Assembly: GCA_004210455.1 (NCBI GenBank)
Contig: SEFA01000042.1
Span: 1-54,415 of the forward strand
From: Rubrivivax sp.
GTDB lineage: Bacteria; Pseudomonadota; Gammaproteobacteria; Burkholderiales; Burkholderiaceae_C
Direction: 5' to 3'
DNA length: 54,415 bases
The notes below the pieces were generated by a model that had not been told where the DNA came from, did no database searches, and saw only the letters and a list, made by a program, of their open reading frames with translations. Shown here piece after piece: positions 1 through 54,415 of the stretch. The number at the start of each line of letters is the position of its first letter. The stretch's first letter is position 1. The position numbers were made by a program, and so were the translations under genes.

Positions 1-75
1 GATCTGGGCGTGGGCGGCGCAGCTCAGGGCGAGGGCGGTGGAGAGCCACCAGCGGTGGCGCACAAGGGCGGACAT
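1..75 (-). CDS. N-terminus of an exported protein (partial)
   Basis: Only the first 25 codons are inside the window. They read [10 protein letters not shown] followed by a hydrophobic stretch ending A-H-A-Q, which is a typical Sec signal peptide with an A-x-A cleavage site. An AGGAG ribosome binding site lies about 8 bases before the ATG at 75. The gene is divergent from mutM. In many Burkholderiales the gene divergent from mutM is a tetratricopeptide-repeat protein followed by lolB and ispE, so that is my guess, but the mature protein is not visible and the identity is inference. Confidence 0.6.
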
Positions 76-174
76 GTCGTGACTCCTGAACTGGGCGGGA
101 AGGCTCCCGGGGCAAACCGTGGGCCGCGGACCATTCTAGGGACCCGGGAAGGAGGGCGCGCCTATGATTCCGGG

Positions 175-1026
175 ATGCCCGAGTTACCGGAAGTTGAAGT
201 TACACGACGAAGTTTTGCGCCGGCCATTGCCGGGGCGCGCGTGCTGGACGTGCGGCTGGGAAAGCCGCTGCGCTGGCCGCTGGGCGTCGCGGCCGACCGG
301 CTGGTCGGCCGGCGCGTCGGCGAGGCAGTGCGGCGCGGCAAGTACATCTGGCTGCCGCTGCGGGCGACGGCCGAACAGCCCGGCCATGCCGACGAGGAAG
401 AGGGGGGCCTGCTGCTGCACCTGGGCATGTCGGGGTCGCTGGCCTTCCGCGAGCAGCAGCCGCCGGCGGGGCCGCACGATCATTTCGAACTGGTGACCGA
501 CCGGGGCGTGCTGCGGCTGACCGATCCGCGGCGCTTCGGCGCGGTGGTGTGGTCGGACGGACTGGATGTCGAACCGGCCGCCAAGCTGCTGGGGCGCATC
601 GGGCGGGAGCCTTTCGACATCGAGTTCCATGGCCCCTACCTGCATGACGGCTTCCGCGGCCGGCGCGTCGCGGTGAAGCAGGCGATCCTGGCCGGCGACG
701 TGGTCGTGGGCGCGGGCAACATCTATGCGTGCGAGGCGCTGTTCATGGCGGGCGTCGACCCGCGCGCGCCGGCGGGCAAGCTCAGCAGGCCGCGCGCGGC
801 GAAGCTGGCCGGCGCGCTGCGGCAGGTCCTGGGCGAAGCGCTGGAAGCCGGCGGCAGCACGCTGCGCGACTTCAAGGACGCGCACGGCGTGGCGGGCAGC
901 TTCCAGATGCAGGCGCGGGTGTACGGCCGCGAGGGCGAGCCCTGCCGGACCTGCGGCACGCCGATCCGGCGCATCGTGCAGGGGCAGCGGTCGACCTTCT
1001 TCTGCCCGAGCTGCCAGAAACGATGA
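175..1026 (+). CDS. mutM: Formamidopyrimidine-DNA glycosylase (Fpg)
   Basis: Bifunctional base-excision repair glycosylase/AP lyase that removes 8-oxoguanine and other oxidised purines from DNA in the cytoplasm. The 283-residue protein starts MPELPEVEV, which fixes the start codon because the catalytic nucleophile is Pro2 after Met removal; Glu3 follows. The conserved helix-two-turn-helix region contains the [13 protein letters not shown] motif near residues 177-189. The C-terminus has the zinc finger C-x2-C-x16-C-x2-C (CRTCG...FCPSC). Its TGA overlaps the ATG of mutY, so the two oxidised-guanine repair genes are translationally coupled. A larger upstream reading frame exists but would abolish the N-terminal proline. 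Confidence 0.97.
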
Positions 1027-2156
1027 CGTCCGATCCGCGAGCCGAGTTGCCAGCCTTGAAAGACCTGACCCCTGCGCAGGATCCCGCGCCGAAAGCCCCG
1101 ATGACCGACGACGAACTGGACGCCCGCGTCGAGGGCGTGCGCGGCGATTTCGCGTCGCGGCTGCTGGCCTGGCAGCGCCGCGACGGCCGGCACGACCTGC
1201 CGTGGCAGAACACGCGCGATCCCTACCGCGTGTGGCTGTCGGAGATCATGCTGCAGCAGACGCAGGTGACGACGGTGCTGGGCTACTACCGGCGCTTCCT
1301 GGAGCGTTTCCCCGACGTGGCCGCGCTGGCCGCCGCGCCCAACGACGAGGTGATGGCCGCGTGGGCCGGACTCGGCTACTACAGCCGCGCGCGCAACCTG
1401 CACAAGTGCGCGCAGGCGGTCGTCGAGCGCCACGGCGGCGCCTTCCCGCGCAGCGCGGCGGTGCTCGCGGAGCTGCCCGGCATCGGCCGCTCGACGGCGG
1501 CGGCGATCTCGTCGTTCTGCTTCGACGAGCGGGTCGCCATCCTGGACGGCAACGTCAAGCGCGTGCTGGGCCGGCTGCTGGCCTTCGATGGCGACCTCGC
1601 CTCGACGGCGCAGGAGAAGCGGCTGTGGCGCCGCGCGGAGACGCTGCTCCCGGTGTCGCCCGCGGACATGCCGGCCTACACGCAGGGGATGATGGATCTG
1701 GGCGCGAACCTGTGTTCGACGCGCAGCCCGCAGTGCCTGCTGTGCCCGGTGGCCTCGCTGTGCGCGGGGCTGGCGGAGGGCGACCCGACGCGGTATCCCG
1801 TCAAGACGAAGAAGCTCAAGCGCGGCCAGCGGGAGAGCTGGTGGCTGTGGCTGGAGCACGAGGGCCGCATCTGGCTGCAGCAGCGGCCGGCGGAGGGCGT
1901 GTGGGGCGGGCTGTGGACGCTGCCGCTGTTCGACGACGAGGCCGCATTGACGGCCCAGAGCGCGGCGCTGGGCGTGGCGGCGCCGGAGATGCTGCCGCGG
2001 GTGAAGCACGTGCTGACGCATTTCGACTGGCTGCTGCACCCGCGCCGCGCGGTGCTTCCGCGCGAGACCCGTCCGGCCGGCGACGGCGTGTGGGTCGCGC
2101 GCGAGCGGCTGGCGGCGTACGCGCTGCCGGCGCCGTTGAAGAAACTGCTGGACTGA
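1023..2156 (+). CDS. mutY: A/G-specific adenine glycosylase MutY
   Basis: Removes adenine mispaired with 8-oxoguanine, complementing MutM. The 377-residue protein has the family hallmark [10 protein letters not shown], a helix-hairpin-helix [12 protein letters not shown], and the [4Fe-4S] cluster ligands C-x6-C-x2-C-x5-C ([17 protein letters not shown]). The C-terminal third is the NUDIX-like 8-oxoG recognition domain ([25 protein letters not shown]). The ATG at 1023 overlaps the mutM stop as ATGA. An internal ATG at 1101 would remove a proline/alanine-rich N-terminal extension of 26 residues and cannot be excluded as the true start. Stops convergently, base to base, against the next gene. 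Confidence 0.96.
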
Positions 2157-3101
2157 TCAGCCCAGCGCGCCGGTGCCGGCGGGCCAATCGCGCTGCAGGA
2201 ACTTGAAGTTCACCGTGTCCAGATCGGCGATACGGAGGGACTGATTGAAGCGCTCCAGCTTCGAACGGATCGTCGTGATTGCCTGGTTGGCGACGGCGTC
2301 AGCCTTGGCACCCCGGTCCGCCGCCCGAAGCGCGTGGGCCTCGGCCTTCCGTGCCTCGGCCAGCAGGATTCCCAACGTGTGACGGACATAGCGCTCGCGC
2401 CCGCCCGCTCCCCCGACGGCGTCGGGCGCCGGCTTGTCGAGCAGCTCGTCCCGGCGTTCCTCGGCGGACTTGATGTCGTCAGACAGCTGCGACAACTCGA
2501 CGCGCATCGGCGACCGGGCGGTCGCGCGATCCTGCCTGGCGGCGGCCTTGGCCTGCTGGGACCCCGGGAACGGCATGTGGCGGACCAGCGCCTTGCGCGC
2601 GGACTTCGCGGTTCGCGCCAGATGCGAGAGCGCACTGTGCAGCAAGGTGGACGGGGAGACCTTGCGGGGCGCGGACCGCCTGTGCAGGGGCGACGTCGTC
2701 GCGGGATGCAAGGCCGCAGGGGGCCGGTCGACGGGCGGGATGGTCCCCTGGCGCGCCAGGACCTGGCGGACATAGGCGGTCCGCTTCTGGATCTCATTCA
2801 CATGCTCGCCCATCCGATCGAGGCGACCGTCGTCGAGATCGCCGCGGGCCGCGTTGATGCGCAGCTGTGCCCCGTCGGCGTAGTCATGGGCGGCGGCGAC
2901 CTCAGGGCCGGAGAGGCGGGCGGATGGTCCGAGGCCGGCGAGCGCCGTGGTGAGCCGGTCGAGTTCCCGTTGTTCCGCGCAGAGGGCGGAACGGTGATTG
3001 GCAACGATTTCCTGGACATCCAACCCGGCCGGCGCCTCGTTGATGGCGGCGTCGATGCGCGGATCGTGCGGGCGCGGGCGGATCGAAGAAGGAGAGGTCA
3101 A
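2157..3101 (-). CDS. Hypothetical protein, helical, charged
   Basis: I do not recognise this 314-residue protein. It has a TTG start preceded by AGGA about 10 bases upstream and no signal peptide or membrane segment. It looks largely alpha-helical, with heptad-like charged runs near the N-terminus (residues 28-50), around 75-110 and near 195-260, and a basic proline/serine-rich linker around 115-180. It lies 59 bases downstream of the next minus-strand gene and may share its transcript. Its stop is directly adjacent to that of mutY (TGATCA). Codon positions show the GC bias of the host. It could be a secreted effector or a scaffold protein, but nothing in the sequence proves this. Confidence 0.6.
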   Translation of the reverse strand: MTSPSSIRPRPHDPRIDAAINEAPAGLDVQEIVANHRSALCAEQRELDRLTTALAGLGPSARLSGPEVAAAHDYADGAQLRINAARGDLDDGRLDRMGEHVNEIQKRTAYVRQVLARQGTIPPVDRPPAALHPATTSPLHRRSAPRKVSPSTLLHSALSHLARTAKSARKALVRHMPFPGSQQAKAAARQDRATARSPMRVELSQLSDDIKSAEERRDELLDKPAPDAVGGAGGRERYVRHTLGILLAEARKAEAHALRAADRGAKADAVANQAITTIRSKLERFNQSLRIADLDTVNFKFLQRDWPAGTGALG

Positions 3102-3160
3102 GTTGATCGTCCTGAACAGTGGTCATCGGGCACGATGAGTTGCCGGACACATCGGCGGGT

Positions 3161-4000
3161 TCAGTCCTCCGGCATCGCGAGCGTTGCGATGGGCGACAGC
3201 GAACCGTGCCCCTCCGACAGCGCTTCCAACGTGCGCAACCCTCGCTCCACGGCTTGCAGTCCTGCATTCAGCGTCGCCACATCACCGGCTTTCAGGGAGG
3301 GCCGGCACTCGTCCAGATCGGTCTGACAAGAATGCAGCAGCCTGAGGGTGAGCGCGCGGTCGCGGCGCTTCGACGGCGACGCATCGTCCGGCGGCGGTGT
3401 GGCAATCACCGCGATGGCGGTGCGGATGCACGTCTCGGCCGATTTCATACGCACATGGGCCTGCACCAGCGCCTTGAAGTCGGACTCCAACGTGACGATG
3501 TCATCAAAGGGATCGAACGGGTTGATGCCGAAGCGATTCGACAAGCGCCTGCATTGATCGAAACGCTCATTCAACTCCTGCATCAGGCGGCTGTCCTGCG
3601 ACAGCATCGGCAGGTCGCGCCTGACCTCCGCCAGGAGGGCCTTGACCCGCCGCAGTCGAGCGACGCCTATGGCGGGAATCTGGCCTTCCCTTTGCGCTTC
3701 GGCGATGGCCGCCTCGTCGTCGTCATCGAGTCGGAGGACCCGGAGGGCTTGAAGCGCCTGGGAGGGCGTCAAGAGCCGGGGGGGATGAGGCCGGTGCACC
3801 AGCTTGCCGGCCTGCCTGCGAATCAGCGCCAGCATCTGCATCGGCTTGCGCAGCAGGACGTGGGGCCGGTCACCTCCGGCGTTTTTGAGGGAGTGACCGC
3901 GATCGGCGCCTCGGCCCAGGCGCGATGCGGGCGGCGCGTCTGATGCGTCGGGAATGGGAAACGAAGATGCGGAGCGGAAGCTGGAGGGGAAGATGCGCAT
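3161..4000 (-). CDS. Hypothetical protein, helical
   Basis: Unrecognised protein of up to 279 residues. The N-terminal 45 residues are serine/proline rich and low in structure; the rest is predicted helical (RRVKALLAEVRRDL, residues about 118-131; MQELNERFDQCRRLSNRF, about 139-156). The ATG at 4000 has no clear ribosome binding site, so translation may start further in. The C-terminal part (ATLNAGLQAVERGLRTLE) resembles in pattern a segment of the small minus-strand protein at 4525-4971 (ATIAGLEARIATLGKCFE), hinting at a distant relationship. It lies upstream of the gene ending at 2157 on the same strand. Confidence 0.5.
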   Translation of the reverse strand: MRIFPSSFRSASSFPIPDASDAPPASRLGRGADRGHSLKNAGGDRPHVLLRKPMQMLALIRRQAGKLVHRPHPPRLLTPSQALQALRVLRLDDDDEAAIAEAQREGQIPAIGVARLRRVKALLAEVRRDLPMLSQDSRLMQELNERFDQCRRLSNRFGINPFDPFDDIVTLESDFKALVQAHVRMKSAETCIRTAIAVIATPPPDDASPSKRRDRALTLRLLHSCQTDLDECRPSLKAGDVATLNAGLQAVERGLRTLEALSEGHGSLSPIATLAMPED

Positions 4001-4223
4001 GGACGATCGGAAGACAGGACGGGAACCGGCGGGTGCCGGCTGCCGTCAGTCGCGCGAGGCTTGCGGTCGAGCCGCGTGAGCCGGCCGCACGGATGCGTGG
4101 GGCGCGGACGCGGGCGCCCTCATCCGGGGTGGCGGGTTGGCGAATTCCAGGCAAGGTGTCCGCGGCTCGCGCTATGCTCGCGCGGTCGCCGCACAGCGGC
4201 TTGTCGAGACCCTCGAGGACACC

Positions 4224-4571
4224 ATGTCGAACGCCGTCAAGCCGGGTCGCGCCGCGGCCATCAAGAGCGCACTGGAATCGGCCTTCATCGCGCTGCTGGC
4301 CAGCGGGGCGTGCCTGTGGTTCCTGATCAGCGAGACCCAGGCGTCCGACGACGGCGACCCGGCCAGGCTGACGATGTTCTCGATCGGACTGGGCGCGGCG
4401 TTGTGCGCGCACCTGGTCTACATGGCCATCGCGGCCAGGCGCGCGGAGCGCAGCCCCACGCTGTGGATGATCCTGATGCTGGTGCTGATGCCCTTCGCAT
4501 CGGTGGTGCTGGGCATCCTGCTGTTCAACCAGGTGCAGGAGATCGAGCACCAGGCGGTTGAGCAAAGCTGA
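4224..4571 (+). CDS. Small three-helix membrane protein
   Basis: 115-residue protein with three hydrophobic segments: about residues 15-33 (FIALLASGACLWFLIS), 50-70 (MFSIGLGAALCAHLVYMAIA) and 80-103 (LWMILMLVLMPFASVVLGIL). No family recognised. The ATG follows GAGGACACC, a weak ribosome binding site. It reads on the plus strand between minus-strand hypothetical genes, and its 3' end overlaps the 3' end of the gene at 4525-4971 by 47 bases, tail to tail. Host-like codon bias supports it being real. Confidence 0.6.
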   Translation: MSNAVKPGRAAAIKSALESAFIALLASGACLWFLISETQASDDGDPARLTMFSIGLGAALCAHLVYMAIAARRAERSPTLWMILMLVLMPFASVVLGILLFNQVQEIEHQAVEQS

Positions 4572-4971
4572 ACGCCGCGCCGCTGCTGACTCGCAGGTGG
4601 TGGGCACTGTCTGCCCAGCCGCACACCCGCGCCGCGCGTCGTTCGAAGCACTTTCCCAGTGTCGCGATCCGCGCTTCGAGCCCGGCGATGGTGGCCGGTC
4701 TGGCCCGACGCTTATGGGCATCGCGGCCGATGCGGTCGAGTTCTCCGATGACGGCGTCCAGCTGTTGACGCAGGTCCTGGAAATGCGACGAATGACGTGC
4801 GCTCATCGCCTTCAACTGAGCGGCCTGCTTGACCAGCAGGCCGATGGCCTCCAACGGGCAGTCGGCTGCGGGGCGCTCGGACCGGGGCGAGGCCTGCGCG
4901 TCGGATGAGCGTTCCAGGTCGGCGTGGACGCACGGCAACCAGCGGGAAGCGGTGAAAAGGAGGCAGGACAT
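4525..4971 (-). CDS. Hypothetical small protein
   Basis: Unrecognised 148-residue reading frame starting MSCLLFTASRW at an ATG without an obvious ribosome binding site. The middle (residues about 45-100) looks helical, with LKAMSARHSSHFQDLRQQLD and IAGLEARIATLGKCFERRAA. The C-terminus overlaps the plus-strand membrane gene by 47 bases. A downstream start is possible. The pattern of the helical part is loosely like that of the protein encoded at 3161-4000. I regard it as a probable but unproven gene. Confidence 0.4.
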   Translation of the reverse strand: MSCLLFTASRWLPCVHADLERSSDAQASPRSERPAADCPLEAIGLLVKQAAQLKAMSARHSSHFQDLRQQLDAVIGELDRIGRDAHKRRARPATIAGLEARIATLGKCFERRAARVCGWADSAHHLRVSSGAAFSFAQPPGARSPAPG

Positions 4972-5099
4972 GCGGATCGATCGTGTCGAGTGAAAGCCGC
5001 TATGTCCCGCGCGGGTGGCGGTCGGTGCGACGGTGATCCGGAGGAACGGCACCGGTTTCCACGAGCGGAGGCCAACGTGCGGCGCGCCATGTCCGACGT

Positions 5100-6026
5100 T
5101 CAGCGCGCGTCCAGCTCCCGATGCCGCTTCAGCACCTGGCCGTGGAAGGCGAACTGCTTGGCCAGCGTTTCGACGAGGTAGACCGAGCGATGCTGCCCGC
5201 CGGTGCAGCCGATGGCGACGGTCAGGTAGCTGCGCTGGTCCTGGGCGAAGTTCGGCAGCCACTGCGCGATGAAGGCGCCGATCTGGCTGAGCATCAGCCG
5301 GACCTCGGGCTGGCCTTCGAGATAGGACGCGACCGGCTCGTCGCGGCCGGTCAGCGGACGCAGTTCGCGGTCGTAATACGGGTTGGGCAGCACGCGCACG
5401 TCGAAGACGAAATCCGCGTCGCTGGGCACGCCGTGCTTGAAGGCGAAGGATTCGAACACCAGGGTCAGCGACGATCCGCTGACCTGCACCAGGTCGCGCA
5501 GCCAGTGGCGCAGCTGCGCGGGGCGGAGCTGGCTGCTGTCGATGACGGTGGACTCCATGCGCAGCGGCGTCAGCAGCTCGCGCTCCAGCGCGATGGCTTC
5601 CTGCAGCGCGCGGTGGGTGTCCGCGTCGCTGTTGCCGACCCGCAGCGGATGCGGGCGGCGGGTTTCGGAGAAACGGCGCAGCAGTGTGTCGTCGTCGGCG
5701 TCCAGGAAGATCGCGCGCAGCGTGACGCCTTCCTGGCGCATTTCCTTGATGTGCAACAGGAGCTGCGGCAGCGAGCCCGCGCTGCGCACGTCCACCGCGA
5801 TTGCGACCCGGCGCCAGCCGCGCTCGCGTTCGAGGTCCAGGAACTGCGGCAGCAGCTCGGGGGGCAGGTTGTCGACGCAGAAGAAGCCGGCGTCCTCGAG
5901 CGCGTGCATCGCGATCGATTTGCCGCCGCCGGACATGCCGGTGACGAGGACGACCTCGCCGCGCGGGGAGGAGACGGTGGGCGTGGCCTGGGGCGGGGGA
6001 ACCGGAGCGGTGTGGGGAGCGCTCAC
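5100..6026 (-). CDS. rapZ: RNase adapter / nucleotide-binding protein RapZ
   Basis: Homologue of RapZ (YvcJ), which in Enterobacteria guides RNase E to the small RNA GlmZ and so controls amino-sugar synthesis; in betaproteobacteria the RNA partner is not established. The 308-residue protein has a Walker A loop GMSGGGKS at residues 30-37, the family stretch CVDNLPPELLP, ETRRPHPL, and the C-terminal block VAIGCTGGQHRSVYLVE. It starts at GTG 6026, overlapping the recN stop codon as GTGA, so it is the third gene of a nadK-recN-rapZ unit. A 20-residue Pro/Ala-rich N-terminal extension precedes the P-loop domain. Confidence 0.93.
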   Translation of the reverse strand: MSAPHTAPVPPPQATPTVSSPRGEVVLVTGMSGGGKSIAMHALEDAGFFCVDNLPPELLPQFLDLERERGWRRVAIAVDVRSAGSLPQLLLHIKEMRQEGVTLRAIFLDADDDTLLRRFSETRRPHPLRVGNSDADTHRALQEAIALERELLTPLRMESTVIDSSQLRPAQLRHWLRDLVQVSGSSLTLVFESFAFKHGVPSDADFVFDVRVLPNPYYDRELRPLTGRDEPVASYLEGQPEVRLMLSQIGAFIAQWLPNFAQDQRSYLTVAIGCTGGQHRSVYLVETLAKQFAFHGQVLKRHRELDAR

Positions 6027-7756
6027 GGCTTCACCTTTCTGTTGGACGCTGTGTTGGAGGAGGCGCTTGACGAGGCCTTGGACGACGGCTCGACCGGCGC
6101 GCCCTTGGCGGAGAGTTCCAGCATTTCCTGCGCATGGGCGAGGGAGGTCGACGACAGCCGTTCGCCGCCGAGCATGCGGGCGATCTCGGCGGTGCGGGCC
6201 TCGCCGGCGATGGGGCGGACGTCGGAGTTGGTCTTGCCGTCCTTGAGCGCCTTGGCGACGAGGAAGTGGTGATCCGCGCAGGCGGCGACCTGCGGCAGGT
6301 GGGTGACGGCGAGGACCTGCGCGCGCTGGCCGAGCTGCTTCATCAGCCGGCCGACGGTCTCCGCGACGGCGCCGCCGACGCCGGCGTCGATCTCGTCGAA
6401 GATCAGCGTGCCGGCGCCGCTGTTCTGCTGGCTGGTCGTGACGGCGATGGCCAGCGCGATGCGGGACAGCTCGCCGCCGGAGGCGACCTTGGCCAGCGGG
6501 CGCGGGGTGGAACCGGCGTGGCCGGCGACGAGGAACTCGGCGGATTCCAGGCCGAAGCTCTGCGGCTCGTCCTGCGGCAGCAGCGCGACCTCGAAGCGGC
6601 CGCCGGACATGCCCAGCTGCTGCATCGCCTGCGAGACGGCGTCGGACAGCGTGGGCGCCGCCTTGGCGCGCGCGGTGCTGACGGACTTGGCTTCCTTCTG
6701 ATAACGCTTCAGCGCGGCGGCCACCTTGGCCTGCAGCGCGTCGAGGTCGGCGGCGGCGTCGAGCTGCGCGAGCTCCGCCTTCCATTCGAGCAACAGCGCG
6801 GCCATCTCGGCCGGCTGACGGCGGTAGCGGCGAGCGAGCGTGACCCAGGCGGACACGCGTTCGTCGAGCTGCTGGAGCCGGTCGGGGTCGAGGTCGGCGG
6901 CGTTCAGGTAAGAGCTGAGGCTGTGCGCCGCGTCCTGCAGCTGCGCCTGCGCGCCGAGCAGCGCGGTGACGGTGTCCTGCAGGCCGGCGTCGTAGCCGAG
7001 CACGTCCTGGAGCGCGGACAGCGCCTCGTCGGTCAGCGACTCTGCGTTGATCTCGGCTTCGGCGATGCGTTCGAGCGCGCCGCGGGCGGCGTCCATCAGC
7101 GACTGCGCGTGCGACAGGCGCTGGTGCTCGGCGTTCAGCTCGTCCCACTCGTCGGCGCCGGGGGCGAGGCGGCCGAGCTCGCCGATCTGCCAGCTCAGGC
7201 GTTCATGCTCGCGGGCGAGGTCGGCCTGTTTCGATTGCGCGGCGGCGAGCGCTTCGGTGGCCTGGCGCCAGTCGCTGAAGGCGGCGGCCATGGGCTTGCC
7301 GTCGATCTGGGCGAAGTCGTCGAGCAGCGCGCGCACGCTGACGGGGCGGGTCAGGCCTTGCCAGGCGTGCTGGCCGTGGATGTCGAGCAGGTGCTCGGCC
7401 AGTTCGCGCAGCTGAGCGACGGTGGCGGTGCCGCCGTTGATCCAAGCGCGGCTCTTGCCTTGGGCGTCGATGACGCGGCGGAGCAGGAGGGATTCCTCGC
7501 CCGATTCGAAGCCGGCTTCTTCGAGCCAGGGGGCGAGGGCGGGGGGGCGGTCGAACTCGGCGGAGATTTCGGCGCGGGAGGCGCCTTCGCGGACCACGGC
7601 GGCGTCGCCGCGGGAGCCGAGGGCGAGCTGGAGGGCGTCGATGAGGATGGACTTGCCGGCGCCGGTTTCACCGGTGAGGGCGGAGAACCCGGCGGCGAAG
7701 TCGAGTTCGAGCGCCGGGACGATGACGAAGTCCTTGAGTTCGAGGCGGCGCAGCAT
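6023..7756 (-). CDS. recN: DNA repair protein RecN
   Basis: SMC-like ATPase of double-strand-break repair. The 577-residue protein begins [13 protein letters not shown], has Walker A GETGAGKS near residue 32, two long coiled-coil halves in the middle (about 160-375) and the C-terminal ATPase half with the ABC-type signature ASGGELSRI and Walker [13 protein letters not shown], followed by [10 protein letters not shown]. Length agrees with the family (about 550-580). The ATG overlaps the nadK stop (ATGA), and its own stop overlaps the rapZ GTG start. No LexA-type box is evident because transcription presumably starts upstream of nadK. Confidence 0.96.
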
Positions 7757-8631
7757 CAGGTGTTGCCCTCGTTCCAGCGGAGCTTGCGGCGCAGGGTGGC
7801 GTAGTAGGACCAGCCGCTGGGGTGGAGGAAGGGGGCGCGGTGCTGGGAGCGGCGCACGGTGATGCAGTCGCCGTGGAGGAGGGAGGCGAGGGATTGCATG
7901 TCGAAGTTCACCGAGGCGTCGCGGCCGGCGACGATGGTGAGGCGGACCTCGCCGTTGTCGGGCAGCACGATGGGGCGGTTGGAGAGGGCGTGGGAGGCGA
8001 TGGGCAGGAGGACCCATCCGCCGATGCCGGGGTGGAGGATGGGGCCGCCGGCGGAGAGGGCGTAGGCGGTGGAGCCGGTGGGGGTGCCGACGATGACGCC
8101 GTCGGCGCGCATGTTGGCGACGAACTCGTCGCCGACGTCGACGCGCAGCTCGACCATGGCGGCGGTGGCGCCGCGGGAGACGACGACGTCGTTCAGCGCC
8201 ACGCCGGAGAAGATCTGCTCGCCGTCGCGGATCACGGCGCCTTCGAGGAGGGAGCGGTGCTCGATCTCGAAGTCGCCGGCGAGGATGGGGGCGAGGGCGT
8301 CCTTGAACTGGTCGGCGGAGATATCGGTGATGAAGCCGAGGCGTCCCTGGTTGATGCCGACGAGGGGGAGGTTGTACCGGGCCACCTGGCGGGCGAAGCC
8401 GAGCATGGTGCCGTCGCCGCCGACGACGATGGCGAGGTCGCACTGGGCGCCGAGTTCGGCGTGGGAGAGGCCGGGGAGGGCGGTGATGCCGGTGCTGTCG
8501 GCGGTTTCCTGTTCGAGGGAAACATCCAATCCCTGGGAGGCGACAAAATCGGCAATCTCTTCCAGGATGGGCCGGATGCCCCTGGACTGGGGTTTCCCGA
8601 CGATGGCCACGTGGCGGAAGCGCTTGGACAT
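7756..8631 (-). CDS. nadK: NAD kinase
   Basis: ATP-dependent phosphorylation of NAD to NADP in the cytoplasm. The 291-residue protein carries the invariant [11 protein letters not shown] motif (residues about 72-82), the [14 protein letters not shown] block, NDVVVSRG, and the [16 protein letters not shown] substrate site. First gene of the overlapping nadK-recN-rapZ operon. Its start at 8631 is 72 bases from, and divergent to, hrcA, so the two promoters share a short intergenic region in which I see no CIRCE element. Confidence 0.97.
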
Positions 8632-8703
8632 GGCGGGAATTACACCACAGCGATGTGCCGGGACCGGGGGTGCGGAGGGGGTGCCGCTGCCGGGTTCTTT
8701 AGA

Positions 8704-9723
8704 ATGAAAACCATGCTCGACGATCGCGCGAAGACACTGCTGAAGGCTCTGGTGGAGCGGTACATCGCCGACGGTTCGCCGGTGGGGTCGCGCACGTTGT
8801 CGAAGGCGTCGGGGTTGGAGCTGAGTCCGGCGACGATCCGCAACGTCATGGCGGACCTGGAGGAGCTGGGGCTGATCGCCAGTCCGCACACCAGCGCGGG
8901 GCGGATTCCGACGGCGCGGGGGTACCGGCTGTTCGTGGACACCTTGCTGACGGCCAAGCCGGGGGGGCACCGGGACGGGCCCTTCGAGAGCCAGTTGTTG
9001 CCGGATCAACCGCAGAAGGTGATCGCGAGCGCGGCGCAGTTGCTGAGCAGCCTGTCGAGTTTCGTGGGGGTGGTGACGTCGCCGCGGAAGACGGCGGTGT
9101 TCCACCACATCGAGTTCCTGAAGCTGGGGGACCGGCGGGTGCTGGTGATCATGGTGTCGCCGGACGGGGATGTTCAGAACCGGCTGGTGTTCACGGCGCA
9201 AGACCTGACCCAGGCGGATCTGGTGGAGGCGAGCAACCGGCTGAACGCGCACTACTCGGGGTTGAGTCTCGATGTGGTGCGGGACCGGTTGAGGTCGGAG
9301 GTGGATCAGCTGCGCGGGGAGATCGCCAAGCTGATGAGCGCGGCGGTGGACGTCGGGCAGCAGGGGGTGACGGAGCACGAGCCGATGATCATCTCGGGGG
9401 AGAGGAACCTGCTGACGGTGCAGGACTTCAGCCACGACATGGGGAGCCTGCGGCGGATGTTCGACATGTTCGAGCAGAAGACGCAGCTGATGCGGCTGCT
9501 GGATGTGTCGGAGCGCGCGGAAGGCGTGCGGATCTACATCGGCGGGGAGAGCCAGGTGGTGCCGGTGGAGGAGCTGTCGATCGTGTCGGCGCCGTATGAG
9601 GTCGACGGGGAAGTCGTCGGCACGCTGGGCGTCATCGGCCCCACCCGCATGGCCTACGACCGCATGATCGAGATCGTCGACATCACGTCGAGGATGGTGA
9701 GCAACGCGCTTTCACAGAAGTGA
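8704..9723 (+). CDS. hrcA: Heat-inducible transcription repressor HrcA
   Basis: Winged-helix repressor of class I heat-shock genes (groESL, dnaK in many bacteria); binds CIRCE operators and is itself folded by GroEL. The 339-residue protein has the N-terminal wHTH domain with the family signature [18 protein letters not shown] and [16 protein letters not shown], then a GAF-like dimerisation domain ending [15 protein letters not shown]. Two in-frame ATGs exist (8704 and 8713); I list the first, but [10 protein letters not shown] from 8713 is the more usual N-terminus. Divergent from nadK; the head-to-head arrangement of hrcA and nadK is common in proteobacteria. Confidence 0.96.
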
Positions 9724-9766
9724 GCATGCTTACCGGCTCTTAAGCGGCGCGCTTAAGCATGCTTAC
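9723..9766. repeat. Direct and inverted repeat between hrcA and tRNA
   Basis: Immediately after the hrcA stop there are two identical 11-bp copies of AGCATGCTTAC (9723-9733 and 9756-9766). Between them lies a perfect inverted repeat CTTAAGCG-gcg-CGCTTAAG (9739-9757). No T-run follows, so it is not a classical terminator. The second direct repeat runs into a TACAAT hexamer. Confidence 0.7.
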
Positions 9767-9769
9767 AAT
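9764..9769 (+). promoter_or_regulatory. Possible -10 box of the tRNA promoter
   Basis: TACAAT matches the sigma-70 -10 consensus at five of six positions and lies about 66 bases before the mature tRNA. The best -35 at 18-bp spacing is TTAAGC (9740-9745), only a partial match and inside the inverted repeat. Assignment is tentative. Confidence 0.3.
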
Positions 9770-9835
9770 CCGCCCCTCTGGTGCAACGCCAGAGCCAACG
9801 AACCCACCCAGGGTTCGTATATGCGATTACCCCGG

Positions 9836-9912
9836 GGGCCGTTAGCTCAGTTGGTTAGAGCAGAGGACTCATAATCCTTTGGTCACAGGTTCAAGTCCTG
9901 TACGGCCTACCA
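9836..9912 (+). tRNA. tRNA-Met (anticodon CAT)
   Basis: A 77-base tRNA with encoded CCA. Acceptor stem GGGCCGT (9836-9842) pairs with ACGGCCT (9902-9908), with a terminal G-U; D-arm TAGCTCAGTTGGTTAGAGC; anticodon stem GAGGA/TCCTT around loop CTCATAA with CAT at 9870-9872; T-arm ACAGG-TTCAAGT-CCTGT. Sequence resembles elongator tRNA-Met rather than initiator. The isoleucine tRNA with a lysidine-modified CAT anticodon is the alternative and cannot be fully excluded by eye. Its 3' end is the left border of the lower-GC island. Confidence 0.9.
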
Positions 9913-10238
9913 ATATTTTCCTGCAATATCAATCACTTGTAGACGATCTAAGGTCGGTCAAATATCTAAGGCGACGGCAGGTCAAAATCTTGCGGGCTCT
10001 GTTGCACAAAGCGTCGATCGCAGTGCAACTCCATCGTCGAGTCTACGCTTGAGGGACGCTGGGTCCGCCATAACGACCTCGGGGCGCGTTCCTCGCACAT
10101 AGGTAGCGGGGGCGGGAAAGATTGGATATCCCGCGCCGAAGGAGCGCTCGATAATCAGGTCGCTGGGCGCTGCCGGAGTCTAGCTAGCGCAATTGCTGGG
10201 GCCGTGCGCTACAGGGGTAAGAAAATAATGGACCTGTA
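9913..10238. other. Gene-free left edge of the island
   Basis: 326 bases between the tRNA and the restriction gene with no supported reading frame. It is more AT-rich than the core. It contains a short sequence like an insertion-sequence end (9994-10012) and no intact integrase gene. I find no second copy of the tRNA 3' end here. Confidence 0.6.
9994..10012 (+). mobile_element. Possible IS terminal-repeat relic
   Basis: GGGCTCTGTTGCACAAAGC closely resembles the terminal inverted repeats of IS6-type and some IS5-type elements, which often read GGCTCTGTTGCA. There is no transposase gene or matching opposite end nearby, so if real it is a solo remnant. Confidence 0.3.
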
Positions 10239-13200
10239 ATGATAAATCAGTTCTTTGAGAAGCCGATTCTCAATTCTCCGTATGAGTATCCCGGACGCCA
10301 TTGGGAACTCGACGCGACAGGGCAGCCAACGCAGCAGATTGTCCAAGCTCGGCGCAGCGCAGAGTTCATCACGCCTATTCCAAAAGCGAAAAAGCAAAGG
10401 GGGGCGAGGCAGGACAGCCTGCTGTTCGACGAACTCTCGACTCAGGCACAAGCCTACAACCACACGGCCATCATCAACGCAGTCCGTTGTGAGGTCGATA
10501 AATGGCGTGCGCTTAAGAATCCAGCCGATTGGCGCGTCACGGCGGAAACAGCCCGCTTACTGCGGCATTGGCGGCATCACGCTTTCAGCGGCACTCGTCC
10601 CTTCTTTTGTCAGGTGGAGGCGGCAGAGACGATCATCTGGCTTACTGAGGTTGCGCCGCAGGTCGGAAAGATTGGTCAAGCCTTTCTCGATCATTTGGAT
10701 AATGCTAAAGACGACGCCAATCCGGAGCTGATGCGCCTCGCGCTAAAGCTGGCTACAGGCGCCGGCAAGACGACGGTAATGGCGATGATCATCGCCTGGC
10801 AGACCGTAAATGCCGTACGCCGCCCAGGTAGCAAGAAGTTCACGAGAGGTTTCTTGCTGGTCGCTCCAGGCCTCACTATCAAGGACCGTCTGCGAGTTTT
10901 GCAGCCTAACGATCCAGACAGCTACTACGCGAGTCGTGAGTTGGTTCCTAGTGACATGCTGGACGATCTGAACCGCGCGAAGATCGTCATTACGAATTAC
11001 CACGCGTTCAAACTTAGAGAGCGCATCGAGTTGTCTAAAGGTGGACGCCTGCTGCTGCAGGGCCGCGGCGGTGAGGAGCTAAACACCCTGGAGACCGAAG
11101 GCCAAATGCTCCAGCGTGTCATGCCCGATCTGATGGGTATGCCCAATATTTTGGTCATTAACGACGAAGCACACCATTGCTATCGCGAGAAGCCAGGCGC
11201 TGAAGCTGAACCATTAAAGGGTGAAGAAAAGAAAGAAGCCGAGGATAACAACGAGGCGGCTCGCATGTGGATTACAGGCTTGGAGGCGGTAAACCGCAAG
11301 CTCGGCGTTGCTAAGGTGATCGATTTGTCTGCCACGCCATTCTTCTTGGCGGGTTCTGGCTATGTTGAAGGCACTCTTTTTCCCTGGACTATGAGCGATT
11401 TTTCGCTAATGGATGCCATCGAATGCGGGATCGTGAAGCTACCGCGCGTGCCCGTTGCTGACAACATTCCTGGCGGGGACATGCCAAAGTTCCGCAACCT
11501 TTGGGAGCACATTCGCACACGCATGCCTAAGAAGGGCCGCGGCGCGGTTAAGGCGCTTGACCCCCTGAGCTTGCCAGTAGAGTTGCAAACTGCTCTGGAG
11601 GCCCTGTATGGCCATTATCAAAAAACCTTTGACCTGTGGCAGTCAGCAGGAATCAAGGTGCCACCTTGTTTCATCGTCGTCTGCAACAACACTTCTACGT
11701 CTAAGCTCGTGTATGACTTCATCTCTGGCTTCAGCCGAGAGAATGAGAATGGCAGTCTCACCCCAGTGCCTGGTCGTCTGGAGTTGTTCCGAAATACTGA
11801 TGAGCACGGAAATCCGTTTGGGCGACCGCGGACTTTGTTGATCGACAGCGAACAGTTGGAGTCTGGCGAGGCGCTGGATGAAAACTTCCGTGTCGCCGCG
11901 GGCCCAGAGATTGAGCAGTTCAAGCAGGAAGTCTTTGAACGCGGGGGCGCACTGGCCGATGAACTTCGATCAGGTAGAGACTTCGATGACGCGCGCTTGT
12001 TGCGCGAGGTTATGAACACGGTTGGCAAGGCTGGGCGGCTGGGCGACTCCATTCGCTGCGTTGTTTCGGTGTCGATGCTAACCGAGGGCTGGGACGCAAA
12101 CACCGTCACTCATGTGCTCGGAGTGCGCGCGTTCGGCACGCAGTTGCTCTGTGAGCAAGTGATCGGTCGTGCTCTTCGGCGCCAATCCTATGACTTGAAC
12201 GAGGAGGGCCTGTTCAATGTTGAATATGCCGACGTACTTGGCATACCTTTTGACTTCACTGCCAAACCCGTTATCTCAAAGCCACAGCCTCCTCGCGAAA
12301 CGGTGCAAGTGCGCGCAATGCACGATCGTGCGGCGCTGGAGATTCAGTTCCCGAGAGTGCAGGGCTATCGTGTTGAGTTGCCTGAAGAACGGTTAACTGC
12401 AGAATTTACTGTTGACTCGCAAATGGTGTTGACGCCCGATTTGGTCGGGCCATCAATCACGCAGAACGCCGGAATCATAGGGGAGACTGTTGACCTCAGC
12501 CTTGAGCACCTGGCTGACATGCGGCATTCCACTCTACTGATGCAGCTCACCAAGCGCCTGCTGATGAATCATTGGCGCGATCCTGGCGATGAGCCCAAAC
12601 TGCATTTGTTTGGCCAGCTCAAGCGCATCACTAAGGAGTGGATCGACACCTGTCTCACTTGCAAAGGTGATACCTATCCCGCGCAATTGATGTATCAGGA
12701 ATTGGCGGATGAGGCCTGCAACCGCATCACTGCAGCTATCACGAAGGCCGAGCAGGCTAATATGCGCCCCATTAAGGCTGTGTTGGATCCCTACAACGCG
12801 ACAGGGTCCACGCGCTTCGTTAACTTCAATACGTCGAAAACCGATCGCTGGGAAACAAGTGGCCCACCTCCGAAATGCCACGTCAATTGGGTGATTCTAG
12901 ATAGCGATTGGGAGGCAGAGTTTTGTCGTGTTGCAGAGCGGCATCGGCGTGTTGTAGCGTACGTCAAGAACCACAACCTAGGACTTGAAGTACCGTATCG
13001 CTACGGTTCAGAGACCCGCAAGTATCGCCCCGACTTTATTGTGCAAGTCGATGACGGCAACGGCCCTGACGACCCTCTCAATCTGATCGTTGAGATCAAA
13101 GGTTACAGGGGTGAGGACGCGAAAGATAAGAAGCTTGCCATGGACACCTACTGGGTGCCTGGCGTAAACAACATAGACGCCTACGGACGGTGGGCGTTCG

Positions 13201-13322
13201 CCGAGTTCGCAGATGTGTACGAAATGCAAAGCGACTTCGCCAAGAAAGTCGAGGCGGAGTTTAACAAGATGATTGAGATCATTGCTCCGGGTAACGAATC
13301 ATTCCTCGAAAGTGCAGTTTGA
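10239..13322 (+). CDS. Type III-like restriction endonuclease (Res)
   Basis: Large 1027-residue SF2 helicase-nuclease, the restriction subunit partner of the methyltransferase that follows one base later. The helicase core shows Walker A TGAGKTT near residue 172, Walker B/DEAH in VINDEAHHCY near 308, motif III LSATPFF, and the C-terminal RecA domain with LTEGWDANTVTH and VIGRALRR. The C-terminal 110 residues contain a PD-(D/E)XK nuclease: RPDFIVQVDD...LIVEIKG. Family knowledge: such enzymes translocate and cleave DNA lacking methylation in complex with Mod. Base composition is clearly less GC-rich than the core genome, with many A/T third positions, indicating transfer. The start ATG at 10239 lacks a strong ribosome binding site but no other start fits. 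Confidence 0.9.
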   Translation: MINQFFEKPILNSPYEYPGRHWELDATGQPTQQIVQARRSAEFITPIPKAKKQRGARQDSLLFDELSTQAQAYNHTAIINAVRCEVDKWRALKNPADWRVTAETARLLRHWRHHAFSGTRPFFCQVEAAETIIWLTEVAPQVGKIGQAFLDHLDNAKDDANPELMRLALKLATGAGKTTVMAMIIAWQTVNAVRRPGSKKFTRGFLLVAPGLTIKDRLRVLQPNDPDSYYASRELVPSDMLDDLNRAKIVITNYHAFKLRERIELSKGGRLLLQGRGGEELNTLETEGQMLQRVMPDLMGMPNILVINDEAHHCYREKPGAEAEPLKGEEKKEAEDNNEAARMWITGLEAVNRKLGVAKVIDLSATPFFLAGSGYVEGTLFPWTMSDFSLMDAIECGIVKLPRVPVADNIPGGDMPKFRNLWEHIRTRMPKKGRGAVKALDPLSLPVELQTALEALYGHYQKTFDLWQSAGIKVPPCFIVVCNNTSTSKLVYDFISGFSRENENGSLTPVPGRLELFRNTDEHGNPFGRPRTLLIDSEQLESGEALDENFRVAAGPEIEQFKQEVFERGGALADELRSGRDFDDARLLREVMNTVGKAGRLGDSIRCVVSVSMLTEGWDANTVTHVLGVRAFGTQLLCEQVIGRALRRQSYDLNEEGLFNVEYADVLGIPFDFTAKPVISKPQPPRETVQVRAMHDRAALEIQFPRVQGYRVELPEERLTAEFTVDSQMVLTPDLVGPSITQNAGIIGETVDLSLEHLADMRHSTLLMQLTKRLLMNHWRDPGDEPKLHLFGQLKRITKEWIDTCLTCKGDTYPAQLMYQELADEACNRITAAITKAEQANMRPIKAVLDPYNATGSTRFVNFNTSKTDRWETSGPPPKCHVNWVILDSDWEAEFCRVAERHRRVVAYVKNHNLGLEVPYRYGSETRKYRPDFIVQVDDGNGPDDPLNLIVEIKGYRGEDAKDKKLAMDTYWVPGVNNIDAYGRWAFAEFADVYEMQSDFAKKVEAEFNKMIEIIAPGNESFLESAV

Positions 13323-13323
13323 G

Positions 13324-16155
13324 ATGGCTACTAAGAAGAATGCACCGCTAACCGTTGAGACGTTGAAGCACGAACACGTCAAGCGCAAGAACATTCCTAC
13401 GGCCGAGTATCAGTCGGTCATGAAGAAAGAGCAGCAGAGTCCGGTGCGCGTGTCGTATCAGCGTGAACGCGAGGGGCGCAACAGGGACCTGGATCCGCAA
13501 TTGATCTGGCGTGGTAAAGACCAACAAGATTGGTCAGACCTTGTGGTGCATGCACCTCCGCTATATATCCAGGAGAAGGTTCATCCCAAAGTGCTGATCG
13601 ACGACCTGAAGCGTCTGACAGAACGTGGTTTGGACCCAGATGCATCGCAAGTCGATATGTTTGCCGACTTTAATGGTCTACCAAGCGAAGACGCTAAAAC
13701 GGAATTTTATGCGCACGATGCCCACTGGGCCAACCGCATGATCTTGGGCGACAGTTTGGCAGTGATGGCATCGTTGGAGGAACGCGAAGGGTTGCGTGGC
13801 AAGGTGCAGTGCATCTATTTTGATCCGCCATATGGAATCAAATTCAACAGTAACTTCCAATGGAGCACGACTAGTCGCGATGTTCGGGATGGCAATGCTG
13901 ATCACATCACTCGTGAGCCCGAGCAGGTCAAAGCCTTTCGCGACACTTGGCGGGATGGCATTCACTCATATTTGACTTATTTGCGCGACCGTTTGACGGT
14001 CGCTCGCGACCTATTGACGGAATCTGGCTCTATTTTCCTCCAGATCGGCGATGAAAACGTGCACCGCGTGCGCGTGTTGATGGATGAAGTGTTTGGGGAC
14101 GAGAATTGTGTCTCCCAAATATCTGTCAAGAAAACCAGCGGTGCTACCGGCGAGAACCTGGCCGGTACTACCGACTTTATTCTCTACTACGCTAAAGATA
14201 TCTCGCGACTGAAGTACAGGCAGGCTTATGTGGGGCGACAACTTGGAAGCGAAGGCGACGCGACCTACACATTTCATCAGGACGAAGCAGGGCAGCGGCG
14301 AAGATTAAAAGCGGCGGAAATTGCGACCATCGCGCCCACTGAGGCGGCCAATCGAATATTTCGGCTTCAAACGCTGGCTAGTCAGTCAATGGGCCGTGCA
14401 AAGGGGGAAGGGGCGGCAAGTTGGTTCCCTGTAACGCTGCGTGGTAAGACGGTCCGGCCTTCGATGTCATCTAGGTGGAAGACAAACGAAACTGGCATGG
14501 CGCGTTTGAAAGCTGCCCATCGGCTTGAATTGTCGGGTACCTCTGTTACCTACGTAAGGTTTCACGGAGATTTTCCGGTGTTTCCCGTAACTGACCTATG
14601 GGTTGACACTCAATCAGGCAGTGCGATGGAGAAAACGTATGTGGTCCAAACCTCCCAAAAAATCGTCGAGAGATGCTTATTGATGGCGACGGATCCTGGC
14701 GACCTGGTTCTCGATCCAACCTGCGGATCAGGCACTACTGCGTACGTGGCAGAGCAATGGGGGCGCCGGTGGATAACCATTGATACGTCTCGCGTAGCCT
14801 TGGCATTGGCCCGCGCACGCATTATGGGTGCGCGATATCCATACTATTTGCTGGCCGACAGTCGTGAAGGACAAATTAAGGAAGCGGAGGTTACGCGAAG
14901 TGTGCCGTCCAACGCCCCTGTAAGAGGGCGCGTGCATCAGGGGTTTGTGTATGAGCGAGTCCCTCATATCACGTTGAAATCGATCGCAAACAACGCTGAG
15001 ATCGACGTGATTTATGAGAGGTTTCAGGCACTGCTGGAGCCCCTAAGAGATCAACTAAACAAAGAACTGAGTAAGACTTGGGCGGATTGGGAAATTCCCA
15101 GAGAGCGAATTGGCCAATGGTCCGATAGGGCAGTTACGTTGCATGCTGATTGGTGGAGGCAACGCATTGCTCTTCAACAGGAGGTTGATGCGTCTATTGC
15201 CGCCAAAGCTGAATCCGAATTTCTATACGATAGGCCTTATGAGGATAAGAAGAAGGTCCGCGTGGCAGGACCGTTTACGGTGGAGAGCCTCTCACCCCAT
15301 CGTGTGCTTGGCGTTGACGACGAAGACGAGTTAATCGACCCCAACGATCCGAGGATTGCGGAGCAGCGGGATGAATACCACGCTGCTCGAAGCTTCGTTC
15401 AGATCATTCTTGAGAATCTTAAGACAGCGGGTGTTCAGCAAGCCCACAAAGAAGACAGGATCACCTTTGCGTCGTTGTTGCCTTGGCCTGGAGATCTTGT
15501 ATGCGCTGAAGGGCTATACGAGGACAGTACTGGTGAAAAGCGAGCAGCCATATTCATTGGCCCGGAGTTCGGTACGGTGTCTCGTCCCGACTTGGTCTCA
15601 GCGGCACGTGAAGCTGGCGATGCAGGGTTCGACGTGCTGATTGCATGCGCTTTCAATTACGACGCGCACTCCTCCGAATTCGAAAAGCTGGGCCGTATCC
15701 CGGTGCTGAAGGCACGTATGAATGCCGATTTGCACATGGCCGAAGATCTCAAGAACACGGGCAAGGGCAACCTGTTCGTCATCTTTGGGGAGCCGGACAT
15801 CGACATCCAGGCAGCCGAAGGTGATCAAGTGCGTGTGAAGGTCAATGGCGTGGATGTGTTCCACCCCAATACCGGCGAAGTGCGCAGCGACGGTGCCGAA
15901 GGCATTGCCTGCTGGTTCATTGACACAGACTACAACGAGGAAAGCTTCTTCGTCCGACATGCTTATTTCCTCGGTGCCAACGATCCGTACAAGGCGCTTA
16001 AGACCACATTGAGGGCCGAGATCAATGAAGACGCTTGGGCGACCTTGAACAGCGACACGTCACGCGCCTTCGACAAGCCGAAATCAGGCCGTATCGCGGT
16101 GAAGGTGATTAACCACCTTGGCGATGAAGTGATGAAGGTGTTCAAGGTCTCTTGA
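13324..16155 (+). CDS. Type III-like DNA methyltransferase (Mod)
   Basis: 943-residue N6-adenine/N4-cytosine methyltransferase of the beta order: catalytic motif IV DPPY at residues 167-170 precedes the SAM-binding motif I DPTCGSGTT near residue 464. That order and the adjacent res gene match Type III Mod proteins, although this protein is longer than typical Mod (about 650) because of a C-terminal extension of roughly 400 residues with unknown role, probably target recognition or Res binding. The ATG at 13324 is one base after the res stop; a longer frame from 13273 would overlap res. Gene order res-mod is the reverse of the commonest mod-res order. Same lower-GC composition as res. Confidence 0.9.
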   Translation: MATKKNAPLTVETLKHEHVKRKNIPTAEYQSVMKKEQQSPVRVSYQREREGRNRDLDPQLIWRGKDQQDWSDLVVHAPPLYIQEKVHPKVLIDDLKRLTERGLDPDASQVDMFADFNGLPSEDAKTEFYAHDAHWANRMILGDSLAVMASLEEREGLRGKVQCIYFDPPYGIKFNSNFQWSTTSRDVRDGNADHITREPEQVKAFRDTWRDGIHSYLTYLRDRLTVARDLLTESGSIFLQIGDENVHRVRVLMDEVFGDENCVSQISVKKTSGATGENLAGTTDFILYYAKDISRLKYRQAYVGRQLGSEGDATYTFHQDEAGQRRRLKAAEIATIAPTEAANRIFRLQTLASQSMGRAKGEGAASWFPVTLRGKTVRPSMSSRWKTNETGMARLKAAHRLELSGTSVTYVRFHGDFPVFPVTDLWVDTQSGSAMEKTYVVQTSQKIVERCLLMATDPGDLVLDPTCGSGTTAYVAEQWGRRWITIDTSRVALALARARIMGARYPYYLLADSREGQIKEAEVTRSVPSNAPVRGRVHQGFVYERVPHITLKSIANNAEIDVIYERFQALLEPLRDQLNKELSKTWADWEIPRERIGQWSDRAVTLHADWWRQRIALQQEVDASIAAKAESEFLYDRPYEDKKKVRVAGPFTVESLSPHRVLGVDDEDELIDPNDPRIAEQRDEYHAARSFVQIILENLKTAGVQQAHKEDRITFASLLPWPGDLVCAEGLYEDSTGEKRAAIFIGPEFGTVSRPDLVSAAREAGDAGFDVLIACAFNYDAHSSEFEKLGRIPVLKARMNADLHMAEDLKNTGKGNLFVIFGEPDIDIQAAEGDQVRVKVNGVDVFHPNTGEVRSDGAEGIACWFIDTDYNEESFFVRHAYFLGANDPYKALKTTLRAEINEDAWATLNSDTSRAFDKPKSGRIAVKVINHLGDEVMKVFKVS

Positions 16156-16394
16156 CCTCATGCACTGTGTTGCCCGTGCTGCTCTTTCGCCAATTTTTTT
16201 CGCACTCTTGGTCTGTGCTCGATTTCCGGCCCCGACATTGGGAGCTTGGCAGCTGCGGCGCGATGACGACGTGTGGTCAGCGCGTTCAAATGGACTGAGT
16301 CCTCTCGCTCACGATGCGACACTCGCATTGCCGCGATCGTCGAGTGGCCGACAATCATTCATTTCCAAGACTGTTTGATCTAGCAGGTGAAGCG

Positions 16395-18527
16395 ATGGAA
16401 TTTCGTATTTCCGACACGTTCACGGCGAGTCTCGCCAGACTCACGGGCGACGAGCAGAAGGCAGTGAAGACCACGGCTTTCGACTTGCAGTTGAAGCCAG
16501 CTCACCCGAGCATGAGCTTGCACAAAATTGAGCAGTCAAAGGATAAGAACTTCTGGTCCGTCAGGGTCAATAGTGACATTCGGCTCATCGTGCACAGGAC
16601 GGCGACCAGCTTCTTGCTTTGCTACGTTGATCATCACGATAAGGCGTACAAGTGGGCTGAGAGACGGAAGCTGGAGATCCATCCCAAGACGGGTGCGGCA
16701 CAGTGGGTTGAGATTCGTGAGAGAGTGCAGGAGATTAGTGATCCACGTGCTTCCTCGAGAAGCCAGGGGTCAGAGAGTGTGTGGGGCTCTGCTGGTGGTC
16801 GCAGCGACTATCGTCCCCCTCAAAATGGTCCGCGCATCTTTTCGCGCTGCACAGCCGAGGACCTTCTTGGTTACGGCGTGCCGCCTGAGTGGCTAGCTGA
16901 CGTTCTTGCTGCAGACGAGGATAGTTTGCTGAGCCTCGTCGAGCATCTTCCGGCTGAGGCTGCTGAGGCCTTGCTGGAGTTGGCAACGGGGGGCGTACCA
17001 GCCGCGATTGCGGAGGCGCGATTTGGTGCGGATCCGTTCAATCATCCGGATGCGCTGCGTCGATTCCGCGTCATGAAGGACGTGGAGGAATTGGAGCGGG
17101 CCCTCGACTTCCCATGGGAGCGCTGGACTGTCTTCCTTCATCCAGCGCAGCGGCAATGGGTTGAGCGCGACTACGGTGGCCCTGCACGAATCTCTGGGTC
17201 TGCGGGTACCGGTAAGACCATTGTTGCGCTACATCGAGCAGTGCAATTGACTCGTCAGAATCAAGACAGCCGTGTGCTGCTAACAACTTTCTCCGACACT
17301 CTGGCGAGTGCTTTGGGAACGAAGCTGCAGAATCTGATCGGCAATCAGCCGAGACTTGCAGAACGACTCGAGATCCATTCCATGGAAGCTATCGGCAGAC
17401 GGTTGTATGCTGCGTATTGGGGAAAGCCCAAGCTCGCGTCTCCGGCCGACATCCAAGGAATCTTGCTGGATGCAGCGAGAGCGGATTCAAGTTTGAAGTT
17501 TAGTCAGCGATTCATACTTGGTGAGTGGCTCGATTTGGTGGATGCCTGGCAGCTTAAGACATGGGAGAACTATCGCGATGTGAAGCGATTGGGACGTAAA
17601 ACCCGGCTGTCTGAGGCGCAACGGAGTGCTTTATGGACTGTCTTTGAACGCGTGCAGGCGACCCTCCAACAGCGTGGCTTGATTACACCAGCCGCGATGT
17701 TCTTCCGGCTGTCTGAGAAGATGCAGTCACTGCGGCACTCGCCATTCGAGTTTGTAGTTGTCGATGAAGCGCAGGACGTCAGTGTTGCTCAGCTCAAGTT
17801 CCTGGCGGCAATGGGGGCCACTCAGGGCCAAGTTCGTCCAAATAGTCTGTTCTTCGCTGGAGACCTGGGCCAACGGATATTTCAGCAACCCTTCTCATGG
17901 AAATCTCTTGGTGTGGACGTCCGCGGACGAGCGCGCACGCTGCACATCAACTATCGAACATCGCATCAGATCCGCGCTCAGGCCGACAAGCTACTCGGCC
18001 CAGACTTCTCAGACGTGGACGGCAATACAGAGGATCGACGCGGCACGGTTTCGGTTTTCAACGGTCCGAGTCCGGAGGTGCGCTCATTCAAGTCGGTAAG
18101 CGACGAATGCAATGCAGTGTGTGCGTGGATTCTTGATCGATTGAAGGATGGCTTAATGCCGCACGAGCTTGGCATCTTTGTGAGGTGCGAAGACCAACTC
18201 GATCGGGCCGTTGCGGCCGTGGAAGCTGCAGATGTTCCGTTCATTGTGTTGGACTCACGAGTTGAGACGGTCAGCGGTCAGGCATCAGTCTGCACGATGC
18301 ATCTCGCGAAAGGGCTGGAGTTTCGTGCGGTCGCAGTGATGGCGTGTGACGATGAAGTTCTTCCATTGCAAGAGCGCATCGCGGCCGTGGCTGACGATGC
18401 GGATCTGGAAGAGATCTACAACACAGAGCGAAACCTGCTCTATGTAGCATGTACTCGGGCACGCGACAGACTGTTCGTGACGAGCACAGAGCCGGCGTCC
18501 GAATTCTTGGATGACCTCCGCAGCTAA
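16395..18527 (+). CDS. RelE-like domain fused to UvrD-like helicase
   Basis: 710-residue protein. Residues 1-100 resemble the RelE/ParE toxin fold: an N-terminal F-x-SLARLTGDEQKAVKTT helix pair followed by strands ending FWSVRVNSDIRLIVHR and FLLCYVDHHDKAYKWAERR. From about residue 255 it is an SF1 helicase: Walker A GSAGTGKT (about 267), Walker B VVVDEAQDVS (about 456), FAGDLGQRIFQ, INYRTSHQIR, TMHLAKGLEF and LLYVACTRARDRLFV. An AGGTGA ribosome binding site precedes the ATG. It is 239 bases after mod and 12 bases before a nuclease-like gene, so those two form an operon. No antitoxin gene is nearby, and the RelE-like part may serve as an RNA/DNA-binding module. Likely role in defence is inference from context. 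Confidence 0.88.
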   Translation: MEFRISDTFTASLARLTGDEQKAVKTTAFDLQLKPAHPSMSLHKIEQSKDKNFWSVRVNSDIRLIVHRTATSFLLCYVDHHDKAYKWAERRKLEIHPKTGAAQWVEIRERVQEISDPRASSRSQGSESVWGSAGGRSDYRPPQNGPRIFSRCTAEDLLGYGVPPEWLADVLAADEDSLLSLVEHLPAEAAEALLELATGGVPAAIAEARFGADPFNHPDALRRFRVMKDVEELERALDFPWERWTVFLHPAQRQWVERDYGGPARISGSAGTGKTIVALHRAVQLTRQNQDSRVLLTTFSDTLASALGTKLQNLIGNQPRLAERLEIHSMEAIGRRLYAAYWGKPKLASPADIQGILLDAARADSSLKFSQRFILGEWLDLVDAWQLKTWENYRDVKRLGRKTRLSEAQRSALWTVFERVQATLQQRGLITPAAMFFRLSEKMQSLRHSPFEFVVVDEAQDVSVAQLKFLAAMGATQGQVRPNSLFFAGDLGQRIFQQPFSWKSLGVDVRGRARTLHINYRTSHQIRAQADKLLGPDFSDVDGNTEDRRGTVSVFNGPSPEVRSFKSVSDECNAVCAWILDRLKDGLMPHELGIFVRCEDQLDRAVAAVEAADVPFIVLDSRVETVSGQASVCTMHLAKGLEFRAVAVMACDDEVLPLQERIAAVADDADLEEIYNTERNLLYVACTRARDRLFVTSTEPASEFLDDLRS

Positions 18528-18539
18528 TCTGGAAGCGCT

Positions 18540-19583
18540 GTGGATACGATTGCTGCAAGCTTGCGAGGGCGACTTTACCGAAATCACGTCTACGGCCGTC
18601 TAGCGATTCGGCGCATTTTTGAGCCATGGATAGAAGGCAATCTTGGCGGCCCTTGGCAGAGCGGCATCATCCAATCTCCGAAGGGCAGCGGGAACTACGC
18701 GTTCTTGGTGACACTCGATGGCGGTCGCTACGAAGACGTCCTGTACGAAGACGGCTACCTCCGCTGGAAATCCCAAGATCAGCAGCGCTTGGACATGCCT
18801 TCGATCCAGCGCTTCATTGCCCACGACCCTGAGCAAAGCAACATTCACTTGTTCATCCGCTCGGCAGGGCAGGGCGAGTACGTCTATCTCGGCCTTCTCG
18901 AATACGTCGAGCACGATCTCGAAAAGCAGAACCCATGCGAGTTCGTCTGGCGCGTGACGCGCTGGGAGCTTTCAGGCTCCGACCTAACTCGGATGGGGCT
19001 GGCGTTCTCGCCGCCGCTGATGCCGGTGACGATGCAATCGAGTCTTCCGATTGCGCCCGTCAAGTTGCTAGAGGTCGCGCCTCCGCGACGCTTAGCAAAG
19101 CCGAGAGGCGAAGGTGTTGCGCGGTCTCCGCATAAGCAAACTTCAGAGGAGGCCGACTGGGCACTTCGCGACGAGAGAAACCGCAGCCTTGGTACTCGTG
19201 GCGAGAAGCTCGTCCTTCAACACGAGATCGCAAAGCTCGTGGATGCGGGCAGACAAGATCTGGCTGAGCAGGTGGAGCACGTTGCGCTCGTTGACAGCCG
19301 AGCCGGCTACGACATCCGTTCGTTTGAGATCGATGGCCGCGAATTACGGATTGAGGTGAAGACGACGGCCGGCCCTAAGTCAGCCGCGTTTTTCATCTCA
19401 GCCAATGAGGTGAGAGCCTCGGCGAAGTTCCCTGAAGAGTTTCGGATCTACCGCGTGTTTCAGATCCGGGGCAAAGAGGATCAAGCGGGCTTTTATGTCC
19501 TCAAGGGCGATGTCACCGAGGTGCTCGATCTGGTGCCGTCGTCATATCGAGCCTTGCCGCTTGCGGTCGATCAGGCTGACTGA
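18540..19583 (+). CDS. DUF3427 / DUF3883 nuclease-like protein
   Basis: 347-residue protein starting at GTG 18540, preceded by GGAAG. The N-terminal 145 residues match the DUF3427 pattern as I know it (GGPWQSGI, YLRWKSQDQ, HLFIRS...YVYLGLLEYVEHD), a domain often found next to defence helicases and thought to sense modified DNA. The C-terminal region is DUF3883-like, a PD-(D/E)XK relative: GYDIRSFEIDGRELRIEVKTT with E-x-K near residue 271, then FFISANEVRAS. The linker (residues 170-215) is basic and proline rich. It follows the RelE-UvrD gene by 12 bases, so helicase and nuclease are probably co-produced. Stops tail to tail with the Mrr gene (TGATCA). Confidence 0.85.
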   Translation: MDTIAASLRGRLYRNHVYGRLAIRRIFEPWIEGNLGGPWQSGIIQSPKGSGNYAFLVTLDGGRYEDVLYEDGYLRWKSQDQQRLDMPSIQRFIAHDPEQSNIHLFIRSAGQGEYVYLGLLEYVEHDLEKQNPCEFVWRVTRWELSGSDLTRMGLAFSPPLMPVTMQSSLPIAPVKLLEVAPPRRLAKPRGEGVARSPHKQTSEEADWALRDERNRSLGTRGEKLVLQHEIAKLVDAGRQDLAEQVEHVALVDSRAGYDIRSFEIDGRELRIEVKTTAGPKSAAFFISANEVRASAKFPEEFRIYRVFQIRGKEDQAGFYVLKGDVTEVLDLVPSSYRALPLAVDQAD

Positions 19584-20453
19584 TCACGCCGACCTCGTAC
19601 CTTTGCACACCGGATAATTCGAACACCCATAAAACGCCTGTCCCACCTGCGGCCCGCGCTTCGCGATGCGCAGCACCATTGGATGCGAGCAAACCGGGCA
19701 AGCGACCGCCGTGGGGATGTCTGAGGGTTTCGAGGCGGTCGGCGCTGGTGGCAGATGCGGTTCAACCTTGGCGTTCGCCAGCAATTCCTTCAGCCTCGTT
19801 CCATCGATGAGCTCGACGTTTCGACCCTCTGCAAATGCCACGGCCTCAGAGGTGAACCTCCCCGAGGTCACCACAAAGCCACCTGTAGCTCCGCGCGCAG
19901 CCATCACCCCATAGAGCTCCCGCACCACGTTCACGCTCACCTTGAAGGCCTTCCAGTGTTTGCACTGGACGAGGAAGGTTTCGTTCCCGTTGGTTGTTTG
20001 CTTTCGAAGCACGAGATCAACGCCGCCATCGGGCCCGCTGCCGCCGCTCTCGACCACGGTGAATCCCTTGTGCCGGAACGCTTCGCCGATCAGCAGCTCG
20101 AACTGGTGCCAGGTCATGCCGTCGATCGCAGACGCGTCTTGACTCTGCGTCGACGCCTCCAGTAATTTCTTTCTCGCATGCCGTTGCAATGCCGACATGA
20201 CTGCGGACACCAGCAGAATCGCCGGCAGTGCGTACTGCAAAGCGCCGGCTGCGCCGCGCACCAACGCATCCATGGCGAGCGGGCGGTACTGAACTCCCGA
20301 CGACCCCATTTGCGGAATCGCCGGCGGCTGTCCCGCGAGGGCATGCAGCCCGAAGTACACGACCACCGCGAGCGCCACGCAAACCCACCACGGCAGCAAC
20401 GCGAACAGACTCAGCAGACCCCCTCTCGAGGGTCCTCTCTTTCTTCTGGCCAT
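19584..20453 (-). CDS. Mrr-type restriction endonuclease, membrane-anchored
   Basis: 289-residue protein with an Mrr_cat nuclease domain (GMTWHQFELLIGEAFRHKG; D-GGVD-LVLRK; FLVQCKHWK giving D...QxK catalytic residues) and a C-terminal topoisomerase-type zinc ribbon (CPVCSHPM ... FYGCSNYPVCKG). Two hydrophobic segments precede the nuclease (residues about 13-40 and 67-88), implying membrane anchoring. Start at 20453 follows AGGGAGAG; the same Shine-Dalgarno context occurs before the paralogue ending at 23848, which supports this start over the longer frame from 20510. Family members cleave modified or foreign DNA, but membrane-bound versions are poorly understood. Confidence 0.88.
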   Translation of the reverse strand: MARRKRGPSRGGLLSLFALLPWWVCVALAVVVYFGLHALAGQPPAIPQMGSSGVQYRPLAMDALVRGAAGALQYALPAILLVSAVMSALQRHARKKLLEASTQSQDASAIDGMTWHQFELLIGEAFRHKGFTVVESGGSGPDGGVDLVLRKQTTNGNETFLVQCKHWKAFKVSVNVVRELYGVMAARGATGGFVVTSGRFTSEAVAFAEGRNVELIDGTRLKELLANAKVEPHLPPAPTASKPSDIPTAVACPVCSHPMVLRIAKRGPQVGQAFYGCSNYPVCKGTRSA

Positions 20454-20480
20454 ATTGGCTCTCTCCCTGAAAGTGGAAGG

Positions 20481-20510
20481 AGTATCGCCATCACCCGACA
20501 ACCGTGCCAA
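20481..20510 (-). promoter_or_regulatory. Promoter of the first Mrr-type gene
   Basis: On the minus strand TTGGCA (20510-20505) and GATACT (20486-20481) are separated by 18 bases, a good sigma-70 pair, about 28 bases before the start codon. The GATACTCC block and AGGGAGAG leader are conserved upstream of the paralogue (24525-24557). Confidence 0.5.
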
Positions 20511-20724
20511 GTACCAGACGCTGGAGGCTGTTGTCCTGTCCCGTCAGCGCGAATTTCCACGTGACCGTTCTCACGTCACCCCGGCAGAAATTGCCTGACC
20601 ACCCCGGCCCGTCCTCGACACTCCCTCCGCGTTGCAACCACCGGAGGTTTGCGCGTTTCAACTACAACTGGCGAATCTCATAGAAGGTCGAAGCCAACGA
20701 AGGTTCCTACAGGGAGGAATGCAT

Positions 20725-21699
20725 ATGCAAGAGATTCAAATGACCGGGATGGAGCTGCTGCCCGCGGTCGTCAGCGTCGCGACCGTCGTCATTTCGCTGT
20801 GGTCGCTGAAGGTGGCGAGGAGAACCGAGCAGGTGCAGCTTGAGGCTGCGGTCGTCACCATCGCTTTGGAACGGAGAAACTCCGCGGCGGTCCATCTTCA
20901 GAAGTACAGCGAGCTCCTCTCCGAAGTGCGCGATGCCACCAAGGCAGCGAAACAGGAGATTCACCACAGCGCGGACGAGGTGCTGAGAAGCCTGCTCCAT
21001 CTGGTCGACGACATTGCGGCGTCAAGGGAGCCGCGCTACAGCCGTCACCTCTTCCACGAGATGAGCGAGCGGATCTTCGAATCCCTCGCGCCGGAGCTGT
21101 CCTTCCAGCCTGGCGAGCACATGCTCATGCGGTATGCCGGCGTGAGGCGGAAACTCCGCGAGCTGAGCGACGCGTGCAAGCGCGGCGAAGACACGTCCGA
21201 TGACCCCGGATGGTTCGCGCACCTGCGCACGCGCCTCACCTTCGGACCTGTGCCGTCGAGCGACGAGCCGCCTGAACAGCGCCTGCTGTCATCGAACGGA
21301 TTCGTCCGTGTCTACGGCGATCTGGATTCCCGGCTGGACAGCGATTCTGGACGACGGCTGATGCTCGAATCGATCGACCGTGTCGAGAAGTTCTGCGAAG
21401 TGCAACGCAAGCTGCGGGAGGCCTTCGAGAACGCGCATCAACGCCTCACCGCCGCTCTCGACAAGAACACCGCCGAGGAATTCAAGGTGAAGGAGTCGCG
21501 CGAACTGTGGGTCAAGGTCGAGGCGGAGATGCGAGCGCTCAGCCTGATGAAGCAACTGGGACTGAACGACCTCAAGTACTTCAGGAACCACGATGTCCTC
21601 GATGCGTTGCCAGAGTTCGTCTACGCCGGTGCCGTGCTCTACACCGCCGCCAGGGTGGCCGATCAGTCGGCCTTCTCCAGCGAGCCGATGAGGTATTGA
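20725..21699 (+). CDS. Hypothetical membrane-anchored coiled-coil protein
   Basis: 324-residue protein with one hydrophobic segment near the N-terminus (residues about 8-24, LLPAVVSVATVVISLW) followed by long charged helices (ERRNSAAVHLQKYSELLSEV and later KFCEVQRKLREAFENA). No family recognised. AGGGAGGA sits at the right distance for the ATG at 20725; the ATG at 20719 is too close to it. The stop is immediately followed by the ATG of the next gene, so the two are co-transcribed and probably act together at the inner membrane. Convergent neighbours are two Mrr-type nucleases. Confidence 0.7.
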   Translation: MQEIQMTGMELLPAVVSVATVVISLWSLKVARRTEQVQLEAAVVTIALERRNSAAVHLQKYSELLSEVRDATKAAKQEIHHSADEVLRSLLHLVDDIAASREPRYSRHLFHEMSERIFESLAPELSFQPGEHMLMRYAGVRRKLRELSDACKRGEDTSDDPGWFAHLRTRLTFGPVPSSDEPPEQRLLSSNGFVRVYGDLDSRLDSDSGRRLMLESIDRVEKFCEVQRKLREAFENAHQRLTAALDKNTAEEFKVKESRELWVKVEAEMRALSLMKQLGLNDLKYFRNHDVLDALPEFVYAGAVLYTAARVADQSAFSSEPMRY

Positions 21700-22671
21700 A
21701 TGTCCACGAACTCCACACCCGATCCCACGCCCGATCTCACGCCCGCGCCGGCCCCCGTCGATCCCGATCGCGAGCGCAACCTTTTCATCGCGTGGGTCCT
21801 CATCATCGCCAGCGTGCTCATCGGCAACTGGATGGTCCGCGGCCTCGAGAAGCGCCTGGGCGTCGACCTGATCGGCGGGTTCACCGGTCAGGCCATTCTG
21901 TGGTCGCTGCTCCTGTACGGCCTGCTGCGGCTCGTCGGACTGGGCCGCCGCGGCATCGCGGCCCTCACCGCCGCCATTGCCTTCGCCGGCATCGTGCTTA
22001 CTCAGTCCGTCGTCGTGCTGCTGGGCATGCGCGAGGTGGAACAGGCGCGGGCGAACATCGTCCCGATCGTCGATGCGTTGAATCGCGGCGAGACCCCCAC
22101 CGAGGCGCAGGTGAAGGCCGCCCACACTGGCGCGCTTGAGCCCGTGATGCTGGTGCGGGTCCAGTTGCGACAGCAGCTCAACGCGGCCATGACGCGTCAT
22201 CGCCTGAGCAACGTCGAACTCAGCCTCGCGACGATGCTGCTCCCTGAGAATCTCGCCACTGCCGAACGGCGCGCAGCAGCGCGTGCGCGGATCGAAGGGG
22301 CCGCTCAAGCGCGCGAGACCTTGGAACGCGAGATCAATCTGATCCTGGGCCGAGCCGACCTCCAGTTCGAAGGCATCGTCGTGTCGACGCCGAAGCGTTA
22401 CGGCCTGACCGCCGCGGCGATGCGTGACATCACCGAGCCAGTGCGCCGCGGAGTGGTCGCGTACGCCGCCATCGAGCAGGCGCAGCATGCGGAGGTCCTC
22501 GCGCTGTTGAAGTTCCTCGACGACAACGCCACGCGCTTCCGGCTCGGCAAGCCGCCGGATCGCCGCCTGGAATTCTTCGACGATACCTTGCTGTCGACCT
22601 TCGACGCCCAGGTGGCGCGCCTCAATGCGCTCGCCCGTCAGGCGGGCGCAGCCGCGCAGGGGCAACCGTAA
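21700..22671 (+). CDS. Hypothetical membrane protein
   Basis: 323-residue protein. A proline/aspartate-rich N-terminus (residues 1-24) precedes three hydrophobic segments: LFIAWVLIIASVLIGNWM (about 28-45), ILWSLLLYGLLRLVGL (about 66-81) and ALTAAIAFAGIVLTQSVVVLLG (about 88-109). The remaining 210 residues are soluble and helical, rich in Ala, Arg and Glu. No known family seen. Its ATG directly follows the TGA of the preceding gene, indicating an operon of two membrane-associated partners. Confidence 0.7.
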   Translation: MSTNSTPDPTPDLTPAPAPVDPDRERNLFIAWVLIIASVLIGNWMVRGLEKRLGVDLIGGFTGQAILWSLLLYGLLRLVGLGRRGIAALTAAIAFAGIVLTQSVVVLLGMREVEQARANIVPIVDALNRGETPTEAQVKAAHTGALEPVMLVRVQLRQQLNAAMTRHRLSNVELSLATMLLPENLATAERRAAARARIEGAAQARETLEREINLILGRADLQFEGIVVSTPKRYGLTAAAMRDITEPVRRGVVAYAAIEQAQHAEVLALLKFLDDNATRFRLGKPPDRRLEFFDDTLLSTFDAQVARLNALARQAGAAAQGQP

Positions 22672-22873
22672 GCCCGCTTCCGCGAGGCTTAGACCTTCAG
22701 CCAAGCAAGTGACTTTCAGCTTCTCGGCTCGACTTAAAGTGGCAGACCAGCGTCCGTCACTCCTGTGAAGACCTGACCCTTTGGCAGGCAGCTATCTCCC
22801 TAGGTCGCCAAGCCAGTCCATCCTTGCCCGAGGCGTGTGCCGCCGCCCGACGACATCGCCACAAGGACCTCCC

Positions 22874-23344
22874 ATGAACCGCATCGCCGCCTGGCTGGCC
22901 GTGCTCGCACTCGGACTTTTCACTCAGGGACACGCCATGGCTTTTCCGAAAACCTTCTATCTGTTCTCGGAAGTGAACGGCGTCGTCCTGCTGGACGGCC
23001 GCCCGGTGGAGGGCGTCGAGGTCGAGCAGAAGTACAACTGGCACTGGGGCGAGAAGAAAGCCTCCCGCACGACCCGCACCGACGCCCAGGGACGCTTCCA
23101 CTTCCCCGTCATCACCGGCCGATCGATCACCGGCAGCCTGCTGCCTCACGAGCCCGTCATCGTGCAGGAGATCCATTTCGTCCACCAGGGCAAGACCCAT
23201 CACGGATGGTTCCAGGCCAAGCACAACTACGAGAACCAGGGCGAGCTGGACGGCCAGCCGATGCGCCTCGTCTGCGACCTCAAGGACGAGCCGACAGGCC
23301 GCCCTGAGATCCAGAGCTACGGCATCTGCACGGTGCAACCGTGA
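22874..23344 (+). CDS. Exported DUF6795-like protein, copy 1
   Basis: 156-residue protein with a signal peptide (MNRIAAWLAVLALGLFTQ...AMA). The mature part has a beta-sandwich look with a carboxypeptidase-regulatory-like core: VEGVEV, T-DAQGRFHFP and ITGRSITGSLLPHEP. It resembles small exported proteins annotated DUF6795, whose function is unknown; that assignment is from memory. It is followed 10 bases later by a close paralogue, with roughly two thirds identity by eye, so this is a recent tandem duplication. The ATG at 22874 is chosen because the signal peptide begins there. Confidence 0.75.
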   Translation: MNRIAAWLAVLALGLFTQGHAMAFPKTFYLFSEVNGVVLLDGRPVEGVEVEQKYNWHWGEKKASRTTRTDAQGRFHFPVITGRSITGSLLPHEPVIVQEIHFVHQGKTHHGWFQAKHNYENQGELDGQPMRLVCDLKDEPTGRPEIQSYGICTVQP

Positions 23345-23354
23345 GCCCCTCCCG

Positions 23355-23837
23355 ATGAACCGCCCCATGAAACGCATCGCCCTCTGCCTGGCCGTGCTCG
23401 CCCTCGGACTCTTCTCGCTCGGAACCGCCATGGCCTTCTTCAAACCGTTCACCCTGTTCTCCGCCACGGAGGGCGTCGTCCTGCTGGAGGGCCGGCCGGT
23501 GGAAGGCGTCGAGGTCCAGCAGTACTACTTCTGGCACTGGGGCGACAAGGAAGCCACCGCCGTGACCCACACCGACGCCAACGGGCGCTACCAGTTCCCC
23601 GCGATCACTGGGCGCTCCATCACCGCCAACCTGCTGCCGCACGAGCCGGTCATCCAGCAGAACATCCGCTTTGTCCACCAGGGCAAGACCTTCAAGGGCT
23701 GGGGGCACAGCAAGCACAACTACGAAGACCTCGGCGAACTCGGCGACCGGCCGATCCGCCTGGTGTGCGACCTCAAGGACGAACCCGGACCCCATCCGGA
23801 AATCAACAGCTACGGCATCTGCACGGAGCTGAAGTGA
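23355..23837 (+). CDS. Exported DUF6795-like protein, copy 2
   Basis: 160-residue tandem paralogue of the preceding protein, sharing LEGRPVEGVEV, ITGRSIT, LLPHEPVI, FVHQGKT and RLVCDLKDEP. A signal peptide (KRIALCLAVLALGLFSLGTAMA) is present; translation could also start at 23367, which gives MKRIAL. The main difference is a YYFWHWGDKEA in place of YNWHWGEKKA and the C-terminal tail. The aromatic-rich HWG motif and the conserved Cys near the C-terminus (GIC) are kept in both copies. Probably periplasmic or outer-membrane associated; function unknown. Confidence 0.75.
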   Translation: MNRPMKRIALCLAVLALGLFSLGTAMAFFKPFTLFSATEGVVLLEGRPVEGVEVQQYYFWHWGDKEATAVTHTDANGRYQFPAITGRSITANLLPHEPVIQQNIRFVHQGKTFKGWGHSKHNYEDLGELGDRPIRLVCDLKDEPGPHPEINSYGICTELK

Positions 23838-23847
23838 CCCCCCGACC

Positions 23848-24519
23848 TCAGGCCGGCCTCGTCCCCTTGCACACCGGATACGTCGAACACGCATAGAGCG
23901 GCTGGCCCGCATTCGGTCCCCGCTTGGCCGTGCGCAGCACCATCGGCTGCGAGCACGCCGGGCAGACCACCATCGTGACCTCAGCGGCGGACCGCTGCGG
24001 CTCGGGCTGCGCGGGAGCGGACGCCGCCAGCAGCCCCGTCAGCTTCGGCCCGTCGATGAGCCGCATGTTCCGTCCCTCCGCGAACGCCAGCGCCTCCTTG
24101 GTGAACACGCCCGCGGTCACCACGAATCCACCCGCGGCGCCGCGCGCCGCCATCACGCCGTAAAGCTCCCTCGCCGCGCCCACGCCCACCTTGCGCGCCT
24201 GCCAGTGCTTGCACTGGACGAGGTAGGTCTCGTTCCCGGTCCTGGCCGGCTTGCGCAGCACGAGGTCCACGCCGGCATCGGGCTCGCCGTCGCCGATCCC
24301 GACCACGGTGAACCCCTTCAGCCGGAACGCCTCGCCCATCCGCAGCTGGAACTGGTGCCAGGTCATGCCCTCGAGGGCCGCGGCGTTCCCGCCTCGCCCC
24401 GATGGCTCAGGCGGCCGCCGTCCCGCGCCCGGCCGGAACACCGACATCACCGCCGTGCCGATCGACGCGAACCACCCCGACCGGCCCTCTCCCGAGGATC
24501 CCTTCTTCGTGCTGGCCAT
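23848..24519 (-). CDS. Mrr-type restriction endonuclease, soluble paralogue
   Basis: 223-residue paralogue of the protein at 19584-20453. It keeps the Mrr_cat domain (GMTWHQFQLRMGEAFRLKG; D-AGVDLVLRK; YLVQCKHWQ) and the C-terminal zinc ribbon (CPACSQPM ... YACSTYPVCKG) but lacks the two N-terminal membrane segments, having a short Gly/Ser/Arg-rich N-terminus instead. The ribosome binding site AGGGAGAG and an upstream GATACTCC block are shared with the first copy. It is convergent with the DUF6795-like pair, as the first copy is convergent with the DUF3883 gene. Confidence 0.87.
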   Translation of the reverse strand: MASTKKGSSGEGRSGWFASIGTAVMSVFRPGAGRRPPEPSGRGGNAAALEGMTWHQFQLRMGEAFRLKGFTVVGIGDGEPDAGVDLVLRKPARTGNETYLVQCKHWQARKVGVGAARELYGVMAARGAAGGFVVTAGVFTKEALAFAEGRNMRLIDGPKLTGLLAASAPAQPEPQRSAAEVTMVVCPACSQPMVLRTAKRGPNAGQPLYACSTYPVCKGTRPA

Positions 24520-24610
24520 CTCGGCGCTCTCCCTGAAGACGTCCGGGGAGTATCGCCGCCGATAGATCGCGAAGCCTGGGTGAGCGACGAGCGCTGAATT
24601 TCGGGGACCC

Positions 24611-24814
24611 TCACTCCTCCCCCGCCAGCAACTGCCCGATCCCGCGCCGATTGCTCCTCACCGCCTGATCCAGCACCGGCACCAGCGGCGCCAGGCTGTT
24701 CCCGCGCGCCGACACGAACCGGTGAGTTCTCCAGTCCGCACCCCGGTCAGCTCCCTCGACGCGCTGCATGGCCACGATCGCTTTCTTGCTCGCCGGTGTG
24801 CCCGGCTTTGGCAC
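24611..24814 (-). pseudogene. Possible C-terminal gene remnant
   Basis: A 67-residue frame ending in RSNRRGIGQLLAGEE looks like the C-terminus of a larger protein because its codon use is host-like but it has no ribosome binding site or clear N-terminal domain. Upstream sequence shows no continuation. It may be a decayed gene or chance. Confidence 0.25.
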
Positions 24815-24883
24815 ACGAGGCTACCCGCGATGCTTGAACGCTTGGTGAAGGAAGCGTTGAGGCTCACACGCGGAATGAAAAAA

Positions 24884-24899
24884 GGGCGCCGAAGCGCCC
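24884..24899 (-). terminator. Rho-independent terminator
   Basis: Perfect 6-bp stem GGGCGC / GCGCCC with a tetraloop; on the minus strand it is followed by six T residues (plus-strand A run 24878-24883). It lies 67 bases after the stop of the GG-leader peptide gene at 24966-25172 and so terminates that short transcript. Confidence 0.85.
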
Positions 24900-24965
24900 T
24901 GTGAGTGGTTACCTACGCGGGTTTGAATCACCCCTCTGGTTATTGGATCCCTCAGCAGTCAGATA

Positions 24966-25172
24966 TCAGGTCTCGTCGAGCTTGTCCCTGATCCAATTCA
25001 TACCGCAGCTGATGATGGCGCCATTTTCGCTGACGCCTGGCATACCTGCAACGCGCTGGATGCAATCGATGAAACTCTCGGGCATCGGAACTGGCGCGCG
25101 GCCTTCCGGTGTACCGGCCCAGCTATCGCCGCCGGAAACCATATCGATCTCCTGATCTGTCAAGACTTGCAT
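24966..25172 (-). CDS. Double-glycine-leader peptide precursor 1
   Basis: 68-residue precursor. The first 15 residues, MQVLTDQEIDMVSGG, form a classic double-glycine leader of the type cleaved by C39-peptidase ABC exporters. The predicted 53-residue core starts DSWAGTPEGRAP and contains two cysteines (core positions 22 and 41), which could form a disulfide, and an acidic/basic C-terminus (IRDKLDET). A strong AAGGAGAG ribosome binding site lies 6 bases before the ATG and an intrinsic terminator follows. The core start is shared with the peptide at 29224-29445. Likely a secreted bacteriocin or signalling peptide; the exporter would be the C39 ABC protein at 29489-31648. Divergent from a CPBP membrane protein. 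Confidence 0.85.
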   Translation of the reverse strand: MQVLTDQEIDMVSGGDSWAGTPEGRAPVPMPESFIDCIQRVAGMPGVSENGAIISCGMNWIRDKLDET

Positions 25173-25354
25173 ATCTCTCCTTCGAGGTTCCGAGATTCGC
25201 TCGGCGCGAGTGCATGCGAAACATCCACAGTCGCTACCCTACCTGCGTAATGACAACTTGAATATTCCTCATAAGCACCAGCACAAAGTTGCGTAAATCG
25301 GTGGCCCATTTCCATGCTTAGCATGCTCGGTCAGAATTGCTTCTGCTCAGCGAC

Positions 25355-27010
25355 ATGCCTCGATATTCCCCGCGATTTGTCCATCTGCAGTATTTCTACC
25401 GGAAGCTGCTGCGCATCGTCCGCTGGACTCCGCTCGTGGTCCTCGCCGTGGTTTTCAGAAACTGGCCCGAATTCCTCGAGGGGCCACATCTCTGGACATT
25501 TCTCGACTTCGGACATCGGGGCGAATTCCGTCTCTATCTCAATATTGAGTTGGTGGTGTCCGGGCTTGCGCTGTTGACGGCATTCGTGCGCTGGAATGCG
25601 AGCCCCGCTTGGCGACGGCTATTCAGTCCCGTGCCTTGCGTGAGTTCGGTGTTGATGGTCGCGACGCTTGCGTTATTTGTAGCGGTCATGCTCGCGAAGG
25701 TGCCGGGCGTCATTCATTCGGAATTTCGCCCGATTGATCCGAAGACGCATTTTCAAAGTTGGTCGATCTCGGTCGCTGCGCTCCTGCTGGGCGTGTTCCA
25801 GCAGGAATTGTGGAATCGCGCGATCCTTCAGTCGGCGCTCACGCGCATGTTCGGAAATCGCTGGCTGGGCCTCGCCATCTCGGTGGTCCTGCTGACGATC
25901 GAACAGTCCGGACATCGCTTGGAGACTTTCTGCACCGCCGTCTTCTTGGGCGTCGTATTCATCCGCACGCAATCAGTGGTCTGCACAACGGCGATCCATG
26001 TGGTCCTCGACGTCGCGTTGGGCATCCTGCAGGGCGGCACCTTCATGGAGGCGAGCTTCCTGTCACCGCTCGAAATGCGAAGCGTGAAGCTGCCGACGAT
26101 GGTCGGATTCCTGTTGTTGGCTTTCGCCGTCGAGCTCTGGTATCGACGCTCACCGCGGCTGCTGCAATCGATCAAGGCCGCTGCCAAGGCTGTGTTGCTG
26201 ATGGTCTTCGCCTATGTGCTCTACAGGCTGACCAGCCGGGCGCTCAATCCCCTGTGGCAAGCGCTGCTCGACAGCGGCAACGAGTGGATGACGCGAACAT
26301 TCGTCACCCGCATCGAACTGTTGGTTGACGCTGCGGTACCGGTGATCGCCCTGGCCTGGTTGGGATGGGGACCCACGTTGCGGGAGCTCTTGGCGCTCCG
26401 TCCGAAGGCGACCCTGGGCTTGGCGTTCGTGGCCGCACTCGTCCCATTCCTGGCCGTGTTCATCACTTCGCCGGACGCAGCCAGCGACGGGCTGTTCGCG
26501 CCCTTGAGTCCGTTCACCACCAGCCCCTACTACTGGTTCGGCGCGGTACTTCCGCTGGTCGTGGCCGCGCTGCATGAGGAAGTGATCCACCGTGCGCTCG
26601 TTCAGCCGCTGGTGACTCGACTCTTCCGCAGCGAATGGGCCGGCGTCGTCGGCAGCACGCTGCACTTCGCCGCCTTTCATCCGCCCGAGAGCGTCGCGTT
26701 CGTCATCCCCGGCGGCCTGCTCTTCGCCATCGTGTTCATGCGGACCCGATCCATCGTCTGCACCACGGTTCTGCACGTGACGCTCAACGTCGTCATGACG
26801 ATGCTCTCAGGCAGCAAACTGACCCTCGCGCTCTTCATTCCCGCGGACGACATGGTGGCCGTGCGGCCGATGCTCGGCGCCTTGGTGTTGGCGCTCGCCG
26901 TAGGATTCGAATGGTGTTGGCGGATGTCTGCGGAGGGCCGAGCGCGGCGCTTCCGATCTACCCCGAACGAGAGAATCGCGAGCGCCGTTGGCGCGCCAAC
27001 ATCGCTGTGA
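25355..27010 (+). CDS. Duplicated CPBP (CAAX-protease-like) membrane protein
   Basis: About 551 residues, with many hydrophobic segments across the whole length. It consists of two CPBP/Abi units. The second has all three family motifs: E-E-x3-R (HEEVIHRALVQPL, about residue 408), F-x3-H (HFAAFH) and H-x3-N (LHVTLN). The first is degenerate: QQELWNRAIL lacks the first glutamate, although GHR and IHVVLD remain. CPBP proteins are intramembrane proteases; in bacteriocin loci they give immunity or process peptides. The gene is divergent from GG-leader peptide 1, with 182 bases between starts. A TTG start at 25337 is an alternative; neither start has a good ribosome binding site. It ends 19 bases before the porin gene. 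Confidence 0.83.
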   Translation: MPRYSPRFVHLQYFYRKLLRIVRWTPLVVLAVVFRNWPEFLEGPHLWTFLDFGHRGEFRLYLNIELVVSGLALLTAFVRWNASPAWRRLFSPVPCVSSVLMVATLALFVAVMLAKVPGVIHSEFRPIDPKTHFQSWSISVAALLLGVFQQELWNRAILQSALTRMFGNRWLGLAISVVLLTIEQSGHRLETFCTAVFLGVVFIRTQSVVCTTAIHVVLDVALGILQGGTFMEASFLSPLEMRSVKLPTMVGFLLLAFAVELWYRRSPRLLQSIKAAAKAVLLMVFAYVLYRLTSRALNPLWQALLDSGNEWMTRTFVTRIELLVDAAVPVIALAWLGWGPTLRELLALRPKATLGLAFVAALVPFLAVFITSPDAASDGLFAPLSPFTTSPYYWFGAVLPLVVAALHEEVIHRALVQPLVTRLFRSEWAGVVGSTLHFAAFHPPESVAFVIPGGLLFAIVFMRTRSIVCTTVLHVTLNVVMTMLSGSKLTLALFIPADDMVAVRPMLGALVLALAVGFEWCWRMSAEGRARRFRSTPNERIASAVGAPTSL

Positions 27011-27029
27011 CGCCACCTCGCCCGCACCG

Positions 27030-28145
27030 ATGCAGTCCCGTCCTCTCTCCTCATTCCTGCTCGGCGGTCTCGCGCTCATCGCGACCACCACCGCCCACGC
27101 CCAATCCACCGTCACGGTCTATGGCCGCCTCAACGTCTCGCTTGAGCACGCCGACGCCAGCCACTCCCCGCGCGACCGCGCCGTCAACCGCGAGTCCAAC
27201 AACCGCTCCGTCATCGGCTTCCGCGGCGTCGAGGACCTGGGCGACGGCGTCCAGGCGCTGTTCCAGATCGAGGGCTCGCTCGCCCTCGACACCGGCGTCG
27301 GACCGTCGCTCGCCAACCGCGACACGCGCGTCGGCTTGCAGACCCCGTACGGCCTGGTGTTCGCCGGCCACTGGGGCACGCCTTACCTCCTGGCCACCAA
27401 CACCCTCGACCCCTGGTATCCCACCACCGCCGGCTACATGGCGCTGATGGCCAACGGCTCCGCACCCACCACCAACCACCTCACCAACACCGCATCCTTC
27501 GACCGGCGGCAGCAGAACATCGTCCAGTACTGGACGCCCGCCTGGAGCAGCCAATCCTGGCTCAGCGGCCTCACCGGCCGCATCGCCTACGCCTTCAACG
27601 ACGGTGAGGTGGGCCCGAACGGCGCCAGGCCGCAGCTGCTGTCCGCCTCCGTCACCTGGGACAGCGGCCCCTGGAACCTCGCGCTCGCCCACGAGCAGCA
27701 TCGCGACTACCAAGGCCCGCATCTCACCGACGCCGCGACCAAGCTCGGTGCCGCCTACCGGTTCGGACCGGGACGTCTCGCCACCGCGATCGAACGCCTG
27801 CGCTACGAGACGCCGAACGGCGCCTTGACGCGCGACAGCGTCTTCGTCGCCGCGACCTGGCAGCTCGGCGCGACCAGCCTGCGCGCCAGCTTCACCCACG
27901 CCGGCGAAGGCAAGGGCCCGGCGGGCACGCGCGTCGGGTTCGTCTCGGCCGGCGACGACACCGGCTCGCGCCAGTGGACCCTGGGCGCGGACTACACGCT
28001 GTCCAGGCGCACCGGCTTCTACGCCTATGTCTCGCGCATCGACAACCAGTCCCGCGCCGCCTACGACTTCGCCATCAATCCGCTGGGCGTCGGCGTGGGA
28101 GAGAAACCCACCGTCTTCGCGCTGGGCATGCGGCACGCGTTCTGA
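27030..28145 (+). CDS. Outer-membrane porin (Gram-negative porin family)
   Basis: 371-residue trimeric-type porin of betaproteobacteria. A signal peptide (MQSRPLSSFLLGGLALIATTTAHA) is followed by QSTVTVYGRLNVSLE, the first strand of the family, then GFRGVEDLGDGVQALFQIEG, and the last strand ends in the obligatory C-terminal phenylalanine (FALGMRHAF) recognised by the BAM complex. Strands alternate as expected for a 16-stranded barrel. It starts 19 bases after the CPBP gene but a functional link is unproven. It would admit small hydrophilic solutes to the periplasm, next to a periplasmic amino-acid-binding protein. Confidence 0.92.
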   Translation: MQSRPLSSFLLGGLALIATTTAHAQSTVTVYGRLNVSLEHADASHSPRDRAVNRESNNRSVIGFRGVEDLGDGVQALFQIEGSLALDTGVGPSLANRDTRVGLQTPYGLVFAGHWGTPYLLATNTLDPWYPTTAGYMALMANGSAPTTNHLTNTASFDRRQQNIVQYWTPAWSSQSWLSGLTGRIAYAFNDGEVGPNGARPQLLSASVTWDSGPWNLALAHEQHRDYQGPHLTDAATKLGAAYRFGPGRLATAIERLRYETPNGALTRDSVFVAATWQLGATSLRASFTHAGEGKGPAGTRVGFVSAGDDTGSRQWTLGADYTLSRRTGFYAYVSRIDNQSRAAYDFAINPLGVGVGEKPTVFALGMRHAF

Positions 28146-28301
28146 TCCATCGCCGCGTCGCTGCCGACCGGCGCCCGGTCGGTGCCGGCCGCCACCGACT
28201 GCTGCCGCTGTCCCTCATGTCCTGCGCGGCATATCCATATGCCCGATGACGGGGTCGACTGGTGGCAACATCGGCCCTTCCTACGAACAACGAGGGGCCC
28301 C

Positions 28302-29093
28302 ATGAAAGCACTCCGCACTTCCCTGATCGCAGCCGCGCTGCTCGCCGGCGCTTCCCTCGCGGCCCACGCCGCCGATCTGCTCGACGACGTGAAGTCCCGC
28401 GGCACGCTGCGCGTCGCCGTCGAGGGCACCTACCCGCCGTTCAACTTCAAGGACGCCAAGGGCCAGCTCGACGGCTTCGACGTCGACATCGCCAAGGCCC
28501 TCGCCGCGAAGCTCGGCGTCAAGCCCGAATTCACCACCACCGAGTGGAGCGGCATCCTCGCCGGCCTCCAGGCCGGCAAGTACGACGTCATCGTCAACCA
28601 GGTCGCCGCCACCGACGAGCGCCGCAAGACCTTCGACTTCAGCGCCCCGTACGTCACCTCGTACCCGCAGCTGATCATCCGCGCCAACGAGACCCGCCCG
28701 CTCAACACCGCCGCGGACCTCAAGGGCAAGAAGATCGGCGTCGGCCAGGGCTCCAACTTCGCCGAACTCGCCAAGTCCTGGGACGGCGCCGAAGTGCGCA
28801 CCTATCCCGGCGCCACCGAGTACCTCCAGGACCTCGCCACCGGCCGCATCGACGCCGCCCTCAACGACTCGCTGCTGATCCCCTACCTCAAGGACAAGAC
28901 CAAGCTGCCCGTCAAGGCCGGCGCCGCCATCGGCAAACCCGCCACCAACGCCATCCCGTTCCGCAAGGGCAGCCCCAAGTTCCAGGCCGCGATCGACAAG
29001 GCCCTCGCCGACCTGCAGGCCGACGGCACCTACGCCAAGATCTCCACCAAGTGGTTCGAACGCGACGTCAGCAAGCCGATCGACAACAAGTGA
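28302..29093 (+). CDS. Periplasmic amino-acid-binding protein of an ABC importer
   Basis: 263-residue substrate-binding protein of family 3 (SBP_bac_3). Signal peptide MKALRTSLIAAALLAGASLAAHA, then RGTLRVAVEGTYPPFNF, FDVDIAKALAAKLGV, WSGILAGLQAGKYDVIVNQV and FDFSAPYVTSYPQ. The pattern is nearest to cystine/polar amino-acid binding proteins (FliY/TcyJ type); substrate cannot be fixed from sequence. No permease or ATPase gene is adjacent; a matching permease lies at 49558-50220. A strong terminator follows the gene at 29140-29172, so it is probably monocistronic. Confidence 0.92.
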   Translation: MKALRTSLIAAALLAGASLAAHAADLLDDVKSRGTLRVAVEGTYPPFNFKDAKGQLDGFDVDIAKALAAKLGVKPEFTTTEWSGILAGLQAGKYDVIVNQVAATDERRKTFDFSAPYVTSYPQLIIRANETRPLNTAADLKGKKIGVGQGSNFAELAKSWDGAEVRTYPGATEYLQDLATGRIDAALNDSLLIPYLKDKTKLPVKAGAAIGKPATNAIPFRKGSPKFQAAIDKALADLQADGTYAKISTKWFERDVSKPIDNK

Positions 29094-29139
29094 TCCGCAA
29101 CTGATCCGCCATCGATCGACGAAAGATCAGCGATCGAAC

Positions 29140-29172
29140 GGGCCGGCGCGATGCCCTCGCGCCGGCCCTTTT
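29140..29172 (+). terminator. Strong rho-independent terminator
   Basis: Perfect 12-bp stem (29140-29151 with 29157-29168), 5-base loop TGCCC, followed by TTTTCTC. It terminates the amino-acid-binding protein transcript and insulates it from the convergent peptide gene. Confidence 0.9.
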
Positions 29173-29223
29173 CTCTTGGACGTCTGCAAGCCTCTCGCAG
29201 ACGTCCGGGCCTCAGGGACACGA

Positions 29224-29445
29224 TCAGCGGCTCTTGTTCTGCGTCTTCACCATGGCCATCGCGCCAGCCAGCCCGCCATCGCCTTGCGCTCCGCCGATCG
29301 CTCCCGGCGAACCGATCGCGCCCGTCGTTCCCGTCAGGAGCGCGGGCGTCGCCAGGCAGGGCGCGCGTCCGTCCGACGTGCCAGCCCAGCGGTCGCCGCC
29401 GCTCACCAGCGCGATTTCCTGCGTCGTCAGCTCTTCAAACATCAT
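29224..29445 (-). CDS. Double-glycine-leader peptide precursor 2
   Basis: 73-residue precursor (72 if the second ATG is used, which is better spaced from AAAGG). Leader MMFEELTTQEIALVSGG matches that of peptide 1 at L-T-x-Q-E-I-x-x-V-S-G-G. The 56-residue core starts DRWAGTSDGRAPC and is then rich in Gly, Ala and Thr (TGTTGAIGSPGAIGGAQ, GGLAGAMAM), like pore-forming two-peptide bacteriocins and class II microcins, with a basic tail (KTQNKSR). It lies 43 bases after the stop of the C39 ABC exporter on the same strand, giving the order adaptor, exporter, peptide. Only one cysteine is present, so dimerisation or pairing with peptide 1 is possible but speculative. Confidence 0.82.
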   Translation of the reverse strand: MMFEELTTQEIALVSGGDRWAGTSDGRAPCLATPALLTGTTGAIGSPGAIGGAQGDGGLAGAMAMVKTQNKSR

Positions 29446-29488
29446 CAGCCTTTCAGGTTGAGGTTCAGGTGGTGGGGTGCGATCAACT

Positions 29489-31648
29489 CTAGGTCGCCGA
29501 GTCCTCGCTGACACTCCCCCGCGAGAGGGCGTCGACGGGGGCCATCGAAGGGGGGAGCGGTGCGCCCTCGCGCAGGGCGCCGCGCTCCAGCACCACCACG
29601 CGCTGCGCGCCGGCGATCGTGTCCGGCCGGTGCGCGATCATCAGCCGCGTCAGCGGCAGATCCGCGAGATTCGCCGCGACCGCGCGCTCGCAGGCGATGT
29701 CCAGGTGGCTGGTCGCTTCGTCCAGCGCGAGGATGCGCGGCCCGCGGTACAGCGCCCTCGCCAGCAGCACGCGCTGCTTCTGCCCGCCCGACAGCCCGCT
29801 GCCGAGATCGCCGACCAGCGTCTCATACCCCATCGGCATGCCGGCGATGTCCGCATGGAGCTGCGCCATCGCGGCGCAGAGCCGCACCCGCTCCGGATCC
29901 GGCCGCGCGTCGAAGAACGCGATGTTCTCCGCCAGCGACCCCGTCAGCAGCACGTCGTCCTGCATCACCGTGCCGATGCGGCCGCGCACGTTCTTCAACC
30001 CCAGCTGCCGCAGCGGCACCCCGCCGTAGCGGACCTCGCCCTCGACGGGCTCCAGCAGCCCCAGCATCACCTTCAGCAGCGTCGTCTTGCCCGCGCCGCT
30101 GGGCCCGGTGATCGCCACGCTCTGGCCGGCCGGCACCGCCAGGTTCACGTGGCGGAGGATCCACGGCTCGTGCGGGCCGTAGCGGAAGCTGACGTCGCAC
30201 AGCGCCAGGCTGGCGTCGAGGTGCGCGAGGTCGCTGGCCGGCGCCTCGTCCGGCTCGGGCGGCTCCAGGGCGATGTCGGCCAGGCGCTCGGCATGCAGGC
30301 CCAGCATGCGCCACTCGACGGCGTAGTCGATCAGCGCGGAGACGCGTCCGGTGAACTGCATCTTGTAGCTCAGGAACGCGAACAGCATGCCGACCGTCAT
30401 CGTCACGGCGCCCGCCTGCTGGCCGTCCAGGATCAGCCCCGCGCCGAGGAACAGCACCAGCAGGTTCTCCACCCCGAACAGGAAGGTGTTGGCGGCGCCC
30501 GTCGCCATCGCCAGCCTGGCCGTGCGGACGTCCCGGTTCTGCACCTCGACGATCAGGTTCTGCCACTGCGCGCGGCGCTCGTGCTCGCGGCCGAACAGCT
30601 TCAGCGGCGTCATCGCGCGCAAGGTCTCGAGGAAGTGCGAGTGCTCCCGCGCCGCGACGACCAGGCGTTCGGCGGAGGCCTCCTTCAGCGGCCGGTAGGC
30701 GACCCAGCGCAGCAGCCCGTACAACGCGACCGCGCCCAGCACCACCAGCGCCAGCGGCCAGGCGTAGACCAGCATCATGACCAGGGCCGCCGCGGCCATC
30801 AGTCCGTCGAGGACGGCCTCGATCGCGGCGCCGGTCAGCGTCTTCTGGATCGCTTCGACCGCGCCGAAGCGCGAGGTGATGTCGCCCAGATGGCGGCGCT
30901 CGAAAAAGGCGACGGGCAGCCGGAGCAGATGGGCGAAGGCGTTGGCACGCCATTGCAGCGACAACGTCTGCGTGAGCAGGATCAGCAGCCAGGAGCGCGC
31001 GACGCCCAGCGCCGTCTGCGTCGCCAGCAGCAGGCCGAATCCGGCGACGAGTACCTTCAGCAGGTCGCGGTCGCCGGAAGTGAGCACGTCGTCGACGATG
31101 AGCTGGTTGCACAGCGGCGCGACGATCGCGAAGAGCTCCAGCACCCCCGCGACCAGCACGATCTGCAGCAGCGAGCGGCGCAGGCCGAGCACCTTGCCGG
31201 TGAGCGCGGAGAGCGACACGCGCGGCGCGGCGGCGGCCGGCTGGAACGCCGCATTCGGCGTCAGTTCGAGCGCGACGCCGGTGAAGTGGGCGGAGACCTC
31301 GGCGAGCGTGAGTCGCCGCTCGCCGACCGCCGGATCGAGCACGGTGATGGCGCGTCCGCGGACCTTCGTCAGCACGACAAAATGGCGCAGGTCCCAGTGC
31401 AGGATGCAGGGCAGCGACAGCTTGCCGAGCAGCGCGAGGTCCAGCTTCAACGGCCGGCCGGAGAAACCCAGGCCGGCGGCGACCTCGATGAGGTCGCGCA
31501 GCTGCATGCCCTTCAGCGCGGCGGGGAAGCGCCGGCGCAGCTCGGGCAGCGTCACCGCATTGCCGTGCGCCGAGGCGATCATGGCCAGGCAGGCCAGTCC
31601 GCACTCGGCGATCTCGGACTGGAGGAGGGGCGCGGGACGGACCGTCAC
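29489..31648 (-). CDS. C39-peptidase ABC exporter (bacteriocin-type)
   Basis: 719-residue protein that removes double-glycine leaders and exports the peptide across the inner membrane. The N-terminal C39 peptidase (residues 1-130) has the oxyanion Gln10, catalytic Cys16 in SEIAECGLACLAM, His in DLRHFVVLTKV and Asp in ITVLDPAVGERR. Residues about 160-440 form the six-helix ABC membrane domain. The nucleotide-binding domain has Walker A GPSGAGKTTLL, signature LSGGQKQRVLLARAL, Walker B ILALDEATSHLD and H-loop MIAHRPDTI. It starts at GTG 31648, overlapping the adaptor stop (GTGA). It is upstream of GG-leader peptide 2 and is the natural processor of both peptides. Confidence 0.94.
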   Translation of the reverse strand: MTVRPAPLLQSEIAECGLACLAMIASAHGNAVTLPELRRRFPAALKGMQLRDLIEVAAGLGFSGRPLKLDLALLGKLSLPCILHWDLRHFVVLTKVRGRAITVLDPAVGERRLTLAEVSAHFTGVALELTPNAAFQPAAAAPRVSLSALTGKVLGLRRSLLQIVLVAGVLELFAIVAPLCNQLIVDDVLTSGDRDLLKVLVAGFGLLLATQTALGVARSWLLILLTQTLSLQWRANAFAHLLRLPVAFFERRHLGDITSRFGAVEAIQKTLTGAAIEAVLDGLMAAAALVMMLVYAWPLALVVLGAVALYGLLRWVAYRPLKEASAERLVVAAREHSHFLETLRAMTPLKLFGREHERRAQWQNLIVEVQNRDVRTARLAMATGAANTFLFGVENLLVLFLGAGLILDGQQAGAVTMTVGMLFAFLSYKMQFTGRVSALIDYAVEWRMLGLHAERLADIALEPPEPDEAPASDLAHLDASLALCDVSFRYGPHEPWILRHVNLAVPAGQSVAITGPSGAGKTTLLKVMLGLLEPVEGEVRYGGVPLRQLGLKNVRGRIGTVMQDDVLLTGSLAENIAFFDARPDPERVRLCAAMAQLHADIAGMPMGYETLVGDLGSGLSGGQKQRVLLARALYRGPRILALDEATSHLDIACERAVAANLADLPLTRLMIAHRPDTIAGAQRVVVLERGALREGAPLPPSMAPVDALSRGSVSEDSAT

Positions 31649-33024
31649 GGCCGCACCCGTCGGGCGGTCGCGAGCAAGGGCTCCAGCACCCATTCCCAGA
31701 CGCGCCGGTGTTCGAGCGTCACGTCGGCATCGAGCGCCATGCCCGCGCGCAGCGGCAGGTCCCGGCCGTAGGCGGCGATGTCCTCGCGATCCAGGCGCAC
31801 ATCGATGCGGTAGAGCGGCTCGTTCGCCTGCGCCGCGCTGACCAGCGCCTGCGCCTGCCCGGCGGGGAGGTCCTGCGGCGCGATGGGCGTGGTGCTCACG
31901 CGCGCGACCTCGCCTCTGGCCATGCCGAACTTCTGGTACGGGTAGGCGGCGTAGCGCAGCCACACCGGCTGGCCGGGCTGGACGAACCCCACCGTCCGGC
32001 TCGGCGCATAGAGCTGCGCGAGCAGGCGCGGCGGCGGGTGAGGGCGAATCGGCATCGGCGACATCGATGACATCGATGACATCGGTGACATCGGCGACAT
32101 CGGCGACATCGGCGACATCGGCGTGCTCGAAGCTTCCGGCGCTGGGGTCGGCGTCGGCACGAGCGTCACCAGCGTCTGCCCGGCCTGGACCGCCTGACCG
32201 GCGCGCAGGGGCAGGGCGCTGACGCGTCCGTCGCGGGGCGCGGTGAGGGCAACGCTCGCGCGAGCCTGCAGTTCGGCGCGTTCCTGCTCCAGCTGCGCCA
32301 CGACGCGGTCGAGCTGCGTCATCGCCGTCGCCAGGCTTGTCGGAATCGAGGCGAGCTCCGCGGTCAGCGTCCGCGTCTCGCGCGTGAGCGACTCGATCGC
32401 CCGCTGCGCGCCGTGCTCGCGCGCACGCAGGTCGAGCAGGTCCTCGTCCTTCTGCTGGATCTGGACCTCGGACAGGTAGCCGCTCGCCGCCAGTGCCGCG
32501 TAACGCTTGCGGCTGCGCTGCGCGAGGTCGACACGCTGGCGGATCAGGTCCAGTTCCCCGGCGGCCTGATCCGTCTCGACGCGCAGGCTGCGCAGGCGTC
32601 CGACGAGGGTCTCGCGACGCTCGTCCGCCTGGCGCTGCTGCAGCCGGCGCTCCGTGGCCAGACTGTCGCGCCTGACCTCGACCGCGCGCAGGGTGAGCGC
32701 CGTCATGTCGCCGCCGTCGACCAGGCGCTCGCTGCGCACGCGCGCCAGGGGCTGTCCGCGGCGCACCGCGTCGCCTTCCTCGACGAGCAGCTCCTCGACC
32801 TGTCCCGCCAGGGGCGCGGCCACCTGCAGCAGGCCGCCGACCGGCATGAGCAGGCCCGGCACGCGGGCCTTGCGCGAGACCTGCCCAATCAGCGCGAAGG
32901 CGATCAGCGCGATCGCCAGCGCCACCGCGATCGCCGCGACGATGCCGGCCTCCGGCCGTTGCGCGACGCGGATGCTGCCCATCCATGTGGCCTGCTGAGA
33001 CTCCTTGACCGCTGCCCGAAACAT
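31645..33024 (-). CDS. HlyD-family membrane fusion adaptor
   Basis: 459-residue periplasmic adaptor linking the C39 ABC exporter to an outer-membrane channel (TolC-like, not in this window). One N-terminal membrane helix (AAIAVALAIALIAFALIGQV, residues about 29-48), a biotinyl-lipoyl half motif (VAAPLAGQVEELLVEEGDAV), a long coiled-coil hairpin (about 110-250) and the second lipoyl half (LTAPRDGRVSALPLRAGQAV). An unusual Met-Ser-Pro repeat (residues about 300-324) interrupts the beta-barrel domain entry, encoded by 9-bp DNA repeats. No good ribosome binding site before either candidate start (33024 or 32982). First gene of the exporter operon. Confidence 0.92.
   Translation of the reverse strand: MFRAAVKESQQATWMGSIRVAQRPEAGIVAAIAVALAIALIAFALIGQVSRKARVPGLLMPVGGLLQVAAPLAGQVEELLVEEGDAVRRGQPLARVRSERLVDGGDMTALTLRAVEVRRDSLATERRLQQRQADERRETLVGRLRSLRVETDQAAGELDLIRQRVDLAQRSRKRYAALAASGYLSEVQIQQKDEDLLDLRAREHGAQRAIESLTRETRTLTAELASIPTSLATAMTQLDRVVAQLEQERAELQARASVALTAPRDGRVSALPLRAGQAVQAGQTLVTLVPTPTPAPEASSTPMSPMSPMSPMSPMSSMSSMSPMPIRPHPPPRLLAQLYAPSRTVGFVQPGQPVWLRYAAYPYQKFGMARGEVARVSTTPIAPQDLPAGQAQALVSAAQANEPLYRIDVRLDREDIAAYGRDLPLRAGMALDADVTLEHRRVWEWVLEPLLATARRVRP
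32053..32123 (-). repeat. 9-bp tandem repeats in the HlyD gene
   Basis: About eight near-identical copies of a 9-bp unit (plus strand GACATCGGC with C/T and G/A variants). In frame they encode Met-Ser-Pro or Met-Ser-Ser tripeptides. Copy-number change would lengthen or shorten the protein by three residues without a frameshift. Confidence 0.85.
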
Positions 33025-33431
33025 CTGATGCGATTCCGTCCATGACGCCGCGGTGGCGGCAATGGATCGGATTCTTCGGCGGTTCCGGACGCCGCGGATA
33101 TCGGCGGGGAGGGGGCTCCGAAAGAGGATTGATTTCCTTCCGGAGACATGCTTCGGAAAGGTTCACCGCGTCGTCGATGACGCGGATGTGTGGGCGACAC
33201 CCACGTCCATGCCGTCCTGGTCCTCAGAGGAGTGGTCGCGCACCGCGAGCGCCCACCTCGACGAGGGAGGAGTGGCGGGAAGGCTGCTGTCGAATCCCCC
33301 AAAACGGCTGATGACGATCGGGGAGCAAATCGCCTGGTCGGGAGGGCAGATCCGGCGCCGGATGTGGCGCGGCGCCCACGCCGGTGAGAGCGGGGCGCCG
33401 CGATGGGGCCAGTCGTTGCCAGTCTTCCGGA
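33025..33431. other. 407-base gap upstream of the exporter operon
   Basis: No supported gene on either strand; the frames present lack ribosome binding sites and family features. It should hold the promoter of the HlyD-exporter-peptide operon, but I cannot pick a clear -35/-10 pair. A GC-rich hairpin lies at 33369-33401. Confidence 0.5.
33369..33401 (-). terminator. GC-rich hairpin after the EF-hand gene
   Basis: Arms GCGGCGCCC and GGGCGCCGC (9 bp) with a 15-base loop, about 30 bases past the stop of the minus-strand EF-hand gene. There is no T-run, so it is a hairpin of possible rather than certain terminator function. Confidence 0.35.
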
Positions 33432-33716
33432 TTACTTCTTGCGGTCCTTCATCTGGGCGGCCGCGTACTGCTTGACCTGGTCGAGCGTGACCGAGCCGGT
33501 CTTCTGCGTGTCGACCTCGTCGAAGTGCTTGGCCAGGCGGGGCATGCCGGCCTCGGCTTCGGCCTTGGTCAGCTTGCCGTCGTGGTCCTTGTCCGCGGTG
33601 GCGAACCGGTCCTCGAGTTTCTGGGCGGCCTTGCCGTTCTGCGCCTGCGCGGGCAGGGCGGTGAGGGCCAGGGTCGCGACCACGGCGCCGGCCATGGCGG
33701 TCAGGATGGCTTTCAT
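33432..33716 (-). CDS. Exported EF-hand calcium-binding protein
   Basis: 94-residue protein with a signal peptide (MKAILTAMAGAVVATLALTALPAQA). A canonical EF-hand loop D-K-D-H-D-G-K-L-T-K-A-E lies near residues 43-54; the second loop, D-T-Q-K-T-G-S-V-T-L-D-Q, keeps the first Asp and central Gly but loses two acidic ligands. It should be a small periplasmic calcium-binding protein. The start at 33716 is set by the signal peptide; longer upstream frames run through a repeat region and have no support. Confidence 0.85.
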   Translation of the reverse strand: MKAILTAMAGAVVATLALTALPAQAQNGKAAQKLEDRFATADKDHDGKLTKAEAEAGMPRLAKHFDEVDTQKTGSVTLDQVKQYAAAQMKDRKK

Positions 33717-33868
33717 GTGAACTCCGCTGAAGTGGAGCCTGAAGCATCGCCGCGGCATGTGATGCCGTTGATGCGGCGCCGGTAAAGCTTCGTCAACGGA
33801 TATCGCTGTGGGTGGGCCGGTTTCCATGTCGACGTGACATGTCTTCAGCGGCAACAGGACCCTGGAAG

Positions 33869-33976
33869 GTGTCGCAAAAATAGAGTTTTGACGACATGAG
33901 GCCGATGTCATGTCGCCGCCAGCGACATATCGGAATAACGTGTCGCAGAAATGGAATTTTGGCGACATGAGGCCGA
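33869..33976. repeat. Pair of 37-bp direct repeats
   Basis: Copies at 33869-33905 and 33940-33976 match at 33 of 37 positions, all four differences being transitions, spaced 71 bases start to start. Each is an imperfect palindrome with outer arms TGTCG(C/A)...(G/A)CGACA. Such multiple palindromic end repeats are typical of IS21-type element termini, but no transposase is near; a regulatory protein array is the alternative. Confidence 0.7.
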
Positions 33977-33992
33977 CCGTGCGGCCCCGTGG

Positions 33993-34466
33993 TCACTTGC
34001 AATACAAGCGGAGATCGTTCTGCGCCACCTGGCGGTCGTGCGCGTCGGTCGGGGCCCCATTCGCGTGCTGGACTGCGCCGCTGAGGACGTCCTTGGCCAA
34101 CGCGCATCGATAGGCGTCGCTTTCGCGGTTGAGACCTGCCGACAACGACAGTGGCACGGAAGACTCACGCCGTGGCGCCGGAGGGGCGACCGTCTGCCCG
34201 GAGGCGTCCGGTTGCGGCCGGTACACGGGCACGGGCGCAGGCACCGGTTGCGGCGGCGGTGGCGGCTTGATCTCGGTCGAGCGGGTGGCGGCGTCGCTGG
34301 GCTTGCGCTCCGAATACTGGACGCGGCCGTTCGCATCCACCCATTTGTAGACCTGCTGCGCCTGCGCGGCGATGGCCGGCACGGTCAGCGCGACGGCGAT
34401 CACCGTCATCCGCAGGCGGCGTTCGAAGCAAAGCCGCCGCACGTTCTTCTGCGCCCGACATGTCAT
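33993..34466 (-). CDS. DUF4124 domain exported protein
   Basis: 157-residue protein with a twin N-terminus: a basic start followed by a hydrophobic signal segment (MTVIAVALTVPAIAAQA), then the DUF4124 core QVYKWVDANGRVQYSERKP near residues 38-56. The middle is a proline-rich linker (PPPPPQPVPAPVPVYRPQP), and the C-terminal 45 residues hold two cysteines (YRCALAKDVL and RLYCK). A GGGAGGG ribosome binding site precedes the ATG at 34466. DUF4124 proteins are common small periplasmic proteins of beta/gamma-proteobacteria without known function. Divergent from the methyltransferase gene. Confidence 0.88.
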   Translation of the reverse strand: MTCRAQKNVRRLCFERRLRMTVIAVALTVPAIAAQAQQVYKWVDANGRVQYSERKPSDAATRSTEIKPPPPPQPVPAPVPVYRPQPDASGQTVAPPAPRRESSVPLSLSAGLNRESDAYRCALAKDVLSGAVQHANGAPTDAHDRQVAQNDLRLYCK

Positions 34467-34593
34467 GGCGCCCTCCCTGGCATCGTTTGTTATTTTGGAC
34501 GGTAGGACTGTACCCAGTCTCTGGCGGACGGCCCATCCCTCCGGAGGGGTGCCGCTGGCTGTCTACACTGACGCCCCCTTTCCGAGCCTCTTC

Positions 34594-35544
34594 ATGCAAG
34601 CGCTCCTCGACGCCATCGCCTCCCTCACGCGGCCGACCGACGCCGGCCGCCTCTTCCACGGCCGCGGCGGCCGGTTTCCCGGCTGCGAGCAGTGGGCGCT
34701 GGACGCCTATCCGCCGGTCTTCCTGCTGACCAGCTTCGCGCCGGTCACGGAGGAGGAACTCGCCCGCATCGGCGACGCGCTGGCCGCGCGCTGGGCCGTG
34801 ATCGCGCCAGGCGAGCGCTTGAACTGGCTCTTCCAGCATCGCGACGAGAACCGGCCCGCCAACCGCCTCATGGCCGGCACGCTGCCCGACGAGCACGTCG
34901 TCGAGGAAGACGGCGTGCGCTTCCACGTCAACCTGCCGCACGGGCAGAACCACGGCTTCTTCCTCGACATGGCCGAGGGCCGTCGATGGGTGCGGCGCTG
35001 GGCGCAGGCGCATCCCGGTGGCTCGGTGCTCAACCTCTTCGCCTACACCTGCGCGTTCTCGGTCGTGGCGCGGCACGCGGGCGCCGGCACCGTCGAGAAC
35101 TACGACATGGCGCGCGGCCCGCTCGCGACCGGGCGGCGCAACCACCAGCTCAACGGCGTGCAGGACCACGCCGCGTTCCACGCGCACGACATCTTCAACT
35201 CGTGGGGCAAGATCCGTCGCGGCGCGCCATACGACCTCGTCGTGCTTGATCCGCCGAGCTACCAGAAGGGCAGCTTCGTCGCGACCAAGGACTACGCGCG
35301 GCTCGCGCGCAAGCTGCCCGAGCTGCTCGCGCCCGGCGGCCACGCGCTGGTCTGCTTGAACACGCCCAAGCTCGGCACCGATTTCCTGCGCGAGACGCTT
35401 GCCGCGGAAGCGCCCGACCTCGAATTCATCGAGCGCGTCGCCAATCCCGACAGCTTCGCCGATGTGTCGGAGGAACGGGCGCTGAAGGTCCTGGTCTACC
35501 GGCAGCCCGAGCTCAGAAGCTCCGCTCCTCGATCGCTTCCCTGA
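34594..35544 (+). CDS. Class I SAM-dependent methyltransferase (RlmI-like)
   Basis: 316-residue methyltransferase of the COG1092 group, whose characterised members modify cytosines of 23S rRNA. SAM-binding motif I is VLNLFAYTCAFSVVA (about residues 147-161), the acidic loop is ENYDMARG, and the catalytic/target motif is VLDPPSYQKGSF. An N-terminal domain with GQNHGFFLDMAEGRRWVRR precedes it, as in that group, but the PUA domain of RlmI is absent, so the exact target is open. Its 3' end overlaps the 3' end of the MocR regulator by 32 bases on the opposite strand. Confidence 0.88.
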   Translation: MQALLDAIASLTRPTDAGRLFHGRGGRFPGCEQWALDAYPPVFLLTSFAPVTEEELARIGDALAARWAVIAPGERLNWLFQHRDENRPANRLMAGTLPDEHVVEEDGVRFHVNLPHGQNHGFFLDMAEGRRWVRRWAQAHPGGSVLNLFAYTCAFSVVARHAGAGTVENYDMARGPLATGRRNHQLNGVQDHAAFHAHDIFNSWGKIRRGAPYDLVVLDPPSYQKGSFVATKDYARLARKLPELLAPGGHALVCLNTPKLGTDFLRETLAAEAPDLEFIERVANPDSFADVSEERALKVLVYRQPELRSSAPRSLP

Positions 35545-36847
35545 CGCGGTCGAGCGCGACGCGCAGCCGCGCGAAGTCCACCGATCCCAGCGCCAGCCGG
35601 ATCGCGTGCGGCACCTGCTTCGTCACTGCGAAGGGCTCGGCCGTCGAGACCGACACGCGCTCGCGCTGCAGCGCCATCGCGACCTGGTCGGCGCGGACCT
35701 CCTCGCCCAGCGGCAACCACACGAAGTAGGACGAGGGATGCCCGACGCGCTTCATCGCGCCCAGCCGCTCGGCCACGAGCCGCTGCCGACGCTTCGCATC
35801 CTCGCGCTTCTGCGTTTCGAGCCGCGACACCGTGCCGTCCTCCAGCCAGCCGGCGGTGATGGCCGTCATCACGCCCGGCGTGTTCCAGGTCGTCGCCCGG
35901 ATGGCCCGCTCCAGCGCATGGACCCGGTCCGCCGGCGCCACCGCGAAACCCACCCGCAGTCCCGCCGCGACGCTCTTGGAAAAGCCGGAGACGTAGACGG
36001 TGCGCTCCGGTGCCAGCAGGGCCAGCGGCGGCGGCGGGTCCTCGGCGAGGTAGGCGTAGGCGCCGTCCTCGACGATCAGCAGGTCGTGCCGTCGCGCCAG
36101 CGCCACCAGCTCCCGACGCCGCGTCGCGGCCATCACCCAGCCCAGCGGGTTGTTGAGCGTCGGCATCGTGTAGATCGCCTTCACGCGACGGCGCCGACAC
36201 AGCGCCTCCAACGCATCGAGGTCGGGTCCCGCGCCGGCGGACGGCACGGGCGCGAGCTCCAGCCGCTGCATGTCCGCGATCAACCGGAATCCGGGATAGG
36301 TCAGCGCGTCGACCGCGACGACGTCGCCCGGCTCCAGCAGCGCCATCAGCGTCACCGCCAGCCCGTGCTGCGCGCCGTCGACGATCAGCACCCGCTCGCC
36401 CTCGACCGCCAGTCCGCGTCGCGCCAGATGACGGGCGATCGCCGCGCGGTCGGCCGGCCGGCCGCCGTGCGGCTGGTAGCGCAGCAGCGCCTCCAGGTCG
36501 CCCGCGCCGGCCAGCTGGCGCAGCGCGCCGCGCAGCAGTTCGGCCTGACCGGGCAGCGAGGGGTAGTTGAAGCTGAGGTCGACCATGTCCGCCGCCACCG
36601 CGTCCAGGTCGACGCCCTGGCCCGTCGCGAGCGCCGTCTCCTTGACGAAGGTGCCGCGCCCGGTCTCGCCGCTGATCAGGCCCATCGCCTGCAGCTCCGC
36701 GTAGACGCGGGTCGCCGTCACCAGCGCGAAGCCCTCTCGTGCCGCGAGGTCCCGGTGCGTCGGCAGCCGCGCGCCCGCCGGCAGCACGCCGGTCCGGATC
36801 TCCGCCGCCAGGCGATCCACCACCGCCTTGTACCTGGGTTGCGCCAT
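35513..36847 (-). CDS. MocR-type regulator (GntR HTH + aminotransferase domain)
   Basis: 444-residue PLP-dependent transcription regulator. The N-terminal GntR winged helix (residues about 5-70; LPAGARLPTHRDLAAREGFA, TATRVYAELQAMGLISGETGRGTFV) is fused to a class I aminotransferase-like domain with the PLP region VDGAQHGLAVTLMALLEPGD, TLNNPLGWVM and the lysine site VSGFSKSVAAGLRVGF. I chose ATG 36847, which follows GGGGAAGG; a longer frame starts at 36889. It is divergent from an EamA exporter, the usual layout when a MocR protein controls a transporter; an inverted repeat ACAAT-N6-ATTGT lies between them. Effector unknown, probably an amino acid or vitamin B6 compound. Confidence 0.92.
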   Translation of the reverse strand: MAQPRYKAVVDRLAAEIRTGVLPAGARLPTHRDLAAREGFALVTATRVYAELQAMGLISGETGRGTFVKETALATGQGVDLDAVAADMVDLSFNYPSLPGQAELLRGALRQLAGAGDLEALLRYQPHGGRPADRAAIARHLARRGLAVEGERVLIVDGAQHGLAVTLMALLEPGDVVAVDALTYPGFRLIADMQRLELAPVPSAGAGPDLDALEALCRRRRVKAIYTMPTLNNPLGWVMAATRRRELVALARRHDLLIVEDGAYAYLAEDPPPPLALLAPERTVYVSGFSKSVAAGLRVGFAVAPADRVHALERAIRATTWNTPGVMTAITAGWLEDGTVSRLETQKREDAKRRQRLVAERLGAMKRVGHPSSYFVWLPLGEEVRADQVAMALQRERVSVSTAEPFAVTKQVPHAIRLALGSVDFARLRVALDRVREAIEERSF

Positions 36848-36890
36848 GCCTTCCCCTCCGCTCCAGGCGTCGTTCCCGCCTGTATCCATG

Positions 36891-36906
36891 ACAATTCTTT
36901 GATTGT
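36891..36906. promoter_or_regulatory. Candidate operator ACAAT-N6-ATTGT
   Basis: Perfect 5-bp inverted repeat with a 6-base spacer in an AT-rich island between the MocR gene and the EamA gene. Its position fits a MocR operator overlapping both promoters. Short arms make chance possible. Confidence 0.4.
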
Positions 36907-36961
36907 ATTGATAGCCTCACCTACGCTGCGTCCTTTCTCCCCCCACCGAGGCACCGAGGAC

Positions 36962-37831
36962 ATGGACACCGCATCGCGAGGCTGGCTGAACGGATTCATC
37001 GGCATGCTGATCTTCAGCGGCTCGCTGCCGGCGACGCGCGTCGCCGTGGCGGATTTCGATCCGGTCTTCCTCACGGCCGCGCGCGCCACCATCGCCGGCG
37101 GGCTCGCGTTGCTGGCGCTGTGGCTGCTGCGGGCGACGCGGCCCGCGCGCGCGCAGGCCGTGCCGCTGGCCGTCGTCGCGATCGGCGTCGTCATCGGTTT
37201 CCCGCTGCTGACGGCCCTGGCGCTTCAGCACGTGACCTCGGCGCATTCGGTGGTCTTCATCGCGTTGCTGCCGCTCTCGACCGCCGCCTTCGGCGTGCTG
37301 CGCGGCGGCGAGCGGCCGCGGCCCGTGTTCTGGATCTTCTCCGTCCTCGGCAGCCTGCTGGTCATCGGCTTCGCGGCGGCGCAGGGGCTGACCGCCTCGC
37401 CGGCCGGCGACCTGCTGATGCTCGCGGCCATCCTCGTCTGCGGGCTCGGCTACGCGGACGGCGCGAAACTCTCGCGCACGCTCGGCGGCTGGCAGGTGAT
37501 CTGCTGGGCGCTCGTGCTGTCGCTGCCGGCGATGCTCGCGCTCGCGCTGTGGCGCCTGCCGGTCAGCGTCGCCGGTGTGGGCGCGCCGGCGTGGGTGGGC
37601 CTGGCTTACGTGTCGCTGTTCAGCATGCTGATCGGCTTCGTGTTCTGGTACCGCGGCCTCGCGCAGGGCGGCATCGCGGCCGTCGGGCAGCTGCAGCTTC
37701 TGCAGCCGCTGTTCGGCCTGGCGCTCGCCGCCGGCCTGTTGCGAGAACCGGTGAGCCCGGCCATGCTCGCGGTCACCGTCGCCGTCATCGGGTGCGTCGC
37801 GGGGGCGCGGCACTTCTCTCGCGCGCGCTGA
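36962..37831 (+). CDS. EamA/DMT family transporter
   Basis: 289-residue inner-membrane exporter with ten hydrophobic segments in two EamA repeats. Features seen: SGSLPATRVAVADFDPVFLTAARATIAGG in the first repeat (helices 1-2), ALQHVTSAHSVVFIALLPL, and in the second repeat YVSLFSMLIGFVFWYRGL and GQLQLLQPLFGLALAAGLLREP. Such carriers export amino acids or metabolites. Divergent from a MocR-type regulator, which likely controls it. The ATG at 36962 follows GGCACCGAGGAC; the long upstream frame is antisense to the regulator and not real. Confidence 0.92.
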   Translation: MDTASRGWLNGFIGMLIFSGSLPATRVAVADFDPVFLTAARATIAGGLALLALWLLRATRPARAQAVPLAVVAIGVVIGFPLLTALALQHVTSAHSVVFIALLPLSTAAFGVLRGGERPRPVFWIFSVLGSLLVIGFAAAQGLTASPAGDLLMLAAILVCGLGYADGAKLSRTLGGWQVICWALVLSLPAMLALALWRLPVSVAGVGAPAWVGLAYVSLFSMLIGFVFWYRGLAQGGIAAVGQLQLLQPLFGLALAAGLLREPVSPAMLAVTVAVIGCVAGARHFSRAR

Positions 37832-38010
37832 ATCGAGACCGCCGAGTCACGACCGCAAACCGGGGACGCGCGCCGACGCCGACGGGAACCGCCCTTGCCC
37901 GCCACCGCAGCCGTTGGATCGGGCAAGTTTCCCGTCGCATCAGGCAAGCCGTGACCCCTGGCGCCTTCCTAGACTGCTCGGGGTCGTGACGCAGCAATCA
38001 GGAGGTCGAC

Positions 38011-38895
38011 ATGGGTGCTCGCTTCGCTTGGGATTCATCGTGGTCAACGCCGCTGTCGCCGCCACTCTGGTCGCCGCTGTGGTCGCCGCTGTCATCGTCC
38101 TGCGCGATGGCCTGCGCGGCGGTGCTGGGCCTGGCGCTCGCGACGCCGCTGGTCCACGCGGCCGACGGCCCTGGATCCTTCACGCCGACGCCGATCTCGG
38201 CCACGCCGAACCGGCAGGACGGGCTCGCCGCCTTCGCGCAGCTGGAGCGCGTGCTGAAGCATCCGCGATGTCTGAACTGTCATGTGCCGGATTCGCCGCT
38301 GCAGGGGGATTTCAGCCGCCTGCATTACCCGCCGGTGCAGCGCGGCGCGGACGGCAAGGGTGTCGCGCCGCTGCAGTGCACGACCTGCCATTCGACGCAG
38401 AACAGCCCGCTGCCGCACGCGCCGCCGGGCCTCGAGACCGATGGCAAGCCGGGCTGGCACATGCCGCCCGCCAACATGAAGATGAACTGGGTCGGCCTGC
38501 AGGGCGCGGCCCTGTGCAAGGTCTTCCGCGAGCCCAGGACCAACGGCAACCGCTCGCTGGCGATGCTGGAGCAGCACATGGTGACAGACCACCTGGTCGC
38601 CTGGGGCTGGCAGCCCGGCCCCGGCCGCAGCCTGCCGCCGCTGGACAAGGCGAGCTTCGACGAACAGGTCCGGGCCTGGATCCGCAACGGCGCGCCCTGC
38701 GACGCCACCGAGCCGCTGCGCAAGTCCGTCGGCACCACGAAGGCCGACGCGACGCAAGGCGTGGTCGAGCATCTGCGCGCGCTTGCCACCGATGCCACCG
38801 ATGCCACTGATGCCACCGGTGTCGCCAACGCCACCGGCGCCACCAATGCCGCCCGTGCCACCCACGCCCAGCAAGCTTCGAGGAGCCAGCCATGA
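38011..38895 (+). CDS. Exported di-heme cytochrome c of the hydroxylase cluster
   Basis: 294-residue protein with two c-type heme sites, CLNCH (about residue 88) and CTTCH (about 124). It is probably the periplasmic electron acceptor of the adjacent molybdenum hydroxylase, the role played by cytochrome subunits in IorAB-like alcohol/aldehyde dehydrogenases. The N-terminus is unusual: S-P-P-L-W-S-P-L-W-S-P-L precedes the hydrophobic signal segment MACAAVLGLALATPLVHA. AGGAGGT lies 4 bases before the ATG at 38011; an internal ATG at 38107 would give a cleaner signal peptide but lacks a ribosome binding site. The C-terminus is a Thr-Asp-Ala / Thr-Asn-Ala repeat from 9-bp DNA repeats. Stop overlaps the next ATG (ATGA). 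Confidence 0.85.
   Translation: MGARFAWDSSWSTPLSPPLWSPLWSPLSSSCAMACAAVLGLALATPLVHAADGPGSFTPTPISATPNRQDGLAAFAQLERVLKHPRCLNCHVPDSPLQGDFSRLHYPPVQRGADGKGVAPLQCTTCHSTQNSPLPHAPPGLETDGKPGWHMPPANMKMNWVGLQGAALCKVFREPRTNGNRSLAMLEQHMVTDHLVAWGWQPGPGRSLPPLDKASFDEQVRAWIRNGAPCDATEPLRKSVGTTKADATQGVVEHLRALATDATDATDATGVANATGATNAARATHAQQASRSQP
38790..38866 (+). repeat. 9-bp tandem repeats at the cytochrome C-terminus
   Basis: Degenerate copies of GCCACCGAT in frame, encoding Ala-Thr-Asp/Asn tripeptides. It lies between the last folded part of the cytochrome and its stop codon. Confidence 0.8.
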
Positions 38896-39350
38896 TTTCG
38901 TTCCGTCTCAACGGACAAGCGCAACAAGTCGACGTCCCGGGTGACACGCCGGTGCTGTGGGTCCTGCGGGACACGCTGGGCATGACGGGCACGAAGTTCG
39001 GTTGCGGCATCGCCGTCTGCGGCGCGTGCACGGTGCACATCGACGGCGAGCAGCGCCGCGCCTGCGTCACGCCGATCGAGTCGGTGGCCGGCCAGCAGAT
39101 CACCACGATCGAGGCCATCGGCGGCGACCGCATCGGCCTGGCCGTGCAGGACGCGTGGGTCAAGCACGACGTCGTGCAATGCGGCTACTGCCAGAGCGGC
39201 CAGATCATGGCGGCCGTCGCGCTGCTCAAGACCAATCCCAAGCCCAGCGACGCCGACATCGACGCCGCCATGAGCGCCAACCTCTGCCGCTGCGGCACCT
39301 ACGTGCGGATCCATGCCGCCGTCAAGGACGCGGCGCTCGCGCTGGCCTGA
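38892..39350 (+). CDS. [2Fe-2S] subunit of an IorA-type molybdenum hydroxylase
   Basis: 152-residue small subunit with two [2Fe-2S] clusters. The N-terminal plant-ferredoxin cluster is C-x4-C-x2-C (CGIAVCGAC) plus a later Cys (RRACVTP); the C-terminal helical cluster is CGYCQSGQ...CRCGTY. Length matches IorA of isoquinoline 1-oxidoreductase and similar aldehyde oxidoreductases. It passes electrons from the molybdenum site in the large subunit to the cytochrome encoded just upstream. Translationally coupled on both sides: it overlaps the cytochrome stop by 4 bases and is 11 bases before the large-subunit gene. Confidence 0.93.
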   Translation: MISFRLNGQAQQVDVPGDTPVLWVLRDTLGMTGTKFGCGIAVCGACTVHIDGEQRRACVTPIESVAGQQITTIEAIGGDRIGLAVQDAWVKHDVVQCGYCQSGQIMAAVALLKTNPKPSDADIDAAMSANLCRCGTYVRIHAAVKDAALALA

Positions 39351-39361
39351 AGGAGCATCCC

Positions 39362-41707
39362 ATGCGACCCATGTTCCAGTACCTGAGCGGTGAGTTGCCC
39401 GAGGGCATCGACGATCCCATCGGTTCCGCCGGCGCCGCGACAAGCGGGACCAGCGAGGTGAGCGAGGTGAGCGAGATGCGCGGTCTTGGCCGCCGCGTCT
39501 TCCTGAAGATGAGCCTCGCGTCCGGCTTCGCGTTGTACGCGACCGGCGTCGGCGCGCAGGAGGCCGCGGGGAGCGGCGCTTCCGCCGCGAGCGCGCCCGG
39601 TGCCTCCGGCGCGCCGGAAGGCCTCAAGCCCTTCCAGCAGCCGTCGGCGTTCGTCGCGATCGACGGCGACGGCGTCGTCACGGTGACGATCGGCAAGATC
39701 GATTTCGGCCAGGGCGTGCAGACGGCGCTGCCGATGCTGGTGGCCGAGGAGCTGGACGCGGACTGGAGCAAGGTCCGCTGCGAGCTCGCGCCGGCGGGCG
39801 AGGCCTACAAGGATCCGTTCTTCCACATCCAGATGGTGGGCGGCTCCACCAGCATGAAGGCCTCGTGGCAGCAGTACCGCGAGATCGGCGCCCGCCTGCG
39901 CGCGATGCTGGTCGCCGCGGCGGCGAAGCAACTGAACGTGCCCGCCGCCCGGTTGCGGACGGAGTCCGGCAGCGTCATCGCGCCGGACGGTCGCCGGCTC
40001 GGTTACGGCATGCTGGCGAAGGCGGCATTCGCCGAGCCGGTGCCCGCGACGGTGCAGCTCAAGGACCCGTCGCAGTTCAAGCTGATCGGCAAGCCGATGA
40101 ACCGGCTCGACGCGCGGGCGAAGTCGACGGGCCGCCAGGACTTCGGCATCGACGTCAAGCTGCCGGACCTGCGCACGGTGGTGATGGTCCACCCGCCGGT
40201 CTTCGGCGGGAAGGTGGCGACCTTCGACGCGACGGCCGCGCTCGCGGTGCCCGGCGTCGAGGAGATCCTCCAGGTGCCGCTGAGCAGCGGGGCGACAGGT
40301 CTCGCGATCATCGCCAACGGCTTCTGGCCCGCGCGCAAGGCGCGCGAGCTGGTGAAGGTCGACTGGAACCTGAGCGGCCTGGAACGCGTCGACAGCGCGT
40401 TGCAGCTGGAGCAGTTCCGGGCGCTGGCGAAGCAGCCGGGCGCGTCGGTGCAGAAAGCGGACACGTCGGCGTTGGATTCGGCGAACGCGACGAATGCGAC
40501 GAAGGGCGGGAAAGCTGCCCCGGGCCGCATCACGGCGGAGTACACCTTCCCGTACCTGGCGCACACGCCGATGGAGCCGCTGAACTGCACGATCGACTTC
40601 CGGGGCGACCGCTGCACGGTGTGGGTGGGCTCGCAGTTCCAGACGGTGGACCAGGCGCAGGTGGCGGGTGTGCTCGGCCTGAAGCCGGAGCAGGTCACGT
40701 TGAACACGATGACCGCCGGCGGCGGATTCGGGCGTCGCGCGACGCCGACCTCGGACTATCTCGTCGAGGCCGCGCAGGTGGCGAAGGCGCGGTACGCCGC
40801 GGGCAAGCGCGGTCCGATCAAGATGATCTGGACGCGCGAGGACGACGTGCGCGGCGGCTTCTACCGTCCGACGCACCTGCACCGTGTCGAGATTGCGCAT
40901 GACGGCAAGGGCCAGGTCCTCGCGTGGAAGCATGTGATCGTCGGGCAGTCGATCACGATGGGCACGCCCTTCGCGGACTTCATGGTGAAGAACGGCGCGG
41001 ACGCGACCATGACCGAGGGCGTGGCCGAGAGCGCCTATCCCTTCCCGATCGCGCTGGACGTGCATCACCCGAAGGTCAACGTGCCGGTGCTGTGGTGGCG
41101 TTCGGTGGGGCACACCCACACGGCCTTCGTGATGGAGACGCTGGTCGACGAGCTCGCGCGCGCGGGGAAGATCGATCCGGTGGCGTACCGGCGGCAGCTG
41201 TTGGCCAAGCATGCGCGGCACATCGCAGCGCTGGACCTGGCGGTCGAGAAGTCCGGATACGGCAAGACGAAGCTCGCCAAGGGCCACGCCTGGGGCGTGG
41301 CGGTGCACGAGTCCTTCAATACGGTGGTCGCCTACGTGGTCGAGGTGTCGATCAAGGACGGCCGGCCGGTGCTGCACAAGGTGACGGCGGGGGTGCACTG
41401 CAACCTCGCGGTGAACCCGCGCACGATCGAGGCGCAGGTGCAGGGCGCGCTGGTGATGGGCGTCGGCATGACGCTGCCGGGGGCGCAGATCACCTTGAAG
41501 AACGGCGAGGTCGAGCAGGGCAACTGGAACGACTACCGCGTGCCCATCCATGTGGATGCGCCCAAGGTGGACCTGCACGTCGTGCCGTCGGCCGATCCGC
41601 CGACCGGCATGGGCGAATGCGGCGTGCCTCCGATCGCGCCGGCGATGGCGAATGCGATGGCGGTGTTGACGGGGAAGCGGATCAGGAGTCTGCCGTTCCC
41701 GGTGTGA
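39362..41707 (+). CDS. Molybdopterin-binding subunit of an IorB-type hydroxylase
   Basis: 781-residue xanthine-dehydrogenase-family large subunit. It has a Tat-like N-terminal signal (GRRVFLKMSLASGFALYATG, about residues 43-62), typical of single-chain IorB-type enzymes that act in the periplasm. Molybdopterin-domain motifs include GKIDFGQGVQTALPML, MTAGGGFGRRATPTSDYL, VLWWRSVGHTHTAF and the C-terminal GMGECGVPPIAPAMANAM with the active-site glutamate. The three genes form a cytochrome / iron-sulfur / molybdenum unit. Substrate cannot be told from sequence; N-heterocycles or aldehydes are the known range of the family. The N-terminus carries a Ser-Glu-Val repeat encoded by 9-bp repeats. Confidence 0.93.
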   Translation: MRPMFQYLSGELPEGIDDPIGSAGAATSGTSEVSEVSEMRGLGRRVFLKMSLASGFALYATGVGAQEAAGSGASAASAPGASGAPEGLKPFQQPSAFVAIDGDGVVTVTIGKIDFGQGVQTALPMLVAEELDADWSKVRCELAPAGEAYKDPFFHIQMVGGSTSMKASWQQYREIGARLRAMLVAAAAKQLNVPAARLRTESGSVIAPDGRRLGYGMLAKAAFAEPVPATVQLKDPSQFKLIGKPMNRLDARAKSTGRQDFGIDVKLPDLRTVVMVHPPVFGGKVATFDATAALAVPGVEEILQVPLSSGATGLAIIANGFWPARKARELVKVDWNLSGLERVDSALQLEQFRALAKQPGASVQKADTSALDSANATNATKGGKAAPGRITAEYTFPYLAHTPMEPLNCTIDFRGDRCTVWVGSQFQTVDQAQVAGVLGLKPEQVTLNTMTAGGGFGRRATPTSDYLVEAAQVAKARYAAGKRGPIKMIWTREDDVRGGFYRPTHLHRVEIAHDGKGQVLAWKHVIVGQSITMGTPFADFMVKNGADATMTEGVAESAYPFPIALDVHHPKVNVPVLWWRSVGHTHTAFVMETLVDELARAGKIDPVAYRRQLLAKHARHIAALDLAVEKSGYGKTKLAKGHAWGVAVHESFNTVVAYVVEVSIKDGRPVLHKVTAGVHCNLAVNPRTIEAQVQGALVMGVGMTLPGAQITLKNGEVEQGNWNDYRVPIHVDAPKVDLHVVPSADPPTGMGECGVPPIAPAMANAMAVLTGKRIRSLPFPV

Positions 41708-41728
41708 TCAGGCCGGGATGCTCCTGCC

Positions 41729-41958
41729 TCACCAGGCGTAGGGTGCGCTGCTCAAGCTGTCCATCCACGCGATGAGCTTGTAGTCGCGGTGGACGAGTTC
41801 TTGCCTCTTCAGCAGATTCGGCCTTGAGATGGCGGCCGGCGTTCTTTCCGTCTGCCTCTCGCCTTGATCGCGCTCAGGATGAGTCGCTCGCCATCGCTCT
41901 TGCTCGCAGCGGCTACTGCCAGCGATCCGATGCCGCGTTCAAAGTCAGAGATGTCCAT
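41729..41958 (-). pseudogene. Small gene broken by a frameshift
   Basis: On the minus strand one frame starts MDISDFERGIGSLAVAAASK and runs to TGA near 41809. A second frame then carries a clearly protein-like end, KRQELVHRDYKLIAWMDS ... PYAW, with stop at 41729. The composite would be about 77 residues. No ribosome binding site is seen before the ATG at 41958. The simplest reading is one small gene with a single frameshift between about 41809 and 41860; a sequencing error is the alternative. Confidence 0.45.
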
Positions 41959-42008
41959 GAAAGGAATAACGGAATGAAATACCGTGGCTCTGCTGGAAAA
42001 GCGCTTGA

Positions 42009-42269
42009 TCAGATATCGGTGAACTTCCGTGACAAGTAGAACGGGTCATTCAGCTTCATCAGTCGAGCAAGTACTTCGGACGACGAATCGCTTGGCCGCT
42101 TCCCAGGATATCGCTCTTGGCGTTCGCGGTGCCACGCTTCCAGCGTCTCGCAGAACTCTTTCGATTCAGACAGCATCCTTCCCACTTCGAGCGCCATGGC
42201 TTCGAGCTGTTTGAAATTGGGAAGATCGCGCGCCTTGTTGATGTTGGTGATGTTGGTGATGTCGGGCAT
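42009..42269 (-). CDS. Hypothetical small protein
   Basis: 86-residue protein starting MPDITNITNINKARD; AGGAG lies about 9 bases before the ATG. It is acidic/basic mixed and probably helical (FKQLEAMALEVGRMLSESK). The N-terminus shows an Asn-Ile-Thr repeat from 9-bp DNA repeats. It lies 39 bases from the frameshifted small gene on the same strand, so both could have been one transcript. No family recognised. Confidence 0.6.
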   Translation of the reverse strand: MPDITNITNINKARDLPNFKQLEAMALEVGRMLSESKEFCETLEAWHRERQERYPGKRPSDSSSEVLARLMKLNDPFYLSRKFTDI

Positions 42270-42375
42270 TCGCTCACTCCTTGTTGGAGAAACCGGAATC
42301 GATGCATCAAATGCTAGTTCCGGCGAACGCGCCCGGCGATGACCTATCTCAGTAGGAAACTCCTCCTTTACCGAA

Positions 42376-43011
42376 TCACGGGGCCAGGCCTTGCCTCGCC
42401 ACATCCTTCACCCACGGCTGCGCTTCCCAGTGCGCCTTGGCGAAGGCCTCGATCTGCTCGCGGTAGGTCATCGACAACCCGATCGCGTCCAGCCCCTCCA
42501 GCAGCATCCGCTGATGTCGCGGCAGCATGTCGAAATGCGCCTGGACACCGCCCGCGCTGCGCAGCGTCAGCGTCTCGACGTCGATGGTGACGGCGTTGCC
42601 AGGCACGCAATCCGCCTCGGCCATCAGCCGGAGCACGTCCGCCTCCGGCAGCGCCACCAGCAGCAATCCATTGCCCATCGCATTCGAATAGAAGATCTCG
42701 CCGAAGCCCGGGGCGATGACGGCGCGGATGCCCGCCTGCTGCAGACCCCAGACCGCGTGCTCGCGGCTCGATCCGCAGCCGAAGTTGTTGCCGCCGAGCA
42801 GCACGGACACGCCGGCGTACTCGGGCCTGTTGAGGACGAAGTCCTGGCGCTCGCGGCCGTCGGCGTCGAAACGCAGGTCGTAGAGCAGCCCATCGCGCAG
42901 GCCGCTCTTGTCGATGCCGCGCAGGAACTGCTTGGGCATGATCTGGTCGGTGTCGAGATTCTCGAGACGCAGCGCCGCGGTGCGGCCTTCGACTTGGCGG
43001 ACGGGGTTCAT
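42376..43011 (-). CDS. leuD: 3-isopropylmalate dehydratase small subunit
   Basis: 211-residue LeuD, partner of LeuC in isomerising 2- to 3-isopropylmalate. It shows LDTDQIMPKQFLRGIDKSG, the GGNNFGCGSSREHAVWGL substrate loop and YSNAMGNGLLLVALP. Start ATG 43011 overlaps the leuC stop (ATGA). Length is normal. Together with leuC it is the last part of a dehalogenase-leuC-leuD operon; leuB is not next door, unlike the usual betaproteobacterial leuCDB arrangement, so this pair may be a second copy with a catabolic role. Confidence 0.93.
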   Translation of the reverse strand: MNPVRQVEGRTAALRLENLDTDQIMPKQFLRGIDKSGLRDGLLYDLRFDADGRERQDFVLNRPEYAGVSVLLGGNNFGCGSSREHAVWGLQQAGIRAVIAPGFGEIFYSNAMGNGLLLVALPEADVLRLMAEADCVPGNAVTIDVETLTLRSAGGVQAHFDMLPRHQRMLLEGLDAIGLSMTYREQIEAFAKAHWEAQPWVKDVARQGLAP

Positions 43012-44591
43012 CGCGCGATCTCCTGGGCGGTAGCGGCCGTAGCCGTAGCCGTAGCCGTGGCCGTGGCCGTGGCCGTGGCCGTGGCCGTGGCCGTGGCCGT
43101 GGCCGTGGCCGTGGGCGGCGGGGCCGTCAAGCGGCGGACGTCGGTGAGTCGGCCGGTCACCGCGGCGGCGGCGGCCATCGCGGGGCTCATGAGGTGCGTG
43201 ATCGCGCCGCGACCCTGGCGACCCTCGAAGTTGCGGTTGGTCGTCGACGCGCAGCGGATGCCGTCGGCGAGCACGTCGTCGTTCATCGCCAGGCACATCG
43301 AGCACCCCGGCTGTCGCCATTCGAGGCCGGCGTCGAGGAACACCCGGTCCAGGCCTTCCGCCTCAGCCATCGCTCGAACAGCGCCGGAACCCGGCACCAC
43401 CATCGCGCGCACACCCGGCGCCACGTGCCGGCCGCGCAGCACGGACGCTGCCGCGCGCAGGTCCTCGATGCGGCCGTTCGTGCACGAGCCGATGAACACG
43501 TGCTGGATCGGCGTGCCTTCCAAGGCAGCGCCGCCGGCGAGCCGTGCGTAGCGCAGCGCGCGTTCAGCGCTCGCGCGCGCCGGGCCTTCCTCCATCCGCG
43601 CCGGATCGGGGATCGGCCCGTCGATCGCGGCGACCTGGTCGGGGCTCGTGCCCCAGGTCACCTGCGGCGCGACCTCGGCAGCGTCGAAGCGATGTTCGAT
43701 GTCGAAGTCCGCATCGTCGTCGCTGTGCAGCGTCGCCCAGTGGGCGAGGGCGGGCTCGCGCCAGTCGCCGGCCAGGTCGGGGCAGCGGGCGAGCACGTAA
43801 TCGATCGCCGTCGCGTCCGGCGCGATCAGCGCGCCGCGCGCGCCGGCCTCCACCGCCATGTTGCACAGCGTGAAGCGGGCCTCGACCGACAGCGCGGTGA
43901 TCGCCTCGCCGCAGAATTCGACGACGTAGCCGCGCGCGCCCTGTGCGCCGATGCGGCCGATGATCGCGAGGATCAGGTCCTTGGACGTCGTGCCGACCGG
44001 CAGCGCGCCGTCGACGCGGATGCGCATGTCCTTCGCGACCCGGTAGACCAGCGTCTGCGTGGCCAGCACGTGCTCCACCTCCGTGGTCCCGATGCCGAAG
44101 CCCAGCGCGCCCAGCGCGCCGTAGGTCGTCGTGTGGCTGTCGCCGCAGATCACGACCATGCCGGGGCGGATCATCCCGTGCTCCGGCGCGACCACGTGCT
44201 CGATACCCTGCAGCGCGTCGGTGGTGTCGAAGAGCCGGATGCCGTGGCGATCGCAGTTCGCCTTCAGATTGGTCGCCTGCAGCGCCGAGGGGGGATCAGC
44301 GATCACGCGCAGCTTGGGTGCCACCGGGTGCGTCGGGATGATGTGGCTCACCACGGCCACGTTCTGCCCCGGCATCGGCACGCCGCGGCCCTGCTCGTGC
44401 AGGCCGGTGAAAGCCTGCGGGCTGGTGTACTCGTTCATCAGGTGCAGATCGCAGAACAGCAGCACGTTCTGGTCGTCGAGCGCCGCTACCGTGTGGCTGT
44501 CGACGAGCTTGCGATAGAGCGTGCGCGGGGCGGAACCTGCAGGCGTTCCGGCATTCGCAGGCATTGCGACATCCGTGAGCGTGGCGGTCAT
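43008..44591 (-). CDS. leuC: 3-isopropylmalate dehydratase large subunit
   Basis: 527-residue aconitase-family large subunit. The [4Fe-4S] ligands are in VICGDSHTTTYGALGALGFG (nearby), GSCTNGR and PGCSMCLAMN. Family length is about 470; the excess is a 17-residue Ala-rich N-terminus and a C-terminal tail of alternating Thr-Ala dipeptides (about 28 residues) encoded by 13 hexamer repeats just before the stop. The start overlaps the stop of the upstream dehalogenase gene (ATGA). It could be the biosynthetic enzyme or act on related 2-alkylmalates. Confidence 0.92.
   Translation of the reverse strand: MTATLTDVAMPANAGTPAGSAPRTLYRKLVDSHTVAALDDQNVLLFCDLHLMNEYTSPQAFTGLHEQGRGVPMPGQNVAVVSHIIPTHPVAPKLRVIADPPSALQATNLKANCDRHGIRLFDTTDALQGIEHVVAPEHGMIRPGMVVICGDSHTTTYGALGALGFGIGTTEVEHVLATQTLVYRVAKDMRIRVDGALPVGTTSKDLILAIIGRIGAQGARGYVVEFCGEAITALSVEARFTLCNMAVEAGARGALIAPDATAIDYVLARCPDLAGDWREPALAHWATLHSDDDADFDIEHRFDAAEVAPQVTWGTSPDQVAAIDGPIPDPARMEEGPARASAERALRYARLAGGAALEGTPIQHVFIGSCTNGRIEDLRAAASVLRGRHVAPGVRAMVVPGSGAVRAMAEAEGLDRVFLDAGLEWRQPGCSMCLAMNDDVLADGIRCASTTNRNFEGRQGRGAITHLMSPAMAAAAAVTGRLTDVRRLTAPPPTATATATATATATATATATATATATAATAQEIAR
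43037..43114 (-). repeat. Thirteen hexamer repeats in the leuC 3' end
   Basis: Thirteen contiguous 6-bp units (plus strand CCGTGG, three of them CCGTAG) spanning exactly 78 bases. They encode (Thr-Ala)n or its register and end 25 bases before the leuC stop codon overlap. Slippage changes the tail by whole dipeptides. Confidence 0.92.
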
Positions 44592-45676
44592 GGCTGGCTC
44601 TCCTTGCCCTCATGTGCAACGACATCGGCGGTGAAGAAGGGAAGCACGCGATCGAGCAGTTGCTCCGGGACTTCCTCGGGGATGTAGTGGCCGCAAGGCA
44701 GCGCTTCGCCGCGCACATCGTCGGCGACGCCGCGCCACAGGCTCAGCGGATCGAAGCAGCGATGGACGACGCCCTCGCGGCCCCAGAGCGCAAGCAGCGG
44801 CATACGCAGCCGGCGGCCGGCGGCGCGGTCCTCGCGGTCATGGTCCAGGTCGATGCCGGCGCTGGCGCGGTAGTCCTCGCACAGGCCGTGCGCGGTGCCG
44901 GGCAAAGCGAGGCAGCGCTTGTACTCGGCCAGCGCACGCGGATCGAAAGGCGCCAGGCCCGCGCTGCGCCGGCCCATCACGTCGCGGATGTAGGCGCCGG
45001 GATCGGCTTCGATGAGGCGTTCCGGCAGCGGCGCCGGCTGGATCAGGAAGAACCAGTGCCAGTAGGCGCGCGCGAAGGCGACGTTGGTGCCCTCGTACAT
45101 ATCCAGCGTCGGTGCGATGTCCAGCAAGGCGAGCCGCCGCACCGCCTCCGGCGCGTCCATCGCCAGCCGATGCGCGACGCGCCCGCCGCGATCGTGCGCG
45201 AGCACGTCGAAGCGTTCGTGCCCGAGCTGGCGCATCACGCTCAGCATGTCGGCCGCCATCGTGCGCTTGCTGTAGGCGGCGTGGTTGTTCGATGTCGACG
45301 TCGACGTCGACGTTGACGTCGACGTTGACGCCGCGCCGGGCTGCAGCGTGTGCAGGGCTTCGGGCACCTCCGGCTTCGACGAGTCGCCGTAGCCGCGCAA
45401 GTCGGCGGCGACGACGGTGAAGTGCTCCGCCAGCGCAGGCGCGACCTTGTGCCAGATCGCGCGCGTCTGCGGGTGGCCATGGAGCAGCAGCAATGCCGGG
45501 CCCGTGCCGCCCATCGTCAAGTGGATGCGGACGCCGTCGGCGGTGGGCAGGCTCAGGTGCTGGAAGCCGGGGTAAAGCGCATCGAGCGCATCTGGCTTGT
45601 CTAGCGCATCGAGCGCATCTGTCGCATCTGGCGCATCTGGCGCATCTGGCGCGGCGTGGCTGGGGGAAGCGGGCAT
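44588..45676 (-). CDS. Alpha/beta hydrolase, haloacetate dehalogenase-like
   Basis: 362-residue hydrolase nearest to fluoroacetate dehalogenase: nucleophile in LAHDRGGRVAHRLAMD, oxyanion LLLHGHPQTRAIWH, YWHWFFLIQPAPLPERLI, the Trp-containing LWGREGVVHRCFDPLSLW with acid Asp, and the catalytic His in LPCGHYIPEEVPEQL. Haloacetate dehalogenases release halide and glycolate. Two odd insertions: an N-terminal Asp-Ala-rich stretch (DAPDAPDATDALDALD) and a (Ser-Thr)6 stretch near residue 120 between the oxyanion and nucleophile regions, both from DNA repeats. AGGAG precedes the ATG. First gene of an operon with leuC and leuD; divergent from lysR. Confidence 0.88.
   Translation of the reverse strand: MPASPSHAAPDAPDAPDATDALDALDKPDALDALYPGFQHLSLPTADGVRIHLTMGGTGPALLLLHGHPQTRAIWHKVAPALAEHFTVVAADLRGYGDSSKPEVPEALHTLQPGAASTSTSTSTSTSTSNNHAAYSKRTMAADMLSVMRQLGHERFDVLAHDRGGRVAHRLAMDAPEAVRRLALLDIAPTLDMYEGTNVAFARAYWHWFFLIQPAPLPERLIEADPGAYIRDVMGRRSAGLAPFDPRALAEYKRCLALPGTAHGLCEDYRASAGIDLDHDREDRAAGRRLRMPLLALWGREGVVHRCFDPLSLWRGVADDVRGEALPCGHYIPEEVPEQLLDRVLPFFTADVVAHEGKESQP
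45294..45329 (-). repeat. Hexamer repeats in the dehalogenase gene
   Basis: Six units of GTCGAC or GTTGAC in a row encode Ser-Thr or Thr-Ser dipeptides in an exposed loop. The in-frame 6-bp period matches that at 43037-43114 in the same operon. Confidence 0.85.
45577..45652 (-). repeat. 9-bp repeats in the dehalogenase N-terminus
   Basis: Degenerate copies of GCGCATCTG on the plus strand, encoding Asp-Ala-Pro/Leu-type tripeptides near the start of the protein. It lies about 25 bases inside the start codon. Confidence 0.8.
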
Positions 45677-45766
45677 GGGAAGACTCCTCGTTGGTCCCGA
45701 TTCTGGAAGTGAATGAGGCGCACATAATTTCCGTTTCGGCAGTTCTTTCGTTCCGGAGGTTCATCA

Positions 45767-46681
45767 ATGGACGGCTTCTCCGATCTGGCCTTTTTCGCGC
45801 TGCTGGTGAAGCAGGGCAGCCTCGCGGCCGCGGCGCAGCAACTCGGCGTGACGCCGCCGGCGGTAAGCAAGCGGCTCGCAGCGATCGAGCGCCGGCTCGG
45901 CGTGCGGCTGCTGCAGCGGACCACGCGCCGCATCGGCCTCACGCCTGAGGGCGAGACCTACCTCGTCGACGGCGCGCGCGTGCTGGAGGAGCTGGAAGCG
46001 CTGGAGCGCACGGTCGCCGGCAGCAAGGCGGCGCCCAAGGGGCTGTTGCGCGTCGCGGCGAGCTTCGGCTTCGGACGCAAGCATGTGGCGCCGGCGCTGT
46101 CGAAGTTCGCGCGCCAGTTCCCGGATGTCGAGGTGCAGCTGGCGTTGACGGATCGGCCGGTCAACCTGATCGAGCAGGGGATCGATCTGGAGGTCCACGT
46201 CGGCGAACCGCCCGATGCGCGGCTCACGGCGCGTCTGCTGGCACGCAACCGGCGCGTGCTGTGCGCCTCGCCCGCCTATCTGAAGCGCGCGGGGGAGCCC
46301 GCCACGCCCCGTGAACTCGCGCGGCACGCCTGCCTGTTCATCCGCGAGAGCGACGAAACCTTCGGCACCTGGCATTTCGAGCAAGGGGCGCGCAAGGAGA
46401 CGGTGAAGGTGCGCGGGCCGCTCGCCGCCAACGACGGCGAGAGCGTGCTCGCTTGGGGACTCGATGGGCACGGGGTGCTGATGCGCTCGTTCTGGGAAGC
46501 GGCGCCGATGCTGCGATCGGGACGCTTGCGGCCCGTGCTCGCGGAGTGGTCGATGCCGCCGGCGGACATCCACCTGATCTATCCGCCGCGCGCGCAGCTG
46601 TCGGCGAAGACGCGGGCGCTCGTCGACTTCCTGATGGCGCGCTTCGAGCCCAATCGGGAGGATGACGAAGGTGGGTGGTGA
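45767..46681 (+). CDS. LysR-family transcription regulator
   Basis: 304-residue regulator. The N-terminal HTH shows FALLVKQGSLAAAAQQLGVTPPAVSKRLAAIERRLGVRLL, and the C-terminal two-lobed effector domain includes GLLRVAASFGFGRKHVAPAL and NLIEQGIDLEVHVGEPP, typical of the subgroup that often regulates the divergent enzyme gene. GGAGG precedes the ATG by 9 bases. It is divergent (90 bases) from the dehalogenase-leuCD operon and therefore its likely regulator; the effector is unknown. Confidence 0.93.
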   Translation: MDGFSDLAFFALLVKQGSLAAAAQQLGVTPPAVSKRLAAIERRLGVRLLQRTTRRIGLTPEGETYLVDGARVLEELEALERTVAGSKAAPKGLLRVAASFGFGRKHVAPALSKFARQFPDVEVQLALTDRPVNLIEQGIDLEVHVGEPPDARLTARLLARNRRVLCASPAYLKRAGEPATPRELARHACLFIRESDETFGTWHFEQGARKETVKVRGPLAANDGESVLAWGLDGHGVLMRSFWEAAPMLRSGRLRPVLAEWSMPPADIHLIYPPRAQLSAKTRALVDFLMARFEPNREDDEGGW

Positions 46682-46706
46682 TCGACGGCCACTGGCCCTG
46701 CATAAG

Positions 46707-46803
46707 CCCCTCTCCCGCACTGCGGGAGCGGGGGTGGGGTGAGGGCGGTGGCAGTACGACGACCCTCACCCCCGCCCTCTCCCGCAGTGCGGGAGAGGGA
46801 GTA
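46707..46803. repeat. REP-like paired hairpins
   Basis: Two palindromes, CCCCTCTCCCGCA-c-TGCGGGAGcGGGG (about 46707-46733) and CCCTCTCCCGCA-g-TGCGGGAGAGGG (46775-46799), arranged head to head with flanking GTGAGGG/CCCTCAC sequences. A third copy is at 50285-50320. This is the general form of REP/BIME-type intergenic elements. Confidence 0.75.
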
Positions 46804-46804
46804 A

Positions 46805-46885
<81 letters not shown>

Positions 46886-46894
46886 AGGGCGTTT

Positions 46895-46954
46895 TGTCCT
46901 GGGACATTCTGTCCTTGGGCAGCTTGTCCTAGGACGATCTGTCCCTTCCGCTGG
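46895..46954 (+). promoter_or_regulatory. Four 15-bp-spaced TGTCCT boxes before cydA
   Basis: TGTCCT at 46895, 46910 and 46925 and TGTCCC at 46940 recur at an exact 15-bp period, ending about 38 bases before the cydA start. Unit consensus is TGTCCT-n-GGaCa-n-TC. This may be a binding-site array in the promoter or a degenerate tandem repeat. Confidence 0.55.
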
Positions 46955-46982
46955 CGGTCCGACTTCGGAACACTGCGCGGCC

Positions 46983-48392
46983 ATGGACTCCCTGATCCTC
47001 GCGCGCCTGCAGTTCGCGCTCAACATCACCTTCCACATCCTTTTCCCGACGATCACGATCGCGCTGGGCTGGGTCGTGCTCTTCATGCTCTGGCGCTGGC
47101 GGCGCACCGGCGAGACCCCGTGGCTCGCGGCCTACCAGTTCTGGACCAAGGTCTTCGCGCTGAGCTTCGCGCTCGGCGTCGTCAGCGGCGTGACCATGAG
47201 CTTCCAGTTCGGCACCAACTGGCCGGGCTTCATGGAACGCGCCGGCAACATCGCCGGGCCGCTGCTCGGCTACGAGGTGCTCACGGCCTTCTTCCTCGAG
47301 GCCGGTTTCCTCGGGATCATGCTGTTCGGCCGGGAGCGCGTCAGCCCGCGCGTGCACTTCCTCGCCACGGCCATCGTGGCCTTCGGCACCACGCTCAGCG
47401 CGTTCTGGATCCTCAGCCTCAACTCCTGGATGCAGACGCCCGCCGGCTACGAGATCCGCGACGGCGTCCTGCATGCCGTCGACTGGTGGGCCATCGTCTT
47501 CAACCCGTCGTTCCCGTATCGGCTCGCCCACAAGCTGCTCGCCTCCGGGCTCACCGCCGCCTTCCTGCTGGCAGGCGTCAGCGCCTGGCAGATGCTCAAG
47601 GGCCGCGAGCAGCCGCACACGCGCCGGGTGCTGCGGCTCGGCCTCACGTTGGGCGCGGTGCTGATTCCGCTGCAGATCGTCGCCGGCGACCTGCACGGGC
47701 TCAACACGCTGAAGCATCAGCCCGCCAAGATCGCCGCGATGGAAGGCGTCTGGACCACCGAGCGCGGCGCGCCGCTGCTGCTCTTCGCGCTGCCCGACGA
47801 GCAGGCGAAGGAGAACCGTTTCGCCATCGGCATTCCGCGGCTCGCCAGCCTGATCCTCACGCACGATGCCGACGGCGAGATTCGCGGACTGAATGAATTC
47901 GACGGCGCGCATCCGCCCGTCAAGCCCCTGTTCTTCGGCTTTCGCGTGATGGTCGGCGTCGGCCTGCTGATGCTCGTCTTCGCCTGGGGCGGGTGGTGGC
48001 TGTTCCGGCGCTCGGGCTGGCGGCGGCTCCCTCGACCGTGGTTGTGGGGACTGTCGCTCATGAGCTTCTCCGGCTGGATCGCCACCGTGGCCGGCTGGTA
48101 CGTCACTGAAATCGGCCGCCAGCCCTTCATCGTCTACGGCGTGCTGCGGACTCAGGAAGTCGCCGCCAACAACCCGGGATCCCTGGTCGCCGCCTCGCTG
48201 GCCGGTTATGCGACGGTCTATCTCGCGCTGCTCATCGCCTACGTCGCCGCGGTCAAGCGCATGGCGGAGAAGGGCGCTGAAAAGGACTCGGAAAAGGGCG
48301 TCTCGGCCGGACCGGCCAAGACGGCTGAACCGCCCGTGGGCTCCCCATCGATGCCGATCTCGGCCGCCGTGATCTCGAGGAGCTTCACATGA
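46983..48392 (+). CDS. cydA: Cytochrome bd-type quinol oxidase subunit I
   Basis: 469-residue inner-membrane oxidase subunit binding hemes. It begins ILARLQFALNITFHILFPT with an axial His, shows GYEVLTAFFLEAGFLGIMLFG, the second heme His in RLAHKLLASGL, the Met region GVWTTERGAPLLLFALP and the C-terminal GWYVTEIGRQPFIVYG. The quinol-binding Q-loop is short, as in the cyanide-insensitive CioA subgroup. It overlaps cydB by 4 bases (ATGA). The pair oxidises ubiquinol and reduces oxygen without proton pumping, useful at low oxygen or when cyanide or nitric oxide blocks heme-copper oxidases. Confidence 0.95.
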   Translation: MDSLILARLQFALNITFHILFPTITIALGWVVLFMLWRWRRTGETPWLAAYQFWTKVFALSFALGVVSGVTMSFQFGTNWPGFMERAGNIAGPLLGYEVLTAFFLEAGFLGIMLFGRERVSPRVHFLATAIVAFGTTLSAFWILSLNSWMQTPAGYEIRDGVLHAVDWWAIVFNPSFPYRLAHKLLASGLTAAFLLAGVSAWQMLKGREQPHTRRVLRLGLTLGAVLIPLQIVAGDLHGLNTLKHQPAKIAAMEGVWTTERGAPLLLFALPDEQAKENRFAIGIPRLASLILTHDADGEIRGLNEFDGAHPPVKPLFFGFRVMVGVGLLMLVFAWGGWWLFRRSGWRRLPRPWLWGLSLMSFSGWIATVAGWYVTEIGRQPFIVYGVLRTQEVAANNPGSLVAASLAGYATVYLALLIAYVAAVKRMAEKGAEKDSEKGVSAGPAKTAEPPVGSPSMPISAAVISRSFT

Positions 48393-49372
48393 GCGCGCTG
48401 CCGGTGATCTTCATGGCCCTGATGGGGCTCTCGCTGCTGATCTACGTGGTGCTGGACGGTTACGACCTCGGCGTGGGGATGCTGTCCGTCGCGGCGGAAG
48501 AGGGCGATCGCGACCGCATGGTCGGGGCCATCGGCCCGTTCTGGGATGCCAACGAGACCTGGCTGGTGCTGGCCGTCGGCCTGCTGCTGATCGCCTTCCC
48601 GAAGGCGCAGGGCGTGGTGTTCACCGCGCTCTACGTGCCGGTCGTGCTCATGCTGCTCGGGCTGATCCTGCGAGGTGCGGCTTTCGACTTCCGAGCCAAG
48701 GGCGATCCCGCGCACAAGCGATGGTGGGAGGCGGCCTTCGCGGGCGGCTCCGCGCTGGCCTCGCTGGCGCAGGGCTGGATGCTCGGCCGCTACGTGACCG
48801 GGTTCGAGGACGGCGCGGCGGCGCAGGTCTTCGCCGCGGGCATCGCCATCGCGCTGACGGCCTGCTATGTGTTGCTGGGTGCGGGCTGGCTGCTGATCAA
48901 GACGGAAGGCGGGTTGCAGCGACGCGCGGTGGGGTGGGCAAAGCGTGCCTGGCCGGCGGTTGTCGCGGGACTGCTGGTCGTGTCCGTCGCCTCGCCATGG
49001 CTGAGCCTGACAGTGCGGGCGCGCTGGTTCGACATGCCGGGCCTGATCGCGCTGGCGCCGCTGCCGTTGACGGCGCTGCTCGCGCTGGCTGCGCTGCGCG
49101 GGCTGTTGAACTCGCACCGCGTCCTGGGCAAGCTGAGCTGGGCGCCGTTCGCGCTCCTGGTCGTCGTGCTGACGCTCAGCTTCTTCGGACTGTCCTACAG
49201 CCTCTATCCGTTCGTCGTCATCGACCGGATCACGATCTGGGAGGCTGCGGCCGCAGATGAGTCGCTGCGTTTCCTGCTGGTCGGCGCGGGCCTCACGTTG
49301 CCGGTGATCCTGGCGTACTCGGTGTTCTCGTACCGCGTGTTCCGGGGAAAGGTCCGCGCGCTCGTGTATTGA
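48389..49372 (+). CDS. cydB: Cytochrome bd-type quinol oxidase subunit II
   Basis: 327-residue multi-helix membrane subunit. The family N-terminus LPVIFMALMGLSLLIYVVLDGYDLGVGML and IGPFWDANETWLVLAVGLLLIAFPKAQG are present. C-terminal SLYPFVVIDRITIWEAAA matches the conserved P-x-x-V region. It stabilises the heme-bearing CydA. No small CydX-type gene is seen after it within the 185-base gap. Translation is coupled to cydA by the ATGA overlap. Confidence 0.95.
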   Translation: MSALPVIFMALMGLSLLIYVVLDGYDLGVGMLSVAAEEGDRDRMVGAIGPFWDANETWLVLAVGLLLIAFPKAQGVVFTALYVPVVLMLLGLILRGAAFDFRAKGDPAHKRWWEAAFAGGSALASLAQGWMLGRYVTGFEDGAAAQVFAAGIAIALTACYVLLGAGWLLIKTEGGLQRRAVGWAKRAWPAVVAGLLVVSVASPWLSLTVRARWFDMPGLIALAPLPLTALLALAALRGLLNSHRVLGKLSWAPFALLVVVLTLSFFGLSYSLYPFVVIDRITIWEAAAADESLRFLLVGAGLTLPVILAYSVFSYRVFRGKVRALVY

Positions 49373-49557
49373 TCGAATGCCTGGCTCTCACTGGGGCCGG
49401 AGTGATCCTTGGGGTTCGCGGACGCGATGCCCCATGGGTCGCGGAGAGCCCGCGCTTGGCGGTCGCAGCGGGTTCCAGAGCCCGCGCTTCGCGACGGAAG
49501 TTCAGGAGATGGCAACATGCCGCCTTCCGCTGAGAAGCGAGCCATTCCAAGAACTCC

Positions 49558-50220
49558 ATGGACTTCCACTCCCTGCTTTCCCTGGCCGAGCTGGCTTGGC
49601 CGGTGCTGTTGAAGGGCACCGGCTACACGCTGCTGTTCGCGGTGATGGCGATGATTTTCGGCCTGCCGCTGGCGGGGGTGATCACGCTGGTGCGGGTGCT
49701 CAAGCTGCCGCTGCTGGATCGCGTGATGGCGGTCTATGTGAGCGCGATGCGCGGCACGCCGTTGCTGGTGCAGGTGTTCATCGTCTATTACGGGTTGCCG
49801 AGCATCGGCATCGAATTTTCCCCGCTGGTGGCCGGCGTGCTGACGCTGACGCTGAACGTTGCCGCCTACATGAGCGAGACCTTGCGCGGCTCGATCGCCG
49901 CGGTGGCGCAGGGCCAGTGGCTGGCGGGCACCTCGCTGGGCTTGAGCCGTCCGCAGACGCTGCGTTTCGTGGTCGGCCCGCAGGCGTTGAGGGCCGCCGT
50001 GCCCAGCCTGTCCAACAGCCTGATCTCGCTGATCAAGGACACCTCGCTGGTCTCGGTGATCGCCGTGACCGAGTTGATGCTCGCCACCAAGGAGGTCATC
50101 TCCACGACCTTCCAGCCGTTCCCGCTCTACGTGGCCGCGGCGCTGATCTACTGGGTCTTGAGCTTCGCGTTCGAGCAGGTGCAGAAGTGGATGGAAAAGC
50201 GCCTCGCCTATCCGCATTGA
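49558..50220 (+). CDS. Polar amino-acid ABC importer permease
   Basis: 220-residue inner-membrane permease of the HisMQ/GlnP group. It shows the helix LLKGTGYTLLFAVMAMIFGLP, the SAMRGTPLLVQVFIVYYGLP motif of polar amino-acid permeases, NVAAYMSETLRGSIAAV, and the EAA-like cytoplasmic loop GTSLGLSRPQTLRFVVGPQAL. Pattern is close to cystine permeases (TcyL type). It stands alone: no ATPase or binding-protein gene is adjacent. The binding protein at 28302-29093 belongs to the same kind of system and is the obvious candidate partner, but that is inference. Confidence 0.9.
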   Translation: MDFHSLLSLAELAWPVLLKGTGYTLLFAVMAMIFGLPLAGVITLVRVLKLPLLDRVMAVYVSAMRGTPLLVQVFIVYYGLPSIGIEFSPLVAGVLTLTLNVAAYMSETLRGSIAAVAQGQWLAGTSLGLSRPQTLRFVVGPQALRAAVPSLSNSLISLIKDTSLVSVIAVTELMLATKEVISTTFQPFPLYVAAALIYWVLSFAFEQVQKWMEKRLAYPH

Positions 50221-50284
50221 TCCGGACTCTCAGATCCGTTTGAAGGCCTCATGACTGCCGGGACCCCGCGCGCTTCGCGCGCCC

Positions 50285-50320
50285 CTCACCCCTGCCCTCT
50301 CCCGCAAGCGGGAGAGGGAG
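50285..50320. repeat. REP-like palindrome
   Basis: CCCTCTCCCGC-aa-GCGGGAGAGGG (50295-50318), 11-bp arms, preceded by CCTCACCCCTG. It is the same family as the elements at 46707-46803 and lies between two genes in the same direction, just before an EamA gene. Confidence 0.75.
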
Positions 50321-50349
50321 TAAGAACCGATCAGCCTGTTCCTCCCCTG

Positions 50350-51273
50350 ATGACTCCCTCCGTCGCCGACTCTCCTTCGCTCCTCTCTGTTCATCTGAGG
50401 TTGGTCGGCATGGCCGTGTTGTGGGGCGCCTCCTGGCCCATGGGCCGCGTGCTCGCCCAGACCATGCCGCCGCTGGCCGCCGCCGCGTGCCGCTTCCTCT
50501 TCGCGGGCGCGATCCTGATGCTGTGGCTGGCGCGCACCGGCCGGCTCGCGGCGCTGCGCGACTGGAGCGTCAAGCGTTGGGGCGGCATGGTGCTGGCCGC
50601 CAGTTTCGGTGTCTTCGGCTACGCGACCTTCTTCATGAGCGGGCTGCAGCATGTGCCTGCCGGCAAGGGCGCGCTGGTGATCACGCTGAACCCGGTGATC
50701 ACGCTGCTGCTGGCGGCGTGGATCTTCCGCGAGCGCCTGAACAAGCGGATCGGACTGGGCATGGCGATGGCCGCGGTCGGCGCCGCCATCGTGATCACGA
50801 AGGGCGAGCCCTGGCATGTCCTCGACGGCCGCGTCGGGATCGGCGAAGTGCTGCTGCTGGGATGTGTCGCCTGCTGGGTCGCCTACACCCTGATCGGGCG
50901 CAAGGTGATGGCCGGCGTCGATGCGCTGACGACCACCGCCGTCACTGCGGCGATCGGTGCCTTGATGCTGCTGGTGCTGACGCTGGCCGTCGACGGGACG
51001 GCGGGCGTCGCCGGCGTGCTGGCCGCGCCGCGCCACGCGTGGCTGTGCATGGCCGGGATCGTCGTCGGATCGACGGCGCTGGCCTACGCGTGGTACTTCG
51101 ACGGCGTGAAGGCGCTGGGCGCCGGCGCGGCGGCCGGCTACATCACCTTGGTGCCGGTGTTCGGCGTGGTGTTCGCAGCCCTGGGGCTGGGCGAGGTCAT
51201 CGACGCGTCGCTGCTCGTCGGCGGCACGATGGCCATCGCGGGCACGGCGTTGATGAACCTCGGCCGGCGCTGA
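50350..51273 (+). CDS. EamA/DMT family transporter
   Basis: 307-residue exporter with ten predicted membrane helices in two EamA repeats. Seen: GMAVLWGASWPMGRVLAQTMPPLAAAACRFLFAGA, FGYATFFMSGLQHVPAGKGALVI and, in the second repeat, GSTALAYAWYFDGVKALGAGAAAGYITLVPVFGVVFAALGLGE. It is not closely similar to the EamA protein at 36962-37831 beyond the family level. Start ATG 50350 follows the REP-like element; the longer frame from 50251 would translate the palindrome and is unlikely. Confidence 0.9.
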   Translation: MTPSVADSPSLLSVHLRLVGMAVLWGASWPMGRVLAQTMPPLAAAACRFLFAGAILMLWLARTGRLAALRDWSVKRWGGMVLAASFGVFGYATFFMSGLQHVPAGKGALVITLNPVITLLLAAWIFRERLNKRIGLGMAMAAVGAAIVITKGEPWHVLDGRVGIGEVLLLGCVACWVAYTLIGRKVMAGVDALTTTAVTAAIGALMLLVLTLAVDGTAGVAGVLAAPRHAWLCMAGIVVGSTALAYAWYFDGVKALGAGAAAGYITLVPVFGVVFAALGLGEVIDASLLVGGTMAIAGTALMNLGRR

Positions 51274-51297
51274 GGCCGTCGTGTCTTCCGCGGGGGC

Positions 51298-51516
51298 TTA
51301 CTTCCGGCCCGCGCCCACCAGCACGACGCCGCCCACGGCGATCGCGGCGATACCGGCCCACAGCGGCACGTTGACGCGCTTGGTCTCCTCGACCTTCAGC
51401 TCGATCGGGCCGACCTTGGCGGCGGTGTTTTCCTTGGTGTACGAGAACCCGCCGTAGACCAGGCCCAGCACGCCCGCGACGATCAGGATCACCGCGATCA
51501 ATCGAATGCCACCCAT
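51298..51516 (-). CDS. Small two-helix membrane protein (DUF3185-like)
   Basis: 72-residue protein with two hydrophobic helices, MGGIRLIAVILIVAGVLGLVYGG and VPLWAGIAAIAVGGVVLVGAG, joined by a polar loop FSYTKENTAAKVGPIELKVE. This matches the look of the DUF3185 family of small membrane proteins (assignment from memory). GGAGG precedes the ATG at 51516. It is 25 bases from, and convergent with, the EamA gene. Confidence 0.8.
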   Translation of the reverse strand: MGGIRLIAVILIVAGVLGLVYGGFSYTKENTAAKVGPIELKVEETKRVNVPLWAGIAAIAVGGVVLVGAGRK

Positions 51517-51733
51517 GACGTCCTCCAGTATTTGCGATGTGATGTTGAGATGAATCGCCCCGGCCGTCGCCTCGCTTGCCGTACGGTGTCGGGGTGGCTC
51601 ATTGAAGCGCTTCGCAGGGCGGACGCACGTAGGACGACGCCGCATCCGGCTGTCGGCCATCGCGGGTCGGCACGATCAGGCGCCGAACCGCGACGTTGGG
51701 GCCAGCGGAAGCCGACGCGGTGAGAATGCGGCG

Positions 51734-52417
51734 ATGCGCTTCCTTCGAGTCCTCGTCGTCACGCGGCGTCATCCGTCCGCGATCCTGCTGCTCGTGCAAC
51801 TGCTCGGGCTGGTGCTGTACCCGCTGCTGGAAGGGAGCCGGTCGGCGCCCCTGGCGCTGGGCGCGTTCGGGATCGTGGTGCTGATTTTCACCACGCGCAT
51901 GGTGCGCAGCACGCCGGGGCTGACCTGGCTGAGCGTGACGATCGCGCTGCCGGCGGTGGCGCTCCTGCTGCTGCAGGCGTTCTGGCACATGGAGCAGCTG
52001 CTGCCGTGGTCGTCGGCGCTGGAGGCGTTGTTCTACTTCTACGCGGCCGGAAGCCTGATCTCCTACATGATGAGCGACTGGCACGCGACGACGGACGAGC
52101 TGTATGCCGCCGGCGCGACCTTCACGCTGCTGGCGTGGGGATTCGCGCATGTGTTCGTGGTGGTGCAGTCGCTGCATCCGGGCAGCTTCGCGGCGGCGGT
52201 GGATCCGCAGTCGCCGCGCACGTGGACGGAGCTGATGTTCCTCAGCTTCGCGCTGCTGTCGAGCACCGGCATCGGCGACGTGATCCCCGTGAAGCCGCTG
52301 GCGCGTGCGATGACGACGATCGAGATGTTCGTCGGGGTCATGTACCTCGCCGCCGTCGTGTCGCGACTGATCGGGTTGACGCTGATCCAGCACCGGAAGC
52401 TGTCCGACCTGGATTGA
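51734..52417 (+). CDS. Ion-channel-like membrane protein
   Basis: 227-residue membrane protein with about six hydrophobic segments. Near residue 176 there is a pore-loop sequence, FALLSSTGIGDVIPV, in which TGIGD resembles the potassium selectivity filter T-x-G-Y/F-G-D with Tyr replaced by Ile. A final helix (VGVMYLAAVVSRLIGLTL) follows as in two-helix ion channels (Ion_trans_2). The N-terminal five helices have no recognisable domain. No regulatory RCK/TrkA-N domain is attached. Ion selectivity cannot be stated. Confidence 0.75.
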   Translation: MRFLRVLVVTRRHPSAILLLVQLLGLVLYPLLEGSRSAPLALGAFGIVVLIFTTRMVRSTPGLTWLSVTIALPAVALLLLQAFWHMEQLLPWSSALEALFYFYAAGSLISYMMSDWHATTDELYAAGATFTLLAWGFAHVFVVVQSLHPGSFAAAVDPQSPRTWTELMFLSFALLSSTGIGDVIPVKPLARAMTTIEMFVGVMYLAAVVSRLIGLTLIQHRKLSDLD

Positions 52418-52539
52418 AGCGGTTCCTTGCGATCGGTCAATCCGTTCGTCGCGCCTGTGCACGCAGCGCGCGCGGCGGCGGACGCGCCGCCTATCGTCGC
52501 CGCCTTTCACAACGATCCACAGCGATCGGGGAGGCGGAC

Positions 52540-53292
52540 ATGCCGATGGAACTCTTCAACGGCGGCGGGCATCGCTGCCTGATGTTCAGCGACTTCGGGC
52601 ACGGCGACGGGGTGCAGGCCAACCAGTTCCTGATCGTCGACGGCAGCACCGGCGCGGTGATCGATCCGGGCGGCAACCTGGCCTACAACGACCTGTACCT
52701 CGGGATGACGAGCTGCTTCCCGCCGCACCGGCTGTCGGCGATCCTGGCCTCGCATGCGGACCCGGACATCATCGCGTCGCTGGACCGGTGGATGACGGCG
52801 ACGGCGGCCCCGGTCTACATCTCGACGATCTGGGAACGCTTCGTCCCGCACTTCTGCAAGCCGGGGAAAACGGCGGGCCGCGTGATCGGCATCCCGGACC
52901 GCGGCATGCGCATCGCCGTCGGCGCGAGCGAACTCATCGCGCTGCCCGCGCATTTCATGCACTCGGAGGGCAATTTCCAGTTCTGGGACGCGACCAGCGG
53001 GATCCTGTTCTCCGGCGACCTGGGCGTGTCGATCGGCGTCGATCCCACGCAGCCGATCACGGCGCTGGGGCCGCACATCGCGTCGATGACGGCCTTCCAC
53101 CGGCGCTACATGGTCAGCGGCAAGGTGCTCAAGCTGTGGGCGGAGATGGTGCGGCCGCTGCCGATCCGCATGATCGTGCCGCAGCACGGCGCGCCGCTGG
53201 TCGGCGACGCCGTCGGGCAGTTCATCGACTGGGTGGGGACGATCAGTTGCGGGATCGATCTGGTCACGCAGCGCGATTACGCCATGCCGTGA
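52540..53292 (+). CDS. Metallo-beta-lactamase-fold protein, ODP-like
   Basis: 250-residue protein of the MBL fold, most like oxygen-binding di-iron proteins related to flavodiiron oxidases. Seen: QANQFLIVDGSTGAVIDPGG, the metal motif region ASHADPDIIASL (H-x-D-x-D), PAHFMHSEGNFQFWDATSGILFSGDLG and VPQHGAPL. The usual metal motif in that family is H-x-E-x-D-H; here the Glu is Asp and the last His is Ile. GGGGAGGCGGAC precedes the ATG at 52540. It has no flavodoxin domain, as expected for stand-alone sensors. Likely cytoplasmic oxygen or NO binding, by inference. Confidence 0.8.
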   Translation: MPMELFNGGGHRCLMFSDFGHGDGVQANQFLIVDGSTGAVIDPGGNLAYNDLYLGMTSCFPPHRLSAILASHADPDIIASLDRWMTATAAPVYISTIWERFVPHFCKPGKTAGRVIGIPDRGMRIAVGASELIALPAHFMHSEGNFQFWDATSGILFSGDLGVSIGVDPTQPITALGPHIASMTAFHRRYMVSGKVLKLWAEMVRPLPIRMIVPQHGAPLVGDAVGQFIDWVGTISCGIDLVTQRDYAMP

Positions 53293-53343
53293 GCGCAATG
53301 CCTTGAACGGGGTGCCGGGAGCGCAACGCCGCGGACGCGACGC

Positions 53344-54415
53344 TCAATGCTTCGTCGGCGGCTCGTCCCGCTTCAGCAGCTTGTCGACGCCGGTCGTGTC
53401 GACCACGCGGATGGTCAGGTCCTTGGCCCAGTTCAGCCCCTTCTTCGCGACATCCACCGCCTGGTTGGCCGCGTCGGCCGTGGTGCTGCGGACCTGCTCG
53501 GCGGAGGGCAGCTGCTGCTGCGTCCAGTCCGCCGTCTTGCGCGCGGCGTCCCAGGCCTGGGTGGCGGCGGTGGCCGTCGTGACGCGGACCTGGTCGGCGC
53601 TCGGCAGGCGCTGCTGCGTCCAGTCGGCGGTGTCGACCAGCACCGTGCGCACCTGTCCCGCGACCTGTCCGGCGGCGGCGCCGGCGAGCGTCACGGTCTG
53701 GTTCCAGCGCTTGGACAACTCGCCCGGCGGCGCGGTCGCGAGCAGGCGCACGACGGTGTCCAGCGACGCGGTCTCCTCGGGCGTCAGCGGGCCGCCCGCT
53801 TCGAGCATGCCGCGCATGAACACGCCGAGGTCCTTGGCGATCGCGGCATGGTTGCAGTCGGGGTTCAGATGGAGGAAGCCGGCGCCTTCGACGGCCATGG
53901 CCTCCAGCTCGCTGCCGCCCAGACGCGCCTCGACGGCGGCGACGGACTGCTCGACGAAGGCGCGGTTCAAGCCCCAGTCGGCGATCAGGTGGTCGATGAG
54001 GTACTGGCGTTCGGCGGGTTCGACGGCGCCGTCGACGGCGGCCAGGCGCAGCGACAGCGGCGCGATCAGGTCGAACAGCGCCAGGCCCAGCGTGTCCAGC
54101 GGCGTGTTGAGGTACTTGGGGATCTCGATGACGCGCTCGCCCTTGGTGGAGCTGAGCAGCCGGTACATGCCGTAGCAGGCGCCGCCGGAGGCGAGCGCGG
54201 CGAAGGCGACCCAGCCGATGGGCGTGGCCGACGCGCCGAGCAGCGACGCCACCATGCCCGTCTTGGCCACGGCCGCGCCGGCGCCCGCGGCGCCGAGCAC
54301 GTCCCACACCTCGCGACCGCGGTTGATCATGCGCAGCGAGGTGTAGGCCGCTTCGCCGATGGCGAGCCTGGCCTTGAAGCGCAGGGGATCGGCGACGACC
54401 TGGTCGACGCCCTTC
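53344..54415 (-). CDS. TerB-like domain membrane protein (5' end cut)
   Basis: The frame stays open through the right end of the window, so the true start is outside; the internal ATG at 54330 is not the beginning, since the upstream codons (K-G-V-D-Q-V-V-A-D-P-L-R-F-K) are in frame and protein-like. At least 356 residues are visible. Two hydrophobic segments (VASLLGASATPIGWVAFAAL and ACYGMY) precede a tellurite-resistance TerB-like helical domain (LRLAAVDGAVEPAERQYLIDHLI). The C-terminal region has two similar helix repeats (TADWTQQRLPSADQVR and TADWTQQQLPSAEQVR). Function unknown; membrane-linked stress role is inference. Confidence 0.8.
   Translation of the reverse strand, partial: KGVDQVVADPLRFKARLAIGEAAYTSLRMINRGREVWDVLGAAGAGAAVAKTGMVASLLGASATPIGWVAFAALASGGACYGMYRLLSSTKGERVIEIPKYLNTPLDTLGLALFDLIAPLSLRLAAVDGAVEPAERQYLIDHLIADWGLNRAFVEQSVAAVEARLGGSELEAMAVEGAGFLHLNPDCNHAAIAKDLGVFMRGMLEAGGPLTPEETASLDTVVRLLATAPPGELSKRWNQTVTLAGAAAGQVAGQVRTVLVDTADWTQQRLPSADQVRVTTATAATQAWDAARKTADWTQQQLPSAEQVRSTTADAANQAVDVAKKGLNWAKDLTIRVVDTTGVDKLLKRDEPPTKH

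What the first reader, a model, noticed from the sequence alone, without database searches (positions are those of the whole stretch)
24966..33024. Candidate Gram-negative double-glycine peptide system
Two precursor peptides with double-glycine leaders, a C39-peptidase ABC exporter, an HlyD-type adaptor and a CPBP membrane protein lie within 8 kb. The minus-strand order adaptor, exporter, peptide 2 has overlapping or close genes; peptide 1 has its own strong ribosome binding site and terminator. Class II microcin and bacteriocin systems use exactly these parts. I do not recognise either core peptide as a known bacteriocin.
Basis: partly seen in the sequence, partly recalled or inferred. Interest (0 to 1): 0.87.

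Follow-up and report, generated by a model that had tools for sequence, protein, structure and literature searches.

The report
Roseateles secreted peptides sharing a tag
An environmental bacterium carries a secretion locus for small, probably antibacterial peptides, and these peptides share a 12-residue "tag" joined to otherwise unrelated peptide bodies, which so far has been found only in this one genus.

Summary
Two real double-glycine (GG) precursor genes (24966-25172 and 29224-29445, minus), a C39-peptidase ABC exporter, an HlyD adaptor and a divergent two-domain CPBP protein lie together in a Roseateles chromosome. R. noduli has the same locus. The best reading is a class II microcin/bacteriocin-type secretion locus. 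The peptides reach no Pfam or NCBIfam cut-off, and antibacterial activity is untested.

(1) Both peptides carry a conserved box, D[SR]WAGT[PS][ED]GRAP, directly after GG. I found it in 8 peptides from 5 of 16 Roseateles genomes, on three unrelated core types, and in no other genus in two samples and an exact GTDB-wide pattern scan. In pep1 the box has 7 synonymous and 0 amino-acid changes between species, while the core diverges. (2) At the same site, four sister species keep the exporter but carry different GG peptides. (3) Another box peptide overlaps a small membrane protein gene in the way immunity genes do; one relative without the peptide keeps a fragment of it. pep1 is paired with CPBP in both species that carry the locus. 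The role of the box is unknown: an uptake, target or folding module is most likely, an exporter tag less likely.

The parts
24966..25172 (-). pep1: GG precursor, leader MQVLTDQEIDMVSGG, mature DSWAGTPEGRAPVPMPESFIDCIQRVAGMPGVSENGAIISCGMNWIRDKLDET (53 aa, 5.7 kDa, C-x18-CG)
   Evidence: homologue 68% identical in R. noduli at the same site
25092..25127 (-). post-GG box of pep1, DSWAGTPEGRAP
   Evidence: 7 synonymous, 0 non-synonymous differences against R. noduli
24883..24900 (-). hairpin + T run downstream of pep1 (terminator-like)
   Evidence: identical in R. noduli
25355..27010 (+). divergent two-domain CPBP (Rce1-like) membrane protein, candidate pep1 immunity protein; C-terminal half keeps EExxHR, H and HxxxN, N-terminal half has QQELWNR (listed as ORF 25337-27010 from an upstream TTG)
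   Evidence: start inferred
29224..29445 (-). pep2: GG precursor, leader MMFEELTTQEIALVSGG, mature DRWAGTSDGRAPCLATPALL... (56 aa, 5.3 kDa, one Cys)
29359..29394 (-). post-GG box of pep2, DRWAGTSDGRAP
29489..31648 (-). C39-peptidase ABC exporter; C39 signatures ECGLAC, HFVVL and LDPA present, plus GPSGAGKT and LSGGQ
31645..33024 (-). HlyD-family periplasmic adaptor, stop codon overlaps exporter GTG
27030..28145 (+). porin (syntenic neighbour, not thought to be part of the system)
   Evidence: start inferred
28302..29093 (+). amino-acid ABC substrate-binding protein (syntenic neighbour, not thought to be part)
   Evidence: start inferred

Best explanation
This is a chromosomal type I secretion locus of class II microcin/bacteriocin type in Roseateles. 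The C39 domain of the exporter cleaves pep1 and pep2 after GG; exporter, HlyD adaptor and a TolC-type protein encoded elsewhere carry the mature 53- and 56-residue peptides out. They act as weapons against related bacteria, and the divergent CPBP protein protects the producer from pep1. Mature peptides are modular: a conserved N-terminal box (D[SR]WAGTPEGRA) that does a job common to all of them, most likely uptake, target contact or folding in the recipient or periplasm, followed by an exchangeable core (disulfide helical hairpin, Gly-rich chain or GxxxG-rich hydrophobic segment) that sets the specific effect. Shown here: genes, motifs, conservation, synteny, cargo replacement, selection on the box. 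Inferred: secretion, cleavage, disulfide, killing, immunity, role of the box.
For: The exporter has C39, TM and ATPase domains and the C39 signatures. Its full-length solved relatives are an 'ABC-type bacteriocin transporter' (4ry2, 8vp3), HlyB and ComA. The adaptor is adjacent. TolC-type proteins are encoded elsewhere in the genome, 2 of 20 matches above the curated cut-off. The whole locus is kept in R. noduli, with slow neighbours (SBP 99%, porin 94%, exporter 90%) but fast pep1 (68%), pep2 (only the first 36 residues align) and CPBP (74%), the pattern expected of toxin and immunity genes. In 4 sister genomes the same site keeps the exporter (75-83%) but has other GG peptides, ELTQ[ED]EIDQVHGG, and neither pep1 nor pep2. 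pep1 has CPBP beside it in both genomes with the locus; CPBP orthologues occur in 4 of 16 genomes, each near this exporter. A third box peptide (G000:C97; also G007, and truncated in G003) has a GxxxG-rich core and a downstream small membrane protein gene, overlapping it in G000 and G007 (149 aa, 4 predicted TM in G000); 3 of 3 peptide loci have it, and G013 keeps a fragment without the peptide. pep1-type cores keep C-x18-CG in 3 of 3, and pep1 is modelled as two helices (low confidence).
Against: No activity, secretion or immunity data. pep1 is acidic (pI 4.3) and not hydrophobic (GRAVY -0.25), unlike many membrane-active bacteriocins. Its Shine-Dalgarno sequence is not kept in R. noduli. No immunity candidate lies beside pep2. 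G002 has a pep1-type peptide but no CPBP match; its neighbour is a 391-aa protein without predicted TM segments or a Pfam match, so the CPBP-pep1 pairing is not universal. CPBP persists without pep1 in G011 and, with an internal stop, in G003. The pep2 core is nearly unconserved between the two species and may be decaying; in pep2 the leader is better kept than the box (0 against 5 non-synonymous differences).
Confidence: 0.65

Rival explanations
1. The peptides are secreted signals (pheromones) rather than weapons; the box is the part read by a common receptor.
For: GG peptides exported by C39 transporters include pheromones (general knowledge); pep2's leader gives a sub-threshold ComC/BlpC hit (E 0.05-0.09), which is a leader-type match only. 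The box is short, hydrophilic and near-invariant, as a recognised epitope would be. Genes that look like a response regulator and a sensor kinase (by sequence, no family search) lie upstream of the C97 box peptide, separated from it by one OmpA-like gene.
Against: 53-64-residue cores of different types are unusual for a signal; a small membrane protein gene overlaps the C97-type peptide; I saw no regulator beside pep1 or pep2 among the genes searched. Cargo and CPBP evolve much faster than neighbours.
Confidence: 0.17
2. The box is part of an extended export or cleavage signal for the C39 exporter, not a module of the active peptide.
For: It directly follows the cleavage site and is conserved together with the leader; in pep2 the leader is even better kept than the box.
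Against: Peptides with a similar leader but no box occur in the same genome (L122, L124, L125, L126). Box peptides occur in G002 and G007, whose nearest relatives of the window exporter are only 59% and 53% identical. In the pep1 and C97 types the box is better conserved than the leader.
Confidence: 0.13
3. The CPBP protein is a second maturation protease or is unrelated to the peptides, and pep2 is a decaying remnant.
For: The C-terminal half of CPBP keeps the catalytic residues; CAAX-type proteins in bacteriocin clusters have been linked to immunity, processing or reception, and one (SilX) was tested and found not to give immunity (PMC9298176, passages seen). The pep2 core is unconserved.
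Against: CPBP matches in the genus lie only near this locus and it evolves faster than its neighbours. The pep2 leader and box stay in frame with 0 leader amino-acid changes, and the two gaps in the core are both 9 bases, which is not how a dead gene usually drifts.
Confidence: 0.2

Closest known systems
Class II microcin systems (MccV, MccH47 and others)
   Same: GG leader of 15-18 aa, C39 ABC exporter + membrane fusion protein, small 5-10 kDa unmodified or disulfide peptides, hypervariable cores, separate membrane immunity proteins (definitions from passages of PMC9746304 and PMC10233263)
   Different: Burkholderiales host; mature peptides of 53 and 56 residues, below the 60-90 of known cores; a near-invariant N-terminal box on unrelated cores, whereas most known class II cores show very low pairwise identity; a 550-residue CPBP protein where known immunity proteins are 51-216 aa
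Pediocin-like class IIa bacteriocins
   Same: Works alike in layout: conserved hydrophilic N-terminal box in the mature peptide followed by a variable C-terminal part (passages of PMC2634753)
   Different: No YGNGV/pediocin box, Gram-negative host, no cysteine in the box; not a member
CPBP/CAAX-type proteins of bacteriocin clusters in Gram-positive bacteria
   Same: Rce1-like membrane protein with an EExxxR motif beside a GG peptide (passages of PMC9298176)
   Different: Tandem two-domain protein with a degenerate first half; function untested

Membership tests
Class II microcin system | GG (or GA) leader of about 15-18 residues on the precursor | tested here: met
   15 and 17 residues
Class II microcin system | C39-peptidase ABC exporter with Cys/His/Asp residues | tested here: met
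   Pfam C39 over cut-off; signatures ECGLAC, HFVVL, LDPA in order; triad read from signatures, not from a structure
Class II microcin system | membrane fusion protein next to the exporter | tested here: met
   HlyD 31645-33024
Class II microcin system | TolC-type outer membrane protein in the genome | tested here: met
   20 matches, 2 above the cut-off, none on the window's contig
Class II microcin system | mature peptide 5-10 kDa | tested here: met
   5.7 and 5.3 kDa; residue number (53, 56) is below the 60-90 of known cores
Class II microcin system | cognate immunity protein | tested here: inconclusive
   CPBP beside pep1 in 2 of 2 genomes with the locus; no candidate beside pep2; none obvious in G002
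Class II microcin system | antibacterial activity of the secreted peptide | not testable with these tools
   needs expression and killing assay
Pediocin-like class IIa bacteriocin | YGNGV pediocin box with two cysteines | tested here: not met
   sequence of both peptides
CPBP-type immunity protein | EExxxR plus conserved His in an Rce1-like domain | tested here: met
   C-terminal domain of the window, G006 and G011 proteins (3 of 3 full-length open frames aligned); N-terminal domain degenerate; a second, shorter G011 copy lacks them; the G003 copy was not aligned
CPBP-type immunity protein | confers resistance to the neighbouring peptide | not testable with these tools
   needs deletion and protection assay

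The most novel reading that the evidence does not exclude
Roseateles has a combinatorial peptide arsenal in which one near-invariant 12-residue N-terminal element, retained after leader cleavage, is placed on unrelated toxic cores encoded at several loci. The element would be a common entry or target-docking tag (a Gram-negative counterpart in layout of the pediocin box), so that one receptor in close relatives admits many different toxins.
Probability: 0.28. Interest if true: 0.78.

Novelty: new variant of a known kind. Interest (0 to 1): 0.54.

Why it matters
Only about ten class II microcins had been verified by 2022, from E. coli and Klebsiella (PMC9746304, passages); later reports add Acinetobacter (passages), Serratia (listing) and screened candidates from Pantoea, Erwinia and Xanthomonas (passages). 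If these peptides are active they would extend the class to Burkholderiales. They would also supply a natural experiment in modularity: the same short N-terminal element on unrelated cores, with candidate immunity genes for two of the three core types. That makes an open question directly testable by deleting short segments in a laboratory host: which part of a microcin decides uptake, which decides target, and which the immunity protein recognises.

Tried and rejected
Pfam and NCBIfam gave nothing for the peptides except sub-threshold ComC/BlpC leader hits for pep2. A plasmid-collection protein search with pep1 gave one weak hit inside an Aeromonas integrase gene; pep2 was not searched there. 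The exporter has thousands of plasmid-borne relatives, all below 60% identity among the 5000 records kept (best row 53%, Paraburkholderia), so the exporter type itself is ordinary. Rfam and tRNA scans showed only a tRNA-Met far from the locus. The L011 match of the loose DNA pattern in G007 is a chance hit (no leader). I looked for a GG peptide upstream of the CPBP gene in G003 and G011 and found none. I first read G011 as having the peptide deleted between an intact promoter and terminator; the three-way alignment supports homology of the upstream stretch only, so I claim just that the peptide is absent. The best outside-genus hit of the box profile (G690, E 6e-4) is a WAGTPEGR string in a frame with a stop and no leader, a chance match. 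A PDB sequence search with CPBP found nothing at E 0.1. The AlphaFold model of pep1 (mean pLDDT 67, pTM 0.43) is too weak for a fold search, so none was run. I considered a two-peptide class IIb bacteriocin (pep1 + pep2) and did not adopt it: the genes are 4 kb apart, the pep2 core lacks conservation, and the pep1 core after the box has no GxxxG (the box itself contains GTPEG). I considered an exporter-specific role for the box and did not take it as the main reading because box peptides occur where the window-type exporter does not. Co-occurrence of the box with the C148-type exporter (5 of 5 box genomes, against 10 of 16 genomes overall, my grouping by identity rows) is suggestive only. Papers: listings for all search hits; passages for PMC9746304, PMC9298176, PMC10233263, PMC13174018, PMC2634753 and PMC10333792; no paper was read whole. 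Not-in-print statements rest on (Roseateles + bacteriocin: 5 papers, none on this by title and abstract start; string WAGTPEGRA: 0 papers; Mitsuaria + bacteriocin: 10 papers, 8 listed, none on this by title and abstract start; Roseateles: 0 occurrences in PMC13174018); subscription papers are mostly not in that library.

Full report
Setting. The window is contig C173 of a 6.3 Mb genome. A pattern scan of the GTDB species set (84,980 genomes) returned only Roseateles noduli and Roseateles aquatilis records.

Observation. pep1 (24966-25172, minus) and pep2 (29224-29445, minus) are real genes. Their leaders are 15 and 17 residues and end in GG; the mature peptides are 53 residues (5.7 kDa, pI 4.3) and 56 residues (5.3 kDa, pI 9.3). 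Leader and post-GG expressions match twice in the window and never in 200 shuffles. The exporter (29489-31648) has C39, membrane and ATPase domains with the signatures ECGLAC, HFVVL and LDPA. Its solved relatives that align over nearly the full length include a bacteriocin transporter (4ry2), HlyB and ComA. The HlyD adaptor (31645-33024) overlaps it by four bases. The CPBP protein (25355 or 25337 to 27010, plus) has two Rce1-like stretches. Its C-terminal half keeps EExxHR, a downstream His and HxxxN in the window, G006 and G011 proteins; its N-terminal half has QQExWxR. TolC-type proteins lie elsewhere in the genome. The exporter type is widespread, so the machinery is ordinary.

The shared box. 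Directly after GG, pep1 reads DSWAGTPEGRAP and pep2 DRWAGTSDGRAP. Searching 16 same-genus genomes (the window's own included) with the leader + box profile gave 8 matches over the leader and box in 5 genomes: three in the window's genome (pep1, pep2 and one on contig C97), two in G006, and one each in G002, G007 and G003 (the last with a truncated core). The other matches of that search at E up to 1 cover only part of the profile; those I translated are other GG leaders or chance. In a family sample a DNA pattern for the box, one mismatch allowed, matched 2 of 399 genomes, both in this genus (1 of 141 genera). In an order sample of 399 genomes, 33 genomes besides the window's had a match at E 0.1, none across all 25 positions (longest 1-21); of the 19 outside loci returned, 18 could be read and none joins a leader to the box, 7 of them being other GG peptides. 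That search scores at most 21 first-look candidates a genome (150 in the genus search), so it is not exhaustive. In the GTDB species scan an exact pattern gave 2 stretches, both Roseateles. That pattern would miss diverged boxes, and by its letters it would not match the G003 copy.

Selection. Between the window and R. noduli the pep1 box has 7 synonymous and 0 non-synonymous differences, while the core has dN 0.42 and dS 0.73. The pep2 leader has 0 non-synonymous differences, its box 5 and its core dN 0.64. Between pep1 and the C97 peptide the box has dN 0.12 against 1.26 for the core. The counts are small, so these are indications. The conservation is at the protein level: the codons differ.

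Core types. pep1 and its relatives in G006 and G002 keep two cysteines exactly 18 residues apart followed by Gly (3 of 3). The AlphaFold model puts them in two helices, with the residues around the cleavage site and early box below pLDDT 50 (low confidence). The C97 type (G000, G007, and truncated in G003) is GxxxG-rich. The pep2 type has a single Cys and is Gly/Ala-rich. The same genome also encodes GG peptides of similar leader without the box.

The locus across species. In R. noduli (G006) the order EF-hand, HlyD, exporter, pep2, SBP, porin, CPBP, pep1 is the same. Identities are SBP 99%, EF-hand 96%, porin 94%, exporter 90%, HlyD 81%, CPBP 74%, pep1 68%; for pep2 only the first 36 residues align. 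In G003, G013, G011 and G004 the exporter (75-83%), HlyD, SBP and porin are kept, but tblastn finds neither pep1 nor pep2 in the 20 kb taken. Instead there are short peptides with the leader ELTQ[ED]EIDQVHGG, and in G003, G013 and G004 a 240-260 aa, possibly secreted protein beside them; the G003 one and both G004 ones have no Pfam match (the G013 one was not searched). G004 has two such pairs. CPBP orthologues occur in 4 of 16 genomes (G000, G006, G011, and G003 with an internal stop; G011 also has a second, weaker copy), near this exporter in each.

Immunity candidates. The C97 peptide gene overlaps, in G000 and G007, a small membrane protein gene (149-150 aa; 4 predicted TM segments by hydropathy in both, 3 in the G003 copy). 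This gene follows the peptide in 3 of 3 genomes that have the peptide (69-70% and 40-41% identity), and only a fragment remains in G013 between the same OmpA-like and PurB-like genes, where the peptide is absent. A peptide with an overlapping small membrane protein gene is a common bacteriocin and immunity arrangement (general knowledge), and it supports reading CPBP as the pep1 partner. Against that, G002 has a pep1-type peptide and no CPBP match.

Mechanism. The leader directs the precursor to a C39 exporter, which cleaves after GG and passes the peptide to HlyD and TolC. The mature peptide begins with the box. Because the box is not tied to one exporter or one leader, I favour a role after export. 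In known class II microcins the N-terminal part carries activity and the C-terminal part uptake (PMC10233263 and PMC13174018, passages), so a conserved N-terminal box with variable C-terminal parts is compatible with a common target or folding element and exchangeable specificity. The layout also resembles pediocin-like peptides (PMC2634753, passages), without being related to them. None of the functional steps has been shown.

Verdict. This is a real, well-preserved double-glycine peptide secretion locus of class II microcin type. What is new is a genus-restricted box shared by unrelated cores, not the general machinery. I rate it a new variant of a known kind.

Noticed in passing
L027 (G000:C105) 10472-11242, minus: Array of five tiny GG precursors with 9-12-residue cores PQV(I/T/L)NDxxx beside another C39 exporter and HlyD; single relatives with PQ(V/I)xND cores in G001 (L078) and G010 (L083).
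   Followed up: partly
L026 (G000:C148) 8199-8429, plus: GG-type peptide with a repeated APKGTW motif between a LuxR-like gene (by eye) and an HlyD + C39 exporter pair.
   Followed up: no
L127 2050-2334; L091; L108: A second post-GG box, DAA[AI]TRxxGxN[SP]WGE, on GG peptides of G002, G007 and a genome of another family in the order (G681), again followed by different cores.
   Followed up: no
L089 (G003:C15) and L090 (G011:C60): GG peptides with a GGDHWG[YF]EA start and a long Ser/Thr/Tyr-rich core.
   Followed up: no
L058 13413-14159; L061 11324-12940; L060 11672-12415: Proteins of about 240-260 aa with an LPR[ST]E[IV]SG motif near the N-terminus, each beside a short GG peptide (ELTQ[ED]EIDQVHGG); no Pfam match for the three searched; partner or immunity role possible.
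   Followed up: partly
window 32053-32123: Nine-base tandem repeat (7.9 copies) inside the HlyD gene, where the protein has an MSPMSPMSPM-type low-complexity stretch.
   Followed up: no
window 23848-24519 and 19584-20510; L024 11440-12354: Mrr-type restriction endonuclease with zinc ribbon near pep1 and proteins that look alike elsewhere in the window and near the R. aquatilis box peptide; probably a dispersed paralogue family.
   Followed up: no
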